This document shows, piece by piece, positions 1 to 64,000 of a DNA stretch of 64,000 nucleotides. The position numbers were made by a program, and so were the translations under genes. Each line of letters starts with the position of its first letter. Within the stretch, counting starts at the first letter, position 1. A model generated the notes under the pieces. That model ran no database searches. It worked only from the letters and a program-made list of their open reading frames with translations, and was not told the origin of the DNA. This DNA comes from Laspinema sp. D2d (GTDB taxonomy: Bacteria; Cyanobacteriota; Cyanobacteriia; Cyanobacteriales; Laspinemataceae), in the NCBI RefSeq assembly GCF_025370755.1, contig NZ_JAMXFC010000038.1, positions 1 through 64,000 on the forward strand, written 5' to 3'.

Positions 1-104
1 TCTCATTTTTGTCCTACACTCTTTTAACAGTGGCTCCCCTCCTGGTGGGTCAAATTTCGCTTAGTCTAAACTCCAGTTAGTTTTATTCATGTTTAAAATA
101 ACAT

Positions 105-129
105 AAAGCCCGCACTTGTGCGGGCTTTT
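105..129 (-). terminator. Terminator hairpin downstream of lpdA
   Basis: AAAGCCCGCAC and GTGCGGGCTTTT pair almost perfectly around a short loop. The hairpin sits about 30 nt past the lpdA stop codon on the minus strand. T residues follow on the plus side and a weaker run on the minus side, so it may work in both directions. Confidence 0.7.
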
Positions 130-160
130 CCTGAGTCTTTGTCCCTGTTAGGATGAAAGA

Positions 161-1591
161 TTACACGGTGGCAGCGCGTTTATAGGCTTCATCCAGGACT
201 TCACAAAGGGTCGGGTGAGTATGAACGCTAAAGGCTAATTCATTGACGGATTCACGATTGGCGATCGCATTGGCAGCTTCTTGAATTAAGTCAGCGGCAT
301 GATAGCCAAAAATATGCACGCCGAGAATTTCTCCGGTATCTTTGCGGTAAATGACTTTAGCAATTCCATCGGTTTCTCCCTCGGCGATCGCCTTAGAATT
401 GCCTTTGAAATAGGTTCGTACTGCGGCAACTTCAAATCCCTCTTCTTTCCCTAATTCTTCGGCAGCAGGTTCGGTTAATCCCACAAAACTCATTTCGGGA
501 TGGGTAAAGGCAGCAGCAGGAATACTCCGATAATCAATGGTTCGAGGACGTCCACAAATATTTTCAATCACGGCGACCCCTTGTGCCGAGGCAGCGTGTG
601 CCAACATCATTTTACCCATTGCATCACCGATCGCCCATACATGAGGAATAGGTTCACCCCCGGCTAACAATTGCATGGCATCATTCACCGGCAGGAACCC
701 TCGGCGATCGGTTTCTGCACCCACGGATTCCAATCCTAAGTTTTTAGTAGCAGGAATTCGTCCCGTTGCCACTAAACAGGCATCCACTTCTAAGACTTCA
801 ACCACTTCCTTAGTTTTGGGGTCCATTAATTCAATCACCACGGGAGAACCGGGAGTGACTTTTGCCGCTAAAACTCCCACCCGAGTTTCAATGTCCCGAG
901 GTGCAATTAACACCCGTTGCGCTTGTTTGGCAATATCCGGATCAAAGGTTGGCATCAGTCTATCCAACGCTTCAATCATGGTCACTTCCGAACCCAAAGC
1001 AGTGTAAATATCAGCAAATTCTAACCCGATATAACCACTGCCAATAATGGCAATCCACTGGGGTAACCAGTCTAATTTAATGGCATGATCACTGGTAAAA
1101 ACCGTTTTGCCATCCACTTCAATCCCAGGAGGAACCCAAGGCACGGAACCGGGTGCTAACATGATATCTTTAGCCGTAATCGTCTTTTCCCCGCTAGAGG
1201 TTTCTACGATTACTTTTTGACTTCCTGCCAGTTTTCCCCAGCCTTGAATCACATCAACATTCAGGCGTTTGAGACTATTGACTAATTCACCGCGCAATTT
1301 AGACACGGTATTGTCAGCATGATTGGCAATGGTTTCGCGATCGAACGAGATGCCACCGAGTTGAATGCCGAGGGTTTTCAAATGATGAGCATCCCGCAAC
1401 TCTCGCACTCGTCCCGAGGCTGCAAGCAGGGCTTTTGAGGGAATACAGCCACGATTGACGCAAGTACCTCCCATAACCCCAGCTTCCACGATCGCCGTCT
1501 TTAAGCCACATTTCACCGCGTGTAAGGCGGCACCATGTCCCCCCACTCCTGCGCCAATAATCACTAAATCGTAATCAAATCCTTGACTCAC
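161..1591 (-). CDS. lpdA: Dihydrolipoyl dehydrogenase (E3 subunit)
   Basis: A flavoprotein that reoxidises dihydrolipoamide with NAD+ in 2-oxoacid dehydrogenase and glycine cleavage complexes. The FAD-binding GAGVGG is at about residues 13-18 and the redox-active GGTCVNRGC at about 41-49, with Cys44 and Cys49. The C-terminal HTHPTLCE carries the catalytic His. The reading frame stays open to an ATG at 1657, but I place the start at the GTG at 1591. An AGGAG lies 8 nt upstream of it, and the protein then begins close to the Rossmann fold and has about 476 residues, the usual family length. It appears to be a single-gene unit ending at the hairpin at 105-129. Confidence 0.93.
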
Positions 1592-1599
1592 CGAAATTT

Positions 1600-1604
1600 C
1601 TCCT
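1600..1604 (-). promoter_or_regulatory. Ribosome binding site deciding the lpdA start
   Basis: AGGAG on the minus strand, 8 nt before the GTG at 1591. It supports the internal GTG over the upstream ATG at 1657, which would add 22 low-complexity residues. Confidence 0.65.
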
Positions 1605-1671
1605 GATGCGCGTTGTTGATTATTCCCATTGTTAAATGCTGGAGGGATATGAGGCAAGATTTTGGAAAGAT

Positions 1672-1725
1672 GGGGGAGATGGGGAGGATGGGGGAGATGG
1701 GGAGGATGGGGGAGATGGGGAGGAT
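1672..1725. repeat. G-rich tandem repeat, three 18-nt units
   Basis: Three copies of gggggagatggggaggat in the leader between the dihydroorotase-like gene and lpdA. A complementary C-rich stretch of CTATCTCCCC units lies at about 1791-1846, so the two could fold into a long imperfect hairpin. A relative of this repeat precedes miaA at 32001-32128. Confidence 0.85.
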
Positions 1726-1732
1726 GGGGAAG

Positions 1733-1789
1733 TTTGTAGTAACGACTTCAGTCGTTTCTTAATTTTGTAGTAACGACTTCAGTCGTTTC
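1733..1789. repeat. Two direct copies of a 26-nt palindromic repeat
   Basis: Copies at 1733-1758 and 1764-1789 contain TGTAGTAACGACTTCAGTC. Each has an internal palindrome, AACGACT-TC-AGTCGTT. They lie between the G-rich and C-rich arms of the flanking repeats. The form resembles dispersed cyanobacterial intergenic repeats. Confidence 0.85.
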
Positions 1790-1844
1790 CACCCCTATCT
1801 CCCCTATCTCCCCTATCCCCCCTATCTCCCCCAACTCCCCCTCT

Positions 1845-3161
1845 CTAAAACCAAATCTCCACCACCCGTCCTGTAATCTCTCGTTCCAACCAAGGGGTGT
1901 TACTCGAAAGGGATTTCAGACTCTCTCCCGTCACCTGCCAAGACTGTTGAGGGTCAAACAGGGTGAAATCTGCTGCTGTACCGGGTGCGATCGCCACTGG
2001 GGTTTGTTGCAGGCATTTAGCAGGATTGCTACTCAAACCCCGCCATAATTCCACCGGGGATAACTTCTCAGTTGTCACCAAATGTTCCCACAATAAGGGT
2101 AATGCCAATTCGAGTCCGATCGCACCGGGAGGAGATTCAGCAAAGGCAACGGTTTTCTCTTCGTAGGTGTAAGGGGTATGATCAATGGCGATCGCATCGA
2201 TGACTCCTGATTTCACTCCCGCAATCAATGCCTGTTGGTCCTGGGGATTCCCCACTGGCGGTTCTAGGTGCAGACTGGGACAGTAAGGAGTAAAAATCGC
2301 TGGATTGTTAATTTCTGCTGCATTCACTAGCAGGTGCATCCATGAGGTACTGGCAGTGATGGGTAATCCTTGCGCCTTGGCAGATTCAATCAGTTGCACT
2401 CCGCGTTGGGTAGACACGCGCATGATATGAACCGGCGTTCCCGTTGCTGCAACAATTTCCAGCAATGCTGCTAATGCCGAGGTTTCTGCGATCGCCGGAT
2501 TTCCTGGCAATCCCAACCGAATAGAGGCAGTCCCTTCCCGAACGACTCCATCTCCTGCTAACTTACGACTACAAGGCCAGAGTGCCACAGGTTTACCCCA
2601 AGGGTGCAAATATTCCAAAATCCGCCTCAGCAGTGCTAAATCGGCAATGGGTTGACCATCAGCAAAACCCACGATGCCGGATGCCTCTAATTCGGCTAAT
2701 TCTGTCATTTGTTCTCCCTTGATTCCCCGGGTTAATGCACCCCAAAAATGCAGTTTCGGCAGGGAAGGAGTGGGGAGAGGCAACAACTCATTCAAGGTTC
2801 TAATCCCTTGAACTTTTTGATGCAAAAATGCTAATCCCCCAGGATTGTCCACAGGTGGAGAAGTATCTGGCAAAATTGCAACTTGAGTAAACCCTCCACT
2901 TCTTGCCGATTGCATCAATGAAGTCAGGGTTTCTCGTTCCTCAAATCCAGGATCGCCACTGTGACTGTACAAATCAACTAAACCAGGACCTAAGATTAAT
3001 CCCTGACAATTCCGAACTTGAGTATCACTTCCCCAGTCAGCAATTTCTGGCGCAATTTGCGCGATCGCACCATTGGCAATCCAAACATCGGCGATCGTAT
3101 CCTCTCCCGAAACCGGGTCAATTATCCGAACTTGTTGCAGCAGTTCATTCACAGTCAACAC
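1845..3161 (-). CDS. Dihydroorotase-family protein with degenerate metal site
   Basis: A 438-residue amidohydrolase whose overall layout matches type I dihydroorotase of pyrimidine synthesis, with a DPGFEERE segment near residue 70 and IDHTPY near 327. Several catalytic positions are altered. The usual HxH reads YSH (Tyr65, His67), the substrate arginine of LRDPG is Gly69, the HCED-type histidine is Trp195, and the histidine of HVST is Arg249. Asp168 and Asp327 remain. Such proteins are often annotated pyrC. The residues suggest a catalytically weak or inactive homologue, perhaps a partner of aspartate carbamoyltransferase, which is an inference. The start ATG is at 3161. Confidence 0.8.
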   Translation of the reverse strand: MLTVNELLQQVRIIDPVSGEDTIADVWIANGAIAQIAPEIADWGSDTQVRNCQGLILGPGLVDLYSHSGDPGFEERETLTSLMQSARSGGFTQVAILPDTSPPVDNPGGLAFLHQKVQGIRTLNELLPLPTPSLPKLHFWGALTRGIKGEQMTELAELEASGIVGFADGQPIADLALLRRILEYLHPWGKPVALWPCSRKLAGDGVVREGTASIRLGLPGNPAIAETSALAALLEIVAATGTPVHIMRVSTQRGVQLIESAKAQGLPITASTSWMHLLVNAAEINNPAIFTPYCPSLHLEPPVGNPQDQQALIAGVKSGVIDAIAIDHTPYTYEEKTVAFAESPPGAIGLELALPLLWEHLVTTEKLSPVELWRGLSSNPAKCLQQTPVAIAPGTAADFTLFDPQQSWQVTGESLKSLSSNTPWLEREITGRVVEIWF

Positions 3162-3197
3162 TCAACAGCAAACACTATCAATCTTTTCCTTTCCGGT

Positions 3198-3382
3198 CCC
3201 CTCCCCTTGGCAAGGGGAGGGTTGGGTGGGGTCCTCCCCGATGCCTGGAATCAACCCTGGAAATTTCTTAATTCCGGTCCCCTCCCCTTCGCAAGGGGAG
3301 GGCTTTAAAATCCTTGAAATTCCCGGTTTCTCATCATTCCTGGGTGAACCCCACCCAACCCTCCCCTTGCCAAGGGGAGGGC
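3198..3382. repeat. Three copies of a CCCTCCCCTTGG palindrome
   Basis: Hairpins at 3198-3221, 3280-3302 and about 3358-3381, each CCCTCCCCTT-N-AAGGGGAGGG. The flanks of the first and third, GGTTGGGTGGGG and CCCCACCCAACC, are complementary, so the three could form one large cruciform. The stretch lies between two minus-strand genes. Confidence 0.85.
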
Positions 3383-3404
3383 TTTCAAAACCCTGATTCT
3401 AGGA

Positions 3405-4778
3405 TTACAATGCACCTGCTGCTGTCTTATCTAAAATCCCCCCAAAGTGCGTTGTAATGTTAATCGCTTCTAACACCGGGGGGTGATCTGGTCCTAGGGT
3501 ATAGTCAATCACCGTAATTGCACCATTCCCTTGTTTGAAATTCCAAAAATGCTCAGGACCTAGACCAAAGAAATGACATAACAATGCTTTATTAATCGCA
3601 TCATGAGCAACAACTAATCCCGTTGTCCCGGGTTTAGCCGCTTTGACGATCGCATTCCATGCCTGAATACTCCTTTCCCACACCTGTTCCAAATTTTCCC
3701 CTTCTGGCATTTGCACCAATTCGGGGGTATTTTTCCATTGGTCTAACATTCCAGGAAAGTCGGTTTCGATTTCAGATTCAAACTTTCCTTCCCAAAGTCC
3801 ATGACTGATTTCTCGCAACAAATCATCCACTTTTAATTCCACCTCGGGATGATTTTGCAAGATAATTTCCGCTGTTTCTTTGGGACGCAACATGGAACTA
3901 CTCACGGCAAAATCGATTTGCACATCTTGCAAGTAGTCAGCGGCACATTTAGACTGCGATCGGCCATTATCATTCAGAGGCACATCAATTTGTCCCTGGA
4001 AACGCTGTTGCCGGTTCCATTCCGTTTCCCCATGCCGGACTAATAACAGTCGGGGTCCAATATGTCCGGGTCTGGGTTTGGGCATTTTTTCGCCGACATG
4101 ACTCGTTAAATTCATCGATTCCAGTTGAACCGGGAGTTTCCCTTTTAAAGGGGGTCTCGGTGTGTCAAAATTCAGGATGCTAATCCCACAATTCGACTGT
4201 TGAATCGAATGATATCGCGCTGGGGAAATACCCAAAGCGGTACTCAACAAACAGCGATTAATTCCATTATGTCCAACAACTAAAATCGTTTGATTGGGAT
4301 GGAGAGGTAAGACTTCATCCCAAAATTCTTTCGCTTGTTCATGCAATGCTAAAACTGGAAAATGTTCCACACTTCCCGTTTCTCCGGGAACATTCATCGA
4401 AAATTCATGGGGTCTTTCTTGCCAACAGAGGTAATCTTCGCCCAATTTCTGCTGGACCTCTTCTCTGAGCATTCCTTCCCACAACCTCAGATCTATTTCC
4501 ATGAGTTTATCGCTGGGTTGGGGTGCCGGAGGTGGCGAGTCTCCTGCCAAATCAGCAACGATCGCCTCGGCTGTTTCTTTCGCCCGTTTCAGGGGACTAC
4601 AGTAGACAGCATCAAAGGAAATGCCCTTCAGGGCTGCCGCAACTTGACTCGCCGTCTCGCGACCCTTTTCGGTGAGGACGGATTTATCAAGGCGACCTTG
4701 GATGCGCCGTTCTTTGTTAAACGTGCTTTGACCATGACGGACAATAATTACGCGAGTAGTCAGGGTTCTATCCTCCAA
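3405..4778 (-). CDS. Double-domain histidine phosphatase
   Basis: A 457-residue protein with two complete phosphoglycerate-mutase-like domains. Domain 1 (about 8-210) has VRHGQSTFN and the second His in VVGHNGIN. Domain 2 (about 225-445) has VRHGETEWN and VVAHDAIN. Both catalytic histidine pairs are present, so both halves could be active. Double-domain proteins of this type include plant 2-carboxyarabinitol-1-phosphate phosphatase, which removes a Rubisco inhibitor. The Rubisco operon lies 10 kb away, but nothing here fixes the substrate. A GpmB-like phosphatase is the alternative. Confidence 0.85.
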   Translation of the reverse strand: MEDRTLTTRVIIVRHGQSTFNKERRIQGRLDKSVLTEKGRETASQVAAALKGISFDAVYCSPLKRAKETAEAIVADLAGDSPPPAPQPSDKLMEIDLRLWEGMLREEVQQKLGEDYLCWQERPHEFSMNVPGETGSVEHFPVLALHEQAKEFWDEVLPLHPNQTILVVGHNGINRCLLSTALGISPARYHSIQQSNCGISILNFDTPRPPLKGKLPVQLESMNLTSHVGEKMPKPRPGHIGPRLLLVRHGETEWNRQQRFQGQIDVPLNDNGRSQSKCAADYLQDVQIDFAVSSSMLRPKETAEIILQNHPEVELKVDDLLREISHGLWEGKFESEIETDFPGMLDQWKNTPELVQMPEGENLEQVWERSIQAWNAIVKAAKPGTTGLVVAHDAINKALLCHFFGLGPEHFWNFKQGNGAITVIDYTLGPDHPPVLEAINITTHFGGILDKTAAGAL

Positions 4779-4892
4779 CAGAAATGGTGCAGACTCCCAA
4801 GGCGAGTGAAGCGCAGGGGCAGAATCGATCGCATTTTACCGCTTCTTGGTCTCCAGTTAAACTGGGCGATCGCATTTTTATTCCCCCCTTGA

Positions 4893-5310
4893 CCCCTATT
4901 CTCTGCCTCTCACCCAGACCTCTGATTCACGGCTGTTGGCGGGATTTCTTTCCGAATTAGGTGATAAATTTATCAGACTTCTTGCAAACTTGTCTTAAGC
5001 CCCCCTTAAAAAGGGGGGTTGGGGGGATCAATCCAGAATGTTGCAAAAAGTCTATTCTCTAACTCAGCCTTAACCTTTGATGATGAATCTTAGGTTATCT
5101 AAAAATTGCATGATTTTTAGTAACAATCTTGCCATTTTAAAAAAAGATAATTTTAAATTAAATTAGCTCTAATTTATCCTTTAATTAATTCAATTTTTAT
5201 CAATTTTTCAGATAGCTATAGGCTTCCACTCCGATCCAAGGTAAACTAATAGAGAGTGACTGTCGAATCATCATACAATCTCCCGAATCCAGAGGAAGAA
5301 GAAACAGAAA
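4893..5310. other. Intergenic region before the CPBP protease gene
   Basis: No gene seen. It holds a C6/G6 repeat at 4997-5029 and a strongly AT-rich stretch at about 5090-5215, which probably contains the promoter of the downstream gene. GAGGAAGAAG just before 5311 can act as ribosome binding site. Confidence 0.5.
4997..5029. repeat. C6/G6 palindromic repeat, copy 1
   Basis: AAGCCCCCCTTAAAAAGGGG followed by GGTTGGGGGGATCA. Copies of the same element lie at 21548-21582 in the opposite orientation and at 36326-36360. It is probably a dispersed non-coding repeat. Confidence 0.8.
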
Positions 5311-6891
5311 ATGGATGCAATCAAGCTCATCAAGCGCGTGGTTTTAACGGCACTAACCCTGCTGGCAGTATTCCTGGTGGGAACCTCTTTGGTGCAAAGT
5401 TTCAATCAACCCCAGGTTCAAAGCCGTCTGGAACTTTATCAAACGAATCTGCTGCTTCATGTGGCAGAGTACCAAGGCGAGTATCCAAACGATCCAGCCG
5501 TGCAAATTGTGCAGGCTTTGGCGGGGGAAGAACCTTTAGAAGCAGCACTGAAACAGTATCAAGAGGCAGTCGCCTCCACAGAAGAAGCGATCGCCACCCA
5601 AAGCAGTCGTCTCTCCTCCACTGTCATCCTCCCACCGGATGAATCTTCGGATCCGCCTCTGATTGAAGGCATCAATCCCCCTGAACTTGCCGAACTAAAA
5701 ATTCAAAAGCAAATATCAAATCAAGAAACGCTTCGGGATGAACTCCTGTTAAGACTTGGTATTTTAAAAGCCAGTCAAGGTAATTTAGATCAAGCGATCG
5801 AGACTTGGACTCCCTTAGCTGAACGTTCTAGTCCCCATCTGGAATCTACCGCTAATACCGCAAATTTATTATTAACCCTTTGGCAAGATTCCCGAACCCT
5901 CCCCGCTAATTCAGAAGAACTTCTCACCCAAAACTTAGAGGGATGGTTTCATTATCAAGCCTTCCGAAAACTGTATCAAATCCAGGGACAAGATGAAGCC
6001 TTAACTCGCCTCAATCTTCAAGAACAAGAGATAGCAGCAGAATCGTTAGGGAAATTAGCAACAGTTACCGGGATTCCCGCATTCGGGTTTGTTGTCGGAG
6101 TCGGTTTACTCATCTTTCTCGGGATTCAATGGGTCCTCAAACGCAAAGATTCTCTACTGGTTCAAAATGGAGATAATACTTGGGAAACTCCTTGGGATTG
6201 GGAAACCATTTGGCAGGTTTTCATTGTCGGATTCTTCTTCCTCGGACAAGTTTTAGTTCCCATCGTTGTTCAACTCTTCGGCGTCCAATCTGCCATGCTA
6301 GATGTTCGCAGTCGTGCCTTCTATATCTTGGCAACTTATATTGCGATCGCCATTGGCGGATTATTAGTCCTCTTCTTCTCCATCCGTTCCTTCTTTCCCC
6401 TCGCTAAAGACTGGTTTCGCTTTAATGTTCTACAGGCAAGCTGGATTTCCTGGGGATTCGGCGGTTATTTTGCTGCCTTACCTTTAGTCATTCTGGTATC
6501 TATTATTAACCAACAATTCTGGCAGGGACGCGGTGGCAGCAACCCCATTTTATCCATCGCCTTAGAAAACCGAGATACCGTAGCGCTGACTATCTTTTTC
6601 ATCACTGCTTCTGTGGCAGCACCTATTTTTGAAGAAATCATGTTTCGGGGATTTCTCTTACCCTCCCTGACTCGTTACTTCTCCGTTACCACCGCTATTG
6701 TACTCAGCAGTTTATTGTTTGCCTTGGCACATCTCAACCTCTCCGAAGTCCTGCCATTGGCAACCTTGGGAATGGTTTTAGGATTCGTCTATACGCGATC
6801 GCGCAATCTCCTCTCCTCCATTCTCCTGCACAGTCTCTGGAACAGCGGCACACTCTTTAGTCTGTTCGTTCTCGGCAGTGGCGGCAGTTAA
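5311..6891 (+). CDS. CPBP (CAAX/Abi) family intramembrane metalloprotease
   Basis: A 526-residue membrane protein. An N-terminal membrane segment is at about 10-28, followed by a mostly soluble helical region to about 245, then several hydrophobic helices. The C-terminal CPBP domain has EEIMFRGF (the EExxxR motif, about 442-449), a second motif in LFALAHLN, and HSLWN near the end. Relatives include prenyl-protein endopeptidase Rce1. Substrates of cyanobacterial members are mostly unknown. The gene stands alone between minus-strand genes. Confidence 0.87.
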   Translation: MDAIKLIKRVVLTALTLLAVFLVGTSLVQSFNQPQVQSRLELYQTNLLLHVAEYQGEYPNDPAVQIVQALAGEEPLEAALKQYQEAVASTEEAIATQSSRLSSTVILPPDESSDPPLIEGINPPELAELKIQKQISNQETLRDELLLRLGILKASQGNLDQAIETWTPLAERSSPHLESTANTANLLLTLWQDSRTLPANSEELLTQNLEGWFHYQAFRKLYQIQGQDEALTRLNLQEQEIAAESLGKLATVTGIPAFGFVVGVGLLIFLGIQWVLKRKDSLLVQNGDNTWETPWDWETIWQVFIVGFFFLGQVLVPIVVQLFGVQSAMLDVRSRAFYILATYIAIAIGGLLVLFFSIRSFFPLAKDWFRFNVLQASWISWGFGGYFAALPLVILVSIINQQFWQGRGGSNPILSIALENRDTVALTIFFITASVAAPIFEEIMFRGFLLPSLTRYFSVTTAIVLSSLLFALAHLNLSEVLPLATLGMVLGFVYTRSRNLLSSILLHSLWNSGTLFSLFVLGSGGS

Positions 6892-6938
6892 ATTCCGACC
6901 CTTCCAGGCAATCCTCGTTTGTTAATCTGCAATATTTT

Positions 6939-7718
6939 CTAGGCGGGGGGAAAACGGCGATCGCGAACGTCTTCCCCATAAGCCTGCACCGCCTGAGTAA
7001 TCGTCTCTTGCAAATTGGCGTAGCGTTTTGCAAAAGGCGGCACCCGCTCAGTCATACCCAACAAATCATGAGTCACCAATACCTGTCCATCACAGTGCAA
7101 CCCGGCACCAATGCCAATGGTAGGAATCACCAAAGTTTTAGAAATTTCTGCGGCTAATTCACTCGGAATATGCTCCAAAACTACCGCAAAAGCACCGGCT
7201 TCCTGCAAAGCGACTGCCTCCTTAAAAATGCGATCGCTCGTTTCCGGAGTGTTCCCCTGTTTCCGATACCCTAATTGATGCACCGATTGCGGCGTTAATC
7301 CCACATGACCCAACACCGGAATTCCTGCCAACACCAATCGCCGGACAGTTTCAGCAATTTCCGGATATCCCCCCTCCAACTTCACCGCTTGAGCACCTGT
7401 TTCCTTAAGAATTCTTCCCGCCGAATGCATCGCCTGTTGGAAACTTTCTTGATAAGTTAAAAACGGTAAATCCACCACCATCAGAGCTTTTTCAATACCC
7501 CGTCGCACAGCTTTCGCATGATGAATCATCTCATCAAGGGTTAACGGAAGAGTCGTTTCATACCCCAACACCACCATTCCTAATGAATCGCCAACTAACA
7601 GCAAATCCACCCCAGCGCGATCGAGCAATTTCGCCGAGACATAATCATAAGCCGTCAGCGCCACGATCGCCATTCCTTGTTGTTTTCGCTCTAGTAATTG
7701 TTGAGGGGTGATTGGCAT
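6939..7718 (-). CDS. panB: 3-methyl-2-oxobutanoate hydroxymethyltransferase
   Basis: It catalyses the first committed step of pantothenate synthesis: methylene-THF plus 2-oxoisovalerate gives ketopantoate. The 259-residue length is normal. Recognisable blocks are LTAYDY at the N-terminus, the metal-binding [11 protein letters not shown] (about 42-52), GHVGLTPQ, and [10 protein letters not shown]. No other pan gene is adjacent. Confidence 0.95.
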
Positions 7719-8340
7719 AGCTGGGTGGGTTCAAGTCGGTCAATCCGCTGGCAAAAGTAGCAACCGGCAGTCACATCATTATATAGAGATGGATTGCCTT
7801 TCCAATCTTATCAGATCCCTAAGCGCGATCGAGGATTCCCCCTGTCTCTAGGATTCTAGGAACTCCTAACTTACCGGATGTACCAAATACACAAGTTGGC
7901 TGATTAGTCAATAGCCGGTGTTGGGTGGCGAAAAAAATTAGTCACGGGGGAGGACAGGTGGGAGGAGATCGGACGCCAGCCTTGGCCCCACTGATAACGG
8001 CATTGTAAGGGTTTAGAGCAAAAAACTGGGTCAAAATCCAGCAACTTTAGCAACAAGGCAAACTGCTCCACTGAAAATACACCTTACCATAATTTGGCAG
8101 ATTGTCAAAAATTACCCGAAACCCTTGCCACTTCGTTGGGGATGCGGTTGGTGAATTTAGGGGAAAAACTGGGCGAAGTTTGAATTATTGAATATTTTAA
8201 CCGTAAGAATATCAGCCTAGCTTATCAATTTACAACCGACACTGCCAGAGGGACCTTAAAATCCTCGCAGGTTGTTGCTTGCTCCTGTTCTGGCAATTAC
8301 AATAGAATAACCGTAAGCACAAACTGAGGCTAACTGGGTT
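7719..8340. other. 622-nt intergenic region
   Basis: Between divergent panB and the small gene at 8341. I see no open frame with recognisable content, no strong hairpin terminator and no repeat of the families found elsewhere in the window. It may hold promoters for both sides. Confidence 0.4.
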
Positions 8341-8544
8341 ATGCCGGAAATCGTCGAAATTCCCCTAGAACTGACTTACTTTCAACTGCCGCCAGCCGTT
8401 GAAAATCGCTTACATTTTCTGTTAGATCGTCAAGATAATGGCTATCCCCTGTCTTCCGACGAACGACAGGAGGCCGAGGGATTGGTTGAGTTGGTGGAAT
8501 TTTTATCCTTACTACAATTGCGTTCAACGCGAGTGCGCCAGTAG
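8341..8544 (+). CDS. Small uncharacterised protein upstream of an HNH gene
   Basis: A 67-residue acidic, leucine-rich protein starting MPEIVEIPLELTYFQLP, with no motif I recognise. It ends 8 nt before the HNH gene, so the two are probably co-transcribed. An antitoxin or accessory role for the nuclease is conceivable from the arrangement only. Confidence 0.65.
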   Translation: MPEIVEIPLELTYFQLPPAVENRLHFLLDRQDNGYPLSSDERQEAEGLVELVEFLSLLQLRSTRVRQ

Positions 8545-8552
8545 TCATCATT

Positions 8553-8978
8553 ATGACCAAAATTCCTAATGTTCTCCGGCAACTGGTTATTCAACGAGCT
8601 AAGAACCGATGTGAATATTGTGGTCTTTCTCAGTTGGGTCAAGTTGCCACATTTCACATTGATCATGTAATTCCTATTATGGCTGGGGGTGAAACCATCC
8701 CCAAAAATTTAGCCCTGGCTTGTGTTTCTTGTTCGCTTCGCAAAGGCGCACGTCAGGAAATTGAGGATCCTGAAACCCGTGAAATGGTCAGTATTTTTAA
8801 TCCTCGCCAACAACAATGGAATGCTCATTTTACTTGGAATAAAATCGAAGTGATTGGGTTAACAGCAACAGGTCGAGCAACAGTGAAAGCCCTTAATTTA
8901 AATCGGTCAACTCTGTTGGCTATTCGGGCAGAAGAAGAATTGCTAGGACGACATCCACCTCCAGAAGATATACAGTAA
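8553..8978 (+). CDS. HNH endonuclease family protein
   Basis: A 141-residue protein with a full HNH signature: CEYCG at about residues 21-25, HIDHVIP at about 37-43, N after the glycine turn, and CVSCSLRKG. The two CxxC pairs probably bind a structural zinc, and the His-Asp-His part forms the metal-dependent nuclease centre. Standalone HNH proteins occur in mobile elements, defence loci and TA-like pairs. The specific role is unknown. Confidence 0.85.
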   Translation: MTKIPNVLRQLVIQRAKNRCEYCGLSQLGQVATFHIDHVIPIMAGGETIPKNLALACVSCSLRKGARQEIEDPETREMVSIFNPRQQQWNAHFTWNKIEVIGLTATGRATVKALNLNRSTLLAIRAEEELLGRHPPPEDIQ

Positions 8979-9223
8979 CTAGGGATGGATTGCTTCTCAG
9001 TTAGAATAATCACAGCGTTGAGGGCATCGGCATAAAGGTAACACGGAATACTATCGTCAAACTAACCATTGCTGGTTTCCGGGATTAGTTGAAGCGGGAT
9101 AAGGATGTCAAGTTAGGGCAATCCTTGTGGTCAGATTTGCAAACTGTGGAGAAGTAACGGATTAAGGATTTATGCCGAATCTCCTGTGTGTAATCTTATA
9201 ACAATCTCCTCGGTATAATATTA

Positions 9224-9958
9224 TCAGAAATCTAAAGACTGTAAGGATTCGCAAAATACAGAGAACCAGGTAGTATCCCAGTTGTATTCCTGACATAAAT
9301 CCAATAGCTGATCTTCATCGTTTATTCCTCTTTGAGTTATAATTTTATGCGTATCATGATTTACAATAAGACCGTTCCAATATTTATCAGCTATGACGAT
9401 ATGAATACTAGCCTTTCTGATATGCGAAAACTCACTTTTATCCTCAAGTGGCAAATTAGTTAATTCATCATTTTCAATTTTCAGCATTTTAATTCGTGTT
9501 TTTTTGAGTTTTTTCTTAACAGTATTGACGGTTTCCCAATATTCGCATCTAAGTAACTCTGCCTGGTCAGAATCTCTTATGATTTTGTATATTTTCTCTG
9601 AAAAACTCGCGTATCTCCGCCTTAAAAGAGTATTGCCGGTTTGGATTACATCATTCAGTAAACGACAAACTTCAGAGCCTTGAATGTAGGTTTTTCCCCC
9701 GTGGATAACTTTATATTTGTCACTAATTTCTAGCGCAATATAGTTTGCATTATCTTTAGTTGTTCTTAATATATTATGAAGTTCTAACTCGTCAATCCAA
9801 AGCATTCCAAGGCGGTCAATTTTAGCCGCCTTAGACCAAGCATTGTATATGACTTTCATAGGTTGCAAATGTAAATTATATGAATATTGGGATATCTCTT
9901 CAAACTCAATGTTTAAATCAGATGCCGCGTATCGAAAAGGGACAAGTTCTCCTTTCAT
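9224..9958 (-). CDS. Uncharacterised protein paired with a J-like protein
   Basis: A 244-residue protein I do not recognise. It is rich in Lys, Ile and Asn, has a charged central part (about 115-175, with a KKKLKKTR patch) and no membrane segment or signal peptide. The DNA is clearly more AT-rich than neighbouring housekeeping genes, which suggests acquisition. Its start codon lies 2 nt after the stop of the gene at 9961-10419, so the two form a tight operon. Confidence 0.6.
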   Translation of the reverse strand: MKGELVPFRYAASDLNIEFEEISQYSYNLHLQPMKVIYNAWSKAAKIDRLGMLWIDELELHNILRTTKDNANYIALEISDKYKVIHGGKTYIQGSEVCRLLNDVIQTGNTLLRRRYASFSEKIYKIIRDSDQAELLRCEYWETVNTVKKKLKKTRIKMLKIENDELTNLPLEDKSEFSHIRKASIHIVIADKYWNGLIVNHDTHKIITQRGINDEDQLLDLCQEYNWDTTWFSVFCESLQSLDF

Positions 9959-9960
9959 TT

Positions 9961-10419
9961 TTATCTCCTGGTCATTTGTTCATACATTTGAGTGAGTTTT
10001 GTAGATGCTTCTACAGATTCTGGATGCTTACATACATCGGGATGAATAATCTTGGCTAACCCATTTCGCCAGCTTTTAGCTTTTTCTAAATCTCTTGTAT
10101 GGGATTTATTGACGCCAAGTTCTTTAAGTCTTTGCTCTCCATCTAGTCTTAAGAGAGCATAAATAATTCTATCTACTTCCGACTTGAAGTACATCAGATT
10201 TTCATCTGAAATATTGGACGGAGATTCTTCAAATTTTTGGAGTAATCGTCCAGATATTTTGAGTTTACGGATGCTTTGGACTACTTCCCATAAGTCTGCC
10301 CAGCCTCTAGCTTTAAAGTAAATCCGTTCCCCTAAGCTGTTCTTGAGTTCCTCACGGATCTTTCTGTAGGAACCCAATTGCTTTAAATCCTCAAGAGTCT
10401 CAATTTCCAGCCATTCCAT
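9961..10419 (-). CDS. Uncharacterised protein with C-terminal J-domain-like HPD segment
   Basis: A 152-residue soluble helical protein. The C-terminal part (about 112-150) reads WRNGLAKIIHPDVCKHPES followed by a helix, like helices II and III of a DnaJ J-domain with the HPD loop at 126-128. Helix I may be covered by the preceding charged residues. The N-terminal 100 residues are unrecognised. It is the first gene of a two-gene AT-rich operon. A DnaK-partner or scaffold role is only an inference. Confidence 0.6.
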   Translation of the reverse strand: MEWLEIETLEDLKQLGSYRKIREELKNSLGERIYFKARGWADLWEVVQSIRKLKISGRLLQKFEESPSNISDENLMYFKSEVDRIIYALLRLDGEQRLKELGVNKSHTRDLEKAKSWRNGLAKIIHPDVCKHPESVEASTKLTQMYEQMTRR

Positions 10420-10606
10420 TATTGAAAGTACCTTAGTTTAATAGCCAATCCTGCCAGTTACCCCGTAATATAGCAATCCTAAATGATTTGCAACCAAACT
10501 AGCGAGCAAGATGCTCACACTACCAAGGGTCTCAGATTTGGATCCATCACAGAACGGATGTAGGACTGCTATATGGGAAAATTTATAACATACATAGCTA
10601 CTAGCG
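10420..10606. other. Spacer without recognised gene
   Basis: About 190 nt upstream of the J-like operon. It should contain that operon's minus-strand promoter. Nothing else is recognised. Confidence 0.35.
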
Positions 10607-10717
10607 TCAACCTACATCATTATGATAATGGATCCAAGCCCAATCATCTTCTAGTCTGAGTTTTTTGCTGGCTTTCTCTATGACAAATTGATTGAGACCC
10701 GCTATATAAGCCTTTTG
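10607..10717 (-). pseudogene. Possible gene remnant, 36 codons
   Basis: A minus-strand frame opening right after a TGA and reading NQFVIEKASKKLRLEDDWAW before its stop. The composition looks protein-like, but there is no start codon. It borders the truncated higB and may be the tail of a deleted small gene. The family is not recognised. Confidence 0.25.
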
Positions 10718-10722
10718 ATTCA

Positions 10723-10887
10723 GTCATCAACCTTGATGAGCTAAGAATACCCCCCGGCAATCGCTTGGAAGCTCTAGTCGGTAGCCGTAATGGTCAATAC
10801 AGCATCCGGATTAACGAGCAATATCGCATTTGCTTTGTCTGGAGTGAACAGGGTCCTGAAGAGGTTGAAATCGTCGATTATCACTAA
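10723..10887 (+). pseudogene. higB: 5'-truncated HigB/RelE-type toxin
   Basis: The frame encodes about 54 residues matching the C-terminal half of Hig[15 protein letters not shown], then [17 protein letters not shown], ending EIVDYH. The usual N-terminal 35-40 residues are absent, there is no start codon in frame, and a TGA closes the frame upstream. The damaged higA follows 23 nt downstream in the standard higBA order, so the locus is a decayed TA module. Confidence 0.8.
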
Positions 10888-10910
10888 TATCACTCACGGA
10901 GTAATTCATA

Positions 10911-11232
10911 ATGGTTCGCATTCCCACTCATCGCCCCCCTACTCATCCGGGAGAAATGCTTTTAGAAGAGTTTCTGAAACCGCTGGAACTGACACAACGA
11001 GGCTTGGCCGATGCTATTCATGTCCCATATCTATCAACGAGTCAATGAGATTATCAATCGTCGGCGAGGCATCACTCCCAGTACAGCTTTGCGGTTGGCT
11101 AAATTCTTTGATATATCTCCAGATTTTTGGTTAAATCTTCAATTGCGTTGGGATTTATATCATACCCAAGAGCAAGAGCAAGAGATTCTGAATCAAATTT
11201 CTTCTGGGGGCAAGCTGCTAAAATTTGAGTAG
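10911..11232 (+). pseudogene. higA: Frameshifted HigA antitoxin
   Basis: It begins MVRIPTHRPPTHPGEML and has the XRE-type helix-turn-helix start LTQRGLADAIHVPY. It then shifts frame and stops at 11046-11048. The remainder, QRVNEIINRRRGITPSTALR through the C-terminus, is in the next frame to 11232. The cause is visible as a tandem TATC-TATC at 11028-11035. Removing one TATC restores AIHVPY-QRVNEI. The second part could in theory be made from an internal ATG at 11011. Confidence 0.88.
11028..11035 (+). repeat. TATC tandem duplication breaking higA
   Basis: Two adjacent TATC units. One copy is four bases in excess of the reading frame of the HigA family, a typical replication-slippage insertion. 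Confidence 0.75.
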
Positions 11233-11408
11233 TCACATTTTGTGAACCTCAGTATCCACAATTAACCGAAGAGGAGAATCGCCATCCTCTTCGACAGAGA
11301 AAGATTGTCCACCCCTACCAAACCCACCCCAAAACTCATTACCCCAAATCCCAAAATTCGCTACAATATCAGCAAACCCTAGCCTTCCGCTAAAACAGGG
11401 AATCAATT

Positions 11409-11710
11409 GTTAAATTTATTGTTTCTACTCCCCTAGGGTTCACAGTCCGCACCACCGAAAACTACTGGCAAACATTGCTTATCAAACATCCTGATATTAC
11501 CAATTATGAAACAGAAATTCAGCAAACCCTTAATCAACCGGATGCCATTTACCAAAGTCAGCGTGATATTAATGTCTTGCTATTTTATCGCACCCTTAAA
11601 GAAAAAGGTGGCTGGTTGCTGTTGCTCGGCGTTTAGATGGAGAGGGTTACTTGATTACAGCTTACCAAACTGATTCAATCAAAACAGGAGAAAAATTATG
11701 GCCCAAATAA
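11409..11710 (+). pseudogene. Frameshifted RelE/BECR-like toxin homologue
   Basis: The first frame reads STPLGFTVRTTENYWQTL through LLFYRTLKEK, then runs into a stop. The continuation RWLVAVARRLDGEGYLITAY, TDSIKTGEKLW is in another frame. One missing A in the A5 run near 11603 explains the switch. The expected start position has GTT instead of a start codon. Such about 100-residue proteins precede DUF2283 antitoxin-like genes in cyanobacteria and resemble BECR-fold RNases. That family assignment is from memory. Confidence 0.65.
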
Positions 11711-11928
11711 AAGTATTTTATGAACCAGAAACCGAACTTTTAACCATTTTTTGGCAATCTCCCCGCCCCAACCAAATTGCTACGGAACTTGGGAACGATA
11801 TTATCCTTTTCAAAGATGGAGATACCAATGAACCTATTGGCATTGAAGTGTTATCCTATCGCCCTGGAGACGATCGCATTAGTGGCATTTCCCTGGAACT
11901 CGGCCAACAAAACCTAGTTAAAACCTGA
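11698..11928 (+). CDS. DUF2283-type small protein
   Basis: A 76-residue protein starting MAQIKVFYEPETELLTIFW and containing GNDIILFKDGD and PIGIEVLSY, the pattern of DUF2283 proteins. AGGAG lies 8 nt before the ATG. Its start overlaps the end of the broken toxin-like gene by 13 nt, so it is probably the antitoxin partner surviving without an active toxin. Confidence 0.75.
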   Translation: MAQIKVFYEPETELLTIFWQSPRPNQIATELGNDIILFKDGDTNEPIGIEVLSYRPGDDRISGISLELGQQNLVKT

Positions 11929-12020
11929 AAAATCAACTTAGGTAAAATTACCTTTATCACGGACGAACCGCTAGAAGTGCCGTTAACTTTGATGGTTTGC
12001 CTGAGATAGAATAACTTTTG

Positions 12021-12040
12021 AGAAAACCCCCGGGTTTTTC
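12021..12040. terminator. Short bidirectional terminator
   Basis: AAAACCC and GGGTTTTT form a small hairpin with a T-run on the plus side and an A-run on the other. It lies between the convergent DUF2283 gene and the kinase gene. Confidence 0.45.
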
Positions 12041-12060
12041 CCTCAATCATTAAATTTATT

Positions 12061-13872
12061 CTAGCGAAATCCTAGCAGTCTCAACACGGGCATCAGTAAA
12101 TAGTAACTACAACCGAGACAAAAACTGCCGGTCATTCCGAGGAGGGCAAAAAAGGCGATGCTATCCCAAAATTGCGGCATCCCGATTCCGGAGGTGGCGG
12201 AAAATAGGTCTAAAATTAGGGGAAAATATGAACTATAGAGAAAGACGGCCATCACGATCGCAGTCCCGATCGCACTCATCGTCGCATGGAACAGTTGCGG
12301 TTTGGGTAACCCTAACCCTAGGGTTATCGAGGCGATCGCAATTGCCGTAAATCCGACTAAATCAGGGGCAGCTAGGGTCTCACTGGTTGAACTCACCGCT
12401 AATACAAACCATCCTAATCCATACCCAAATACTCCCATCAAGCCAGCGACGATAAATCGTCTTTGTTGTCCAAAACTTCCCGCTTCAGTTAATCCCAAGG
12501 CTGTGCCTAAACCGGCCATTCCAAATAGAATCGCCACTGGATCAACTATCAGTTCCAGATTAGGAAACCATTGTGAGATTAACTCACCTAGGCGGCTGCT
12601 GAGTCGGCTGCCGACGGGTAGCCAATAGGCTAAGGTAAATCCAACTCCGGCACCGACACTCGCACCTAATCCGCCTAAGATAGTTCCTAATAGGGTATCA
12701 AAGCAGGCGGTAAAGGCCCAACTGATTAGATCTAAGGTGGTGATCAGGATGCTTTCTAGGGTTTTGTAACTGACTATGCCGAGGGTGGCGATCGCCTTAA
12801 TCACCAAGGTTCCGACTCCCCAGCAAAATTTGATACTCTGCCTAGATGCCACTGCCGCAAATTCTGCTAAACGGCCACTCAGTCCCAGATTCCGATGGCG
12901 GACTAAGGTTTTTAAATACGAACCTTGTCCCAGTCGTCCTTGGAGTTCTGTTGCACTGGATAATCGTTTGTCAACCTGAAACTCCAGCATTTCATCGATG
13001 ACATTAGCCAGATTTAGGCTAACTCTGGCGTGAGGATGCCAGCGACATTCTCCGGACATTCCATCATCAAAGTCTGCTGGCGATCGCCCGGTTAGCAGAA
13101 AAATTGCCGTTCGTCCCAAGGCATAAAAATCCGCTGCCGGTCCCACAGAAGCCCCCATCATCTGTTCTGGAGGACTGTAACCTGGAGAGAACAGCCTCGT
13201 GGAACTCGCCTGTTTCCCGCTGAGTTGTTTCACCCCGCCAAAATCGATCGCCACCAGTTGACCCGCTGCACTTCCCCCCATCCTTCTATTAAATAAGGAG
13301 AATGGAGTACCCGTATTTGTCGGAGTCGCTGCCATGCGGACCATTAAATTGGTGGGTTTGAGGTCCCGGTGAATAATTGAATGGCGGTGCAATTCTTCCA
13401 AAATATCTGCCGCCTGCATCAACCAATCCACTACCAATGCCTCGGGAAATCCTTGAGGATAATCGCGATGCAGCATTTCATCCAAGGTAAACCCCTCGAT
13501 TTTTTCCATGATGAGACAAGGCAGGGTTTGGGGTTGGGGATGTTTGAGGGAAACGTGAAAATAACCATCGCGATCGACCTTGGGAATTCCCGGATGGGTC
13601 AGACTTGCTAAAACTGCTGCCTCTTGTTCAAAGAGTTCTAAGGCTTTAGGCGATCGCTCGTTTAACACCTTCAAGACTCGTTCCCGGTCCGTCTGTCGAT
13701 CATAAACGGTGAAAGTGACGGCAAAGCCGCCGGTCCCTAATTTTTGTAAAGGAAGATAACGCCCATTTAAAATCAGAGGGGTTCCACAACTGTCACAAAA
13801 GTGATGACTCGGACTTTGGGCGGTGGGACTTGGACAATTTGGGTTGATGCAGTGGAGGAAAGCTGGCTGCAT
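12061..13872 (-). CDS. Membrane-anchored Ser/Thr protein kinase with N-terminal zinc ribbon
   Basis: A 603-residue Hanks-type kinase. The N-terminus carries two Cys pairs (CINPNC and CDSC, about 8-31), likely a zinc ribbon. The kinase domain (about 38-325) has GTGGFAVTF, VLKVL, HRDLKPTNLM (catalytic loop), DFGG and SPPEQM. The C-terminal 240 residues contain about six hydrophobic segments and are predicted to be in the membrane. The signal sensed is unknown. The gene is convergent with the decayed TA region and divergent from rbcL. Confidence 0.88.
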   Translation of the reverse strand: MQPAFLHCINPNCPSPTAQSPSHHFCDSCGTPLILNGRYLPLQKLGTGGFAVTFTVYDRQTDRERVLKVLNERSPKALELFEQEAAVLASLTHPGIPKVDRDGYFHVSLKHPQPQTLPCLIMEKIEGFTLDEMLHRDYPQGFPEALVVDWLMQAADILEELHRHSIIHRDLKPTNLMVRMAATPTNTGTPFSLFNRRMGGSAAGQLVAIDFGGVKQLSGKQASSTRLFSPGYSPPEQMMGASVGPAADFYALGRTAIFLLTGRSPADFDDGMSGECRWHPHARVSLNLANVIDEMLEFQVDKRLSSATELQGRLGQGSYLKTLVRHRNLGLSGRLAEFAAVASRQSIKFCWGVGTLVIKAIATLGIVSYKTLESILITTLDLISWAFTACFDTLLGTILGGLGASVGAGVGFTLAYWLPVGSRLSSRLGELISQWFPNLELIVDPVAILFGMAGLGTALGLTEAGSFGQQRRFIVAGLMGVFGYGLGWFVLAVSSTSETLAAPDLVGFTAIAIASITLGLGLPKPQLFHATMSAIGTAIVMAVFLYSSYFPLILDLFSATSGIGMPQFWDSIAFFALLGMTGSFCLGCSYYLLMPVLRLLGFR

Positions 13873-14381
13873 AAGTTTTTTAAAATCACCCCCAAGGGCG
13901 ATCGCTCAACAAAGGGGATCAGGATTAAAGGGTCTCAAGGCTAGGGTTGCGATCGCATTCTGAAACGTTCGTCCCCCCTGTATGCGGCTCAGGAAGCAGA
14001 ACCCATCGCCTTCTCAACTGCGATCAATTGTATCGTTCCTCCTGCTCCCCACCGCGAAATTCTGCTAATCCTCCGAAAACTGAGCGTTTTATTATATCAG
14101 CGAATTGCAATTTTATATTATAACAAAAAATAAATATTTATAACGAAAAATAAAGAAATATTATCGACGAATAAAAGAACAATGATGTTTAACTTATTGT
14201 TTTCCTGATACTATTGTTATGCAGCAAAACGAAGCAGCCGACTGATTTAGCTTCATCGATCCCCGATACGGGATCGGTAAGCAATAGTACCCAGATAAGT
14301 GAATAGCTTGTCAGGAAAACTAAAAACCAGAACAACTGCAACGATTTTCGATGATTCCGATGATTCCTAGGAAGGGGGATT
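13873..14381 (+). promoter_or_regulatory. Upstream region of the Rubisco operon
   Basis: A 509-nt region between the divergent kinase gene and rbcL. It contains a very AT-rich block at about 14090-14190. A putative extended -10, TG-A-TACTAT, lies at 14206-14214 without a convincing -35. A 7-bp hairpin, CGATCCC/GGGATCG, sits at 14257-14276 in the presumed leader. GGAAGGGGG just before the ATG is the ribosome binding site. The promoter position is tentative. Confidence 0.4.
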
Positions 14382-15812
14382 ATGTCTTACAGTTCAACCC
14401 AGACTCAAGCAAAAACCGGCTACCAAGCTGGCGTTAAAGATTATAGACTGACTTACTACACGCCGGACTACACTCCCAAAGATACCGATGTCTTGGCGGC
14501 ATTCCGGATGACCCCTCAGCCTGGAGTTCCCCCCGAAGAAGCAGGAGCTGCCGTAGCTGCTGAATCTTCTACCGGAACCTGGACCACTGTCTGGACCGAC
14601 CTTTTGACCGACTTGGATCGGTACAAAGGCCGTTGCTACGACATCGAAGCGGTACCCAACGAAGAGAACCAGTACATCGCTTACGTTGCCTACCCCCTCG
14701 ACTTGTTTGAAGAAGGCTCCGTCACCAATATGCTGACCTCCATCGTGGGGAACGTGTTTGGTTTCAAAGCCCTGCGCGCACTCCGCTTGGAAGATATGCG
14801 GATTCCCGTTGCCTACCTGAAGACCTTCCAAGGTCCTCCCCACGGCATCCAAGTTGAGCGCGACAAACTCAACAAATATGGTCGTCCCATGCTGGGTTGC
14901 ACGATCAAACCGAAACTCGGTTTATCTGCGAAGAACTACGGTCGTGCAGTATATGAATGCTTGCGCGGTGGTTTGGACTTCACCAAAGACGACGAAAACA
15001 TCAACTCCCAGCCGTTCCAACGGTGGCGCGATCGCTTCTTGTTCGTTGCTGACGCTATCCATAAAGCTCAGGCAGAAACTGGCGAAATCAAGGGCCACTA
15101 CCTCAACGTAACCGCCCCCACCTGCGAAGAAATGCTGAAACGGGCTGAGTTCGCCAAAGAACTCAAAATGCCCATCATCATGCATGACTTCTTAACCGCA
15201 GGGTTCACCGCCAACACCACCTTGGCTCACTGGTGCCGCGATAACGGAATCCTGTTGCACATCCACCGTGCTATGCACGCCGTTATCGACCGTCAGAAAA
15301 ATCATGGTATCCACTTCCGTCTGCTTGCCAAGTGCTTGCGGATGTCCGGTGGTGACCACATCCACACCGGAACCGTTGTGGGTAAACTCGAAGGCGAACG
15401 CGGTATCACGATGGGCTTCGTCGATCTGCTCCGCGAAAACTATATCGAACAAGATAAATCTCGTGGGATTTACTTCACCCAAGACTGGGCATCTATGCCT
15501 GGGGTGATGGCTGTTGCTTCCGGTGGTATCCACGTATGGCATATGCCCGCACTCGTGGAAATCTTCGGTGACGACTCCGTGCTGCAGTTTGGTGGTGGGA
15601 CCTTGGGTCACCCCTGGGGTAATGCTCCCGGTGCAACCGCCAACCGTGTTGCTTTGGAAGCCTGTATCCAAGCTCGTAACGAAGGCCGTAACCTGGCTCG
15701 TGAAGGAAATGATATCCTTCGTGAAGCTGGACGCTGGTCTCCTGAGTTGGCTGTCGCTCTTGACCTCTGGAAAGAAATCAAATTTGAGTTCGAGGCGATG
15801 GATACCGTCTGA
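14382..15812 (+). CDS. rbcL: Ribulose bisphosphate carboxylase large chain
   Basis: It fixes CO2 onto ribulose-1,5-bisphosphate in the carboxysome. At 476 residues it is form IB, as in cyanobacteria. Visible motifs are the [10 protein letters not shown] active site with the carbamylated Lys at about 202, the N-terminal substrate segment [22 protein letters not shown], and loop 6 in [10 protein letters not shown]. It is the first gene of rbcL-rbcX-rbcS and is probably highly expressed, given the clean codon usage and strong ribosome binding site. Confidence 0.99.
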
Positions 15813-15830
15813 TGACGGATCCTTAGTAGA

Positions 15831-15870
15831 AAAGTTAACCGTTAACCTGAACTGGAAAACGGTTAACCTT
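15831..15870 (+). promoter_or_regulatory. Hairpin between rbcL and rbcX
   Basis: Left arm AAAGTTAACCGTT and right arm AACGGTTAACCTTT pair over 13 bp with one bulged G, around a 14-nt loop. It lies 19 nt past the rbcL stop and has no T-run. It looks more like a processing, stability or partial attenuation element than a full terminator. That could keep rbcL mRNA in excess over rbcX-rbcS. Confidence 0.6.
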
Positions 15871-16067
15871 TCTCCAGTCAGACAAGCGCTCTAACTTCAG
15901 CGCAGTATCACGGCAAAATCCGGCAACAGTAGGAGGAAAGTATTCCCCTACGCTGTTTGATAAAGGAGATCCGGGTTATGGTTTGTACCCAAAGAAAGGT
16001 GCAACCACCCGCTGCGATCGCGGATGGTAGACATAAATAACCGCCGATATCAAACCTTGCCAACAAT

Positions 16068-16457
16068 ATGGATTTAAAACAAATTGCTAAAGATACTGCC
16101 AAAGTCATGAGCAGCTATTTGACCTACCAAGCCATGAGAATTGTAGTCAGTCAACTGAACGAAACTAATCCTCCCTTGGCCTATTGGTTGCAAAACTTTT
16201 CCGCCACGGCCAATATCCAAAATGGAGAAACGTATATCGAAACGTTACTTCACGAAAAGCCAGACTTGGCAATTCGGATCATGACCGTGCGCGAACATAT
16301 CGCCGAGGAAGTTACAGAGTTCTTGCCTGAAATGGTTCTGACTGGCATCATGCAAGCCAACATCGACCACCGGAAGCAGTATCTGGAAAGAACAGTAACG
16401 GGATTACCCTTACCTGAGTCAGCCCCAGAGACGGAAACGGAACCCGGATCCGGTTGA
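16068..16457 (+). CDS. rbcX: Rubisco assembly chaperone RbcX
   Basis: A 129-residue helical chaperone that binds the C-terminal peptide of newly folded RbcL and helps form the L8 core. The N-terminal [20 protein letters not shown] and the LTYQAMRIV helix are typical of the family. Its place between rbcL and rbcS is the common cyanobacterial order. A leader of 255 nt with a hairpin separates it from rbcL. The acidic, proline-rich tail after residue 112 is variable in the family. Confidence 0.96.
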
Positions 16458-16525
16458 CGGTGGTGATTTATTTCTGGCCTAAACCGCCAATCCTTGTAGA
16501 TCCCGCAGCAAAGAGACAAAGAATT

Positions 16526-16861
16526 ATGAAAACTCTGCCAAAAGAGCGTCGTTACGAAACCCTTTCCTATCTGCCCCCTCTGTCTGATGCACAGATTGCC
16601 AAGCAGATTCAGTACATCATTGACCAAGGCTACATTCCTGCCATTGAGTTCAATGAAGTCTCTGACCCCACGGCTTACTACTGGACCATGTGGAAGCTGC
16701 CTTTGTTCAACGCCCGTTCTGTCCAAGAAGTGATGGCTGAAGTCCAAGGCTGCCGGAGTGAATATCCTAGCTGCTTCATCCGCGTTGTGGGATTTGACAA
16801 CATCAAGCAGTGCCAAGTGCTCAGCTTCATTATCCACAAACCCAACACCAGCCGCTTCTAA
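16526..16861 (+). CDS. rbcS: Ribulose bisphosphate carboxylase small chain
   Basis: A 111-residue small subunit that caps the L8 core of form I Rubisco. The start is the ATG at 16526, giving [20 protein letters not shown], the normal N-terminus. An upstream open stretch to 16454 is not part of the protein. [18 protein letters not shown] near the C-terminus is typical. It lies 68 nt after rbcX and is followed by a strong terminator at 16925. Confidence 0.98.
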
Positions 16862-16924
16862 GTTTGGGATGTAATTCTCACATAGCAGCACCGGGCGGGG
16901 TTTAAACCCTAACCTAGGCTGAAG

Positions 16925-16960
16925 AAACAACCGACACCCTAAAAAGTGTCGGTTGTTTTT
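16925..16960. terminator. Strong bidirectional terminator after rbcS
   Basis: ACAACCGACAC and GTGTCGGTTGT form a perfect 11-bp stem around an 8-nt loop, followed by TTTT. It ends the Rubisco operon and lies 10 nt from the stop codon of the convergent desaturase gene, so it probably serves both. Confidence 0.9.
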
Positions 16961-16969
16961 GGTTGATTG

Positions 16970-18088
16970 TTAGTTTTTAGCTGAATTCGGAATCACCGGA
17001 CAAGGCACCGATTTTTCTCCAGACCAATCGGTAAAGGTATTTTCATCTTTGTAATGACGAGGAGTTTGTAGCAATAAACGCCAAGCTTCGGTAGCATCGA
17101 TTAACTTCAACCGACCGGGATAATGCAGTTCTAGCAATTCTCGGACTAGGGGATAGTAGTCTGAGTTGATGTTAGGGAAAATATGATGTTCGGTGTGGTA
17201 AGAAAAGTTCAAGTGCAACCAATCGAAGAATTTAGGAACTCGGATGGATAAGCTATTGAACGTAGGGTCGTTAATGCTACTCATCGGCGAGACCATGTGA
17301 TTGGTATAAATATAAAACATTGCACCGGCATAGCCAATGGCGATGGGGAGAAAGTAACTCAGAAGGAGTTTGATGGGGTCGAAGTGCAGGGAGAACAAGA
17401 TAGTGAGATGAATGGCTGCGATCGCCATTAATTCCCATGCGATCGCCCGTCGTTCTTTCGGCGTAATGGTAAACGCTGCCGGAACATAGTCTACGGATTT
17501 GGTATTAAAAAACAGCACGGAGGTGATGTTTCTAAAATTATGGAATCCCCAAGCATTGATCATTCCCACAAAGAACCAAAATGGATTGACCTCAGCAGAA
17601 GGCACAAATAAGTTTTGAAACCATTTGCCCCAAGTGTTAGGCTGGTCCTTCAAGTAATTGCGATCTGGATCGTTCATCGAATTTGTTTTATTATGATGCT
17701 CCCGATTATGTACGGCTTTCCACATTGTCGGTGGCATCCACCCTAGAGCGAATCCGAGAAACCCCATCAGGTGCATCACTCGCTTATTTTTGATGACACT
17801 GCCATGCATCAGGTAATGAGAACTAAACAGGAGGACAACAATGCTATTGCCCATAATCAGAGCGATCGGGAGGTAAAGCCATAATAAGAAGACAGGCCAA
17901 CGATCTAATGTGGAGGCGATCGCCCAACCGAGGATCATTATCACCAAATTAATCGATAAAATCCCTAACTTACTGGGATCCAGTTCAAATGCCTCTAATG
18001 GCAGGAGGGGACGCAATTTCTTCGCATACTCCGCATGAGGAATCATTAATTCTTCCTCAGTACGGCTCATCAATTGTTGTGAATTCAT
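16970..18088 (-). CDS. Membrane fatty acid desaturase family protein
   Basis: A 372-residue di-iron membrane desaturase or hydroxylase. Three histidine clusters are present: HYLMH (about 109-113), HNREHH (about 148-153) and HTEHH (about 297-301). They are separated by hydrophobic helices at about 45-100 and 215-265. It introduces a double bond or hydroxyl into an acyl or related lipid. The exact regiospecificity cannot be read and I do not assign DesA, DesB, DesC or DesD. Confidence 0.85.
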   Translation of the reverse strand: MNSQQLMSRTEEELMIPHAEYAKKLRPLLPLEAFELDPSKLGILSINLVIMILGWAIASTLDRWPVFLLWLYLPIALIMGNSIVVLLFSSHYLMHGSVIKNKRVMHLMGFLGFALGWMPPTMWKAVHNREHHNKTNSMNDPDRNYLKDQPNTWGKWFQNLFVPSAEVNPFWFFVGMINAWGFHNFRNITSVLFFNTKSVDYVPAAFTITPKERRAIAWELMAIAAIHLTILFSLHFDPIKLLLSYFLPIAIGYAGAMFYIYTNHMVSPMSSINDPTFNSLSIRVPKFFDWLHLNFSYHTEHHIFPNINSDYYPLVRELLELHYPGRLKLIDATEAWRLLLQTPRHYKDENTFTDWSGEKSVPCPVIPNSAKN

Positions 18089-18300
18089 TGGAGAATAAGT
18101 CGTCCCTAAACACGGTAACAGAATAGGGTAAGTATAGCGTAAAAAATAAAATTGCTCAGATTTTTAACTATTTTTTCTACTCTCAAAAATATTTTGATAT
18201 TTTTATATTTTCTGCTATAATGCTTGGCCTAACCCAACTCTGTAGGGACGACTAAACATCAGAATGATATCCGTAAAATTGGCACAGGGAGTATCAGTAA

Positions 18301-18795
18301 TCATTCATCAGCCGCTTGTAAAATTCGGATGTATAATGCTGCACTTATCCGAAACCCAGCCTGAGCGATGAGCGCGTCCATAATGGGTTGAACCGCAGGA
18401 ATCAGCAATCTGGTTTTAGCGGCAACTAGAATGCCGAGTATCCCTGTAATCTCTATTCCCAAATTGCTGGCTTCTCGTCTACCCAGTTGTTCATCTATCA
18501 GCAGTCGATCTGCATTTAGCTCCCGAGCAAGAGCGATCGCTTCTGCTTCCCCTAGATCGAGTTTTTTTTGCAGGAGAGTTTCCAGTTGGCTCCTATGGGT
18601 AACGGGTTGAATTTCAATCCAATCCAAGTTGGGCACCGCTCGGATTGCTGCATCTTCTGGAGGTGCATTAGTCAGTTCATTCGCAACGGCTGGGGGAATA
18701 ACAATTTTTGGATAAATTTGTGATAACAGATTCAAATGACCGATTGCCGCTAAATTACTTAAAGGGGAAGTATTGCTGACAATTATCATTGCCAA
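18301..18795 (-). CDS. PIN-domain toxin, DUF3368 type
   Basis: A 164-residue PIN-fold RNase-like protein. The N-terminal VSNTSPLSNLA contains the first acidic-site region, LDLGEAEAIALARE the second, and ADRLLIDEQLGRREA the third, with GILGILVAAK as the helical end. DUF3368 proteins are VapC-like toxins paired with UPF0175 antitoxins. It overlaps the upstream UPF0175 gene by 10 nt, which supports translational coupling. Key acidic residues are present, so the toxin is probably functional. Confidence 0.85.
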   Translation of the reverse strand: MAMIIVSNTSPLSNLAAIGHLNLLSQIYPKIVIPPAVANELTNAPPEDAAIRAVPNLDWIEIQPVTHRSQLETLLQKKLDLGEAEAIALARELNADRLLIDEQLGRREASNLGIEITGILGILVAAKTRLLIPAVQPIMDALIAQAGFRISAALYIRILQAADE

Positions 18796-19031
18796 CCTCG
18801 TTCTCGCAAAGACTCTAAATCTTGTTCAAAATCTTCTATTTCATAATGAATACAAATTCCCCGGGTTGCCATCTCCCGCTGAAACGCGATCGGGTGCAGT
18901 CCGGCAAGGTGCGCTGCTTTGCCGAGGCTAATTTTGTTTTGCTGAAACAGCATCATGACAATTTCTAATAATAACTCGGGTTCAGACAAACCGCTGGCTT
19001 CTACCAGTTCCTTAGAGATGACTAGACTCAT
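18786..19031 (-). CDS. UPF0175-family antitoxin
   Basis: An 81-residue protein with LLLEIVMMLFQQNKISLGKA, AAHLAGL and EMATRGI segments, typical of UPF0175. It contains a helix-turn-helix-like region, suggesting DNA binding and autoregulation. It lies first in a two-gene unit with the DUF3368 PIN toxin. Confidence 0.85.
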   Translation of the reverse strand: MSLVISKELVEASGLSEPELLLEIVMMLFQQNKISLGKAAHLAGLHPIAFQREMATRGICIHYEIEDFEQDLESLRERGWQ

Positions 19032-19089
19032 GGGATATTTTGATAACTCGATAGGTCAATTATAGCAAACTTTACCCATCCCCCCGGAT

Positions 19090-19773
19090 TCATCGAAACC
19101 GAACCCCCAGAGTTAAACCTGTTTCATCCAGACTGAGGTTCAGTTTATTTTCAATGGATTGAATCACAAAATCCACCGCATTTGGACCAATTCCAATCGG
19201 TTCTGCCAGGGTATTGAGTTGGTTGATTGCCAAAAACTCATCTAATCTTTTTCCGTTAAATCTAGCTAATTCTTGGTCTAATTTTTGAGTAATCATCCCT
19301 TGCTTAGACTTGATCACTAATTTCGAGCTTTCTAAATCCGTCTCCCCCGCTTTAACATAAAGATATCCATCTTTGATACTCAGGGATAAATCTTGGGACA
19401 CTGAAACCGGAATGCTTCCCGGGATTGCTTTGAGATTAACGAGGACATCCCCCTGGAGATGAATCCCTTCGGGAATTAAGGCATATTTGATATTGCTGAC
19501 GGTAATTTTGTTGCGAGTTTTTTCAGCGATTATGGGTTCTAACCGCTGGAGTAACCCACTCAGATGGAGTTTTTGCTCTAAACAATCGGGACTGTAGTGA
19601 ATTTCCAAAGTGTCATTGTGAATGGTGGTGACGTTTGCACAGGGGGAAGGAATGGGAGAGGCGATCGCCAGATAATTACCTGGCATTGGGGTTGGTCCCC
19701 AAGGTAGAGCAGGCGCAGTCAGAACCAGTAACAATGCTAATCCTAAACTAATCAGAACTGATGAGATTTTCAT
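19090..19773 (-). CDS. LmeA/DUF2993-like secreted protein
   Basis: About 227 residues. An N-terminal hydrophobic signal sequence, MKISSVLISLGLALLLVL, ends in a proline-rich stretch. The mature part is beta-rich with VNLKAIPGS and SIKDGYLYV, like DUF2993 proteins of the LmeA phospholipid-binding type. I use the ATG at 19773 because it places the signal sequence at the N-terminus. An upstream ATG at 19821 is possible. Export to the periplasm or thylakoid lumen is inferred. Confidence 0.7.
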   Translation of the reverse strand: MKISSVLISLGLALLLVLTAPALPWGPTPMPGNYLAIASPIPSPCANVTTIHNDTLEIHYSPDCLEQKLHLSGLLQRLEPIIAEKTRNKITVSNIKYALIPEGIHLQGDVLVNLKAIPGSIPVSVSQDLSLSIKDGYLYVKAGETDLESSKLVIKSKQGMITQKLDQELARFNGKRLDEFLAINQLNTLAEPIGIGPNAVDFVIQSIENKLNLSLDETGLTLGVRFR

Positions 19774-19838
19774 AGTTGCAGGGAGTGGGGAGAAGGGAAA
19801 GTATGAAATGGGCGATCGCACCGTGGGAATTTCATCAA

Positions 19839-19868
19839 TTATCGTTTGCTGTATTCAACGTTCCACAT
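19839..19868 (-). pseudogene. RelE-type toxin stub, 9 codons
   Basis: The ATG overlaps the stop of the antitoxin remnant as TAATG and starts MWNVEYSKR, the usual N-terminus of RelE-family toxins in cyanobacteria, then meets TAA. No further RelE sequence follows. The toxin has been deleted almost completely. Confidence 0.6.
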
Positions 19869-20068
19869 TATTCGCATTTTAGAGATTCATAGTATTTCAG
19901 TGCTTCCTCTGTGGAAAGAGGTTTTTCATCTTTCACTTCTTCCATCAATTTTGCCAAGCCGTAATTTTAGAGAATTTCCTCAATTTTCTCAAACTCTGCG
20001 ATCAAAGTTTGAACGGCGATCGCTTTCTGGTTTTCGTCGATGACATAACTTTTGTGGATTTCTAGCAT
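19868..20068 (-). pseudogene. Antitoxin gene with in-frame nonsense codon
   Basis: The frame starts MLEIHKSYVIDENQKAIAVQ, reads to EKIEEIL, hits TAA at 19967-19969, and continues in the same frame NYGLAKLMEEVKDEKPLS to EALKYYESLKCE and a final stop. It looks like a RelB/Phd-like antitoxin in which one codon, probably GAA, has become TAA. A RelE stub follows with an overlapping start, confirming the TA order. Confidence 0.78.
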
Positions 20069-20097
20069 TTAAAACGCTGTCAATTTAGGTGGGGTGG

Positions 20098-20130
20098 CAA
20101 AGATTCAGAAACCGGGTTTCTGAATCTTTG
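20098..20130. repeat. Perfect 33-nt palindrome of the AGAAACC-GGTTTCT family
   Basis: CAAAGATTCAGAAACC, one G, then its exact reverse complement. The core AGAAACCGGGTTTCT recurs at 27786 and 27837. It lies just downstream of avtA on the minus strand and could act in termination, though no T-run is present. Confidence 0.85.
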
Positions 20131-20149
20131 CCTAGGGGATTGAATTGAG

Positions 20150-21427
20150 TTAGGCAATGACGCCTTGAAAGACTTTTTCAACCACTTTTGCTAAACGTTT
20201 CATGCCCATTTCTATGGCTTCATCACTGGCGGTTAAACTCAGGCGAATACATTCATGTTTGTGTTTCCAATCTTCGCGTAAACCGGGGAAGAAACTGCTG
20301 CCAGGAACAGCTATGACTCCGACTTTTTTCAATTCTTGATAGAGTTCCCAATCCGTCATCGGTAAATCTTGGAACCACATCCAGGCAAAAATTGCGCCTT
20401 CACCGCGATGCAAGAACCAGGGGAGGTCTTTCGGCATGGCGCGATCGAGGGTGGTTTCTAGGACGGTGAATTTTTGCTGATAGTAAGGACGAATGACGGT
20501 TTCGGCAATTTCGCCTAATGCGCCTGATGCAATCGCCCTTGCTGCGATCGCCTGTCCATAGCGCGAGGAGTGAATACACAAATTGGTTTGGAAGGATTGC
20601 AAAATCTGAATGGTGCGTTCATCCCCGATCGCAATCCCAATCCGTTCTCCCGGTAATCCCGCCTTGGACAAACTCATACAATGAATAATATTTCCGCCAA
20701 AAATCGGCGTCATATCGGTGAAATTTAACGCGGGATATGGCGGTGCATAGGCGGAATCGACAAATACTGGTACATCATAAGGCGCTGCCATTGCGGCAAT
20801 TTTCTTCACTTCGTCCTCGGTTAGCACATTCCCCGTGGGATTACAGGGACGAGAAAAAATCACACAACCGGCATTTTCATTAATCTCTAATTGGCTGAAA
20901 TCGGGACGATATTTAAACCGATGTGCCGCTGCATCTAAATCTAAGGTGGGTTTATACGCAATTAAAGATTCTGGCACTAAGCTGACTCCCCCATACCCGG
21001 TATAATCGGGGCTTAGGGGTAAGACAATTTGTTTGAGTTGTCCACTGGTGGTATATCCCCCCAAGGTATTGGCAGCAAAAAAGTAGAGACATTGACTCCC
21101 AGGAGTAATCAGAATATTGCGATCGCTCAGGTTTAATCCATAGCGCTTGTTAAAATCGGCTTTGATGACATCAATAAACGGCTGATACCCTTGGGATTCT
21201 CCGTACCGACAGACGACTTCCCCATACTCCGAGGAGGAGAGTAAATCTGCGGTACAATCGCGCCACAACTGTTCAACCTCGGGCAAAATGACCGGGTTGC
21301 CAGCACTCATATTAATTAAATCCCGATCTGCACCAGCGCGTAAGGTTTCACTAATATCTTTCATGATGGCCCGCACTCCAGTAAGCTGGGACATCTGTTC
21401 ACCAAATTTAGTCAGAGCGGGATTCAT
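20150..21427 (-). CDS. avtA: Valine-pyruvate aminotransferase family protein
   Basis: A 425-residue fold-type I PLP aminotransferase. Recognisable are INMSAGNP near the N-terminus, SRPCNPTGN (about 192-200), the aspartate region VFVDSAYAPPYP, the PLP-binding SLSKAGLPGERIG, and the C-terminal CIRLSLTAS arginine. The pattern fits AvtA, which exchanges amino groups between valine, pyruvate and alanine. A related specificity is possible. Confidence 0.85.
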   Translation of the reverse strand: MNPALTKFGEQMSQLTGVRAIMKDISETLRAGADRDLINMSAGNPVILPEVEQLWRDCTADLLSSSEYGEVVCRYGESQGYQPFIDVIKADFNKRYGLNLSDRNILITPGSQCLYFFAANTLGGYTTSGQLKQIVLPLSPDYTGYGGVSLVPESLIAYKPTLDLDAAAHRFKYRPDFSQLEINENAGCVIFSRPCNPTGNVLTEDEVKKIAAMAAPYDVPVFVDSAYAPPYPALNFTDMTPIFGGNIIHCMSLSKAGLPGERIGIAIGDERTIQILQSFQTNLCIHSSRYGQAIAARAIASGALGEIAETVIRPYYQQKFTVLETTLDRAMPKDLPWFLHRGEGAIFAWMWFQDLPMTDWELYQELKKVGVIAVPGSSFFPGLREDWKHKHECIRLSLTASDEAIEMGMKRLAKVVEKVFQGVIA

Positions 21428-22225
21428 AGGACTTCTACTATTAACGATAAGTTTGCCGTGATTTTTACCGATTTTAGCTGATTTTTGGTGTTGCGATCGC
21501 GGCTTTTAGCGAGTCTTCATCATAGACTTGTTGCAAAAAAAACGATTGATCCCCCCAACCCCCCTTAAAAAGGGGGGCTTTTTAGAGTCAGGATTGATCC
21601 CCCCAACCGTCCTTAAAAACGGCAATTGGCTGTTTAGAATTTTGCAAAAAATCTCATTTCCAGATCCCTTTGGTGGGACCTAGCCCTTTTGAGGAGGGGT
21701 AATTCTTAATCTGCAACAGGGTGAGGTCCCTCAGAGGGGGATCAGCCGCCCCACCCCCGCGATCGCCCCTGTAGAAACTGGACGTCAAGAATTGCTCACA
21801 ATTAATAACCCTGACGAACCGACTCTGACGAACCGAAATTGTTCAAGGAACTGCCTGGAACTCAACCCCTAGAACGATGGAAATTTTTTAGGTTTAATCC
21901 CGTATTGAAGCGGGTGCAAGCCTTACCCAGTAGGAGATAGGCGGATTCCTACATTAGGTACAAGGGACGCTACTAGAGACCCGTCAAGAGGCGATCGCCC
22001 CTAGGGGTAGTTCAAAGACAATCTGAAGCAAAACTTAAAATTGTGTAATAAAACACCTATTTACCGCCTAGAGGTAATACATTTATAATTCATCCTAATG
22101 TTGCCAAAGGAGCAGCCCCAGGATACTCTTTGCAGCGCTCGGTCCATCCAGAGTCTTCGGGGTATCGCCCTTCTGTCATAATGTCCGACAACCGAAAACG
22201 TCTCGAAAGCATGGTGTCATAAAGT
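21428..22225. other. 798-nt intergenic region before glgP
   Basis: No gene seen. It contains a C6/G6 repeat at 21548-21582 with a decayed half-copy at about 21594-21625. A run of short hairpins follows: CCCG/CGGG at 21899-21914 and GTAGGA/TCCTAC at 21930-21952. CATAAT near 22177 could be a -10 for glgP. Confidence 0.4.
21548..21582. repeat. C6/G6 palindromic repeat, copy 2
   Basis: GATCCCCCCAACCCCCCTTA continuing AAAAGGGGGGCTT, the reverse orientation of the element at 4997-5029. A partial copy with substitutions follows at about 21594-21625. Confidence 0.8.
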
Positions 22226-24445
22226 ATGGTGATTAAAAATTACACGAAAGCCAGCCAACAGTTGCGGGAGAAATTACCTCTTCCCCTGAAACCCTTAGCA
22301 GAAATTGCTTATAACTATTGGTGGTGTTGGACCACTGAACGAATTTCTCTGTTTCGCAACATCGATCCCGAGGCATGGCAGCAGTGGAACCATAATCCTG
22401 TTGCCTTGCTGCAATTTGTTTCCCTAGAACGCCTCAGTCAGTTGGCGAATGACCCCGATTACATGAAGCGGGTGAAAGCGGTTTCAGAACAATTTCACCG
22501 CTACATGGCGATCGAGGATACCTGGGCGAGTCGAGTGGCCCCTCAGATTACCAGCGATCGCCCCGTCGTGTACTTCTGCGCCGAATTTGGCATTCATGAA
22601 TCCCTTCCCATCTACTCCGGTGGTTTGGGAATGTTAGCTGGGGATCACCTCAAATCCGCCTCAGATTTAGGTGTCCCCTTAATTGGAATTGGGTTAATGT
22701 ATCGGCAAGGATATTTCCGCCAACGCATTAACGGTCACGGCTGGCAAGAAGATTACTATGTAGATAATATCTTCGAGCAGATGCCGTTGGAGTTAATCAC
22801 CAATGCCGAGGGTAAACCGATTACGGTGGAATTAGAAATCCGCAGTCGGGTAGTCAAAATCCAAATTTGGCGGGCACAAGTCGGACGAGTTTCCCTCTAT
22901 TTACTCGATACCGATCGCCATGATAACGACCCCCTCGATCGCTGGTTAACGGGACATCTCTACGGCGGCAATCAAGACACCCGGATCGCCCAGGAAGTTG
23001 TTCTTGGCATTGGTGGAGTCAGAGCATTAGAGGCCCTGGGAATTAACCCTGCAATTTGCCATCTCAATGAAGGACACGCCGCTTTCTGCACCCTAGAAGT
23101 TGCCCGCATGGAAATGAAGCGTACCGGCAAGAGTTTCTATGATGTAGAACAGTCGGTGCGCGAACGTTGTGTCTTCACGACTCACACCCCAGTTCCTGCG
23201 GGTCACGATGTATTTTCCGGAGACTTAATCGAGTCTTACTTCTCGCACTATTGGCCTACTCTAGGACTGACTCAGGAACAGTTCATGGCTGTTGGTGCAA
23301 GGCGTTTAGGAGACCCTTGGGAACCGTTTGGCATGACCGTACTCGCCTTGCGGATGTGCCGGACTGCCAACGGAGTTTCTGCCTTACATGGGGAAGTCTC
23401 TCGGAAGATGTGGCATATTATGTATCCCGATCGCCCGATGGAAGAAGTCCCGATCGGTCATATCACCAATGGGGTACATCAGCGCACTTGGACCGCGCCT
23501 CTCCTCAGTGACCTTTATGCTCAATATCTCGGAGAGGATTGGTCCAATCGCATCGCAGATCCGCAAATGTGGGCCAAGGTAGATGACATTCCCGATGAGG
23601 AACTCTGGTGGCGTCATCAACTGCTAAAAGAGCGGTTAATTGCTCACACTCGCACTAAAATTAAACGAGCAAGGCAACAACGGGGGGAAAATCCCCAGTG
23701 GGTCGATGCAGCCGATCGCATTTTAGACCCAAATGTGCTAACAATTGGGTTTGCGCGCCGCTTCAGTACCTACAAGCGTGGGTATCTGTTGATGCATGAT
23801 TTAGAGCGATCGCTGCGTCTGTTCAGCAACCCCGAACGCCCGGTACAAATCGTATTTGCCGGGAAAGCACACCCAGCAGATGAACAAGGTAAACGGATTC
23901 TGCAACGGATTTATGAATGGAGTCAACAACATTCCCTATTGCAAAACCGCGTGATTGTGCTACCGGATTACGATATGTACACCGGACGCAAGTTGGTTCA
24001 GGGTGTGGATGTGTGGCTCAATACCCCCCGTCGTCCCCTAGAAGCATCGGGAACAAGCGGTCAAAAGGTCTGCTTTAATGGCGGGATCAATTGCAGCGTG
24101 TTAGATGGATGGTGGTGCGAAGGCTATCAAACGGGTCCTGATGGGAAAGGGATGAATGGTTGGGCGATCGGCGAAGATGCTCATACCAGCGACCAAGAAA
24201 TGCAGGATAAAATCGATGCAGAATCCCTGTATCGGTTATTAGAAGAGGAAATCGTTCCCCTGTATTACGACATTGACCCCAAAACTGGCCTCTCTCACGG
24301 CTGGATTAAAATGATGAAGGGTTCGATTAAAACCAATGCACCGTTATTCAACACCGATCGCATGGTGGCGGATTATGTAGCGAAGGTTTATGCACCTGGG
24401 ATTCAGCTTGATTTAGAACCGATTCTCGCCAGCGTTTTGGTGTAA
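22226..24445 (+). CDS. glgP: Alpha-glucan (glycogen) phosphorylase
   Basis: It releases glucose-1-phosphate from glycogen. At 739 residues it belongs to the alpha-glucan phosphorylase branch with N-terminal AEIAYNYWWCW. Visible are CAEFGIHESLPIYSGGLGML (about 118-137), FTTHTPVPAGHD, and the PLP site EASGTSGQKVCFNGG with its Lys at about 616. The product could mobilise storage glycogen at night. No other glg gene is adjacent. Confidence 0.94.
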   Translation: MVIKNYTKASQQLREKLPLPLKPLAEIAYNYWWCWTTERISLFRNIDPEAWQQWNHNPVALLQFVSLERLSQLANDPDYMKRVKAVSEQFHRYMAIEDTWASRVAPQITSDRPVVYFCAEFGIHESLPIYSGGLGMLAGDHLKSASDLGVPLIGIGLMYRQGYFRQRINGHGWQEDYYVDNIFEQMPLELITNAEGKPITVELEIRSRVVKIQIWRAQVGRVSLYLLDTDRHDNDPLDRWLTGHLYGGNQDTRIAQEVVLGIGGVRALEALGINPAICHLNEGHAAFCTLEVARMEMKRTGKSFYDVEQSVRERCVFTTHTPVPAGHDVFSGDLIESYFSHYWPTLGLTQEQFMAVGARRLGDPWEPFGMTVLALRMCRTANGVSALHGEVSRKMWHIMYPDRPMEEVPIGHITNGVHQRTWTAPLLSDLYAQYLGEDWSNRIADPQMWAKVDDIPDEELWWRHQLLKERLIAHTRTKIKRARQQRGENPQWVDAADRILDPNVLTIGFARRFSTYKRGYLLMHDLERSLRLFSNPERPVQIVFAGKAHPADEQGKRILQRIYEWSQQHSLLQNRVIVLPDYDMYTGRKLVQGVDVWLNTPRRPLEASGTSGQKVCFNGGINCSVLDGWWCEGYQTGPDGKGMNGWAIGEDAHTSDQEMQDKIDAESLYRLLEEEIVPLYYDIDPKTGLSHGWIKMMKGSIKTNAPLFNTDRMVADYVAKVYAPGIQLDLEPILASVLV

Positions 24446-24485
24446 TCGCGACAACCGGCGGGGGTTTTAACCCTCACCGCGACAA

Positions 24486-24513
24486 CCCGGCGAGAGATTA
24501 ATCTCCCGCCGGG
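24486..24513 (+). terminator. Hairpin downstream of glgP
   Basis: CCCGGCG and CGCCGGG flank an inner AGATTAATCT palindrome. A GC-rich stem with only a short T-rich follow-up. It separates glgP from the Tab2-like gene 37 nt further on. Confidence 0.55.
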
Positions 24514-24549
24514 TGTTGCTGTTGGTACTGATAAATTTGGATTGTAATT

Positions 24550-25383
24550 GTGGTCATTTGGCAAGCAGATTTTTACCGTCGTCCTTTACAAAATGCCGCA
24601 GGGGAACCGTTATGGGAGTTGTGCCTCTGTGATGTAACCGGAAATTTTCAATGGAGTCGTTACTGTTCCCAACGAGAGGCAAACTCGACTTGGTTAGCGG
24701 AACAACTACAAATCGCAGGAGAAGGGAGATTACCGGAGGAGATCGCGGTGTTTCGTCCCCAGTCCCTGAGTTTGATGGTAGCAGCAGGGGAAAAACTGGG
24801 GGTGAAGGTAGAAGCTTCTCGACGCACTCCCGCTTTAAAATCATGGTTGGTGGAAAAGGCACAGGAGTATAAAACTCAGCCTAATTATACTCATGAACCT
24901 TATGAACCCTTAGTCCGCGATCGCCCGCCACCGGGACCCCTGCCGGAAGCATTATGGGGCGATCGCTGGCGGTTTGCTTCCGTGAGTGCCGCTTATTTAA
25001 TGGAAGTGTTTGCTGAAAGAGCAATCCGGATTCGTCATATCCCGGAAGACTTGACCCCAGTCGCCTTGGGACTCCCTTCTACTGCGGTGATTCCGGGAGT
25101 AGTCCTCGATGGCGGACGGCAATCCCTGAAAATTGCCCAATGGTTGCAGGAAGCATCCCCCGTGGCGATCGATTATAATCCCGGACCTCCCAACGGATTA
25201 ATTTTGGAAGCGGGATTAGTAGACCGTTGGATTATTGCTACATTTGAAGATACAGAAGTTGCCCAGGCCGGTCAAACCTTTCAACAGCGCAAACAAGCAA
25301 CTCAGGGAGTACATTTTTTGCTGATCCAGCCCGACGATTCAGGGATGACCTATAGCGGATTTTGGTTATTGCAAAATACTTAA
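24550..25383 (+). CDS. Tab2/Atab2-like RNA-binding protein
   Basis: A 277-residue protein starting with WQADFYRRPLQ and EPLWELCLCD, the signature of the Tab2/Atab2 family. In chloroplasts these proteins bind psaB mRNA and activate its translation, and cyanobacterial members are presumed to act on photosystem mRNAs. VDRWIIATFEDTEVAQAG near the C-terminus is also family-like. It has its own start GTG and no evident operon partner. Confidence 0.85.
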   Translation: MVIWQADFYRRPLQNAAGEPLWELCLCDVTGNFQWSRYCSQREANSTWLAEQLQIAGEGRLPEEIAVFRPQSLSLMVAAGEKLGVKVEASRRTPALKSWLVEKAQEYKTQPNYTHEPYEPLVRDRPPPGPLPEALWGDRWRFASVSAAYLMEVFAERAIRIRHIPEDLTPVALGLPSTAVIPGVVLDGGRQSLKIAQWLQEASPVAIDYNPGPPNGLILEAGLVDRWIIATFEDTEVAQAGQTFQQRKQATQGVHFLLIQPDDSGMTYSGFWLLQNT

Positions 25384-25441
25384 AACGGGATTGCTACAAA
25401 TGGGATGATTAAATTTCATTTAACCCTTTAAATTGATAGCG

Positions 25442-25467
25442 CCTGCTGGATGAATTACTCCAGCAGG
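25442..25467 (+). terminator. Hairpin after the Tab2-like gene
   Basis: CCTGCTGGA and TCCAGCAGG form a perfect 9-bp stem around TGAATTAC, followed by TTGCTTGTT. It is a plausible terminator 58 nt past the stop. Confidence 0.65.
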
Positions 25468-25665
25468 TTGCTTGTTAGTAATAGACATTCATAAGTCCCG
25501 GTAATAGGATTGAAAAGAGTGTATTCAGGGGAAAATGAACCAAGCTGCGTAGCCTAAAAGATATTGCTCTTAAATGTTCTGTGGTCATGAGAGTTCAAGA
25601 TCGAATAAAAACTGCTGTAACCGTCTTATAGCAAGCCTTTTTCCTCTACAATCACCCGATGAACG

Positions 25666-25869
25666 TTACTCAACTACCCGAATTAAACCGCGTTGGACCG
25701 CATCAAAAACGCGACTAATTTGGGTGTGTTCCCGGTCATTCAAGGCATTTTTCGAGAGTAGCGTTGTCATCAACAGTTGTTGATCAACGCGGGTGATTTG
25801 CCGTAGAGCAAAGATTCTTTCTACAATTTGATCCACTGAAAGTTTAGGTAAAGTTGTTTGACCTAGCAT
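25666..25869 (-). CDS. Small uncharacterised cyanobacterial protein
   Basis: A 67-residue protein, MLGQTTLPKLSVDQIVERIF, with predicted helices and no known motif. The ATG at 25869 is preferred over the frame opening at 25902. LLSKNALNDREHTQISRVFD suggests a compact helical protein. Function unknown. Confidence 0.6.
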   Translation of the reverse strand: MLGQTTLPKLSVDQIVERIFALRQITRVDQQLLMTTLLSKNALNDREHTQISRVFDAVQRGLIRVVE

Positions 25870-26270
25870 GATTGCACCCAATTTAGACCCATTGCACAAC
25901 ACTTAAGTTATATTTTTAAAGATTCAGTGAATTTAAGAAGCGATCGCGAACATAGGAACCCTGTGAAAAATGGGCAGCCAATTCGCGATCGGTATCATTG
26001 ACAAAATTCAAAAAATAGTCATCATTCCGGGAGAGTCCAAGGTTACTCGAACTGAGGGACCTATGCTGGTGGGCAACTGCCTCCCCAGAAGAGCCAGAAG
26101 TTGCTTAAGGGCGATCGCTTATACTTCATATCAATTAATCAGATAATTCCTAGATTAGATTTCTCCCTCCCTAGTTCCTCCCTCCGGACCCGTCATACCC
26201 CTGAACCACCTGTGAGTGGGTCATTTAATGCGCTATAATAGCATCCATCAATCCCATCTAAACCATTGCC
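25870..26270. other. Intergenic region before the Uma2-like gene
   Basis: No gene seen. A TATAAT at 26234-26239, 31 nt before the Uma2 ATG, is a likely -10 element. No good -35 is present at the usual distance. Confidence 0.45.
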
Positions 26271-26849
26271 ATGAATACTCTAGTCGGCGATAAATTATGC
26301 AGTTTTGAAGACTATCTCCAGTATGATGATGGAACCGATAACCGATATGAATTAGTCCAGGGGAGATTAGAACTTATGAATCCACCGACTATCAGACATT
26401 TGCTGATTGCTGATTTTATTCGGGATAGCTTAAAAGCAGAAATTAATCGAAAAAATTTACCGTGGCTATGTTTTAAAGAAGCCGGGGTCAGAACCGGAGT
26501 CCAGAAATCGCGGGTAACCGATATCTGTGTAGTCTCACAAGAACAAGCCCTAGACTTGTTGGATAAGTCTGCTGTTTTCCAGACGCCGCCGTTATTAGTA
26601 GTAGAAGTGGTCAGTCCTGAATCGGTCAACCGGGACTATCGATATAAGCGATCGGAATATGCAGCCGCCGAAATCGTCGAATATTGGATTGTAGACCCCA
26701 TCCTAAATAAACTATCCGTCTTACGCCTAGAAGAAGGATTTTATGAAGAAACAGTATTAACCGCAAGTCAGTCCATAGTCTCTCAAGTTTTCCCCGAATT
26801 AATCTTAACCGTTGACCAAGTTTTAGATGCTGGAAAACTAGATTCTTAA
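26271..26849 (+). CDS. Uma2 family endonuclease-like protein
   Basis: A 192-residue PD-(D/E)xK-fold protein of the Uma2 (DUF820) family, expanded in cyanobacteria. It has ENRYELVQGRLELM-like YELVQGRLE, KSRVTDICVVS (catalytic Asp), LLVVEVVSPES (Glu and following core), RYKRSEYAAAEIVEYWIVD. The biological role of these abundant proteins is not known. A mobile or regulatory nuclease is suspected. Confidence 0.9.
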   Translation: MNTLVGDKLCSFEDYLQYDDGTDNRYELVQGRLELMNPPTIRHLLIADFIRDSLKAEINRKNLPWLCFKEAGVRTGVQKSRVTDICVVSQEQALDLLDKSAVFQTPPLLVVEVVSPESVNRDYRYKRSEYAAAEIVEYWIVDPILNKLSVLRLEEGFYEETVLTASQSIVSQVFPELILTVDQVLDAGKLDS

Positions 26850-26974
26850 TTTTCAGAAAACTGTTATTATAAACTTTTATTAATCTGATGCAAATATGTT
26901 TTTTTCAACTGCAAACATGATAAAATAGCCCAAAACTAAGAGATCACCCGGGAGTGCAATCTACTCCTTCTGAG

Positions 26975-27760
26975 ATGGAAACAGACCCGATATTTTACCG
27001 CCTGTTTAAACAACAACCCAGTTGCTTCTTTGAACTAATTGGTCGTCCCGCCTCCGAAGCAGAAGCTTATGACTTCTCGTCCGTGGAACTCAAACAAACT
27101 GCATTTCGCATTGATGGGTTGTTTATCCCCAAAGCTGAGTTTCCAGAAATGCCGCTGAATTTGGTGGAGGTGCAATTTTACAGCGACAAAAAATTTTATG
27201 CCCGTTTGTTTGCGGAACTCTTTCTATACCTCCATCAAAATAATCCTGCTCAAAACTGGCGATTAGTAGTCATTTTTGGCCGACGCAGTTATGAACCGAA
27301 GGAACTGGCCCCCTATCAAGCCCTGCTGAATTCCCCTCAAGTTCAGCGCATCTATCTTGACGAGTTAGAAGCGGTCCCTAAAACCTCGTTAGGAATGCGG
27401 ATTGTCCAGTTAATCATTGAGAAGCGCGACGCTTCTGCTGCGGAACAAGCCAGACAGCTTGTGGTTCAGGCAAGGCAGAATATGACCGATGACGCGGAAC
27501 GAGCAGAAGTTGTAGACTTGATAGAGACGGTCGTATTGTACAAGTTTTCTAAGTTAAGCCGCGAGGAGGTCCAAGAAATGGTAGGCGTGAATGAATTTAA
27601 GCAATCCAAGCTGTATCAAGATATTAAGCTCGAAGGCAAACTTGAAGGTAAACTTGAAGTAGTGCCGCAGTTGCTGTCTCAGGGATTTACAGTAGAGCAA
27701 ACCGCCCAAATTTTGGGTTTAACTGTCGAACAAGTGCGTCAAGGAATTCAAGAAACCTAG
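26975..27760 (+). CDS. Rpn family (DUF2887-type) nuclease-like protein
   Basis: About 261 residues beginning METDPIFYRLF. The N-terminal nuclease-like part includes the acidic FRIDGLF and NLVEVQFYSDKKFYARLF segments (PD-(D/E)xK-like). The C-terminus has a KLEGKLEGKLE repeat and an AQILGLTVEQV helix-turn-helix-like end. Rpn proteins in E. coli promote RecA-independent recombination. A start GTG at 26954 is possible, but the family begins at the ATG used here. Confidence 0.8.
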   Translation: METDPIFYRLFKQQPSCFFELIGRPASEAEAYDFSSVELKQTAFRIDGLFIPKAEFPEMPLNLVEVQFYSDKKFYARLFAELFLYLHQNNPAQNWRLVVIFGRRSYEPKELAPYQALLNSPQVQRIYLDELEAVPKTSLGMRIVQLIIEKRDASAAEQARQLVVQARQNMTDDAERAEVVDLIETVVLYKFSKLSREEVQEMVGVNEFKQSKLYQDIKLEGKLEGKLEVVPQLLSQGFTVEQTAQILGLTVEQVRQGIQET

Positions 27761-27785
27761 GTTTTAGGATTACAAGCTGTAGGAA

Positions 27786-27854
27786 CAGAAACCCGGTTTC
27801 TTACTTTAATGAATGGCTGATTTGCAAAAAGTTGGTAAAGAAACCGGGTTTCTG
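27786..27854. repeat. Two AGAAACCCGGTTTCT repeats
   Basis: Palindromes at 27786-27802 and 27837-27854, both followed by CTTTAATG. They share the core of the 33-nt palindrome at 20098-20130 and lie between convergent genes. Confidence 0.8.
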
Positions 27855-27866
27855 GCTTTAATGGGT

Positions 27867-29765
27867 TTAGCGAGTCTCGAATCCGAGATACCCTCTGGGG
27901 GTAATCATCCAATTTTCATAGAGACTGGTGCTTTGATTGCCAATCAGAATGGTACTGAGCATATCGATGGGGTTTTCTAGGAGTTTTTCCAGGGTGGTGA
28001 GGGTGATTTGTTCGTCTTCTCGATACGCCGATCGCACGATCGCGACGGGAGTCTCAGGTTTTCGGTGTTTGAGAAAAATTGCCTGTGCGATCGCAATCTG
28101 TTCGGTTCGAGTACGCGATCGCGGATTATAAAGCGCCACCACAAAATCGGCGGCTGCGGCTGCTTCTAACCGCTTTTCTATCATCGTCCAAGGGGTGAGC
28201 AAATCACTCAGGCTAATCGCACAAAAATCATGCATTAAAGGCGTTCCCACCCGAGAGGCAGCCGCTTGTAAGGCGGTAATTCCGGGGAAAACTTGCACCC
28301 CTGGGGTTTTGCCATCCCAACCCCCATCCCGGAGTTGTTCTAAAACTAATCCCGCCATGCCGTAAATTCCCGCATCTCCCGAGGAAATCACGGCAACGGT
28401 TAATCCCCACTGTGCAAACCCGATCGCGAGTTCTGCGCGTTGTCTTTCCTGGGTAATCGGCAACGATTGCACCAGTTGACCCGGACGCAAGAGAGGTTTA
28501 ATTAAATCAATATAGAGGGTATAACCAATCACCAGATCGGCGGTGGTAATGGCGGTTTGTGCTGCCGGGGTCATCTGGTTTAACGCACCCGGACCCGTTC
28601 CCACTAACCAGAGTTTTCCCTCACGTCCGGTATATTCTCTCTCCGATTGGGCGATCGCCACCGTCACAGCACCGGGTTCCCCCTCTAGGCGAAAAATTTG
28701 CTTAGACACGAGAAGCGAATTAAACGTCTCACCTGGGGAAGTCAACTCTTGTGCAGCAACGATCGCCGCTGCTTCTGCCACGCTGGGAGTCCCCACTTCC
28801 TGTTCCACCACCGTTGACGGGGTGGGAACCGAAACCGACTTCAAAACCTCTGAGGAAAAGGTTTTTAACGGCCACTGACGTGCCTCGCACAACTCCAATA
28901 ATCCCACTTCATCGGCTTTAATATCAATGGTGGCAATTCCGGCGATCGCGGCTTGTGCGAAATGATGGGACTGACAAACTTGGGCGATCGCACTTTCCAC
29001 CACCCGCCGCGAGGTTCCTCGTTCGCAACCGACTCCCACCCACAAAACTCGCGGATGCCATTGCACCTTGGGAAATTCTGAATTCGGTGCAAATTGGCGC
29101 TGGGTAGCACTAATCCAGACTCTTGCCTTGGGGGGTTTGGAATCATCCGGCGATTCTAGGACAAAGGGATGATTTTCGGGTAAATTCTCTTGCCAGAGGG
29201 TACAACCGACTTCCTGGATGACTTCTACGGGTTCCTGACGGGCGATCGCCGCACTGACAGCGGTCCAATTACCCTCCCCTCTTGTCCAGCCAAAGGGGAC
29301 GCCTAGCACATCAATTCCCGGCAATTGCAACGCAGAGGATGCGCCAGTGAGAACCGGGGTGGCACCGATGTGAGAGGCGACTGCCTGAGTCAGTCTGTCA
29401 GCACCCCCTTGATGTCCACTACATAAACTAATGGTAAATTTCCCCGCTTCATCCACCACAACCACTGCTGGATCGATGGATTTGTGCTGTAACAAGGGTG
29501 CGATCGCCCGGACAACTGCGCCGGTTGCTAAACAAAAGATAAAAGCGCGACAATCCGGCCAAATCTGAGCGAGATGGTCCGTCAATGAGCCCGTATAAAC
29601 CTGCACTCTGGGGTGAGTCGTCCCATCAATCGCGTCTTGACAGGATGCAGGTATCCATAGGGTCGCATCGGTGGCATCACACAAAGATAGTAATCGTTTG
29701 ACCCCCGATGGGGTAACGGCGATCGCGGCGATCGGCTGATAATCCTCAAACAGTGACAATTTCAA
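27867..29765 (-). CDS. cobJ: CbiG-CobJ fusion: cobalamin biosynthesis protein
   Basis: A 632-residue bifunctional protein. The N-terminal half (about 1-345) is CbiG-like: AIAVTPSGVKRLL, the middle region, and the C-terminal VLWVGVGCERGTSRR. CbiG opens the ring-contracted lactone. The C-terminal half (about 383-630) is a precorrin-3B C17-methyltransferase with LWLVGTGPGALNQMTP and SSGDAGIYGMAGLVLE, binding SAM. Such fusions are common in cyanobacteria and support B12 or pseudo-B12 synthesis. Confidence 0.93.
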   Translation of the reverse strand: MKLSLFEDYQPIAAIAVTPSGVKRLLSLCDATDATLWIPASCQDAIDGTTHPRVQVYTGSLTDHLAQIWPDCRAFIFCLATGAVVRAIAPLLQHKSIDPAVVVVDEAGKFTISLCSGHQGGADRLTQAVASHIGATPVLTGASSALQLPGIDVLGVPFGWTRGEGNWTAVSAAIARQEPVEVIQEVGCTLWQENLPENHPFVLESPDDSKPPKARVWISATQRQFAPNSEFPKVQWHPRVLWVGVGCERGTSRRVVESAIAQVCQSHHFAQAAIAGIATIDIKADEVGLLELCEARQWPLKTFSSEVLKSVSVPTPSTVVEQEVGTPSVAEAAAIVAAQELTSPGETFNSLLVSKQIFRLEGEPGAVTVAIAQSEREYTGREGKLWLVGTGPGALNQMTPAAQTAITTADLVIGYTLYIDLIKPLLRPGQLVQSLPITQERQRAELAIGFAQWGLTVAVISSGDAGIYGMAGLVLEQLRDGGWDGKTPGVQVFPGITALQAAASRVGTPLMHDFCAISLSDLLTPWTMIEKRLEAAAAADFVVALYNPRSRTRTEQIAIAQAIFLKHRKPETPVAIVRSAYREDEQITLTTLEKLLENPIDMLSTILIGNQSTSLYENWMITPRGYLGFETR

Positions 29766-29936
29766 CGAACAATTCCTGATATTAAACGCGCCAGTCTATT
29801 CTATTTATCCGTTATAGGCGGGGCAGTTAATATAGTGCCCCTATCCTATCGGATATCCTCCCTAAAATGACCTCCGTCCTGAGTTCATTCCGGTAAAATA
29901 GTCTACCTTTGACTCAGGACCTCAAACCCAGAACCC

Positions 29937-31877
29937 TTAAATATCCAGATCCATCAGTTTGAGTTGAGGACCGTAGGTTTCGATGAACTCACGACGGGGT
30001 GCAACCCGATCGCCCATTAACACCGTAAACACGCGATCGGCTTCTGCCGCATCTTCAATTTCCACCCGCTTCAAGGTGCGACTTTCTGGATTCATCGTGG
30101 TTTCCCAGAGTTGAGTTGGCATCATTTCACCCAACCCTTTGAACCGCTGAATCGTGTAGTTTGCATTCGCGGGGAATTCATTGCGGATCAGGGTTTGCAG
30201 TTCGCGATCGCTGTAACAGTAGAAATGATTCCGACCCCGTTCCACTTTATATAACGGCGGACAAGCAATGTAAACATACCCTTGATCCACCATTTCCCGT
30301 TGATAACGATAGAAAAACGTGAGAAGCAGTGTGCGGATGTGGGCCCCATCGACGTCCGCGTCAGTCATAATGATGATTCGATGGTAGCGCAATTGTGAGG
30401 AATCAAATTCTTCCCCTTTAATCCCTAAACCGAGGGCGGCAATTAAGGCTTGGATTTCGGTATTTTTGTAAATCTTGGCATCATCGGTTTTTTCGATGTT
30501 GAGGATTTTACCGCGCAAGGGGAGGATTGCTTGGAAGCGGCGATCGCGTCCTTGTTTGGCACTGCCTCCCGCACTATCTCCTTCTACAATGTAGATTTCA
30601 CTTTCACTCGGGTCTTTGGTACTACAATCCGCCAGTTTTCCAGGCAGGGGAGAGGATTCTAAGACTGATTTGCGTCGGACCAATTCCCTGGCGCGGCGGG
30701 CGGCTTCTGCGGCATTATAGGCTTGAATGGCCCGTTCTAAAATGGAATCCGCCACACTGGGTCGAAATTCTAAATACTCCGTGAGCACTTCACCCACTAA
30801 AGAATCGACAATTCCCCGGACTTCGGTATTGCCTAATTTGGTCTTGGTTTGTCCTTCAAATTCCGGGTCGGGCACTTTCACGGAAATCACCGCAGTTAAC
30901 CCTTCCCGAATGTGCTCACCGCCGAGATTGGAATCCCCTTCTTTGAGTTTATTCCGTTTGCGGGCGATCGCATTCATGGTCCGCGTTAAAACGGCTTTCA
31001 ATCCTTCTAGGTGAGTACCGCCATCAATGGTGCGGATGTTATTTGCAAACCCCAGGACATTATCGGTGTAAGCATCGATGCACCATTGCAACGAAACTTC
31101 AACATGAACATTATTCCGTTCGCCTTCAACGTAAATAATTTCTTCATGAAGAGGCTGTTTGTCCCGGTTCATGTATTCTACATATTCCCGAATTCCACCT
31201 TCATAGCAATAAGTTTCAACTCGTGGCTCATTATTTTTAAGCAGTTCGATGCGATTATCCGAAAAGGTAATTTTAACCCCAGCATTGAGGTAGGCCAGTT
31301 CGCGCAATCGTCCCGCTACAGTGCTGTAATCAAATTCAATGCCGGTACTGAAAATTTGCAGGTCTGGTTTAAAGCAAACGGAGGTTCCCGTGCGATTTTC
31401 TTTAATCGGTTTAGCTTCTAATTCGCCAATTGCTGCACCCCGTTCATACCGTTGGGTATGGACTTTTTTCTCCCGCCAAACTGTGACTTCCACCCATTCC
31501 GACAAGGCGTTAACCACGGAGATCCCCACCCCGTGTAATCCTCCGGAGACTTTATACCCGCCCCCTCCAAATTTACCTCCAGCGTGGAGGACGGTCATCA
31601 CGGTTTCCAGGGCCGACCTTCCTGTTTTAGAATGGATGTCCGTAGGAATGCCTCGACCGTCATCGGTTACGGTACAAGAGCCATCTGGATTGAACTCAAT
31701 TTCAATATGGGTACAGTGTCCAGCAAGCGCCTCATCGATCGAGTTGTCCACAACCTCGTAAACTAGATGGTGGAGTCCTCGGGGCCCGGTGGTCCCGATG
31801 TACATCCCCGGTCGCTTGCGTACTGCTTCGAGTCCTTCAAGAACTTGTATTTGGTCAGCGCTGTAGTTGCTGGTCAT
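29937..31877 (-). CDS. gyrB: DNA gyrase subunit B
   Basis: The ATPase subunit of gyrase, 646 residues. The GHKL domain has [12 protein letters not shown] and [15 protein letters not shown]. The TOPRIM part has [15 protein letters not shown] (about 435-449) and [13 protein letters not shown]. The length equals the short cyanobacterial form, with no intein. Divergent from miaA. Confidence 0.98.
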
Positions 31878-32000
31878 ACCACGATAGCTCCATTAATAGG
31901 GCTTTTGCAGCCCACAAAGTGTCAGAATACCAAAAACTGTCAAAATTATAACATTAAACGGTTGTTCGCGATGATAGCCCAATTAGAAGAGAAATTTTTT

Positions 32001-32128
32001 GGGGGGATGGAGGGGAGGTTGGGGGAGATAGGGAGGTTAGGGGAGATGGGGAAGATTGGGGAGATGGGGAGGATGGGGAAGATTGGGGAGATGGGGAGGA
32101 TGGGGGAGATTGGGGAGATGGGGGGATG
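32001..32128. repeat. G-rich tandem repeat before miaA
   Basis: Irregular units GGGGAGATGGGGA and GGGAAGATTGGGGAGATGGG spanning about 128 nt, between divergent gyrB and miaA. Several runs of four to six G could form G-quadruplex structures. Related to the repeat at 1672-1725. Translated, it gives a Gly-Trp-Arg run in frame with miaA, which I regard as non-coding. Confidence 0.85.
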
Positions 32129-32148
32129 AGGAAGGAGAAATGAGGATC

Positions 32149-33093
32149 ATGCCTGGATTAATTGTGATTTGTGGGGCGACGGCAACGGGGAAATCCAGTC
32201 TGGCATTGGATTTAGCCCAGCGTCTGGGGTCGCCCATTTTGAGTGCGGATTCTCGTCAGGTGTATCGCGAGTTCGATATTGGGACCGCTAAACCCACTGC
32301 TGCCGATCGCCGGTTGGTCCCTCATTATCTCCTAGATATCTGTGATCCGACAGAGAATTTGACCGTGGCGGATTATCAGGACCGGGCAAATCAGGCGATC
32401 GCTGAGGTTCATCAAAGGAATCAGGTCCCTTTGTTGGTGGGAGGGACGGGTTTATATCTGAAGGCAGTGGTTAAGGGGTTGAAAATTCCCCGGGTGGCCC
32501 CTAATTCCGAGTTGCGATCGCAGTTGGCGGCGTTGGGTCAAGGTCAATGTTATGCCATGCTGCAACAGGTGGACCCTGAGAGTACCACCCGCATTCATGC
32601 CCATGATTCGGTTAGAACTTTACGGGCATTAGAAGTATTTTACGTCACAGGCTGCCCCATTTCTCAACAACAAGGAGAAAATCTCCCTAGTTATCCTATT
32701 TTACAAATTGGTTTAGATTGTACGGAGGTCCAAGAGGGCGATCGGCGAATTTTAATTCGTACCCAGGAAATGTTTGAGGCGGGTTTTGTGGCGGAGGTGG
32801 AATCAATTTGTGACAAATATGGAACAAATTTACCCCTACTTCATACCCTCGGATATGCTGAAATTAAGCAATATTTGGCCGGAAAAATTTCCCTAGAAGA
32901 GGCTAAAGAATTAACGGCCTTACATACCCGACAATTTGCTAAACGCCAGCGGACTTGGTTCCGAGGCGATCGCCAGATTGAATGGTTTGCTGCAGATCAG
33001 CCCGATTTGCTAGAACGGGTCTGGAATCGAATCCAGAAGTTTTTAGAACCGCCGAAAGTCCCCTCGGTCTCCACTACTTCATCACGAGTATAA
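32149..33093 (+). CDS. miaA: tRNA dimethylallyltransferase
   Basis: It adds the dimethylallyl group to A37 of UNN-decoding tRNAs. About 314 residues. The P-loop is GATATGKSS (about 9-17), then ILSADSRQVYREFDIGTAKP, LVGGTGLYLKAVV, and the RTWFR end with the tRNA contacts. I start at the ATG at 32149, giving MPGLIVICG. AAGGAG lies 11 nt upstream. An ATG at 32140 sits too close to that ribosome binding site, and an upstream extension into the G-rich repeat is rejected. Confidence 0.95.
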   Translation: MPGLIVICGATATGKSSLALDLAQRLGSPILSADSRQVYREFDIGTAKPTAADRRLVPHYLLDICDPTENLTVADYQDRANQAIAEVHQRNQVPLLVGGTGLYLKAVVKGLKIPRVAPNSELRSQLAALGQGQCYAMLQQVDPESTTRIHAHDSVRTLRALEVFYVTGCPISQQQGENLPSYPILQIGLDCTEVQEGDRRILIRTQEMFEAGFVAEVESICDKYGTNLPLLHTLGYAEIKQYLAGKISLEEAKELTALHTRQFAKRQRTWFRGDRQIEWFAADQPDLLERVWNRIQKFLEPPKVPSVSTTSSRV

Positions 33094-33129
33094 CCTCCTA
33101 TCTATGTCAATCGAATTTAAGTTAAGATT

Positions 33130-33897
33130 ATGAAATCTAATCAGTTAGAAACAAAGTGTATTTTATCAGTAACTTTAAACATCATCGGGTTGCTTATAGC
33201 CGTTATCTTCATTGCTAAAAAAGGAGGAATTCCTTACATTTTAAGACAACTCCAGACAACTCCTGCTAAAACGTCTACTCAACCTTGGGTGGATATTTAC
33301 TATCAACATCGTCAAAGTTTGTTTGAAGGGATTACTACTGAAATCAGCAGTCCCATTATTTTTCTCGGGGATAGTTTAACGGATTCTTGTGAATGGAACG
33401 AGATTTTAAATCATCCCCAAATTGTGAATCGCGGCATTATGGGGGATACAACCGATGGGGTCTTGGAACGGTTAAAGCCTATTCTCGCCTCTCAACCGCG
33501 TCAAATTTTTCTGATGATTGGCATTAATGATTTAGCCCGCAAAAAGGATTTTTCAGGAATTTTATTCAATTATCAACAGATTTTAGCCACGATTCAACAA
33601 CAATCTCCGCAAACTGAAGTTTATATCAAAAGTGTTTTACCCGTCAACAACACCCTATTTGAAAAAGGCCCTAGCAATGAGATGATTAGAAATCTGAATA
33701 CTCAACTACAACGGTTAAGCAAAAATTATTCTTATTCCTATATTGATTTACATTCTAAACTGGTGGATGAAAATCAACAACTCGATGAACGCTATACCCT
33801 AGATGGGTTACATTTGAATGGGACGGCCTACTTGATTTGGAAAGCGGCGATCGAAAATTATGTGAAACGCGACGGTAAGGGATTGGATAAAGGATAA
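33130..33897 (+). CDS. SGNH/GDSL hydrolase with N-terminal membrane anchor
   Basis: A 255-residue protein. One hydrophobic segment at about 13-30 is followed by an SGNH domain: GDSLTDS (nucleophile Ser, about 79-85), GIMGDTT, LMIGINDLA (block III Asn), and DGLHLNGTAYLIW with the catalytic Asp-His. It probably deacylates a lipid or polysaccharide outside the membrane. 37 nt after miaA, perhaps co-transcribed. Confidence 0.87.
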   Translation: MKSNQLETKCILSVTLNIIGLLIAVIFIAKKGGIPYILRQLQTTPAKTSTQPWVDIYYQHRQSLFEGITTEISSPIIFLGDSLTDSCEWNEILNHPQIVNRGIMGDTTDGVLERLKPILASQPRQIFLMIGINDLARKKDFSGILFNYQQILATIQQQSPQTEVYIKSVLPVNNTLFEKGPSNEMIRNLNTQLQRLSKNYSYSYIDLHSKLVDENQQLDERYTLDGLHLNGTAYLIWKAAIENYVKRDGKGLDKG

Positions 33898-33972
33898 AAC
33901 CGATTCCCCAACCCATAACCCACCCCTAATGACCCATGATGCACAACCCACAACATTACCCGAGGTGAATTG

Positions 33973-34698
33973 ATGGATTATCTTAAATTTATTGAAATGC
34001 TTCCTAAGCAGTATGAAAATTGGGGTGAGGATTCAGTCAAACCCTGTTCTGACAAGTTCCAAGAGGTTCTCGATCGCGTCCAAGGGACAACAACGGCGAA
34101 TTTGATGCAGTTAATCAATTTGGCGGTGTCTTGCCTGGAACCCGGGGAAATTTATTGTGAAATTGGCACTTATCAAGGGTCGAGTTTAATTGGCGCATTG
34201 CTAGATCAAGGAGATCGCCATGCTTATGGGGTAGATAATTTCTCGGAATGGGATGAAAGTAGCGAGAGTTATGAAACCTTGATTGAGAATTTAACTCAAT
34301 TTCAGGTGTTGGATCGGGTGGAGTTTTATAATGAAGACTTTGAAAGGTTTCTCTTGGATCTGCGCGATCGCCAACCGACGCCTAAAGTTGGGGTCTATTT
34401 TTATGATTGTGCTTATGACTATCGATCGCAACTGATTGGGTTACTGTTCATGAAAAACTTTTTAGCCGATCGCGCTTTAGTGATTGTTAATAATGGTCAC
34501 TGGAAAACCGTCCAACAAGCACAAAAAGATTTTATTGCCGCCCATCCCGAATGTCAAGCGATCGCCGAACTCTCTAGCGTCGTTGGGGAAGCAACGTTTG
34601 GGAATGGAATTCAAGTGCTGAGGTGGACAAGTTCCTCGAATAATCGTTATTCTGCTGCTTCCGAACAGAATCGCGATCGGCAAGCCGTCGGATCATAA
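33973..34698 (+). CDS. Class I SAM-dependent methyltransferase-like protein
   Basis: About 241 residues. The GEIYCEIGTYQGSSLIGALL segment is a motif I nucleotide-binding loop, with an acidic end of strand 2 in YGVDNFSEWD. This matches the Methyltransf_24 type. The start is the ATG at 33973, preceded by GAGGTG. The substrate is unknown. Confidence 0.75.
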   Translation: MDYLKFIEMLPKQYENWGEDSVKPCSDKFQEVLDRVQGTTTANLMQLINLAVSCLEPGEIYCEIGTYQGSSLIGALLDQGDRHAYGVDNFSEWDESSESYETLIENLTQFQVLDRVEFYNEDFERFLLDLRDRQPTPKVGVYFYDCAYDYRSQLIGLLFMKNFLADRALVIVNNGHWKTVQQAQKDFIAAHPECQAIAELSSVVGEATFGNGIQVLRWTSSSNNRYSAASEQNRDRQAVGS

Positions 34699-34788
34699 AT
34701 TGCAGGCAGTTTTGCCCAAAAATTATCCTAAATCCGATACTCATTTAATCTCCCATCTTGATAAACCCTCAGTAGGAACTATAGTACC

Positions 34789-36264
34789 ATGTTGGCCCAA
34801 AAGACGCAACAAGAACGCGACTGGAAAGCGATTATTAAAGAATTTGAACGAGTGGTTGGAAAAGATGGAGTAGTCCGACGAAAAGAAGAACTCCTTACAT
34901 ACGAATGTGATGGATTAACCAGCTACCGCCAACGTCCCGCATTAGTCGTATTACCCCGAACCACGGAACAGGTTTCTGAAGCCATTAAAGTTTGCGATCG
35001 CCATAACATTCCCTGGTTACCCCGAGGTGCAGGAACCGGACTTTCTGGCGGTGCATTACCCATTGAAAACTCGGTGTTAATTGTCACTTCGTTAATGCGA
35101 AAAATCCTCAAAGTTGACCTAGAAAATCAGCGGGTTGTCGTCCAACCCGGGGTAATTAATAACTGGGTTACCCAAACCGTTAGCGGGGCGGGATTTTATT
35201 ATGCCCCCGACCCGTCTAGTCAAATTATCTGTTCTATTGGTGGCAATGTTGCTGAAAATTCAGGGGGTGTTCACTGCCTCAAATATGGCGTTACCACCAA
35301 TCATGTTTTAGGCTTAAAATTAGTCCTGCCGGATGGTTCCATTGTGGATGTAGGAGGAGAACTTACGGAAATGCCCGGTTATGATTTAACCGGCTTATTT
35401 GTTGGGTCCGAAGGCACATTAGGAATCGCGACAGAAATTACCCTTCGCATTCTCAAAACCCCGGAAGCTATTTGCGTCCTCTTAGCTGATTTTACCAGCG
35501 TTGAAGATGCTGGGGCGGCAGTTTCTGCCATTACCAGCGCAGGCATTATTCCCGCTGGGATGGAAATGATGGATAACCTCAGCATTAATGCCGTAGAAGA
35601 TGTTGTTGCCACCGGATGCTATCCCCGCGATGCCACGGCTATTTTACTCGTTGAAATTGATGGATTGCAGGTGGAAGTAGATAAAAATAAACAGAGAATT
35701 TCTGAACTTTGCAAGCAGAATGGGGCGAGAAACATTACTTCCGCCAGTGACTTGGAAACGCGGCTAAAATTATGGAAAGGGCGGAAAGCTGCTTTTGCCG
35801 CAGCGGGACATTTAAGCCCAGATTATTATGTGCAAGATGGAGTCATTCCCCGGACTCAATTGCCTTATGTGTTGAAAGAAATCGAGGGACTCAGCCAAAA
35901 ATATGGCTATCGCGTGGCGAATGTCTTTCATGCTGGAGATGGCAATCTTCATCCGTTAGTTTTGTATGATAATTCTATCCCTGGGGCATTAGAACAAGTG
36001 GAAGAACTCGGGGGAGAAATTCTCAAACTCTGTGTAAAAGTTGGGGGAAGTCTCACGGGAGAACATGGGATTGGTGCTGATAAAAAATGCTACATGAGTG
36101 AAATGTTTAATGAAATTGATTTAGAAACCATGCAATGGGTGCGTAGTGTGTTTAATCCCAAAGGATTGGCAAATCCAGATAAACTCTTTCCCACCCCCCG
36201 GACCTGTGGAGAAGCAGCCAATGCCCTACAGACTCAAAAATTTGAGGGAATAGAGGCTTTTTAA
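34789..36264 (+). CDS. glcD: Glycolate oxidase/dehydrogenase subunit GlcD
   Basis: A 491-residue FAD-dependent dehydrogenase oxidising glycolate to glyoxylate in photorespiration. The FAD-binding PCMH domain has LPRGAGTGLSGGALP (about 76-90) and CSIGGNVAENSGGVHC. The C-terminal FAD-linked oxidase domain has NVFHAGDGNLHPLV and LTGEHGIGADKK. D-lactate dehydrogenases are close relatives, so substrate assignment is moderately certain. No glcE or glcF is adjacent. Confidence 0.88.
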   Translation: MLAQKTQQERDWKAIIKEFERVVGKDGVVRRKEELLTYECDGLTSYRQRPALVVLPRTTEQVSEAIKVCDRHNIPWLPRGAGTGLSGGALPIENSVLIVTSLMRKILKVDLENQRVVVQPGVINNWVTQTVSGAGFYYAPDPSSQIICSIGGNVAENSGGVHCLKYGVTTNHVLGLKLVLPDGSIVDVGGELTEMPGYDLTGLFVGSEGTLGIATEITLRILKTPEAICVLLADFTSVEDAGAAVSAITSAGIIPAGMEMMDNLSINAVEDVVATGCYPRDATAILLVEIDGLQVEVDKNKQRISELCKQNGARNITSASDLETRLKLWKGRKAAFAAAGHLSPDYYVQDGVIPRTQLPYVLKEIEGLSQKYGYRVANVFHAGDGNLHPLVLYDNSIPGALEQVEELGGEILKLCVKVGGSLTGEHGIGADKKCYMSEMFNEIDLETMQWVRSVFNPKGLANPDKLFPTPRTCGEAANALQTQKFEGIEAF

Positions 36265-36325
36265 GGCTCAATTCTGATGAATTAATCTATTTACAACCTC
36301 TCAGCAACAGGTTAAATTTTCTAAC

Positions 36326-36360
36326 AAGCCCCCCTTTTCAAGGGGGGTTGGGGGGATCAA
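36326..36360. repeat. C6/G6 palindromic repeat, copy 3
   Basis: AAGCCCCCCTTTTCAAGGGG followed by GGTTGGGGGGATCAA. Same family as 4997 and 21548. It lies between convergent glcD and the exonuclease-like gene. Confidence 0.8.
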
Positions 36361-36389
36361 ACCAGTATTTTGCCAGAATTCAACAGGGC

Positions 36390-37049
36390 TTAGTAACGCT
36401 TGACTTTAAACTCATACTGGAGAAAAGTATTCGGGTCTAAAGGGGAAAATTTTTGTTTCCAATTAGAGACAATATAAAAATAATTCTTCGCATCTTCTAA
36501 ACAGTATTCGTAAATTCTATTAATAATTTCACTGGAATTTTCTTTTTGAGATAGGACTCGCTTGGCATTACGGCGAATGTAAAGCCCATTAATTTGTTTA
36601 TCAATGTTGATATCCAGATATTCAAATAATCCATTTAATCCCCCCCGGTATCGAGATTGTTTGGGGTCATATAAATCTAAAATAGTTAGCGGACTGATGT
36701 CTGGCTTGAGTTTCAGAGACCTAATGCGCTTTGTTAAACAATATAAATCACTGTTAATAATATTGAAACCGACGAAAATTTTGTCTTGCAATAATTTTAA
36801 ATCGGTAATAATTTCTTTGACTAAATATTTTTCTTCGCGATGGTTTTCAATGAGTTGAATTTTAATATATTGAGAATCGGTAGATTCTAAAATGCGAGTA
36901 ATGGTATAACCAAAAATTCTTTGTTGGACTTTGTTTGGAGTGATATAAACTGGAAAAAATTCTAAATCAATAAAGACTAAGTTATGAAGAGGACCCTGAT
37001 AAAAATTATTAATGAACTGAGTTTCCAGACAGAGTTCTTTTTTCCACAT
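36390..37049 (-). CDS. Predicted DEDDy-type 3'-5' exonuclease-like protein
   Basis: A 219-residue AT-rich gene product with no obvious close family, but with the spacing of an RNase H-like exonuclease. Motif I is VFIDLEFF (Asp28, Glu30). Motif II is FVGFNIINSDLYCL (Asp101). TILDLYDPK lies between II and III. Motif III is YCLED (Tyr182, Asp186). All four acidic residues and the DEDDy tyrosine are present. Whether it acts on DNA or RNA is unknown. The gene stands alone. Confidence 0.65.
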   Translation of the reverse strand: MWKKELCLETQFINNFYQGPLHNLVFIDLEFFPVYITPNKVQQRIFGYTITRILESTDSQYIKIQLIENHREEKYLVKEIITDLKLLQDKIFVGFNIINSDLYCLTKRIRSLKLKPDISPLTILDLYDPKQSRYRGGLNGLFEYLDINIDKQINGLYIRRNAKRVLSQKENSSEIINRIYEYCLEDAKNYFYIVSNWKQKFSPLDPNTFLQYEFKVKRY

Positions 37050-37380
37050 AGTAGCCTACAATACAAGAAGATAGTTAATAAGAGATATACTATATCATAC
37101 AATTCTATCGGGATTTTCATGGCAACTGACCGGGGTTAATCGCAGCAAGGCCCTAGGAAAGTTGAGAATCCCTCCGGGATATTCAGGAGAAAAGCTGGAT
37201 TGCCGAGTTATCCGAAGTAATTGTCTAGGTTTCCCCTGGGAAATCCAACGCCGGTCCTCCCTCTCCCCGGATGCCTGGAGAAAATCACTCGGGTGAAGTT
37301 TGACAGTGAGAGCAGTAGCAGGCTACAACCGAGGAGACTGTATGTGTTGACCTGATTATTTTAGGCGATCGCGGAGATTC

Positions 37381-38025
37381 ATGAGCTATGTAAATGGAGT
37401 GGGCCTCAAATTAACTTGGGATGCCTTGTTAGACCAGTTTTCTGCCGATCGCAAACTCGGTAAAAAAGTCTTATTTAATTTAGTCAGTAGCTATTGTCAG
37501 CCGGAACGATATTATCATAACCTCGGACATATTCAGTTGATAATAGAAATCCTAGACCCCCTGAAATCTCTAGCCCAGGATTTTGCCGCTATTTATTTAG
37601 CCACTTGGTTTCATGATGTGATTTATGACCCGACTGCTTCGGATAATGAAGAGAAAAGTGCAGACTATGCCGCAGAAGTCTTGACAACATTAAATATTCC
37701 CGCGTCAACGATTGCCGCCACCCAAACGCTGATTCTCAGAACGAAACACCATGAAGCGGCAAGGGATGAATTAGATATTCAAATTTTTCTCGATGCAGAT
37801 TGGGCAATTTTTGGGGAAGAACCCTCAGAATATCAGTTTTATACTCAAGCCATTCGCCGAGAATTTGTGGCCTTTTCTGACGACGACTATCGCCGAGGGA
37901 GAACGCAATTTTTAAAAAGGGTATTAAAGCGCGATCGCCTGTATTTTACTCCCCAGATGTTTGAGGAACGAGAGGCGATCGCCCGCCGTAATTTAGAACA
38001 AGAACTTCACACCCTTTCCGCCTAA
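37381..38025 (+). CDS. HD-domain predicted metal-dependent phosphohydrolase
   Basis: A 214-residue protein with RYYHNLGHI (first metal His), ATWFHDVIYDP (HD motif, about 80-85) and later LRTKHHEA and IFLDADWAIFG, where the last Asp may be the fourth ligand. It matches the HD superfamily of predicted phosphohydrolases in cyanobacteria. The substrate is unknown. Confidence 0.82.
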   Translation: MSYVNGVGLKLTWDALLDQFSADRKLGKKVLFNLVSSYCQPERYYHNLGHIQLIIEILDPLKSLAQDFAAIYLATWFHDVIYDPTASDNEEKSADYAAEVLTTLNIPASTIAATQTLILRTKHHEAARDELDIQIFLDADWAIFGEEPSEYQFYTQAIRREFVAFSDDDYRRGRTQFLKRVLKRDRLYFTPQMFEEREAIARRNLEQELHTLSA

Positions 38026-38057
38026 ATTCTCTCGTCTAAGCCCCCTCTCAATTAACC

Positions 38058-38930
38058 TTATAAATATTTCTGCAAAATCACCTTTAATTTATCCTTAATC
38101 CGAGGCGGTACTCGTTTCATTGGCGTTAAAATCGCATATTTTAACGCCGAATGTGCCTTACTTTCCGGGGGATTATTACCCAACCGTCCCACTACATTTC
38201 GGATTACTTGTTGGGCATGGGCAGCATTGGCATGGAGGTGTTCCAATATCATCTCTACGGTGACACTATCATGCATCGGATGCCAACAGTCATAATCTGT
38301 GACTAAGGCCAAAGTTGCATAAGCAATTTCTGCTTCCCGGGCCAATTTGGCCTCGGTTAAATTCGTCATGCCAATGATACTCGCCCCCCAACTGCGATAC
38401 AAATTAGATTCTGCTTGCGTCGAAAAAGCCGGACCTTCCATACAGACATAAGTCCCGCCGCGATGCAGATGAACCTCCGGTAAATTCAAACTTGCCACCG
38501 CATCCCCGAGAATTTCTGCGAGGCGATCGCAAATGGGTTCTCCAAAGGCAATATGAGCAACAATCCCCTCACCAAAAAAACTGGAAATACGATGTTGAGT
38601 GCGATCGATAAACTGATCGGGAACCACCATATCCAGCGGTTTCACCTCCTCTTTCAAAGACCCCACTGCCGAAGCTGAAATAATATAATCCACCCCTAAT
38701 TGTTTCAAGGCATAGATATTGGCCCGAAACGGAATTTCCGAAGGCATCAGACTATGGTGACGACCATGACGGGCTAAAAAGGCCACCCGGATGCCATCTA
38801 AAGTCCCGATGATGGCAGCATCCGAAGGCGAACCAAAAGGGGTATTCATCGGCACTTCTTCGATATCTTTCAGCGCCTCCATTTGATAGAGTCCGCTTCC
38901 CCCAATAATACCGATTTTAACGGGTTCCAT
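38058..38930 (-). CDS. mtnP: S-methyl-5'-thioadenosine phosphorylase
   Basis: It cleaves methylthioadenosine with phosphate to adenine and methylthioribose-1-phosphate in methionine salvage. 290 residues. [11 protein letters not shown] is at the N-terminus, [20 protein letters not shown] at about 53-72, [14 protein letters not shown] binds ribose and phosphate, and [16 protein letters not shown] precedes the base site TDYDCWH. Confidence 0.96.
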
Positions 38931-38961
38931 TGTATCCTAATTCCTCTATTGTTTCAAAACA

Positions 38962-38981
38962 AAGCCCGCATCAGCGGGCTT
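38962..38981 (-). terminator. Terminator after the holin-like gene
   Basis: AAGCCCGC and GCGGGCTT pair around ATCA. It lies 36 nt downstream of the minus-strand gene ending at 39017 and upstream of mtnP. It is similar to the hairpin at 105-129. Confidence 0.65.
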
Positions 38982-39016
38982 ATCTTAACGAATTTTAAAT
39001 TAAATGGGGTCGGATT

Positions 39017-39370
39017 TTAAGCATTCGTTCCCTCTTTCACCAAATGCCCGATCGCACTCGACACCAACGATAGCACGATTGCTCCAATAATAGCCGGTAA
39101 AAATCCATTGACATCAAACCCCGGGGTAAGATAACCCACCAGGGAGAGGGTGATGCCATTAATCACCAACAAAAATAACCCCAACGTTAAAATCGTTAAA
39201 GGCAACGTCAAAAGCACCAGAATCGGTTTGACAATGGCATTAATCAATCCCATTAAAATAGCAGCGAGGGCAGCCGATGAAAACCCAGCGACATCGATAC
39301 CAGGGACAACATAGGACGTAATCAGCAGGGAAATGGCTGCAACGAACCAAGTAATGATAAAACCGATCAT
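39017..39370 (-). CDS. Phage holin superfamily IV-like membrane protein
   Basis: A 117-residue very hydrophobic protein with about four membrane helices. It has repeated VPGIDVAGF and TPGFDVNGF motifs at matching positions in the two halves and INAIVKPILVLLTLPLTILT. This is the family of small proteins often annotated phage holin IV or YvlD. It is usually chromosomal with unknown function. Confidence 0.85.
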   Translation of the reverse strand: MIGFIITWFVAAISLLITSYVVPGIDVAGFSSAALAAILMGLINAIVKPILVLLTLPLTILTLGLFLLVINGITLSLVGYLTPGFDVNGFLPAIIGAIVLSLVSSAIGHLVKEGTNA

Positions 39371-39499
39371 AAGTCTGTCTCCAGGGTGACTTCACCTTAA
39401 ATTGTAACCACAAATTTGGGCAATTAGCCCCCAAATGCAGTACCCTGAGCTATAGACCTAGTTGGGTTAGTGTAATCAAGAACCTTAACAAACCTCGTT

Positions 39500-40000
39500 A
39501 TGAACTGGCGACATTTAGCTGTTACTGTTTTAGCACTCGTGCTGTTATTCATGCCCTTACCGGCATTAGCGCAAGCTTATAAATACTATCCACCCCCGCT
39601 GTCCTATAGCAATGCCCAACTCTCCGGCAAAGACTTTTCCGGGCAGTTTTTACGGACCGCCGAGTTCTCGAATGCGGATTTGCAATTCACCAATTTCTCG
39701 AATGTTCAGGCAGAGGGGGCCATTTTCAGCCTTTCCATGATGAAAGATGCGAATTTTCATGGGGCGAATTTGACCAATTCCATGCTGGAATGGACCAACT
39801 TAACCAATGCGGATTTTACCGATGCGGTGTTAGTTGAGGCGCTGTTTCTCGGTGCGAATGTGAAAAATATGAAGATTACAGGTGCAGACTTCACCGATGC
39901 CATTTTAGATGGAGATCAAATCAACAAACTCTGTAAAAATGCCAGTGGTGTTAATTCACAAACTGGGGTGGATACTCGCGAATCCCTTGGATGTCGGTAG
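39500..40000 (+). CDS. Pentapeptide-repeat protein with signal peptide
   Basis: A 166-residue protein. The N-terminal signal sequence MNWRHLAVTVLALVLLFMPL ends around LAQA. The mature part has pentapeptide repeats (A(D/N)Lxx), for example ANLTNSMLEWTNLTNADFTD, then two Cys near the C-terminus. It resembles thylakoid-lumenal pentapeptide proteins of the TL15/17 type. Lumen or periplasm location is inferred. Confidence 0.85.
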   Translation: MNWRHLAVTVLALVLLFMPLPALAQAYKYYPPPLSYSNAQLSGKDFSGQFLRTAEFSNADLQFTNFSNVQAEGAIFSLSMMKDANFHGANLTNSMLEWTNLTNADFTDAVLVEALFLGANVKNMKITGADFTDAILDGDQINKLCKNASGVNSQTGVDTRESLGCR

Positions 40001-40031
40001 CATCATCTTCTAGCCTATAATCGTTATTTCT

Positions 40032-40178
40032 TGTAGGGGCGCAATGCTTGCGCCCTTTGTAGAGGCTTCGAGCATCGAAGCCCCTACGAATACAGACGGA
40101 AAGACCTAAAACCGCTGCTGGAGGGTCGCTTGGGGAAGCGATCCGGGGGCGCAAGCATTGCGCCCCTACGAATACAGC
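40032..40178. repeat. Cluster of GTAGGGGCGCAATGC-type palindromic repeats
   Basis: Contains GGGCGCAATGCTTGCGCCC at about 40036-40055, a GTAGAGGCTTCGA/TCGAAGCCCCTAC hairpin at 40059-40087, and an inverted copy GCGCAAGCATTGCGCCCC at about 40150. CCCCTACGAATACAG occurs twice. These are typical dispersed repeats in filamentous cyanobacteria. Confidence 0.85.
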
Positions 40179-40197
40179 AATTTAGGGCTAAAAAGGG

Positions 40198-41346
40198 TTA
40201 GGATTCCCCTAGAATTTTGGCGGCAGCGGCGACACCGGCACCGACTTGGGCTGTTGCCTTACCGAGTTCTTGCAAGGCGGCTTCTAAGGCAGCAATTGCA
40301 GTTAGGATATCGCGATCGCTGACAAATCCTAAATGTCCAATCCGGAAGATTTCACCCTTGAGGTGGTCTTGTCCTCCTGCCATCACGATATCAAACCGTT
40401 TCTTGACAATGGACCGAATTTGTTCCGCATCAGACGTCGCCACAGCGGTAATCGATCGCGCTGCTGCATCATCCGGCGCATAGAGTTTTAATCCCATTGC
40501 CGTTGCTGCCGCCCGAGTAGCCCGCATTTGCCGTTCATGGCGCTTGAAGATATTTTCTAAACCTTCCTGCTTCATCATCCGCAAGGTAGCTTGCAAGGCA
40601 AAAATCAGGTTAACTGGGGGCGTAAACGGACTGCTATTTTTATCCGTGGCTTTCTTGTATTTGCCCAAATCCAGATAAAATTTCGGCAGTTTAGCCGTTT
40701 TGTACGCTTCCCATGCTTTGGCACTGACGGCGACAAAGCCCAGTCCCGGAGGAATCATAAAGCCTTTTTGGGACCCCGAGGCGACCACATCCAGTCCCCA
40801 AGCGTCGATCGGCACATTCATCGCCCCTAAACTGGTGACGGCATCAACGATAATTAATGCCTGACCATGCGCTTTCACGTGACGATTGATGGCTTCTAAA
40901 TCATTCACCACCCCAGTGGAAGTTTCGCTGTGGGTGACGATGACTGCTTTAATTTCTTTGTTGGTATCCGCTTCCAGCTTTTGCCGGAATTGCTCGGGGT
41001 CCAAAGCTTGTCCCCAGTCAGCGGTGATGGGGTCTACCGTGAGGCTATAGGCTTTCGCAACTTGCGCCCAGCGTTCCCCAAATTTACCATTGCTACCCAC
41101 AATGACGCGATCGCCTGGACTCAGGAAGTTAATGATTCCCGCTTCCATCGCGCCAGTCCCGGACGCCGTAAGCATCAAGACATCGCTTTGAGTTTGGTGC
41201 AGCCATTTCAAATTTTCCGTCACCTCGGCGATGACTGCCTCAAAATCTTTGCTCCGGTGGCCTATGGGATGTTTTGCCAAGGCTCTCAATGCTTGTTCTG
41301 GCACCGGAGTGGGGCCAGGAATCATTAGCATCAGCTTGTCGTCCAT
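40198..41346 (-). CDS. Alanine-glyoxylate/serine-pyruvate aminotransferase family protein
   Basis: A 382-residue class V PLP aminotransferase. MLMIPGPTPVPEQAL is at the N-terminus, TASGTGAMEAGIINFLSPGD binds PLP phosphate, and the lysine is in ASGSQKGFMIPPGLGF (about 190-205). Family members convert glyoxylate to glycine with Ala or Ser as donor. With glcD 4 kb away it could serve photorespiration. The amino donor cannot be read. Confidence 0.9.
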   Translation of the reverse strand: MDDKLMLMIPGPTPVPEQALRALAKHPIGHRSKDFEAVIAEVTENLKWLHQTQSDVLMLTASGTGAMEAGIINFLSPGDRVIVGSNGKFGERWAQVAKAYSLTVDPITADWGQALDPEQFRQKLEADTNKEIKAVIVTHSETSTGVVNDLEAINRHVKAHGQALIIVDAVTSLGAMNVPIDAWGLDVVASGSQKGFMIPPGLGFVAVSAKAWEAYKTAKLPKFYLDLGKYKKATDKNSSPFTPPVNLIFALQATLRMMKQEGLENIFKRHERQMRATRAAATAMGLKLYAPDDAAARSITAVATSDAEQIRSIVKKRFDIVMAGGQDHLKGEIFRIGHLGFVSDRDILTAIAALEAALQELGKATAQVGAGVAAAAKILGES

Positions 41347-41499
41347 TGAATCTAGTCCTAATCCAATTAAATTTAAGTATGAGGAGTTCCGATCAATGCC
41401 TCCCGTAAGGCTCTGTATCGGCGAGTGCTGTTGCTGAATGCGCTTTCACCCGAATCTTTAATTCTACTGGTTTACGGTATTAGATGCAAGCGCGTCTGA

Positions 41500-41763
41500 T
41501 TACTCAGGATTGGCCGAATTTCCAGGGGTCTTAGCAGCCGCCACTTCGTTAAGGGACCAGCGATGTTCTACGGGGATATTTTCACGCTGAAACTTAGACT
41601 CTAGCTGCTTCTGTTGGCTTTGGGCTTTTCTCAGGGTCACGATGAGTTGTTGTACCTGTTCCCGAGCAGATGGATTCTGATTCACCGCATAGAGGGTTTG
41701 CCGTTCCAACAGTTGCAGCAGCAGTTCATAGTGAATCGGGGAAGGAAGAGGAATGGGTTCCAT
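41500..41763 (-). CDS. Small cyanobacterial protein (DUF5340-like)
   Basis: An 87-residue protein, MEPIPLPSPIHYELLLQLLE, with long helices and a glutamine-rich coil QQLIVTLRKAQSQQKQLESK. The N-terminus matches what I recall as DUF5340. Function unknown. About 120 nt from trpC. Confidence 0.7.
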   Translation of the reverse strand: MEPIPLPSPIHYELLLQLLERQTLYAVNQNPSAREQVQQLIVTLRKAQSQQKQLESKFQRENIPVEHRWSLNEVAAAKTPGNSANPE

Positions 41764-41879
41764 ATATTAATGCAGCGGTCTCCCGTAAATGGATGCCCAA
41801 TTCCAAGGGAATCAGACATTGCATGGTTTTAGTATAGAACCTGATGGGTCCTGAAGGGCGATCGCCCCCCAGGAATCAA

Positions 41880-42761
41880 TTACTCGGGAAAAATAGCAGC
41901 GAGGGCTTCCCCGGGGTCGGGTTGTTTCATAAAGGCTTCCCCAATCAACACCGCTTTAGCACCGGCATCAACCACCCGCTTCAGGTCCTCCGGGGTCTGT
42001 AGTCCGGATTCGCTGACCACGATGATATTTTCCAGGCGATCGCGCCGTTGTTCCAGCAGTTGACAGGTTGTGCCTAAATCGACGGTAAAATCTTCAAGGT
42101 CGCGATTATTAATGCCAACCAAAGTAACCCCATCCAGAGCTAAAACCCGGTCTAGCTCTTCTAGGGTATGTACTTCAATTAGGGGAGTAACTCCTAATGT
42201 TTTGGCAATTTTAATAAAATACTGTAAGTCTTTATCCGAGAGGATTGCAGCAATCAGCAAGATAGCATCTGCCCCATTAACCCGGGCGAGATAAATCTGA
42301 TAGGGATAGATGATAAAGTCTTTACAAAGTAGGGGTAAATCCACCACTTCACGGACGGCTTTGAGGTAGTCAAAACTGCCTTGAAAGAATTTACTATCCG
42401 TCAGGACCGAGAGACAGGCGGCCCCCCCTTTTTGGTAAGATTGAGCGATCGCCACCGGGTCAAAGTCTTCGCGGATGACCCCTTTGCTGGGAGAAGCTTT
42501 TTTAATTTCCGCGATCGCCGCCGGTTGTTTGGATGCCGACACCAAGGCCCCCAGAAAATCCTTCGGTGCAGGGACTGCCTGGAGGAGCTTTTGTAACTCT
42601 AGCAAAGGCTGGCGATCGCGCAAGGCATCCACTTCTATTTCCTTGTGCCAAACGATTTCTTCAAGAATATGTCGAGGTTCAGCATCAGGAACCTGGATTT
42701 GATAGCGCATCGACTTGACGCCTACAGCAGGATTCGGAGGACGGCGGCGAATATTGGGCAT
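41880..42761 (-). CDS. trpC: Indole-3-glycerol phosphate synthase
   Basis: It forms the indole ring in tryptophan synthesis. About 293 residues. [18 protein letters not shown] is at the N-terminus, [15 protein letters not shown] (about 84-98) contains catalytic Lys and substrate-binding Ser, [38 protein letters not shown] and ISESG-like [10 protein letters not shown] use the ATG at 42761, giving [11 protein letters not shown], as in cyanobacterial homologues. The TTG at 42776 is less likely. Confidence 0.96.
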
Positions 42762-43020
42762 GGGGGTTAGAAGCAATCAACAGAAATAACAGCAGGGCGA
42801 GGAAAAGAGACCTGACCCGCGTCGTCTCTACCTCAGTAGTAAAGATTTAACCACAAAAGCGAGCGATCGCATTGATGCTTGCTCTTCCTCGGGACTCAGA
42901 ATTTTTTAGTCCCCAATTTAGACAGGCAAAAGCTTCGGGAGGCGATCGCCTGAACAATCTCTCGCCTAAACTGGTTTAACATAGAACAAAAAGCAATCCC
43001 ATAATCCAAGGTAGGGAACA

Positions 43021-43206
43021 ATGGACGCGCTGATAGAGACCCTCAATGCCAAATTAACCCAATGGGAACCCGATGTGGCGGAAGCAGTACGTCAAAGCAT
43101 TTCTGAGATTATAGAAATGGCCGATCGCGACCTTCTGGATATCATGCGATCGCGCCTTGTCGAACAGGAGGTATTAGATTTAATCGATGAACCCGAAACC
43201 CGGTGA
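43021..43206 (+). CDS. Putative antitoxin of a MazF-type pair
   Basis: A 61-residue acidic helical protein, MDALIETLNAKLTQWEPDVA, with no motif I can name. It overlaps the start of the mazF-like gene by 20 nt, typical of an antitoxin-toxin arrangement. GGTAGGG precedes the ATG. The reading frame looks intact although the toxin is broken. Confidence 0.65.
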   Translation: MDALIETLNAKLTQWEPDVAEAVRQSISEIIEMADRDLLDIMRSRLVEQEVLDLIDEPETR

Positions 43207-43501
43207 AGTCTGGCTGGTCGATTTGGGATTAGCTGCCAAAATGCGACCTGTTCTCATCGTCTCTCGTGCCGATCCCAATCCGCCCAGAGCATTGGTGGTC
43301 TATGTTCCCCTAACCAGTCAAAATCGCGAGAGTCCTTACGAGGTGGTACTCCCAAAACTACCCTTTCTGAATCGCGATTCTGTAGCGAATGTTCAAGGGT
43401 TAGGGTCTGTACCACCGTGAGGCTAGAGCAAAGATTGGGTAGACTTCCAGAAGGAGGTCATGCTTCAAGTTAAGGTAGCTATTTTATTTGCATTGATTCT
43501 A
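43187..43501 (+). pseudogene. mazF: MazF/PemK-type toxin with two frameshifts
   Basis: The first frame reads MNPKPGEVWLVDLGLAAKMR to SVANVQGLGSVPP and stops at 43418-43420. The family continuation VRLEQRLGRLPE is in the next frame (one base missing near 43416), and EVMLQVKVAILFAL in a third (one extra G near 43452-43455). The core with the RPVLIVSR and PLTSQN strands is present, but the C-terminal helix is lost from the translated product. Confidence 0.82.
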
Positions 43502-43756
43502 AAAAAAGTGATCGCTCCCTATTCTCTATGCAGACAGAAGCGATCCCCCTAAGCTTATATTTACCTAAGTAAGCACTGGTGCAAAAATAATTGCACCCTT
43601 CGGGATAGTCTAGGCAAGGCTTTCAGCGAATCCGGATGTGCAATTTATTTTGCATGACTGCTTAGTTATCAAAAACTAATTGCACATTTTCAATTGCTGA
43701 TGTCCTGGTCTATGAAGTCTCAAATCGTACAACTTGTTTCAAATACTAGGTATTAA
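43502..43756. other. Intergenic region between mazF remnant and WHxH gene
   Basis: About 255 nt with no open frame or hairpin I can support. Two TGCAAAAT/ATTTTGCA-like patches occur near 43580 and 43640. Confidence 0.35.
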
Positions 43757-44344
43757 TCAATTACTATCGCAGTTTCCTCCTCCTGCACAATTACCTGTAC
43801 AGGTAGAACAATTATCCGAACAATCTACTGTACAGTTAGGCCCACACTTGGGAATTCCCAGGAGAGAATATGACTCTTGAAAATGTCGGGTAAATAAATC
43901 TAAAAAATTTTGCTTTGCTGTTCTTTTTTGTTCATATGTCACCGAGTTGCTATGGGGGTTATGGTGTATGAAATGACCTGATATGTGTTGACAAAAATTT
44001 TGATATGATCGTGTATGAATAATGTGGCAATGCCAAAATTCATCAACCTCATCGGAAGGAACACCTAACAACGAATTCTTCTGAGTATTGATACTACAAA
44101 GATACATATATTTGCGATAAAGCAATTCAATATCGTCTACTCGTTCAGATAATTCAGGATGGTCATTTAGAAACCGTTCTCTAATCACAGTTAAATCGTA
44201 CTTCATTACTCTGTCTAATATCAAATTTCCTGCTTTCTTTGATACTTCCATTTGCTCTGTATTCAAACCAACAACTTTTGAGATCATGATTGTGGGATAA
44301 TGAAAATTAGGTTTAACTTTTCTTAATGCTAGATTATTGAACAT
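43757..44344 (-). CDS. WHxH-motif (GRDP-like) protein with cysteine-rich tail
   Basis: A 195-residue protein. The central part (about 75-130) has YRKYMYLC, then VPSDEVDEFWHCHIIHTRSY, NFC, and IHHNPHS, the histidine-rich core seen in glycine-rich-domain-protein-like (DUF1399) families. The last 30 residues hold seven cysteines at 167, 171, 175, 179, 182, 186 and 192, in a Gly/Asn/Thr/Ser context. The tail could bind metal or be modified. The gene is divergent from a STAND ATPase and shares its promoter region. Function unknown. Confidence 0.7.
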   Translation of the reverse strand: MFNNLALRKVKPNFHYPTIMISKVVGLNTEQMEVSKKAGNLILDRVMKYDLTVIRERFLNDHPELSERVDDIELLYRKYMYLCSINTQKNSLLGVPSDEVDEFWHCHIIHTRSYQNFCQHISGHFIHHNPHSNSVTYEQKRTAKQNFLDLFTRHFQESYSLLGIPKCGPNCTVDCSDNCSTCTGNCAGGGNCDSN

Positions 44345-44366
44345 AACACCAGCAACCGAAAAAAAA

Positions 44367-44432
44367 CTGATTTTCCAGGCTAATCTGTAACAATATATTA
44401 AGACGAGCGGCTAAAAAACCTGATTTTCCAGG
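44367..44432. repeat. Direct repeat CTGATTTTCCAGG in a divergent promoter region
   Basis: The 13-nt sequence occurs at 44367-44379 and 44420-44432, both preceded by an A-run, with centres 53 nt apart. It lies between the WHxH gene and the STAND ATPase gene. Each copy has imperfect dyad CCTG/CAGG ends. A regulator binding site is possible. Confidence 0.55.
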
Positions 44433-44479
44433 AAAAACTTGTGCTACAATTGGCGAAACCCTTACCCACCTTAAGCTCT

Positions 44480-45829
44480 ATGACGATTGCAGAAGTTTTA
44501 CAGTTTGTAGATCAGTTAGTGGAGAAGCAAACAGGAAAACACTTGAATGACTTAGAAAAAACGGTGGTTCAAGGGTTGTGGAAGGGGCAAACTTACAGCC
44601 AAATCGCTAGTGAATTTGGCTATGATGAAAACTATATAGGGGATGTGAGTCGTCAAATATTTAAACAGCTATCGGATGAGTTAAATGAAGATGTTAAAAA
44701 GTCTAATTTTTGTTGGACAATTGAGAGGGTTATAAATTCTCAGTTTGTAGGCTTAGTCAACAGTCCTATTAATTGGTGTACGCCTCATAATCAAACCAAT
44801 ACCAATCCATCGATCGCCCATGAAGAAGAACCCAACAACCAAACCGGGTATTCAGATTTAACCCTGGCCCCCAAAATTACCCAGTTCTACGATCGCACCC
44901 TGGAACTGCAAACCCTATCTGATTGGATCCTGGTTAAAAATACTCGCCTTATCTCCGTTGTTGGATTGCCGGGAATCGGGAAAACCACTCTAGTGAAGCG
45001 GTTTGTAGACCTTAATCTGCAACAGTTTGATGCAGTGATTTGGAAAAGTATCAAGATTGAACCCAGTTTAAATACCCTAATTACCGAGTTTTTAACAAAG
45101 GTTGCTCATGCTGACTTAAGGTTTAGCGAAATAAACCTTCTGGAGTTATTCAAAGCTTTGAAAACCTGTAAAACCTTGCTCATCCTTGATGACATCCAAG
45201 AGTTATTTAAACCCGGAAAGTTAGCCGGACAGTATCAAAGCCGCTTTCAAGAGTACAAAACCCTATTTCAGCGGCTAGGTGAAATTGAACATAACAGTCA
45301 TTTAATTTTAATCACTCAGGAGCAATGTCAAGAAATGGTTGGGTTAACTGGGGAATTAGATCCGGTGCAGATTTTAAAATTACCAGGATTAACCCAGACC
45401 AGTATTTTGAGCGATCGCAGTCTAAAAGATCCGTCAAGTTGGTCCCAGTTGATCCAGCGGTATGAAGGGCACCCGGTTTATCTCCAAGAAGTCGCCGATT
45501 TAATTAAAACCATGTTTTCTGGTAAAGTTTCAGACTTTTTAGCGGAAGAAGGCATAATTTTAACCGCCAACATGAAATCCCAACTCGGGGATATCTTTAA
45601 CCGATTGTCTCCTCTGGAAAAACAGATTATGGTCAAGTTAAGTCAGTCTCCGAACCCAATGTCAAAAAATCAGTTAAAGGAAGAGTTAGACCTATCTTCA
45701 ATGGATTTAATCAATGGGTTAGAATCTTTAAGCCGACGCAACTTATTGAAAACAGTTGAAGCCGAGAGTGTTTTGTTTGAGGGGTGGGGTTTGATGCAAG
45801 AATATATTAGAAGTCTAAGCAGAAATTAA
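44480..45829 (+). CDS. vMAP-type N-terminal HTH plus NB-ARC STAND ATPase
   Basis: About 449 residues. The N-terminal part (about 1-85) is the vMAP-like helix-turn-helix, with VLQFVDQLVEKQTGKHL and TYSQIASEFGYDENYIGDVS. A linker is followed by an NB-ARC ATPase: P-loop VVGLPGIGKTTL (about 159-170), Walker B LLILDDIQ, and a C-terminal winged-helix-like part. No WD40 or TPR sensor follows, unlike many cyanobacterial relatives. An in-frame GTG at 44441 is an alternative start, but the ATG fits the family. Confidence 0.8.
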   Translation: MTIAEVLQFVDQLVEKQTGKHLNDLEKTVVQGLWKGQTYSQIASEFGYDENYIGDVSRQIFKQLSDELNEDVKKSNFCWTIERVINSQFVGLVNSPINWCTPHNQTNTNPSIAHEEEPNNQTGYSDLTLAPKITQFYDRTLELQTLSDWILVKNTRLISVVGLPGIGKTTLVKRFVDLNLQQFDAVIWKSIKIEPSLNTLITEFLTKVAHADLRFSEINLLELFKALKTCKTLLILDDIQELFKPGKLAGQYQSRFQEYKTLFQRLGEIEHNSHLILITQEQCQEMVGLTGELDPVQILKLPGLTQTSILSDRSLKDPSSWSQLIQRYEGHPVYLQEVADLIKTMFSGKVSDFLAEEGIILTANMKSQLGDIFNRLSPLEKQIMVKLSQSPNPMSKNQLKEELDLSSMDLINGLESLSRRNLLKTVEAESVLFEGWGLMQEYIRSLSRN

Positions 45830-45929
45830 CTAAACTCTGTTCAAACAATTAACCCCAAACTAATGACCAATGACCAATGACCAAAAACATGATAAAATTA
45901 AAATGATCGCCTAGCAGAGAGTATGGGTT

Positions 45930-46193
45930 ATGAATATCTCCCTGACCCCCACACAACAGGAATTTATTCGCGCTACCGTCAACCGTGGCAGATACGCTTC
46001 GGAGGGTGAAGTGGTGGCAGCGGCATTGCAGTTGCTGGAGGACCGAGAAAAGCGCTATCAGGAAAAGTTAGCGGAATTACAGGAAAAAATTACTGTAGGC
46101 ATTGAATCCCTGGATCGCGGTGAAGGGATTGATGGGGAAACCGCCCTTCGAGAGCTGCGGGAAAAGATTATCAGTCGGTCTCAAGAGCAATGA
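45930..46193 (+). CDS. parD: ParD-like antitoxin
   Basis: An 87-residue protein with an N-terminal ribbon-helix-helix, MNISLTPTQQEFIRATVNRG, RYASEGEVVAAALQLLE, typical of ParD/CC2985 antitoxins. The C-terminus is charged and likely unfolded until it binds the toxin. It overlaps parE by 4 nt (ATGA). Confidence 0.9.
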   Translation: MNISLTPTQQEFIRATVNRGRYASEGEVVAAALQLLEDREKRYQEKLAELQEKITVGIESLDRGEGIDGETALRELREKIISRSQEQ

Positions 46194-46495
46194 GTGTTTA
46201 TATTCTATCCGAGGCAGCGTTCCAAGATATCACAGACATTGCCACTTACCTGGAACAGCTTAGTCCGGCTGCGGCTGTTCGTTTGATTGATAAGATCATT
46301 GAACAATGTCAAAGGCTGGCCGATTTTCCGAATATGGGACGCCGATGGGACCAAATCAGTCCGCCTCTGCGGAGTTTTCCGGTGGAAGATTATCTGATTT
46401 TCTATCGGGGGATTGCTGACGGAATTGAGGTAGTGCGGGTGGTGAGTGGATATCGAGATTTGAGGACTATTTTTGAGTGGCTGGATGAGGATTAG
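46190..46495 (+). CDS. parE: ParE-like toxin
   Basis: A 101-residue RelE/ParE-fold protein with LSEAAFQDITDIATYLEQ, MGRRWDQISPPLRSFPVEDY, LIFYRGIADGIEVVRVVSGY and RDLRTIF. Both the helical N-terminus and the beta-sheet core are complete. ParE toxins target DNA gyrase. gyrB is in this window but not linked functionally by sequence. Confidence 0.88.
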   Translation: MSVYILSEAAFQDITDIATYLEQLSPAAAVRLIDKIIEQCQRLADFPNMGRRWDQISPPLRSFPVEDYLIFYRGIADGIEVVRVVSGYRDLRTIFEWLDED

Positions 46496-46781
46496 GGAGC
46501 AGTCCTTTGACGGCACTCATCCATAATAAATAAAGGAGAGTGATACCCTCCATCCGTCAACCGCCTAAATTCCTGAAAGGCTCTTGAACCTTGGGATGTA
46601 GAATCGAAGAGTCCCCGTTTTCACTTGGAAGTCCCACTGGGGTCCCCAGGAAACTTTAAAAAACTTAACGAAAATTCTCATCGATTCAGTCTAACCTAAC
46701 CCTTTAGAGGTTATTTTTTATGGCCTCTTGCAAAGGCGATAGGCCCGCTGTTTTATTAAAGTTGGAAAGTTAAGGAAGCGA

Positions 46782-47495
46782 ATGAGTAGCAATTTAGCAA
46801 CAAAGCTGCGTGAAGGCACGAAAAAGTCTCACAGCATGGCAGAAAATGTGGGTTTTGTCAAGTGCTTTTTAAAAGGAACCGTTGAAAAAAGCTCTTATCG
46901 GACTCTGGTGCGGAATCTCTATTTCGTCTATTCGGCGATGGAAGAGGAAATGGAACGGCATCGCAATCACCCGATTCTGTCTCAGATTTACTTTCCTGAA
47001 CTGAACCGCAAGGCGAGTTTAGAGCAAGATTTAACTTTCTACTATGGCAGCAACTGGCGGGAGCAGGTGGCTCCTTCTGAGGCGGCTCAAGCCTATATTC
47101 AGCGGATCCGGGAAGTGTCGGAAACGTCACCAGAATTGTTGGTGGCTCATTCCTACACCCGTTATTTGGGCGATTTGTCCGGGGGTCAAATTCTCAAGGG
47201 AATTGCTCAACGGGCGATGAATTTAGAGGGCGATGGCACGGCTTTCTATGAGTTTGAGCAGATTTCTGATGAGAAGGCGTTCAAAACTCAGTATCGTGAA
47301 GCGATGAATAATTTGCCGATTGATGATGCCGATGCCGATCGCATTGTGGATGAAGCGAATCATGCCTTTGGGTTGAACATGAATATGTTTAAGGAACTCG
47401 AAGGCAGCTTGATTAAGGCGATCGGACAAATGGTGTTTAATGCCTTGACTCGTCGTCGCAATCGTGGCAACACCGAACTGGCAACGGCTGAATAA
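46782..47495 (+). CDS. ho1: Heme oxygenase
   Basis: It opens heme to biliverdin, the precursor of phycobilins. 237 residues. The proximal His is in REGTKKSHSMAEN (about 18), and YLGDLSGGQILKGIAQRAM (about 135-153) contains the distal helix glycines. The oxygen-dependent HO1 form uses ferredoxin as reductant. No ho2 or hemN neighbour is seen. Confidence 0.96.
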   Translation: MSSNLATKLREGTKKSHSMAENVGFVKCFLKGTVEKSSYRTLVRNLYFVYSAMEEEMERHRNHPILSQIYFPELNRKASLEQDLTFYYGSNWREQVAPSEAAQAYIQRIREVSETSPELLVAHSYTRYLGDLSGGQILKGIAQRAMNLEGDGTAFYEFEQISDEKAFKTQYREAMNNLPIDDADADRIVDEANHAFGLNMNMFKELEGSLIKAIGQMVFNALTRRRNRGNTELATAE

Positions 47496-47586
47496 TCTCT
47501 GAAAAAGTTAACGGAGCGATCGCCGATTGGCGCTAGGCTGTAGGGTCCAGTGTCAATGGGCGATCGCTCCGGTTTATTGAGGAGAT

Positions 47587-47859
47587 TTAGGAACAAGCTT
47601 GAATATCGATGCCACATTCATCAACCAGATAACACAGGGCCCGAAACCGCAGTCCCATCAGTTCATCGTAGAAGGGATTGAGTTTGCATAAGGGGGTAAT
47701 GTGGAGGAGGGTGCGTCCCCTAAATTTCAGGTCCCTGGCAAAGGGACATTGGGCTGGAATGAGCTTGTAAAGTTGTTTCGCCACCTGGGGATCGCGAATT
47801 TCAATCTGATCGAGCCATTGGCGCAGAGGTTGCAGGAAAGGGAGAGAACGTTGAGTCAT
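47587..47859 (-). CDS. Mo-dependent nitrogenase C-terminal-domain family protein
   Basis: A 90-residue protein with QWLDQIEIRDPQVAKQLYKL, IPAQCPFARDLKF and PFYDELMGLRFRALCYL, matching the small Mo-nitro_C family of cyanobacteria. No nitrogenase genes are in the window, so the name does not imply nitrogen fixation. Function unknown. Confidence 0.8.
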   Translation of the reverse strand: MTQRSLPFLQPLRQWLDQIEIRDPQVAKQLYKLIPAQCPFARDLKFRGRTLLHITPLCKLNPFYDELMGLRFRALCYLVDECGIDIQACS

Positions 47860-48010
47860 GATAGTATCTCATCGGGGTGCGATCGCAATTCGCTTGCCCC
47901 TGTAAATGGGTCCTATTTCCACCATAGACGGCTTAACACAAAGTTTTGTAAAGGAAGTGACAAAAGTCCCCCGGTCCTTGTAAAGGTTTTGTAAAACCTC
48001 AAGAGCCAGT

Positions 48011-49516
48011 TTACGACTCCCCAGAACCAGACTTCAGGGCGATCGCCGCTTCAATTTCGCCCAATTCATCCAGAATTTGTCCTAATTTTTCCCGGAGTAG
48101 GCGGGATTGGGTACTGTCAACCTTGCCGGTTTCTAACAGTTTGAGGGCGGTTGCATAGGCACGACTTGCTTCTAGGAGTTTCCCCGCATCCTGGAAGGTA
48201 TCCCCTAAAATTTGATAGGTTTGGGTGAGCGTTGGATTGAGTTTTAGTGAGTGTTGACAGAGGGTCAGCGCTCGGTGTAATTGTCCTTGGTGATAGGCAA
48301 TTTCGGCTTGTTGGGTGAGGATTTCAGCCGTTGGCGGAACGGATGGACTGTTCAATCCACAGAGGTGATTTAACCAGTCAATCCAGGCAGTGGCACGCAC
48401 TTCCCAAGTGCAGAAATGATGGATATAATCCACCTGTTTTTGCAGTTGGGATTCGGCATTAATATCTTGCAAATCTGCGATCGCCTGCACCGTGGTTTCA
48501 ACAAACCGATTCCCATAATTTTGCCAATCGCTTCTTAAGGAAAATTGCCAATCTCTGACAGAAGAAAATCCCTGTACATCCTCCACTGAAACTAAGGGAC
48601 AAAAACCCGCTGCTGTTTCTGTGAGTGCTGCTAAATTGCTGGTTACCACCCGACATCCACTTGCCATTGCTTCCATGACGGCAATACAAGAGGTTTCTTT
48701 AAAGGTATTGGGATAGGTTAATAGAGAAACCGATCGCAATTGTTGAGCCAGTTCCGGTTGAGAAACTGACCCCAAATATTCGACGCCTTCCATGTCCCGA
48801 CAGCGTTGATAGAGGGAACCATAGACGGATTCATCGATATCTTCCCGCAGTTGATAGACTTTTTTGCTCGAGAAAACTTTGAGAAGGGTTCCGGGGACAG
48901 CTTGGCGAATTTTGGGGAAAATTGATAAGAGTAAATCTAATCCTCGGAAGGGAGTGCTGGTGTAGGCGAGAATGGGGGGATGAGATTTATGGGCGAGGAT
49001 AGAAGTATTGGGGGAAAAGAGGTTTTGAAAAGCGGGGGCGATCGCATTTCTGAGAATTGCACTGCGATCGGAATTTATATTAAAAGTTACTTCAAATTGA
49101 TGTTGCTGCCACTCACTGACAAAGGCAAATCCATCATAACTATCCCGTTCCTCTGGATTTTCTAACGGCTTCATCGCGTTGAGAGTGGGAAGCTGTTGAG
49201 TCCATAAAATTAACCGAATTTTATCCCCGAAGAATTGCCGGAGGGGGATACCTTTGCCTGCCACATTTAAGATAATCGCCACATCCAGCGATCGGCACAC
49301 TGTCTCAGGAATAGTATTTAAAGGCAACGCAAAACACTGTACCCCTCGGGATATTCCAGGCTTAGAAGTTTGATTAAATACAAACACATCATGACCCTGT
49401 TGCGCCAATTGTTCCGCTAAATAACATAAGGCAGATTGGGAACCTCCCATTGGCATCTGATAGGCACTTTCTACCCGGTAATCCCAATCGGAAGGGTCTA
49501 TAAATGCAATTTTCAT
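48011..49516 (-). CDS. Group 1 glycosyltransferase fused to TPR repeats
   Basis: About 501 residues. A GT4-like domain begins MKIAFIDPSDWDYRVESAYQ, with GGSQSALCYLAEQLAQQGHD, SKKVYQL, SVSLLTYPNTFKETSCIAVM and EAMASGCRVV. The C-terminus (about 400-500) has TPR units such as AEIAYHQGQLHRALTLCQHS and YQILGDTFQDAGKLLEA. The ATG at 49516 gives the normal N-terminus. The frame reaches 49600. Probably makes a cell-surface glycan. Confidence 0.85.
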   Translation of the reverse strand: MKIAFIDPSDWDYRVESAYQMPMGGSQSALCYLAEQLAQQGHDVFVFNQTSKPGISRGVQCFALPLNTIPETVCRSLDVAIILNVAGKGIPLRQFFGDKIRLILWTQQLPTLNAMKPLENPEERDSYDGFAFVSEWQQHQFEVTFNINSDRSAILRNAIAPAFQNLFSPNTSILAHKSHPPILAYTSTPFRGLDLLLSIFPKIRQAVPGTLLKVFSSKKVYQLREDIDESVYGSLYQRCRDMEGVEYLGSVSQPELAQQLRSVSLLTYPNTFKETSCIAVMEAMASGCRVVTSNLAALTETAAGFCPLVSVEDVQGFSSVRDWQFSLRSDWQNYGNRFVETTVQAIADLQDINAESQLQKQVDYIHHFCTWEVRATAWIDWLNHLCGLNSPSVPPTAEILTQQAEIAYHQGQLHRALTLCQHSLKLNPTLTQTYQILGDTFQDAGKLLEASRAYATALKLLETGKVDSTQSRLLREKLGQILDELGEIEAAIALKSGSGES

Positions 49517-49744
49517 ATCAAGTTTACAGCGGGAGAAACGATTGGAAACAGGCGCGGAACCCAGGGGTGATCTGAGCCACCATCCCTTAGACATCGACAA
49601 CCATTGATAATATCACCCGGGGCGGGATCAGTCATCCGGATGGGAAAAAATGTGCGATGGGGACAGGAACAGGGTAAATTTGACAATGGAGTTTATTTTA
49701 ACTGTCGTTCTGTCCCAGAAGGGGCAAACCTAGGAGTGGATCTG

Positions 49745-50443
49745 ATGAGTACAGCAAATGCCATGAAACGCGAAGTCGGCAAGGCAGCCGCGCAACGAGT
49801 GAAATCTGGTTCCATTGTGGGATTAGGGACGGGTTCTACCACTGCTTATACCATTGAGTTCCTCGGGGAACGGCTGAAAAATGGGGATTTAAAAGATATT
49901 AAAGGGATTCCGACTTCGTTTCAAGCATCAGTGCTGGCGAAACAGTTTGGGATTCCTTTAACGACGTTGGATGAAGTCGATCGCATTGATATTGCTATTG
50001 ATGGTGCTGATGAAGTTGATCCTCATAAAAACCTAATTAAAGGCGGCGGTGCAGCACATACTCGGGAGAAAATTGTTGATTGTCTCGCCGATGTATTTAT
50101 TGTGGTGGTAGACAGTTCTAAATTAGTGGATAAATTGGGTTCTACCTTTTTGTTACCTGTCGAAGTATTGCCGATGGCAATGACGCCGGTGATGGCAGCG
50201 ATTAAAAAGTTAGGAGGAGTCCCAGAATTGCGGATGGGGGTTAAAAAAGCCGGACCCGTAATTACGGACCAAGGAAATTTTGTGATTGATGTCAAATTTG
50301 AGAGTATTGACAATCCAGCAGAATTAGAAAAGACGCTGAACAATATTCCTGGCGTGTTGGAAAATGGGTTATTTGTTGGGGTAACAGATGTGGTTTTAGT
50401 CGGTGAAGTGGTAGACGGTAAAACCGTGATTCGGGAACTGTAA
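49745..50443 (+). CDS. rpiA: Ribose-5-phosphate isomerase A
   Basis: It interconverts ribulose-5-P and ribose-5-P in the Calvin and pentose phosphate cycles. 232 residues from the ATG at 49745, preceded 8 nt by AGGAG. Motifs are [26 protein letters not shown] (about 86-97), [12 protein letters not shown] and PVEVLPMA. The open frame extends upstream to 49604, but the family starts where I place it. Confidence 0.96.
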
Positions 50444-50515
50444 AAGGGGACGGTAAAAGGGGCGATCGCCTATTCGGGTTAAGCCATTTTACAGCCATTG
50501 AATCATTGACAACCC

Positions 50516-50578
50516 GGGAGTGGGAGCGTCTTGCTCCCTTGCTATAATTAGAATTAGGGAGCGAGATGCTCCCACTCC
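50516..50578. repeat. Inverted repeat GGAGTGGGAGC ... GCTCCCACTCC
   Basis: Left part GGGAGTGGGAGCGTCTTGCT and right part AGGGAGCGAGATGCTCCCAC form a long imperfect hairpin around TATAATTAGAATT. It lies between rpiA and the aldo/keto reductase gene. Confidence 0.8.
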
Positions 50579-50645
50579 AAATCGGGGCTTTGATGATGAA
50601 TTCAGATGAAATGCAATCTAAATTATTAAATTACAGTTCAAATTT

Positions 50646-51833
50646 ATGACTATGCAATATCGACGCTTTGGACGAACTGAATTGCAAATGCCGGTATTTT
50701 CCTGCGGGGGCATGAGATATCAGTATAAGTGGCAGGATGTGCCGCAATCGACGATTCCTACGAATAATCAAGAGAATGTAGAAGCGATTATCCGACGTTC
50801 TCTGGAAGTGGGAATTAATCATATTGAAACAGCTAGGGGATACGGCACTTCAGAAATCCAACTGGGTGAAATTCTCCCCAAATTACCCCGAGAAAAGCTG
50901 ATTGTTCAAACTAAAGTTGGACCGACAGAAAACCCCGAGGAATTTCGAGCCACTTTGGAACAATCCCTGTCTAATTTAAAGTTAGAGTATGTGGATTTAT
51001 TGGGAATTCATGGAATTAATACCCCAGAATTGTTAGACTACACCATTCGTCCCGGGGGATGTTTGGATGTAGTCAAAGAGTTTCAAGCGCAAGGCAGAGT
51101 CCGGTTTGTTGGGTTTTCCACTCATGCACCAACGGAAGTGATTATCAAATCCATCGAAACCAATCGGTTTGATTATGTCAACCTCCATTGGTATTATATT
51201 AATCAGGTAAATTGGCCTGCAATTGAAGCAGCAACCCAACAGGATATGGGAGTATTTATTATTAGTCCCTCTAATAAGGGGGGCAACCTTTACAGTCCTC
51301 CGCAAAGATTAGTGGAACTCTGTGAACCCTTGACTCCCATTGTCTTTAATGACCTCTTTTGTTTGTCTCATCCTCAAATTCATACTTTGAGTATTGGCGC
51401 ATCAAGACCCACGGATTTTGAGGAACATTTGAAAACTTTAGACTTGTTAGAAGACGCCGAGGAACTGTTACCACCGATTATTGAGCGGTTAGAACAAGCG
51501 GCGATCGCCCGCTTTGGAGAAGATTGGGTTAGAAGCTGGCATATTGGCCTACCTACCCCAGAAGAAACCCCCAATTCGATTAACATTTACCAAATTTTAT
51601 GGCTGAGAAACCTGGCGATCGCTTATGATCTGGTCGAGTACGCTAAAATGCGCTATAATTTGCTTGGAAATGGCAACCATTGGTTCCCGGGAGAAAAAGC
51701 CGAAGCCGTCCAAACCTTAGACTTTAGCCAATGTCTGGCGCGGAGTCCTCACGCGGATAAAATTCCTGGACTTTTAGCCGATGCTCATCAGTTACTCGCC
51801 GGGGAAAGTGTTAAACGCCTCTCCCAACAATAA
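50646..51833 (+). CDS. Aldo/keto reductase family protein
   Basis: A 395-residue protein. The AKR barrel has FGRTELQMPVFSCGG, NHIETARGYGTSE (tetrad Tyr, with Glu instead of the usual Asp), IVQTKVGP (Lys) and LLGIHGIN (His). The C-terminal extension (about 300-395) resembles the region that in relatives carries a CxxC-type [4Fe-4S] cluster. Here only one Cys is left, so the cluster appears lost. An in-frame ATG two codons downstream is an alternative start. Confidence 0.87.
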   Translation: MTMQYRRFGRTELQMPVFSCGGMRYQYKWQDVPQSTIPTNNQENVEAIIRRSLEVGINHIETARGYGTSEIQLGEILPKLPREKLIVQTKVGPTENPEEFRATLEQSLSNLKLEYVDLLGIHGINTPELLDYTIRPGGCLDVVKEFQAQGRVRFVGFSTHAPTEVIIKSIETNRFDYVNLHWYYINQVNWPAIEAATQQDMGVFIISPSNKGGNLYSPPQRLVELCEPLTPIVFNDLFCLSHPQIHTLSIGASRPTDFEEHLKTLDLLEDAEELLPPIIERLEQAAIARFGEDWVRSWHIGLPTPEETPNSINIYQILWLRNLAIAYDLVEYAKMRYNLLGNGNHWFPGEKAEAVQTLDFSQCLARSPHADKIPGLLADAHQLLAGESVKRLSQQ

Positions 51834-51842
51834 TGGCTTTAA

Positions 51843-52454
51843 ATGATGACAGCAAGCCGGATATGTTTTGTCGGTGACTCCTTTATAAACGGAACCGGAG
51901 ACCCAGAATATTTAGGCTGGACCGGCAGAATTGTTGCAGCAGCTTGTCAAGCTGGAGAAGAGATTACCTATTATAATTTGGGGGTTCGACGAGATACCTC
52001 AGCGGATATTTTAAGGCGGTGGCTGCCTGAAGTTTCCCATCGCTTACCCCCAGATTGTAATGGAAAAGTCCTATTTTCCTTTGGTGCAAACGATATTACC
52101 CTGGAAAAAGGAAAAACTCGCATAGACTTTCCGGACTCCCTGAACAATGCATGGCAGATCCTTGAACAGGCGAAATTGTTGTTCCCAGTGCTAATGGTGA
52201 GTTCTCCTCCCCTTGGCAACTCCGAAGACAATTTAAGACTGGCTGCTTTATCCAATCAATTTGAGCAAATTTGCTGCCATCTGTCCATTCCCTATTTAGA
52301 TGTCTTCACACCCCTTCAAAACTCTCCCATTTGGACTCGTGAAGTAGCGGCTACTGATGGAGCACATCCTCAATCTGCCGGATATGCAGAATTAGCAGAT
52401 TTGGTAAAAAATTGGGTAGGCTGGACCTCTTGGATTAACTCAAGGAAAACATGA
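51843..52454 (+). CDS. SGNH/GDSL-type esterase
   Basis: A 203-residue protein with RICFVGDSFINGTGDPEYLG (GDS block at about 9-12), NLGVRRDTS (Gly block), FSFGANDITLEKG (GxND, block III) and ATDGAHPQSAGYAEL (block V Asp-His). It is 9 nt after the aldo/keto reductase gene and overlaps the next gene by 4 nt. The substrate is unknown. Confidence 0.87.
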   Translation: MMTASRICFVGDSFINGTGDPEYLGWTGRIVAAACQAGEEITYYNLGVRRDTSADILRRWLPEVSHRLPPDCNGKVLFSFGANDITLEKGKTRIDFPDSLNNAWQILEQAKLLFPVLMVSSPPLGNSEDNLRLAALSNQFEQICCHLSIPYLDVFTPLQNSPIWTREVAATDGAHPQSAGYAELADLVKNWVGWTSWINSRKT

Positions 52455-53347
52455 AAACCTTAAAACTTTCCATCCCCAAACCGAAAACCCAAATTTCTCT
52501 AACCCTCTTAAGTTTTCTACTCCTATTTCCCGGACTGAATAGCTGTACAATGGGGGGAAATAATACCGTTACGACCATCCCGGAAGCAGAAAAAGATCTA
52601 CCCGAACAGCGATTTTTAGAATTTCCGGGATGGCTCGGATTTGGGACTAAAGTTCAACAAGAGGGGGTCAGTAAGTTTCCTTTTTCTCCAACCAGTGGAG
52701 AGGCACAAATTGCCATGTTTTCTGAACAATGGTCGCTAGTTGATCCAGGAACCCCAGTAGTGGCGATCGCGCCGGGAATTCGCGAAGAAGTAACCTTGCG
52801 GCGTTGGCAAAATGAACCCTACGGTTGTAACAACAGTCCGACCCCGATGGCGACCTTTAATGCCTCTCAAACCATCCCAGAAGGAGCCGTTTGGGTGTTA
52901 CCACCCTCTCAAAAAGATGCTGCTAAGGCTCTAACGGTGGAAACCCTACCTATTGAGCGAATTCCGGAGGGCGTCCTGCGTAGAGATCCGCCAGACCCCG
53001 AGCAAATCCGAGCCTGGGAAGCCGGAGGAACCATCATTGTATTAGAGCAAACCACCGAGACTACCGCAATGTTAACGGTTGCTGACAATGCCGGAACCCA
53101 TCTTTACGCCAACCCGGTGGAACTTTTGGTGATGCCAGGACCCATAGGGGAACGGATTGATTTTTCTCGACGCTTTCAACCGGGAATTCCTCAACCCATT
53201 GGTGCATTCCAATTCCAAAATAATGCCGTTCCTCTGTTGGTGTTGTGGCGTTCCAGCTTGGAGGGTCATAGCTTTGAGGCACTGATTCCTAGAGGCGATC
53301 GCCTAGAGTCAATTGATGTCGGTTCCGTCTACTATTGCGCCTCCTAA
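52451..53347 (+). CDS. Predicted lipoprotein of unknown function
   Basis: A 298-residue protein. A hydrophobic signal, SLTLLSFLLLFPG, ends in LNSC, a good lipobox (Cys32), so it is likely anchored to a membrane by a lipid. The mature part contains APGIREEVTLRRWQNEPYGC and ends VGSVYYCAS. I see no known domain. ATGA overlap with the SGNH gene suggests translational coupling and a shared envelope role. Confidence 0.75.
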   Translation: MKTLKLSIPKPKTQISLTLLSFLLLFPGLNSCTMGGNNTVTTIPEAEKDLPEQRFLEFPGWLGFGTKVQQEGVSKFPFSPTSGEAQIAMFSEQWSLVDPGTPVVAIAPGIREEVTLRRWQNEPYGCNNSPTPMATFNASQTIPEGAVWVLPPSQKDAAKALTVETLPIERIPEGVLRRDPPDPEQIRAWEAGGTIIVLEQTTETTAMLTVADNAGTHLYANPVELLVMPGPIGERIDFSRRFQPGIPQPIGAFQFQNNAVPLLVLWRSSLEGHSFEALIPRGDRLESIDVGSVYYCAS

Positions 53348-53371
53348 ACCAACCGGCAACTACAAGTTTAA

Positions 53372-53401
53372 CCCTCCCCAAGACACAGGGGAGGGCTTTT
53401 T
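53372..53401 (+). terminator. Terminator after the lipoprotein gene
   Basis: CCCTCCCC and GGGGAGGG pair around AAGACACA, followed by CTTTTTC. It is a typical factor-independent terminator for the 50.6-53.3 kb genes. Confidence 0.85.
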
Positions 53402-53544
53402 CGTCTTTACCCCGTCTTGCTAACCCCCTCCCTGAGTGGGGTTTACCCCATCCCTCATTCCCCCCCTAGGGGATGTTACCCTAGAGGGAATCGGAAACAT
53501 GAACCCGATAGCGGAATCCTAACTCGAATATTGAGGAGTCAAAC

Positions 53545-54687
53545 GTGGTTGCAAGTCCCGAACAACAACAAGCAACAACCCAAGTCAGCAACGGCAGTCA
53601 TTCCCACGGCGATCGCGTCGCTGTGTTATTGATGGGGTATGGAGAAGTCGAAAGTTACGACGACTTTGCCAACTATAATGAACAAGCGCTGAATCTGCTC
53701 ACCGCGAAGTTCGCACCTGTTCCAAGCTGGATCTACCCCCCTCTGGCAAAATTACTCGCTATCTTTGATTTCCATGAGTGGAGTCATCAGCATGGCAAAT
53801 TCATCTCCCCTCACAATGCCATTTTTGAGAAACAACGGGAGGGAATCGAGCATGAACTGCAACATCAGTGGGGCGATCGCATTAAAGTCTTCAAAGCATT
53901 TAACTTTTGTGCGCCGCACCTTCCCGAGCAAGTTCTCACCGAAATTAAAGCCGAAGGATTTGATAAACTACTAATTTATCCCCTGTTAGTGGTTGATTCT
54001 ATCTTTACCAGCGGGATTGCCGTAGAACAAGTCAATTTAGCCCTCGAAAAGCTCAAGGATGGCAATGGCGAGCATTGGGTTAAGGATATGCGATATATCC
54101 CTTCTTTTTATAACCAACCCGCCTATATCAATTTGATGGCACAAATGGTCGAACAAACCATTGCTGCTGAACTCAATGGAGAACATCTTGCCTCACAAAT
54201 TGGCATTGTGCTAATGAATCATGGTTGCCCTCACAAGGCAAAAGGCTTTACGTCAGGAATTACGGAAAGTCAGGCTTTGTATGATGCTGTCCGGGATAAG
54301 CTGATTGAGCGCTACCCCTTGATTTCTGTGGGTTGGCTGAATCACCAAACTCCGTTGATTGAATGGACTCAACCCAACGCCACTCTCGCCGCCGAGAACT
54401 TGATTCAACTCGGAGCAAAAGCCGTTGTGTTTATGCCGATCGGGTTTGCAACGGAAAATCATGAAACCCTGCTGGATGTGCATCATATTATTCATGATTT
54501 AGAGAAGCGTCACTCCGATGTGAGTTATATTCAAATGCCCTGTGTTAACGAACAGCCGGAGTTTTTGAAAATGGTGGCCGAATGGGCAAATCCGCTGATT
54601 GAAGACTTACTCAGCGATCGCGCTGCTGTAGCCGGAACCCCCTTAGTGGCAGTTCCTCACACCCCTCACCATCACCACCATCACTAA
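53545..54687 (+). CDS. Ferrochelatase-family protein with C-terminal His6
   Basis: A 380-residue protein, GTG start with GAGGAG 6 nt upstream. It has DRVAVLLMGYGEVESYDDFA instead of the classical LLNLGGP start, then SPHNAIFEKQ, LIYPLLVVDSIFTSGI, VLMNHGCPHKAKGFTSGI and FMPIGFATENHETLLD. The pattern fits a cyanobacterial branch of the chelatase/ferrochelatase family. Classical HemH residues are altered, so the metal and tetrapyrrole are uncertain. The C-terminus ends in six consecutive histidines after HTP. Confidence 0.78.
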   Translation: MVASPEQQQATTQVSNGSHSHGDRVAVLLMGYGEVESYDDFANYNEQALNLLTAKFAPVPSWIYPPLAKLLAIFDFHEWSHQHGKFISPHNAIFEKQREGIEHELQHQWGDRIKVFKAFNFCAPHLPEQVLTEIKAEGFDKLLIYPLLVVDSIFTSGIAVEQVNLALEKLKDGNGEHWVKDMRYIPSFYNQPAYINLMAQMVEQTIAAELNGEHLASQIGIVLMNHGCPHKAKGFTSGITESQALYDAVRDKLIERYPLISVGWLNHQTPLIEWTQPNATLAAENLIQLGAKAVVFMPIGFATENHETLLDVHHIIHDLEKRHSDVSYIQMPCVNEQPEFLKMVAEWANPLIEDLLSDRAAVAGTPLVAVPHTPHHHHHH

Positions 54688-55383
54688 AAATCTATCGGAA
54701 GGTAGAAAACTGATCACACATTTCGGGTGATCCCTCTGGAGAGGGAAATTACAGATCAATCAACCGACCCATTTGCCCGAAAACTAAAGGTTTCATCCGG
54801 GGAAGTTAGAAAACAGATACCCCTTTAATTTCTGTGGTAAACTGCTCGAACATCCCCGGATGAAACAATTCATCACAACCGAGCGTCATCCTGAGACACC
54901 CTGGACTGGAGGCTTGGGATGAGCCACCAGAGAATCCCTTGAGTAGAGGGATCATTCAGGAAAATGCTGTCATCGAGTGGATGTTAGATTAGAAAACTGA
55001 CACAATTGATTAAAATTGAGTCGTTTATAGGGGCTTTCTCTCGGGAGAAAGCCCCTTGCCATCGTCTAGGGCTAACATTTTGTTAGGGTGAGGGAGACTC
55101 AGGAAACATTGAAAGTCAGAACTAGAATAAAAATGGAGAATTTGGAAAATAACAAGCCATCCATTTTTTTACCCATTAGTCCTTGCGATCGCCAGCGGGG
55201 ATCACAAGTATGATAGGCGCTCTAGCGATCCCCACAACTGGGAAACCGGCACTCTGGCGATCGCCTTTGAGATTCCCAGTGATAACGATCGCACAACTGA
55301 AGGCGATCGGATCACCCAACTTGGTGGAGAATTCGTTGAGCATGAACGTCAGTATTCCTCACGGTGTTGAGGAGGAGTCATTT
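54688..55383. other. 696-nt intergenic region with long inverted repeat
   Basis: Contains GTTTCATCCGGGG (54790-54802) and its exact reverse complement CCCCGGATGAAAC (54854-54866), 51 nt apart. A very stable hairpin at 55030-55055 and several HIP1 sites follow. No protein gene is seen before the small frame at 55384. A structured non-coding RNA is possible. Confidence 0.5.
55030..55055 (+). terminator. Very stable hairpin, no T-run
   Basis: GGGGCTTTCTC and GAGAAAGCCCC form a perfect 11-bp stem closed by a C(TCGG)G tetraloop. No T-run follows, so termination is uncertain. Confidence 0.5.
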
Positions 55384-55491
55384 ATGGATTATACGTGGAA
55401 ACCTTTTCTGTGGTTAGCAGGCACAATCGCCCTGCAAGTCGTCACCCTGAGCCTTGCCGCCCTCATGTTAGTCGCATTTTCATCCCCTTAA
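55384..55491 (+). CDS. 35-residue single-helix membrane protein
   Basis: A strong GAGGAGGAG lies 7 nt before the ATG at 55384. The product MDYTWKPFLWLAGTIALQVV continues with a hydrophobic stretch to AFSSP, one transmembrane helix with little else. It does not match PetG, PetL, PetN, PsbX or PsaM as I remember them. A longer in-frame opening upstream to 55183 has no ribosome binding site and unlikely composition. It could be a small subunit or regulator of a membrane complex. Confidence 0.55.
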   Translation: MDYTWKPFLWLAGTIALQVVTLSLAALMLVAFSSP

Positions 55492-55902
55492 ACTCAAGGG
55501 CGATCGCACATTTTCCCGGTCTCCCCCCGGCCTAATTCCCTTGTCGTTTCTAGCATCCAAAACATCCATTCCGAGCAGCATTTCCCACAGCTAAATAGGA
55601 CCAAATGCCCTCCCCAGTCTGCACCATCCGCCTCTAATCCGACCCCAAACTAATCGTCGGTGAAGGAGCATGAGGGCTAACAGACGCCAGATCCCTCGAT
55701 TTGGCAGGCATTAAACCCTCCCCCTAGGCGATCGCCCAGAGGGAGGGTTTTAATTGAAAGCGCAACAGGGATCAAGGCAGTACGACCGGACAAACGTTAA
55801 ACTAGAAGCGGGACCTAATTTCGAGGGATAAATCGCCGAGGGTTCATTATTTAGGACCTCAGCATCGACAACTTCAAACAGGCACAGGTGAAGCGATTGA
55901 AT
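55492..55902. other. Intergenic region before ftsH
   Basis: No gene seen. A hairpin of the CCCTCCC type is at 55713-55752. The ftsH promoter should lie in the last 130 nt. Confidence 0.4.
55713..55752 (+). terminator. Hairpin terminator upstream of ftsH
   Basis: AAACCCTCCC and GGGAGGGTTT flank a HIP1-containing loop and are followed by TAATT. A plausible terminator for the small membrane protein transcript. Confidence 0.6.
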
Positions 55903-57906
55903 ATGAAAGGTTTTTTGAAACAGTGGATCGAGGGACAACGGGGAGTCAGTCAACCGAGTTCACTCAACCGTCAAAGCATGACAAGAGAAGGCAACCGTGC
56001 CAACAGTACAGGGCCTGTCGCTAAAAAAGTATCTCTCCCCGTCAAACTAGCCAGCACCCTAGGGGCAATGCTGGCATCGGGAATACTCACTCAAGGGGTA
56101 CTGCTGACGACTCCGGCGATCGCCCAAACCGAAGCCAGTTCCCTGAGTTATAGCGAATTATTGCGGAAAATTGAGGCGGGAGAAGTCCAACGGGTGGCAG
56201 TGGATCCGGCACAAGGATTTGCCCGCGTTAAGTTACTCCAGGGCGATCAGGAATATACCGTTCCCCTGTTCGATCGCCACCCTGAATTATTTGAAAAAAT
56301 TAGATTACAAAACGAGGAAGCCGAGACGATCCAACTGGACGTTCAGCCCACCTCAGACCCCTCGGCTGCCGTTGGCATGGCTGCCAATCTTCTGTTAATT
56401 CTCCTCTTACTGGGGGGATTGATGATGATTGTGCGGCGATCGGCGCAAGCGGGAAATCAAGCCATGAGTTTTGGCAAATCCAAAGCTAGATTCCAAATGG
56501 AAGCTAAAACCGGCGTCATGTTTGATGATGTTGCCGGGATTGAAGAAGCCAAAGAAGAACTGCAAGAAGTCGTCACCTTTCTGAAAAAACCCGAACGATT
56601 TACGGCGATCGGGGCCAAAATTCCTAAAGGCGTCTTATTAATTGGACCCCCCGGAACTGGCAAAACCTTACTCGCCAAGGCGATCGCCGGAGAAGCAGGC
56701 GTCCCCTTCTTCAGTATCTCCGGGTCAGAATTCGTCGAAATGTTTGTCGGCGTCGGGGCCTCCCGCGTGCGGGACCTGTTCAAAAAAGCCAAAGAAAACT
56801 CCCCCTGCATCGTCTTCATCGATGAAATTGATGCCGTGGGCCGTCAGCGTGGCGCAGGCATTGGCGGTGGCAACGATGAGCGAGAACAAACCCTCAACCA
56901 ACTCCTCACCGAAATGGATGGATTTGAGGGCAACTCTGGAATTATTATTATTGCGGCCACCAACCGACCCGACGTCCTGGACCAAGCCTTACTCCGTCCC
57001 GGACGATTTGACCGACAGGTGATGGTCGATTTGCCGAGTTACAATGGCCGCCTCGGGATTTTACAAGTCCATGCAAGGAATAAGAAGCTGGCCCCAGAAG
57101 TTTCTATCGAGGCGATCGCCCGTCGCACCCCGGGGTTTTCTGGGGCCGACTTAGCTAACCTGCTCAACGAAGCCGCCATCCTAACCGCAAGGCGACGGAA
57201 AGAAGAAATAGGCCCCCTAGAAATCGACGACGCCATCGATCGCATTACCATCGGACTACAACTAACTCCCCTACTGGATAGTAAGAAAAAGCGCCTGATT
57301 GCCTACCACGAAATCGGTCATGCCCTGCTAATGACCCTTTTGGAAAATTCCGACCCCTTAAACAAAGTCACCATCATTCCCCGTTCTGGCGGCATTGGCG
57401 GCTTCGCGCAACAAAGTTTCAACGAAGAAATGATTGATAGTGGTCTCTACACCCGGGCTTGGTTAATCGACCGAATTACCATTACTCTAGGGGGGAGAGC
57501 CGCTGAACAAGAAGTGTTTGGGGATACGGAAATCACCATTGGAGCCAGTAACGATATCCGCGTTGTCGCCGATTTAGCCCGAGAAATGGTCACCCGCTAC
57601 GGAATGTCTGCCCTAGGTCCTCTAGCCTTAGAAACCCAGAATGCCGAAGTCTTTTTAGGTCGGGACCTCGGCAGCAAAGCCGACTATTCCGAAGAAGTTG
57701 CCTCTAAAGTGGACCGGCAGGTTCGAGAAATCGCCTTTGACTGCTATGAAAAAGCCCGAGTCATCCTCCGTCAGCATCGATCGCTACTTGATCGCCTCGT
57801 CGATATGCTGTTAGAGCAAGAAACCATCGAAGGGGAAGATTTTCGCACCCTCGTCAGCCAATCGGTTGAACTCCCAGAAAAACAACTGGTGAGTAAAAAA
57901 GGTTAA
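55903..57906 (+). CDS. ftsH: FtsH family ATP-dependent zinc metalloprotease
   Basis: A membrane AAA protease of about 667 residues. Two membrane segments are at about 45-70 and 165-185. The AAA domain follows with [16 protein letters not shown] (about 246-261), [12 protein letters not shown] and the [22 protein letters not shown]. The zinc site reads [10 protein letters not shown], with HEIGH in place of the more common HEAGH. Paralogues in cyanobacteria repair photosystem II or act in iron and envelope control. Which one this is cannot be told. An in-frame GTG at 55888 is a possible earlier start. Confidence 0.93.
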
Positions 57907-57951
57907 CCCTCAAAAAAATAGCCCACCTCACCAGGCGGGCTTGATCCGAAT

Positions 57952-57988
57952 CAGCTTCCACCCGAAACGGGTGCGGAGCTTTTTTTTT
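57952..57988 (+). terminator. Terminator after ftsH
   Basis: AGCTTCCACCCG and CGGGTGCGGAGCT pair with one mismatch and a bulge around AAA, followed by T8. It overlaps the end of the convergent M23 peptidase gene by two bases. Confidence 0.85.
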
Positions 57989-58637
57989 AACGTTGCATAG
58001 AAACACTGCGGGATGAGCCATACATGGCGCGCAAAATCAATGCCGGGTCATACCAGTCATTGGCATATCGCAGACCCCAGTGAAGATGGGGACCCGTACT
58101 ACGTCCGGACATCCCCACTCGACCGATGCGGACCCCAGCCGGAACCTGTTGACGGTCAAAAATTTGTAAGCCCCCGGTGCGATCGATCAGGTAACGACGC
58201 CCCCCCGACTGCTCAACCGCTCCTTGCATATGGCAATAGATATGTTCCCAGTCCCCAGATGTGATGACCAAACCAATGCCACAGCGATCGTCATCGATCA
58301 CCTGAGACACCGTACCCGCCCACCAATTGCGGACATAACTGCCCATCGGTGCCGCAATATCTAAACCCGAGTGAAATTCACTGCTGTACCCCCCAGTCGG
58401 GGACTGACGATAGCCAAACGGCGAGGTATAAGCCTGAAAATTTTCCACAGGAAAGGAAGCCCCTTGCCAATAATTCGCCGTTGCCGTCTGTGGCGTACCC
58501 GGTCCCTGAGATTGAGCGATCTGGGGTTGCAATCCCAAAACCAGCATCACTACTAAACCTAGTCCGACAAATAACAGCCGTCGTAAAGTACGGGTTAAGT
58601 TTTTGTGCATCCATCCGGGGATAGCATTTCGCATCAT
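57987..58637 (-). CDS. M23 family (LytM) peptidase
   Basis: A 216-residue secreted protein. The N-terminal signal or membrane segment is LLFVGLGLVVMLVLGL. The M23 domain has FHSGLDIAAPMG (HxxxD, about 88-99), WEHIYCHMQG and GPHLHWGLRY (HxH). The zinc ligands are complete, so peptidoglycan endopeptidase activity is likely. The genes at either side are not obviously related. Confidence 0.9.
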   Translation of the reverse strand: MMRNAIPGWMHKNLTRTLRRLLFVGLGLVVMLVLGLQPQIAQSQGPGTPQTATANYWQGASFPVENFQAYTSPFGYRQSPTGGYSSEFHSGLDIAAPMGSYVRNWWAGTVSQVIDDDRCGIGLVITSGDWEHIYCHMQGAVEQSGGRRYLIDRTGGLQIFDRQQVPAGVRIGRVGMSGRSTGPHLHWGLRYANDWYDPALILRAMYGSSRSVSMQR

Positions 58638-59036
58638 CTCTTCAATTCCTCAACCGCAGATTAACATTTTGAACATTAAGCCGACAAATCTTTTCCCGAT
58701 AGGGCCATGAAATTATCGTGTTCCTCCTTTTGAGGGAGGACTAATCCACCGCGCCGAGGCAATGGTCCCTATAAGGACCTCTTGCTGTCCGTAAAATGTT
58801 GCACCCCAGTCATTCAGCAGGACCTACCCCAAAGCTTCTATCGAAATTTTTTCTCGACGTGGATTGTAACCTAAGTTGTACCCATGTCACTCATTCACAC
58901 CGCGAATCCATAAATCGGTTTAATTTTGGGGCTACCCTGAATCAATCTCATGTCATCAGAGGACACCGGGTCCTGAGTTCTTAAACTTTTGTTAAAATCG
59001 CTGAAAAGATAAATTCATGACCCCAGTGCCTCAACT
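58638..59036. other. Intergenic region without recognised gene
   Basis: About 400 nt between divergent genes. I see a short TCCTCCTTTTGAGGGAGGA hairpin near 58721-58740 and no protein-like frame. Confidence 0.4.
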
Positions 59037-59417
59037 ATGTTAACTGAAATTTTTCCTTTTCAATTTGCGATCGATACCACCGCCCTAGCTGGAACTTCAT
59101 TATGGTCCCTGGCCCTCTATCTGGGCCTTTCCAGCCTCAGTGAATGGGTAATGGAACAACTCAATCGCTGGTTTAACTTTGCCGATCGCGCCCTCTACAC
59201 CTCAGAAAAAGAGTTCGAGCGCTCAAAACAGGCTAGAGAGTCCCAAAATGCCCTCTATGCCTCAGTCTTGAGTATTATCCCCTTTTTAGCGATGGGCGGA
59301 CTCTGCAATTGGGGCGTGCAATTCACCCTCGGCAGCAGTTGGGCAATTTCTGTGGGAATTATCGCCTGTATTATTTGTGGCGTCTATGAATTGGGCCGTC
59401 GAGATGGGATGTCGTAA
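59037..59417 (+). CDS. Uncharacterised membrane protein
   Basis: A 126-residue protein. A hydrophobic segment at about 14-38 and two more at about 73-92 and 98-117 surround a charged middle, DRALYTSEKEFERSKQARES. No known family is recognised. Probably three membrane helices. Confidence 0.65.
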   Translation: MLTEIFPFQFAIDTTALAGTSLWSLALYLGLSSLSEWVMEQLNRWFNFADRALYTSEKEFERSKQARESQNALYASVLSIIPFLAMGGLCNWGVQFTLGSSWAISVGIIACIICGVYELGRRDGMS

Positions 59418-59779
59418 CCGGGGGCGATCGCCTTGGGTCCTCAACAATCCAGTTGGGGAAACCATCAAATTCAGATTTCCTAAGCACTTTCGGAATTAAT
59501 GCTCTCTAAGTTTTGGCTAGAGAAAGGCGATCGTCATGGCTAAAATTAAGTTGGTAAACCTCCATACATTGACCCCTGACCGCTAACTCCCGGTCTTAGC
59601 GGTCATTCCCCTAACTTTCCGTAATCTCAGCAACTTTAGAGCCAAATTTTATTTTCAAGGGCATGATTTCCCCTGGATTTTTCCCTTTTCTAATCTTTTC
59701 TTCAAATAATCACCAGTTTGCATCTTAAAAAAAAGATAAGGGCCAGACAATGCCTGGTCCTTTCTGATAAAGTGAATCT
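59418..59779. other. Intergenic region with hairpins
   Basis: Contains GACCGCTAA-CTCCCGGTC-TTAGCGGTC, a perfect 9-bp hairpin at about 59579-59605, and the minus-strand terminator at 59726-59760. A 16-codon frame from 59539 (MAKIKLVNLHTL) runs into the first hairpin. It has no convincing support as a gene. Confidence 0.45.
59726..59760 (-). terminator. Terminator of the Rpn-like gene
   Basis: On the minus strand GGACCAGGC and GTCTGGCCC pair around a short loop and are followed by TTATCTTTTTTTT. Confidence 0.75.
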
Positions 59780-60739
59780 TTAATTGGGAGTCACAATGGA
59801 TTCCAGAACTTGCTCAAATTCCGCAATTGAACCGATAGACATTCCCTGCTTCAGCAGTTGCTTTAAAGTCTCATAATCAGAAATTTGATTAATTCGGTCA
59901 ATCATCTCGGCTGGGAGTGGGTTAAACCGCTCGTTCAAGACTTCCAAAACCATATTACGAGAGTTTTGGAAACCTTGTTGGATACCCGTTTCCATTGCGC
60001 GACGTTCGATATTGCTCAGAATTGGCATTTTTCGTTCCTCCTGATAGTTTTTGAGTTTGGTGTCAAAACTTTGTTGCAGGCTTTCGGGTAGGGTCATCAT
60101 CCAGTCTAGTAATCGAAATAGCTTGATGATGTCATTTTCAGTATAACCTCGTTCATAGAGGTTCTGTAACAACTGCCATTTATACTGTTCCCGTTCTTCC
60201 GCTTTTCCAGTGCTGGCTTGGGTTTTCAAATGGGCCATGACTAAAAAGGCTAAGGGATTGAGGCTGGTTTTAAGGGTCTCCCACTGGCTTTCGTAGTCCA
60301 GGAGTTTGGCGATGGGAAATTCAAAGCGGATAGAACTGCCGCCGAGTTCATAGCTGTAGGAGTTGGGCCGCCATGACGGGCGATCGTCTCCTAGGATGGC
60401 AAGGCTAATCACTTTTTTATGGATGTCAAAGGACCGATAATGGTAGATGTACATCCGTTCGGGAAATTGGCTTTCTTCTTGACTCTGGACTTCAATATGA
60501 ATCAAGATATAGGCTTCTTCTCCATTTTTTTGCCAGACTTTGAAGAGTTTATCCCCTTCTCTTTCTCCACTGGTGGCGGTGGGGGTAATTTGTTGGAGTT
60601 CTTTGTCCAGGGATTCGTATCCTCGGCTCCAATCGATGAGACTATGAACTTTGAAGAAAAAGAAGGCCATGAAGGGTTCGAGATAGTCTTCTAAGGCTTC
60701 TTTCCAAGGTTGGTCATAGTTGGCGTTAGGGGTATCCAC
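59780..60739 (-). CDS. Rpn/DUF4351-like protein
   Basis: About 319 residues. It begins at a GTG at 60739 with AGGAGG 7 nt upstream. The frame itself is open to 60808, but that part has no ribosome binding site. The N-terminal part YLEPFMAFFFFKVH, DKLFKVW and AYILIHIEVQSQEESQFPER is typical of cyanobacterial Rpn-like transposase/nuclease-family proteins. The C-terminus has RFNPLPAEMIDRINQISDYE and LKQLLKQ. Function unknown. Confidence 0.8.
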   Translation of the reverse strand: MDTPNANYDQPWKEALEDYLEPFMAFFFFKVHSLIDWSRGYESLDKELQQITPTATSGEREGDKLFKVWQKNGEEAYILIHIEVQSQEESQFPERMYIYHYRSFDIHKKVISLAILGDDRPSWRPNSYSYELGGSSIRFEFPIAKLLDYESQWETLKTSLNPLAFLVMAHLKTQASTGKAEEREQYKWQLLQNLYERGYTENDIIKLFRLLDWMMTLPESLQQSFDTKLKNYQEERKMPILSNIERRAMETGIQQGFQNSRNMVLEVLNERFNPLPAEMIDRINQISDYETLKQLLKQGMSIGSIAEFEQVLESIVTPN

Positions 60740-60911
60740 CCTGATTCCTCCTGATGTTCTTGAAGCGTATGTTTCTTGATTATACAATAAAATTAAAAAA
60801 AATATCAAGGATGCTTTGTTGTATTTTGTAAAATTTTGTAGATAGTTTTAAGTCTGGGTTTTGGGATAAAAAATAGGGGACAATTTGAAAATTGCCCCGG
60901 CAGATTTTGAG

Positions 60912-62186
60912 TTAATTAAATTGGGCGTTGATTTCTTCTATGATGATTTGAGCGATGTGATGGGCGGCACCGGGTTGTCCTCGGACTGAATGTAATTTAT
61001 CTCGGATGAGTTGTAATTTCTCGGGGTTTTCTAACCAATCTAAGGCGATCGCAGCGACTTGTTGGGGTTGCAATTTTCCAACCAGTTCAGGGACAATTTC
61101 AGTTTTTGCCCACATATTCGGCCATGCAAAGAGTTTGCCTTGACGCAAAACTAGGCGGTTAATGAGTTTAGCAAAGATGGTGCCGAATACGGGTAGGTTG
61201 GCGAGGATTCCGGGTAATCCATCCCAAGCTCGCATGGCGTCTAGTTGTTGGGTGGGTAAAAGCACGATCATGGGGATGCCGAGGGAACCGAGTTCGGCGG
61301 TATTGGCACCAACGGTTGTGAGGCAGAGGGTACATTGGGAGAGGAGGTCATAAGCAGGCGATCGCTTCCAAAGTTGCACTCTCAATCCACTAGGGGTTTC
61401 CAAATAGGCTATATCATTGGTCTCTTCTTGTTTTAACTCTCCAGCAGTACCCTTGACTAATTCCAGGACGGGATTGAGTAGCGGATTGGCAAATTCAGCT
61501 AGGGTTTTTATCTCTAAGGTTGGCGCAACAGGAATCACAAATTGGGTTTGGGGTCGCACTTGATGGATACATTCAGCGATCGCCAGACACAAAGGAACTC
61601 CCTGCATCAGTTTCGCCGGTTTCGACCCCGGTAGCAATCCAATGAGTTCCGCTGCCTCAACCCATTCTCCTCTTTCCTCGTCTTCGTTTCCCAAATCCCC
61701 CACAACATCCGCAATTATATCCCCGACAATAGTAAATTTATGGGCATACTTCTCGAAATCCTGGGGTTGCACTTGACTATTCATCACGGCAAAACGGTTA
61801 ATCCACCGTTTCCATCGCGCTTCCCGTTCGGCATAGATGACAGTCCGATACCCCAAACGTTTGCCGAGGATCAGGGTAAAAAATTGGTCACCGCCTAGGA
61901 AGAGGACGACCCCTTTTTCTCGCCAGTCCCAATTCTCAGCAGTTTTTCCTCGAAGTAGAAAGGGCCAAAAATGTTGTGCTTCCTGCACACGATCAATTTC
62001 TGGATAGGACCGGGCGATCGCCCCTTCTTTTCCGGTAGCATGGGGACAAGGGGACAGAATCAAGGAAATCCGCACGTCTGCTTTGCGATCGCCTAGCTGT
62101 TGTGCCAAAGCGCGAACCACGGGACGCACCCAGGTGGCTAATTCTCCGGGACCATTTGACAAAATTACAATATCGATCGCTGTCAT
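60912..62186 (-). CDS. Lipid-A-disaccharide-synthase-related protein
   Basis: A 424-residue LpxB-like glycosyltransferase. LSNGPGELATWVRPVVRAL, FLGGDQFF, LLPGSKPAKLMQGVPLCLAI and TVGANTAELGSLGIPMIVLL are characteristic. This cyanobacterial paralogue is distinct from true LpxB, and the product is unknown. No lpxA, lpxC or lpxD neighbour is present. Confidence 0.85.
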   Translation of the reverse strand: MTAIDIVILSNGPGELATWVRPVVRALAQQLGDRKADVRISLILSPCPHATGKEGAIARSYPEIDRVQEAQHFWPFLLRGKTAENWDWREKGVVLFLGGDQFFTLILGKRLGYRTVIYAEREARWKRWINRFAVMNSQVQPQDFEKYAHKFTIVGDIIADVVGDLGNEDEERGEWVEAAELIGLLPGSKPAKLMQGVPLCLAIAECIHQVRPQTQFVIPVAPTLEIKTLAEFANPLLNPVLELVKGTAGELKQEETNDIAYLETPSGLRVQLWKRSPAYDLLSQCTLCLTTVGANTAELGSLGIPMIVLLPTQQLDAMRAWDGLPGILANLPVFGTIFAKLINRLVLRQGKLFAWPNMWAKTEIVPELVGKLQPQQVAAIALDWLENPEKLQLIRDKLHSVRGQPGAAHHIAQIIIEEINAQFN

Positions 62187-62285
62187 GATTACGATTTAAA
62201 GTTTAAAGTTTAGGGTTTAGATTCTCGATAGAATATCAGACGTTGTGGGTAGTTAATCACCTTATAATCACAGAGGAGATCAGGG

Positions 62286-62762
62286 ATGACTGAGTTAATC
62301 GAGGCGATTAAAACCGGAGAAAAATCTCAGGTAGAGGCATTACTCCAGGGAAATGCTGACGTCAATGGAAAAGATGCTGATGGATTAACAGCTTTAACCG
62401 CTGCGGCGGAGAGTGGCAATCTGGAACTGGTCCAATTCTTACTCGATGCTGGTGCAGAGGCTAAAAATGCCGATAATGATGGGTGGACGGCGTTAATGAG
62501 TGCGGCAGGTGCGGGTAAATTAGAGGTTGTGGAGGCGTTAATTGCTGCGGGTGCCGATATCAATGCCCAAAGTGAGTTTGGGGTGAGCGCTTTAATTACG
62601 GCAGCGGCCAATGGACATGGCGAGGTGGTACAATGTTTAATCGATCGCGGTGCAGATATTCGAGCCAAGGACCGCAATAACTGGACAGCGTTGGTTTGGG
62701 CCGCAGAAGAAGGCCATCCCAAGATTGTAGACTTGATTAAACAAGCGCGCGATCGCACTTAA
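62286..62762 (+). CDS. Ankyrin-repeat protein
   Basis: A 158-residue protein consisting of about five ankyrin units of 33 residues: VEALLQGNADVNGKDADGLT, LVQFLLDAGAEAKNADNDGW, VVEALIAAGADINAQSEFGV, VVQCLIDRGADIRAKDRNNW, and a last partial unit. It mediates protein contacts. No signal peptide. GAGGAGATCAGGG precedes the ATG. Confidence 0.93.
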   Translation: MTELIEAIKTGEKSQVEALLQGNADVNGKDADGLTALTAAAESGNLELVQFLLDAGAEAKNADNDGWTALMSAAGAGKLEVVEALIAAGADINAQSEFGVSALITAAANGHGEVVQCLIDRGADIRAKDRNNWTALVWAAEEGHPKIVDLIKQARDRT

Positions 62763-62848
62763 ACAGGAGTTTTTCCTCTACAAAAACCGGATGGCGATCG
62801 CCATCCGGTTTCCAATCGGCACAAACAATACTGATCCCTAATACCCCT

Positions 62849-64000
62849 TTAACTCATCAAGAATCGTCCTGTTGTAAACGTTTGTGTAACTTCTATATTC
62901 GTCACCCCCTCGACAATCCCCACTAAATCACCCGGATTACGGAAAATGTTAAAATTACCATTGGAGACCTGGAAAGTATATTCCCCTGGATTTCCCCCTA
63001 ACTGAATCTGATCCTTACCCGGTTCAAAGTTGCGAATCACCGCATAATCTTCATTTCCATTCCCGATATAGAACGGTTGAATTGTGGAATTAGCAAAGCT
63101 AATTCCTGTCCCCAGGACAAAGGTATCAGCACCAGAACTGCCGTTCAAGCGATCGATCTGACCCGTTCCCTGATTCGTGATCACCACATCTTGGTTGGCC
63201 GAATCCGCCACCACCGTTAGTCCAACTCCCACCAGACTCGTGTTCAGACCAAATCCGGTAATTTCATCGCTGCCACTGGACCCGGTAAACACCCCAATTC
63301 GGCCTTCATTCTGTCCAAATTGTTGATAATGGGCTAATCCAGAGGCGTAAATACCGGCTTCCACTGCCGCTGCGACATCCCGGTTAACGGCTAAATAAAC
63401 GCTATCGTTGAAACCCGGAACTTCGGTGATTAATGACCCTTCTCCACCGGATAAGATAAAAGTGCCATCATCAAAAATATTTCTAATTTGTAGATTGGAT
63501 ATTCCTTCTACAATCCCGAGTAAATCACCCCCCGCAGTAGAGATTATGAAATTTCCATTGGCGGCATCAAATCGATACTCCCTGGGTTCCCCCGCCAGCA
63601 GAATTAAATCTTGGTCTAGCTGAAAGTTTTTAATCAGGCCGTAGTCGAGATTTCCCTGTCCTACATACAATTTTTGAGGGGTAGGTTTTAAAGGAGTAAT
63701 CCCGAATCCGAGATTAACAATATCGACTCCCGATCCTCCAATTAAAGTGTCGATTTCTCCCCCGCCTAAACTGGTGGGAATTCCATCAAGTCCACCAATT
63801 CCCAATGGGATAATATTAGAAAGTCCTACGCCGAGAAGGCCCGTAGCTTGTCCAAAGGCATTAATCGTATCACTCCCACCCGTGCCGAGGAAAACTCCGG
63901 CCCGATTGGGTTCAAATTGTCCAAAACTTTGATAATGGGCTAATCCTGAACTCAGTATCCCCGACTCTACAGCGGTTCTGACATCAGCATTGATCGCTAA
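62849..64000 (-). CDS. RTX-like repeat protein, 5' end outside the window
   Basis: An open frame of 383 residues that continues past the right edge, so the N-terminus is missing. It has two long repeats of about 165-170 residues. Each starts near NADVRTAVESGILSSGLAHY or NRDVAAAVEAGIYASGLAHY, then FGQ, GVFxGxxGSD, a Gly-Asp-rich part (GGGEIDTLIGGSGVDIVNLG; RLNGSSGADTFVLGTG), YVGQGNLDYGLIKNF/YIGNGNEDYAVIRNF and a DLLGIVEG/DLVGIVEG strand. This resembles Ca-binding RTX-type surface or secreted proteins. The second copy ends near FTTGRFLMS. Confidence 0.8.
   Translation of the reverse strand, partial: LAINADVRTAVESGILSSGLAHYQSFGQFEPNRAGVFLGTGGSDTINAFGQATGLLGVGLSNIIPLGIGGLDGIPTSLGGGEIDTLIGGSGVDIVNLGFGITPLKPTPQKLYVGQGNLDYGLIKNFQLDQDLILLAGEPREYRFDAANGNFIISTAGGDLLGIVEGISNLQIRNIFDDGTFILSGGEGSLITEVPGFNDSVYLAVNRDVAAAVEAGIYASGLAHYQQFGQNEGRIGVFTGSSGSDEITGFGLNTSLVGVGLTVVADSANQDVVITNQGTGQIDRLNGSSGADTFVLGTGISFANSTIQPFYIGNGNEDYAVIRNFEPGKDQIQLGGNPGEYTFQVSNGNFNIFRNPGDLVGIVEGVTNIEVTQTFTTGRFLMS

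Follow-up and report, generated by a model that had tools for sequence, protein, structure and literature searches.

Two adjacent genes at positions 9224-10419 of the window, the 64,000-nt stretch of the Laspinema sp. D2d genome analyzed here, belong to a real, rare and mobile two-gene module that couples a J-domain protein to a predicted HNH-type nuclease. Our leading interpretation, drawn from sequences and structural models and given nearly an even chance, is that the pair may act as a conflict module of the toxin-antitoxin (TA) or defense kind, in which the nuclease would be the effector and the J-domain protein its dedicated keeper. The features on which the analysis rests are as follows.

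9961-10419, minus strand: gene 1 (P0001), a 152-aa J-domain protein, from its ORF and from homologues that immediately precede the nuclease gene at nine further loci
9224-9958, minus strand: gene 2 (P0002), a 244-aa HNH-family protein, from its ORF, the family alignment and a model (pLDDT 84.3)
10237-10419, minus strand: gene 1 N-terminal domain (about residues 1-61), from an HMM of six pair proteins
9964-10188, minus strand: gene 1 J-domain (residues 78-152), from phrog_17986, hhalign, the model and VIA
10036-10044, minus strand: gene 1 HPD (residues 126-128), from sequence and model, in the loop joining helices II and III
9629-9811, minus strand: gene 2 HTH-like region (residues 50-110), weakly like MerR and BldC (VIA Z 2.6-4.2)
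9329-9481, minus strand: predicted gene 2 HNH beta-beta-alpha-metal core (residues 160-210, with H179, N200 and H204), from the family alignment and VIA
8553-8978: HNH gene beside the pair, its protein matching PtuB profiles (PADLOC E 2.4e-12), conserved in the relative G438
9063-9199: interspersed repeat at the downstream border of the pair, with matches at several unrelated sites in same-genus genomes
10465-10574 and 10611-10709: two interspersed-repeat segments at the upstream border of the pair, with many copies in same-genus genomes

Inspection of the ORF list places both genes on the minus strand with a gap of 2 nt, encoding 152 and 244 residues as described in the initial annotation. 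Its description of the pair as AT-rich also holds (35.8% GC versus 46.3% for the window), but the pair is not unique in this respect, because 9 of 1257 equal-length sliding windows have a GC content at or below that of the pair, some of them elsewhere, at 35.9 kb and 43.6 kb. Promoter-like sites around the pair occur at chance frequency, with 6 found and 6.1 expected. The upstream repeat (10465-10574 and 10611-10709) is MITE-like, with inverted arms at 10538-10564/10611-10637. Farther along the window, an rbcL-like ORF lies at 14382-15812, from which the host reads as a cyanobacterium.

The C-terminus of gene 1, first read as an HPD motif in a J-domain-like context, is by profile and model a genuine J-domain fold, for which the sequence evidence is weak singly and strong as a profile. 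P0001 matches DnaJ at E 0.055 in Pfam, below the cut-off and no stronger than an unrelated polymerase-thumb profile, and at E 0.058 in NCBIfam; its 14 bits miss the PF00226 gathering score of 27.8, the best family member reaching 24.7. Members of the pair and J-like families match Pfam DnaJ at E 2.5e-5, 2.7e-4, 0.0016 and 0.0022, none above the cut-off, and the HPD-less members L007, L009, L014 and L015 give no Pfam DnaJ match at E<=1. In contrast, an 11-sequence J-like profile compared with ten host J-domains yields an hhalign probability of 94.6% (E 6.8e-8), and its weak PDB sequence matches are mostly J-domains (best E 0.0093). The same 77-aa J-like domain defines phrog_17986, an unnamed phage family of unknown function, which matches P0001 residues 76-151 at 5.2e-14 and the Acetoanaerobium member at 1.5e-22; the Fusobacterium members opened differ in standing alone with no nuclease and mostly without HPD.

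Structural modeling leads to the same fold. An AlphaFold model of P0001, generated from 7 sequences with a mean pLDDT of 77.5 (about 92 for residues 111-150), places the HPD of the window copy in a loop between helices 111-125 and 135-150. VIA superposes this model on the RabJ J-domain (2ys8) with Z 9.7 and an rmsd of 2.3 Å over 71 aligned residues, and on a DnaK-bound J-domain (5nro) with Z 6.5, while many further J-domains fall at Z 4-6, a range that unrelated helical folds also reach. Foldseek E-values are weak (best 0.13), and the best 20 rows are nearly all J-domain entries. VIA barely covered residues 1-74, such that the fold evidence describes the C-terminal J-domain part. An ordinary HSP40 role is not favored, since 10 J-domain matches above the Pfam cut-off already occur in the host. 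Three long open frames of Cyanobacteria that P0001 matched were regarded as ordinary DnaJ and left out of the count of relatives.

Gene 2, initially called unrecognized, can now be assigned to a divergent HNH-type nuclease family with a predicted beta-beta-alpha-metal core. Neither Pfam nor NCBIfam, curated HNH profiles included, gives P0002 a match above cut-off. H179, N200 and H204 are invariant in all ten members of the family alignment, and the P0002 model presents a strand-strand-helix arrangement at these residues (strands 176-179 and 196-199, helix 201-209). HNH nucleases head the VIA list, namely GVE2 HNH (5h0m, Z 7.7) and EcoKMcrA (6ghc, Z 6.6), followed by Cas9 HNH (8d2k, Z 6.3), CBASS Cap5 (Z 5.5) and VcaM4I (Z 5.5). 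Colicin E7 DNase accounts for five of the seven weak sequence matches of the family (E 0.18-0.43), and the member on a K. pneumoniae plasmid (L007) matches phrog HNH families weakly (9e-4 and 0.0019). Because no VIA row reaches Z 8 and no Foldseek E falls below 0.47, the HNH assignment draws jointly on the fold, on where the H/N/H residues lie and on the weak matches to colicin E7. Among PADLOC-DB 2.0.0 system core genes, P0001 has no match and P0002 matches only PDC-S02 (E 0.004), a likeness that was dropped as it spans just 39 residues; none of 10 related proteins matched at E<=1.

Two further positions distinguish the window copy. The residue before H179 is Ser (S178) in the window and L017, with 8 of 10 members reading HH there, and the residue four after H204 is Thr (T208) in the window, L017 and L031, with His in 7 of 10 (in L028 after an insertion). 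Both bear on whether the family has the full metal-binding set of colicin-type HNH nucleases, the Thr standing where the second metal-ligand-type His would be. With S178 and T208, catalysis by the window copy is thus not assured, and its nuclease may be weak or inactive. Toward the N-terminus, VIA relates residues 50-110 to DdrC, MerR-type regulators, BldC and CbpM at Z 2.6-4.2, below the reliable range, with CbpM (3ucs_B) at Z 3.1, an rmsd of 4.3 and 62 aligned residues. These values are suggestive of a weakly MerR-like HTH and serve as a lead only.

An ordered pair was found in ten loci, that is, the window and nine more: Acetoanaerobium (L006), plasmids of K. pneumoniae (L007) and K. oxytoca (L009), an IMG/VR contig (L013), an Alcanivorax MAG (L014), Vibrio owensii (L015), and the genomes G416, G825 and G885. 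These span Bacillota, Gammaproteobacteria, another cyanobacterium of the same order as the host (G416), and plasmid or viral contigs. In 10 of 10 pairs the J gene immediately precedes the nuclease gene, at spacings from a 53-nt gap to a 38-nt overlap that depend on the ORF starts used; judged by order and spacing, all ten have the small two-gene arrangement of type II-like TA systems, in which a putative antitoxin gene comes first. Pairwise distances of the two proteins correlate across the 10 pairs (Mantel r 0.83, p 1.5e-4) and continue to do so without the close relatives L014 and L015 (r 0.55, p 0.0015). This correlated divergence shows that the proteins travel together and says nothing of binding. 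The GC content of the pair is 34.2-40.5% in all ten, with the rest of the loci at 33.7-55.4%.

The module is nonetheless rare. Setting aside the genome on which each search was centred, HNH matches turned up in 1 of 242, 1 of 298 and 1 of 246 genomes, and in every case gene 1 lay upstream. The pair first surfaced by tblastn of plasmids and then through profiles; the P0002 tblastn also gave Rhizobium 6-carboxytetrahydropterin synthase matches at E 0.009-0.06. Single-protein searches found no relatives of P0002 in genome contigs, viral contigs or phages and none of P0001 in viral contigs, distant blastn of one pair matched no E. coli genome, and the peptide-pattern scans A3, A10 and A11 added 3, 0 and 0 new loci. 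For eight loci first found via gene 2, the profile detects a J partner in six, and it detects none for the distant HNH relatives L033 and L034. At L033 (4516-5630), on Vibrio/Photobacterium conjugative plasmids, the HNH relative overlaps a 115-aa gene that appears J-like by eye but is missed by the J profile, and the locus was not accepted as a pair; at L034 (4028-5675), in Cupriavidus, the relative directly follows a RES family gene with no J-domain gene. For eight loci opened after gene 1 J-domain matches, the nuclease is present in three and absent in five, the latter being Fusobacterium L008, L010 and L024-L026. These plasmids and phages encode stand-alone, mostly HPD-less J-like proteins of the phrog_17986 type (L008 7983-8522; L010 500-736; L024-L026).

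The recurrence of the pair in nine other loci bears on whether the J-domain works through Hsp70, as the initial annotation had tentatively suggested in naming DnaK. No more than 5 of the 10 pairs retain an intact HPD (the window, L006, L013, L017 and L028); the motif reads HSD in the related L009, L014 and L015 and RED in L007, and is lost in L031, such that it has been lost or altered in at least three sequence lineages. In contrast, H/N/H is kept in 10 of 10, which argues that the nuclease is the constrained function and that DnaK stimulation is not. Comparison across the family therefore suggests that canonical Hsp70 stimulation is dispensable for the shared function, with the J fold kept regardless. 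The proposal of DnaK use thus finds no support as a general rule, while the intact HPD of the window copy fits a DnaK role at least there.

A working Hsp70 co-chaperone would nevertheless explain part of these data. The J-protein could recruit host DnaK to fold, hold or activate the nuclease, or it could sense chaperone load during infection, with the nuclease triggered once phage proteins tie up the chaperones, amounting to a self-encoded form of the DnaJ dependence of bNACHT25. The five pairs with intact HPD, the one member that reads HPDKGGDE and reaches Pfam DnaJ at E 2.5e-5, and the superposition on DnaK-bound 5nro are consistent with such a role. There is also a precedent, as bNACHT25 is reported to require host DnaJ, including H33 and D35 (PMC12169576); this likewise links a J-domain chaperone to phage defense, but through host DnaJ and with a NACHT protein, not a gene 2 nuclease, as effector. 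Given that half of the pairs, in at least three lineages, and the solo relatives L010 and L024 do without HPD, we regard the co-chaperone reading as unlikely, though worth keeping in view.

The N-terminal domain of gene 1 connects the pair to TA systems. The HMM from six pairs also finds small proteins upstream of Fic genes on Proteus and Klebsiella plasmids, with E 1.3e-8 and 1.5e-7 among 4945 ORFs against 0.31 for the best reversed-sequence control, and leave-one-out analysis recovers 5 of 6 members (L006 missed, E 0.12). In the Proteus and Klebsiella plasmids the N-domain protein is followed by the Fic gene at L011 953-1859 and L012 2468-3377; the Fic-associated protein is present in 28 plasmid records, 2 of which were opened, and is possibly an undescribed Fic partner. 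The N-domain is absent in L009, L014 and L015 and was not detected in L031, which makes it optional and the J-domain the constant part. In G416, a BrnT toxin gene (Pfam E 1.1e-28) shares an overlap with the gene 1 ORF, and the extra N-terminus of the G416 protein may be the BrnT antitoxin, which it resembles.

The domain in common with a Fic partner and the overlap with BrnT speak for a TA-like logic, which weighs against reading gene 2 as a restriction-like, possibly modification-dependent nuclease that cuts foreign DNA as McrA-type HNH enzymes do, with the J-protein as a DNA-binding or specificity cofactor and not an inhibitor. The combination of an HTH-like region with HNH, the structural neighbors EcoKMcrA (Z 6.6) and VcaM4I (Z 5.5), and the fact that no methyltransferase gene was noticed beside the window pair would suit that role, yet the McrA-type structural matches are confined to the HNH domain, and we hold it to be rather improbable.

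The setting of the pair was next compared among relatives. Gene 2 has no match in any of 7 same-genus genomes searched (two of them 87% and 92% complete) and the pair occurs in distant phyla, which bears out the original view of an acquired module. Of the two outcomes that would have contradicted the initial annotation, a predicted structure lacking J-domain similarity and genes never seen together elsewhere, neither was obtained. In five same-genus genomes opened, the panB-side flank is conserved up to 8.23-9.07 kb, and the HigBA-side flank is conserved from 10.7-10.9 kb in four of the five. ORFs were listed for three of the five, where the same site carries a 552-aa protein without family match (G438), GmrSD_N-AlbA and PIN genes with RelBE-like genes (G449), or RelBE-like genes (G493). 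The window locus (8400-10800; compare L057, L058 and L060) is thus a variable hotspot of TA and defense cargo between panB/HNH and HigBA. The HNH gene and broken TA genes reported beside the pair do adjoin it, the latter being a HigB remnant that lacks the 5' half and a HigA with a frameshift, both of which are intact in relatives. The names HigB/HigA (HigBA) and RelBE-like for TA genes around the locus are those we take to apply. A 67-aa ORF and the neighboring HNH gene together span 8341-8978.

Elsewhere, the pair has PADLOC-listed candidates or TA genes nearby, with FRG PDC-S15 and a GajB-like (UvrD/GajB-like) helicase in L007, a RES gene in L006, and KAP PDC-S49 and an integrase in G885 (L032), where an integrase, the pair and a KAP NTPase (a PDC-S49 candidate) lie close together at 7086-12302 in what is possibly a small mobile island. 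The distant L033 adjoins SIR2 PDC-S25. Decay or chance adjacency, with no function left in this genome, would agree with the broken TA genes beside the pair and the non-canonical metal-ligand positions of the window copy, but is very improbable given that both ORFs are intact and both families recur as an ordered pair in ten loci.

We therefore return to the J-domain protein as keeper of the nuclease. Gene 2 would be the effector, its N-terminal HTH-like part probably placing the predicted nuclease on DNA. Gene 1, made first from what would be the same co-transcribed operon, would be its dedicated partner, the J-domain serving mainly as a protein-binding module that contacts the nuclease directly and keeps it inactive in the manner of an antitoxin or immunity protein. 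Release could follow once the gene 1 protein disappears through infection, stress or loss of the module, and the optional N-domain would add regulation or contact. This reading accounts for the gene order, the constraint on H/N/H and not on HPD, the domain common to the Fic partner and the setting, and draws directly on pair conservation, the J fold, the HNH fold and its conserved residues, mobility and the TA/defense surroundings. Counted against it are the non-canonical residues of the window copy, an HTH below reliable Z, J-like proteins without a nuclease, the two HNH relatives without a J partner (L033 and L034) and the intact HPD in the window. Of the defense or stress unit first envisaged, the defense part agrees with the setting; the identification of gene 2 as an HNH-type nuclease shifts the likely meaning away from a stress or chaperone unit and toward an effector with a dedicated J-domain partner.

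Comparison with known systems reveals partial likenesses. McrA-type and CBASS Cap5 effectors are defense nucleases with an HNH domain of the gene 2 fold, but their N-terminal parts are other than that of gene 2. To our knowledge, neither has a J-domain partner. TAC systems also encode a chaperone-type protein alongside a toxin and tie it to toxin control (PMC6377645). They comprise three genes, with a SecB-like chaperone acting on the antitoxin, whereas the present module has two genes and its J-protein is the proposed partner. The J-domain/HNH pair was not found described in the available text of open-licence PMC literature on J-domains, HNH, toxin-antitoxin and phage defense, including PMC7824862 and PMC3710099, and no described system matching it was found within the profile databases and literature searched.

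The closest parallel for a J-HTH contact is that of CbpA and CbpM: the MerR-like HTH protein CbpM binds the J-domain of CbpA, chiefly through helix 2 and the loop bearing HPD, in competition with DnaK (PMC4063869). Here too a J-domain protein has a partner, one with a putative HTH-like part, but CbpM lacks a nuclease and acts as inhibitor of the J-protein, whereas here the HTH-like part is fused to HNH and the J-protein is the proposed inhibitor; the gene 2-CbpM match (Z 3.1) is suggestive and too weak for a claim of homology. By analogy, the J-domain antitoxin might lock the HTH-HNH nuclease through a CbpA/CbpM-like interface. Since this interface covers part of the surface that contacts DnaK, the nuclease of HPD-bearing members could be set free when Hsp70, or a phage interfering with chaperones, vies for the J-domain, and the module would serve as a self-encoded sensor of chaperone load; HPD-less members would have turned to some other trigger. 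We consider this elaboration doubtful.

Were the keeper interpretation to hold, the J-domain/HNH pair would join the list of two-gene conflict systems, and its HPD-less members would provide naturally occurring J-domains with which to probe a non-Hsp70 role of the fold. If the J-domain is in addition a release switch, chaperone occupancy would be tied directly to a nuclease effector, allowing many phages to be sensed at once.

Follow-up and report, generated by a model that had tools for sequence, protein, structure and literature searches.

The window analysed here, the first 64,000 nucleotides of contig NZ_JAMXFC010000038.1 of the cyanobacterium Laspinema sp. D2d, contains a divergent gene pair that encodes a protein with a WHxH motif and a cysteine-rich end on one side and a STAND ATPase on the other. 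As had been proposed in an earlier reading of the DNA without database searches (the sequence-only reading), the two start codons are separated by 135 nt, a distance that the ORF coordinates confirm. The features of the locus are listed by position.

43483..44352, strand not applicable: variable interval without a match in sister genomes, G+C 35.6% against 46.3% for the window
43757..44344, minus strand: WHxH (divergent GRDP-like) gene, 195 amino acids, the current divergent neighbour or putative cargo
43769..43846, minus strand: seven-cysteine tail, residues 167-192, predicted to be disordered (pLDDT <50 from residue 171)
43955..44044, minus strand: WHxH ... HHxP motif region, residues 101-130 (alignment A4)
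44360..44379, plus strand: upstream repeat copy, AAAAAAACTGATTTTCCAGG; the repeat pair precedes the ATPase gene in six genomes
44395..44400, minus strand: possible -10 element TAATAT toward the WHxH gene, placed by eye in a conserved middle block
44413..44432, plus strand: downstream repeat copy, offset by 53 bp and covering the ATPase promoter's -35 position
44445..44450, plus strand: TACAAT, a likely -10 element for the ATPase promoter (paralogues have TATAAT at the aligned site)
44480..45829, plus strand: HTH-NB-ARC STAND ATPase gene, 449 amino acids from the ATG at 44480
44912..45205, plus strand: NB-ARC segment with the P-loop GLPGIGKTT (PF00931, 39.1 bits against a cut-off of 23.5)

An in-frame GTG upstream of this ATG, at 44441, would extend the ATPase to 462 residues. 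The protein had been described as a vMAP-type HTH joined to NB-ARC with no WD40 or TPR sensor; the NB-ARC match is well above its cut-off and the Pfam scan contains no such sensor, but no VMAP HTH match was returned by either the Pfam or the NCBIfam scan. A consensus of the HTH, compiled by hand from homologues, matches Sigma70_r4 with 25.8 bits (cut-off 24.1), although real family members score weakly against that model, and the Pfam scan gave no match to the SARP DNA-binding (ODB) and BTA domains. PADLOC produced weak matches across the NTPase part, to PDC-S01 and others, and no match for the WHxH protein. In STAND NTPases of the NB-ARC clade, C-terminal sensor repeats (WD40, TPR, LRR) are common but not universal, and in this particular family the sensor-less form is the usual one: relatives contain from 0 to 46 matches per genome, mostly open frames of about 450-530 amino acids. 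Many filamentous cyanobacterial genomes carry from a handful to more than 40 matches to this sensor-less STAND ATPase, for which we found no paper in the open-access literature that reports a function.

The 13-nt direct repeat that had been noticed in the shared promoter region is real: CTGATTTTCCAGG occurs exactly twice in the window, at 44367-44379 and 44420-44432, with a spacing of 53 bp or about five helical turns. It can be extended to 27 nt at 85% identity, and within the 170 nt upstream a repeat this good appeared in none of 40 dinucleotide shuffles. With two mismatches allowed, the window holds 10 matches to CTGATTTTCCAGG against 2.8 expected, and the 18-nt form of the repeat, with at most one mismatch, has no site in the same genome beyond these two. 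Six genomes from two genera (G000, G001, G003, G004, G011 and G012) have the same 53-bp pair ahead of the ATPase gene, among them, as regards the proposed search upstream of orthologues, the three congeners G001, G003 and G004, whose ATPases are 84-91% identical.

None of these three congeners has the WHxH gene. The DNA similarity of G003 and G001 to the window starts at 44353 and 44352, respectively, just outside the WHxH start codon, and continues through the ATPase gene, so that the shared block includes the repeats but not the WHxH gene. The repeat pair therefore belongs to the ATPase gene and travels with it, not with the WHxH gene; a shared element requiring both genes is ruled out, as the repeats persist where the WHxH gene is absent. 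The divergent neighbour of the ATPase gene in G003 encodes an MMR_HSR1/dynamin-type GTPase, and in G004 a 152-aa protein, beyond which lie further genes, one of them for an AAA ATPase as judged by its sequence; the G001 contig stops about 30 nt short of the shared block, and the G001 genome contains no match to the WHxH protein. Across the genus no WHxH orthologue was found, the best relatives being 30-38% identical. The pair is thus not conserved and the spot is variable, contrary to the expectation that the two genes would co-occur; by the sequence-only reading's own test, this refutes the pairing as stated.

These observations bear on a simple alternative, that the WHxH gene was acquired in a variable spot and is a chance neighbour, functionally unconnected with the ATPase and its promoter, which we consider rather unlikely. 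It is favoured by the different genes that occupy the spot in G003 and G004, by the low G+C content of the WHxH gene (34.7% against 46.3% for the window, a value equally low in 1.4% of equal windows) and by the viral-contig origin of its nearest row in the tree discussed below, whereas the WHxH start codon lies 23 nt from the first 13-nt repeat. The spacer at 43421-43770, searched in its own genome, has no second copy and gave a self-match only. Beyond it, a PemK/MazF-like toxin ORF of 77 amino acids at 43187-43420 has a syntenic counterpart of 153 amino acids in G003 and, being about half that length, is probably broken; a ParDE pair is located at 45930-46495.

The WHxH protein contains the sequence DEFWHCH...HH.P, and in alignment A4 residues D101, W104, H105, H107, Y114, H128 and P130 are invariant. 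The seven cysteines previously counted within 26 residues are indeed present, at positions 167, 171, 175, 179, 182, 186 and 192. The score of the protein against the GRDP-like family PF07173 is 15.7 bits, under the cut-off of 22.7 that the relative L010 clears with 23.7 bits. An AlphaFold2 model was obtained with pLDDT >90 over most of the core and a disordered tail; its best structural match in BFVD is annotated as GRDP-like (E 6.7e-4, probability 1.00), while the PDB yielded no fold match to the model and sequence matches to solved structures were confined to the low-complexity tail. By its predicted fold, the window protein is a divergent GRDP-like protein, which has the fold and the WHxH...HHxP core in common with PF07173 but falls under the family cut-off and ends in a cysteine-rich tail.

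The cyanobacterial WHxH relatives form two groups, short proteins without a cysteine tail and long membrane proteins with GGCGGCGG-type tails. The window protein belongs to neither group in the tree, where it is nearest to a protein with a Cys-rich tail from a viral contig, with a support (94/79) that is not strong. Cysteine-rich ends are common in the wider WHxH family, at least four cysteines being found in the last 40 residues of 20 of 56 members versus 17 of 709 other ORFs, but the tail is not a conserved trait, as it is missing from the short cyanobacterial proteins. When genome contigs were searched for the nearest relatives, one distant match was recovered. WHxH proteins with Gly/Ser/Cys-rich tails are encoded on viral contigs L104, L157, L163, L164 and L165 (about 245-595 kb) as well as L148 and L166, and several of the WHxH-encoding viral contigs are of huge-phage size.

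The conserved histidines together with the cysteine tail suggest metal binding, and the most likely role of the protein, albeit weakly indicated, would be that of a small cytosolic metal-binding protein. A resemblance exists to TIGR04222 membrane proteins with Cys-rich ends (PMC12452194), which have a similar C-terminal Cys-rich low-complexity tail; unlike them, the window protein gave no match to TIGR04222, its 195 residues include no membrane-spanning hydrophobic stretch evident by eye, and no MNIO enzyme (PF05114) was found in its genome. A RiPP or MNIO-modified tail was considered and set aside, as no MNIO gene was found in the genome.

The sequence-only reading had suggested that the Cys-tail protein could be the sensed or effector partner of the ATPase, and the adjacency of the two genes, their divergence and their common upstream region count in favour of a dedicated pair. 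A linkage of this general kind does occur elsewhere: at 19 of 32 loci, short cyanobacterial WHxH genes adjoin an NB-ARC-TPR gene, in every case convergently, with a gap of <400 bp in L063, L065, L066, L067, L069, L071, L073, L107, L109, L112, L114, L116, L118 and L119 and of <3 kb in L068, L074, L102, L106 and L113, versus 0 of 20 loci for the long membrane group. Among 59 relatives, NB-ARC-TPR is present in 10 of 10 genomes with a short WHxH gene, and 3 genomes have NB-ARC-TPR alone, so that the short WHxH protein and NB-ARC-TPR possibly constitute a real, undescribed pair. However, the window protein lies outside the NB-ARC-linked short clade, members of that clade have no Cys tail, and the linked NB-ARC-TPR was not found in the window's own genome at E 1e-60. 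Because three congeneric ATPase orthologues occur without the WHxH gene and the short WHxH proteins are without the tail, a dedicated sensor/effector pair is not supported, and we regard it as very improbable; what stands of the suggestion, in altered form, is the divergent arrangement, which turns out to be a rule for the ATPase family, and the recurrent linkage of another WHxH clade to another NB-ARC protein. Short WHxH genes are also located beside a series of genes for EAD4-TRADD-N-DUF1822, CHAT and, in most cases, GNAT (L063, L064, L065, L069, L070, L071, L072, L073), and CHAT and DUF1822 genes are found near 5 of the 20 long membrane WHxH loci (L127, L133, L141, L144, L145).

The nearest upstream ORF is divergent for 25 of 28 family members and, in a second sample, for 36 of 40, as opposed to 178 of 454 control genes (39%) processed with the same ORF-based and admittedly crude neighbour caller. 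The Fisher p of 2e-10 for the second sample is optimistic, since the samples consist of related paralogues, but frequencies so far above the control indicate that the arrangement is not random, which counts against the chance-neighbour explanation. The divergent neighbours are unrelated to one another: a scan of 20 identified three radical SAM proteins, two AIG1 GTPases, and one each of a WD40 protein, an Ntox44 toxin, a DNA methylase with Mrr endonuclease, an ARC6-like IMS protein and DUF6232 (the last slightly under its cut-off), with no match for the remaining 10. As divergence is the rule in the family and yet the neighbour is new each time, the WHxH gene could yet be cargo of the shared promoter.

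Direct repeats are also a feature of other promoters of this family. Such a repeat, counted where no more than one of 40 shuffles did as well, was detected in 22 of 40 other paralogue upstream regions and in 11 of 120 control upstreams. A set of 77 non-redundant HTH-NB-ARC promoters, drawn as stretches from mutually related paralogues rather than at random, has a self-match excess of +0.117 (se 0.010) for lag 10 and +0.071 for lag 20, with dips in between and control values near zero; taken singly, 49 of the 77 reach p < 0.05. The window promoter does not belong to these 49 and has no 10-bp phase (p 0.69), its long unit being repeated once at 53 bp. Many HTH-NB-ARC promoters contain paralogue-specific direct repeats, often helix-phased, beside a -10 box. 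In six promoters (L183, L184, L201, L202, L205, L207), a slightly varied middle element, TTTTGTTACAAAATATTAAGC, lies between the repeat blocks; it is common to many window-type promoters, and its opposite strand has a TAATAT-like box directed at the divergent gene.

Repeats of this kind, A-rich units one helical turn apart beside a TATAAT box, could in principle be phased A-tracts (DNA curvature or UP elements) or the sites of a shared global regulator instead of targets of the ATPase. We consider this quite unlikely, for several reasons. The G/C positions alone still match at lag 10 (0.305 versus 0.172 in shuffled sequences), which shows that the repeat phase is not only a matter of A-tracts, and the repeat units, G/C parts included, differ between paralogues of one genome. 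The two iterons from G012 covered by a genome-wide search are confined to promoters of the HTH-NB-ARC family: AAAGTACGAAAAGTA is found nowhere but at its own promoter and at one site, differing by one mismatch, before another HTH-NB-ARC gene, and the tandem GGAAATGTCGG iteron at its own promoter only. Finally, promoter repeat content correlates with the recognition-helix window (partial r about 0.23 once the remainder of the N-terminus is accounted for, permutation p 0.0005), above the other N-terminal windows (0.006-0.19), although with another window reaching 0.19 this peak is suggestive. A K-versus-R recognition rule (GTA against GTC) was not significant and was rejected.

On the basis of these data, we propose that the ATPase may be an HTH-NB-ARC regulator that, by way of the two 20-nt repeats, acts on the divergent promoter of its own gene, with the WHxH-Cys gene as its current cargo, a reading that we hold at about an even chance. 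The N-terminal HTH would bind side by side to the two repeats, at a position that overlaps the -35 region, and would there assist or obstruct RNA polymerase; by analogy with AfsR, the activity of the regulator would depend on the nucleotide state of NB-ARC, and the cargo gene would be switched together with the regulator. AfsR, a SARP-NOD-TPR activator of Streptomyces, is likewise a STAND/NOD protein with a DNA-binding domain; its NOD and TPR domains inhibit activation, ATP binding relieves the inhibition, and its target at afsS consists of 11-bp direct repeats one helical turn apart that overlap the -35 element (PMC10936776). The window has repeats and a -10-like box at what by sequence would be the corresponding positions, with a spacing of 53 bp instead of 11. 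AfsR, however, uses a SARP domain and repeats at another gene, whereas the window ATPase has a sigma-r4-like HTH, no TPR and repeats at its own promoter, which moreover differ per paralogue within the family. Since the DNA-binding domains differ, the comparison concerns the way of working and not membership of the AfsR family.

A further comparison is with the cyanobacterial sigma70-region-4/NB-ARC/TPR_MalT proteins (PMC11119718), which also combine sigma-factor domains with NB-ARC; that paper catalogues domain architectures, and the portion of its text covered here does not mention promoter repeats or divergent cargo. The VMAP, EAD and TRADD-N conflict systems described from multicellular bacteria (PMC7159879, PMC8195603) are similar in their STAND ATPases, variable effectors and cyanobacterial expansion, but no MoxR, vWA or VMAP gene was seen adjoining the window pair. 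A term search found no GRDP in either of these two papers and no WHxH in PMC8195603, and in the open-access literature we found no paper that connects cyanobacterial HTH-NB-ARC proteins with repeats in promoters or with divergent cargo.

More tentatively, and at somewhat less than an even chance, the family as a whole may consist of cyanobacterial modules of one regulator, one operator and one swappable cargo, each with private iterons, in which operator and recognition helix co-evolve and in which the cargoes include GTPases, radical SAM enzymes, a polymorphic toxin, a restriction-modification protein and the WHxH-Cys protein. If so, the private operator and the swappable divergent gene would explain the expansion of the ATPase family, each family protein would have a predictable DNA target, and the family would provide a natural data set with many members for a protein-DNA recognition code.

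In L287, L290 and L297, the gene divergent from the HTH-NB-ARC gene is a radical SAM gene; in L287 and L297 the two genes are separated by 650-790 nt, which leaves room for a small peptide gene.
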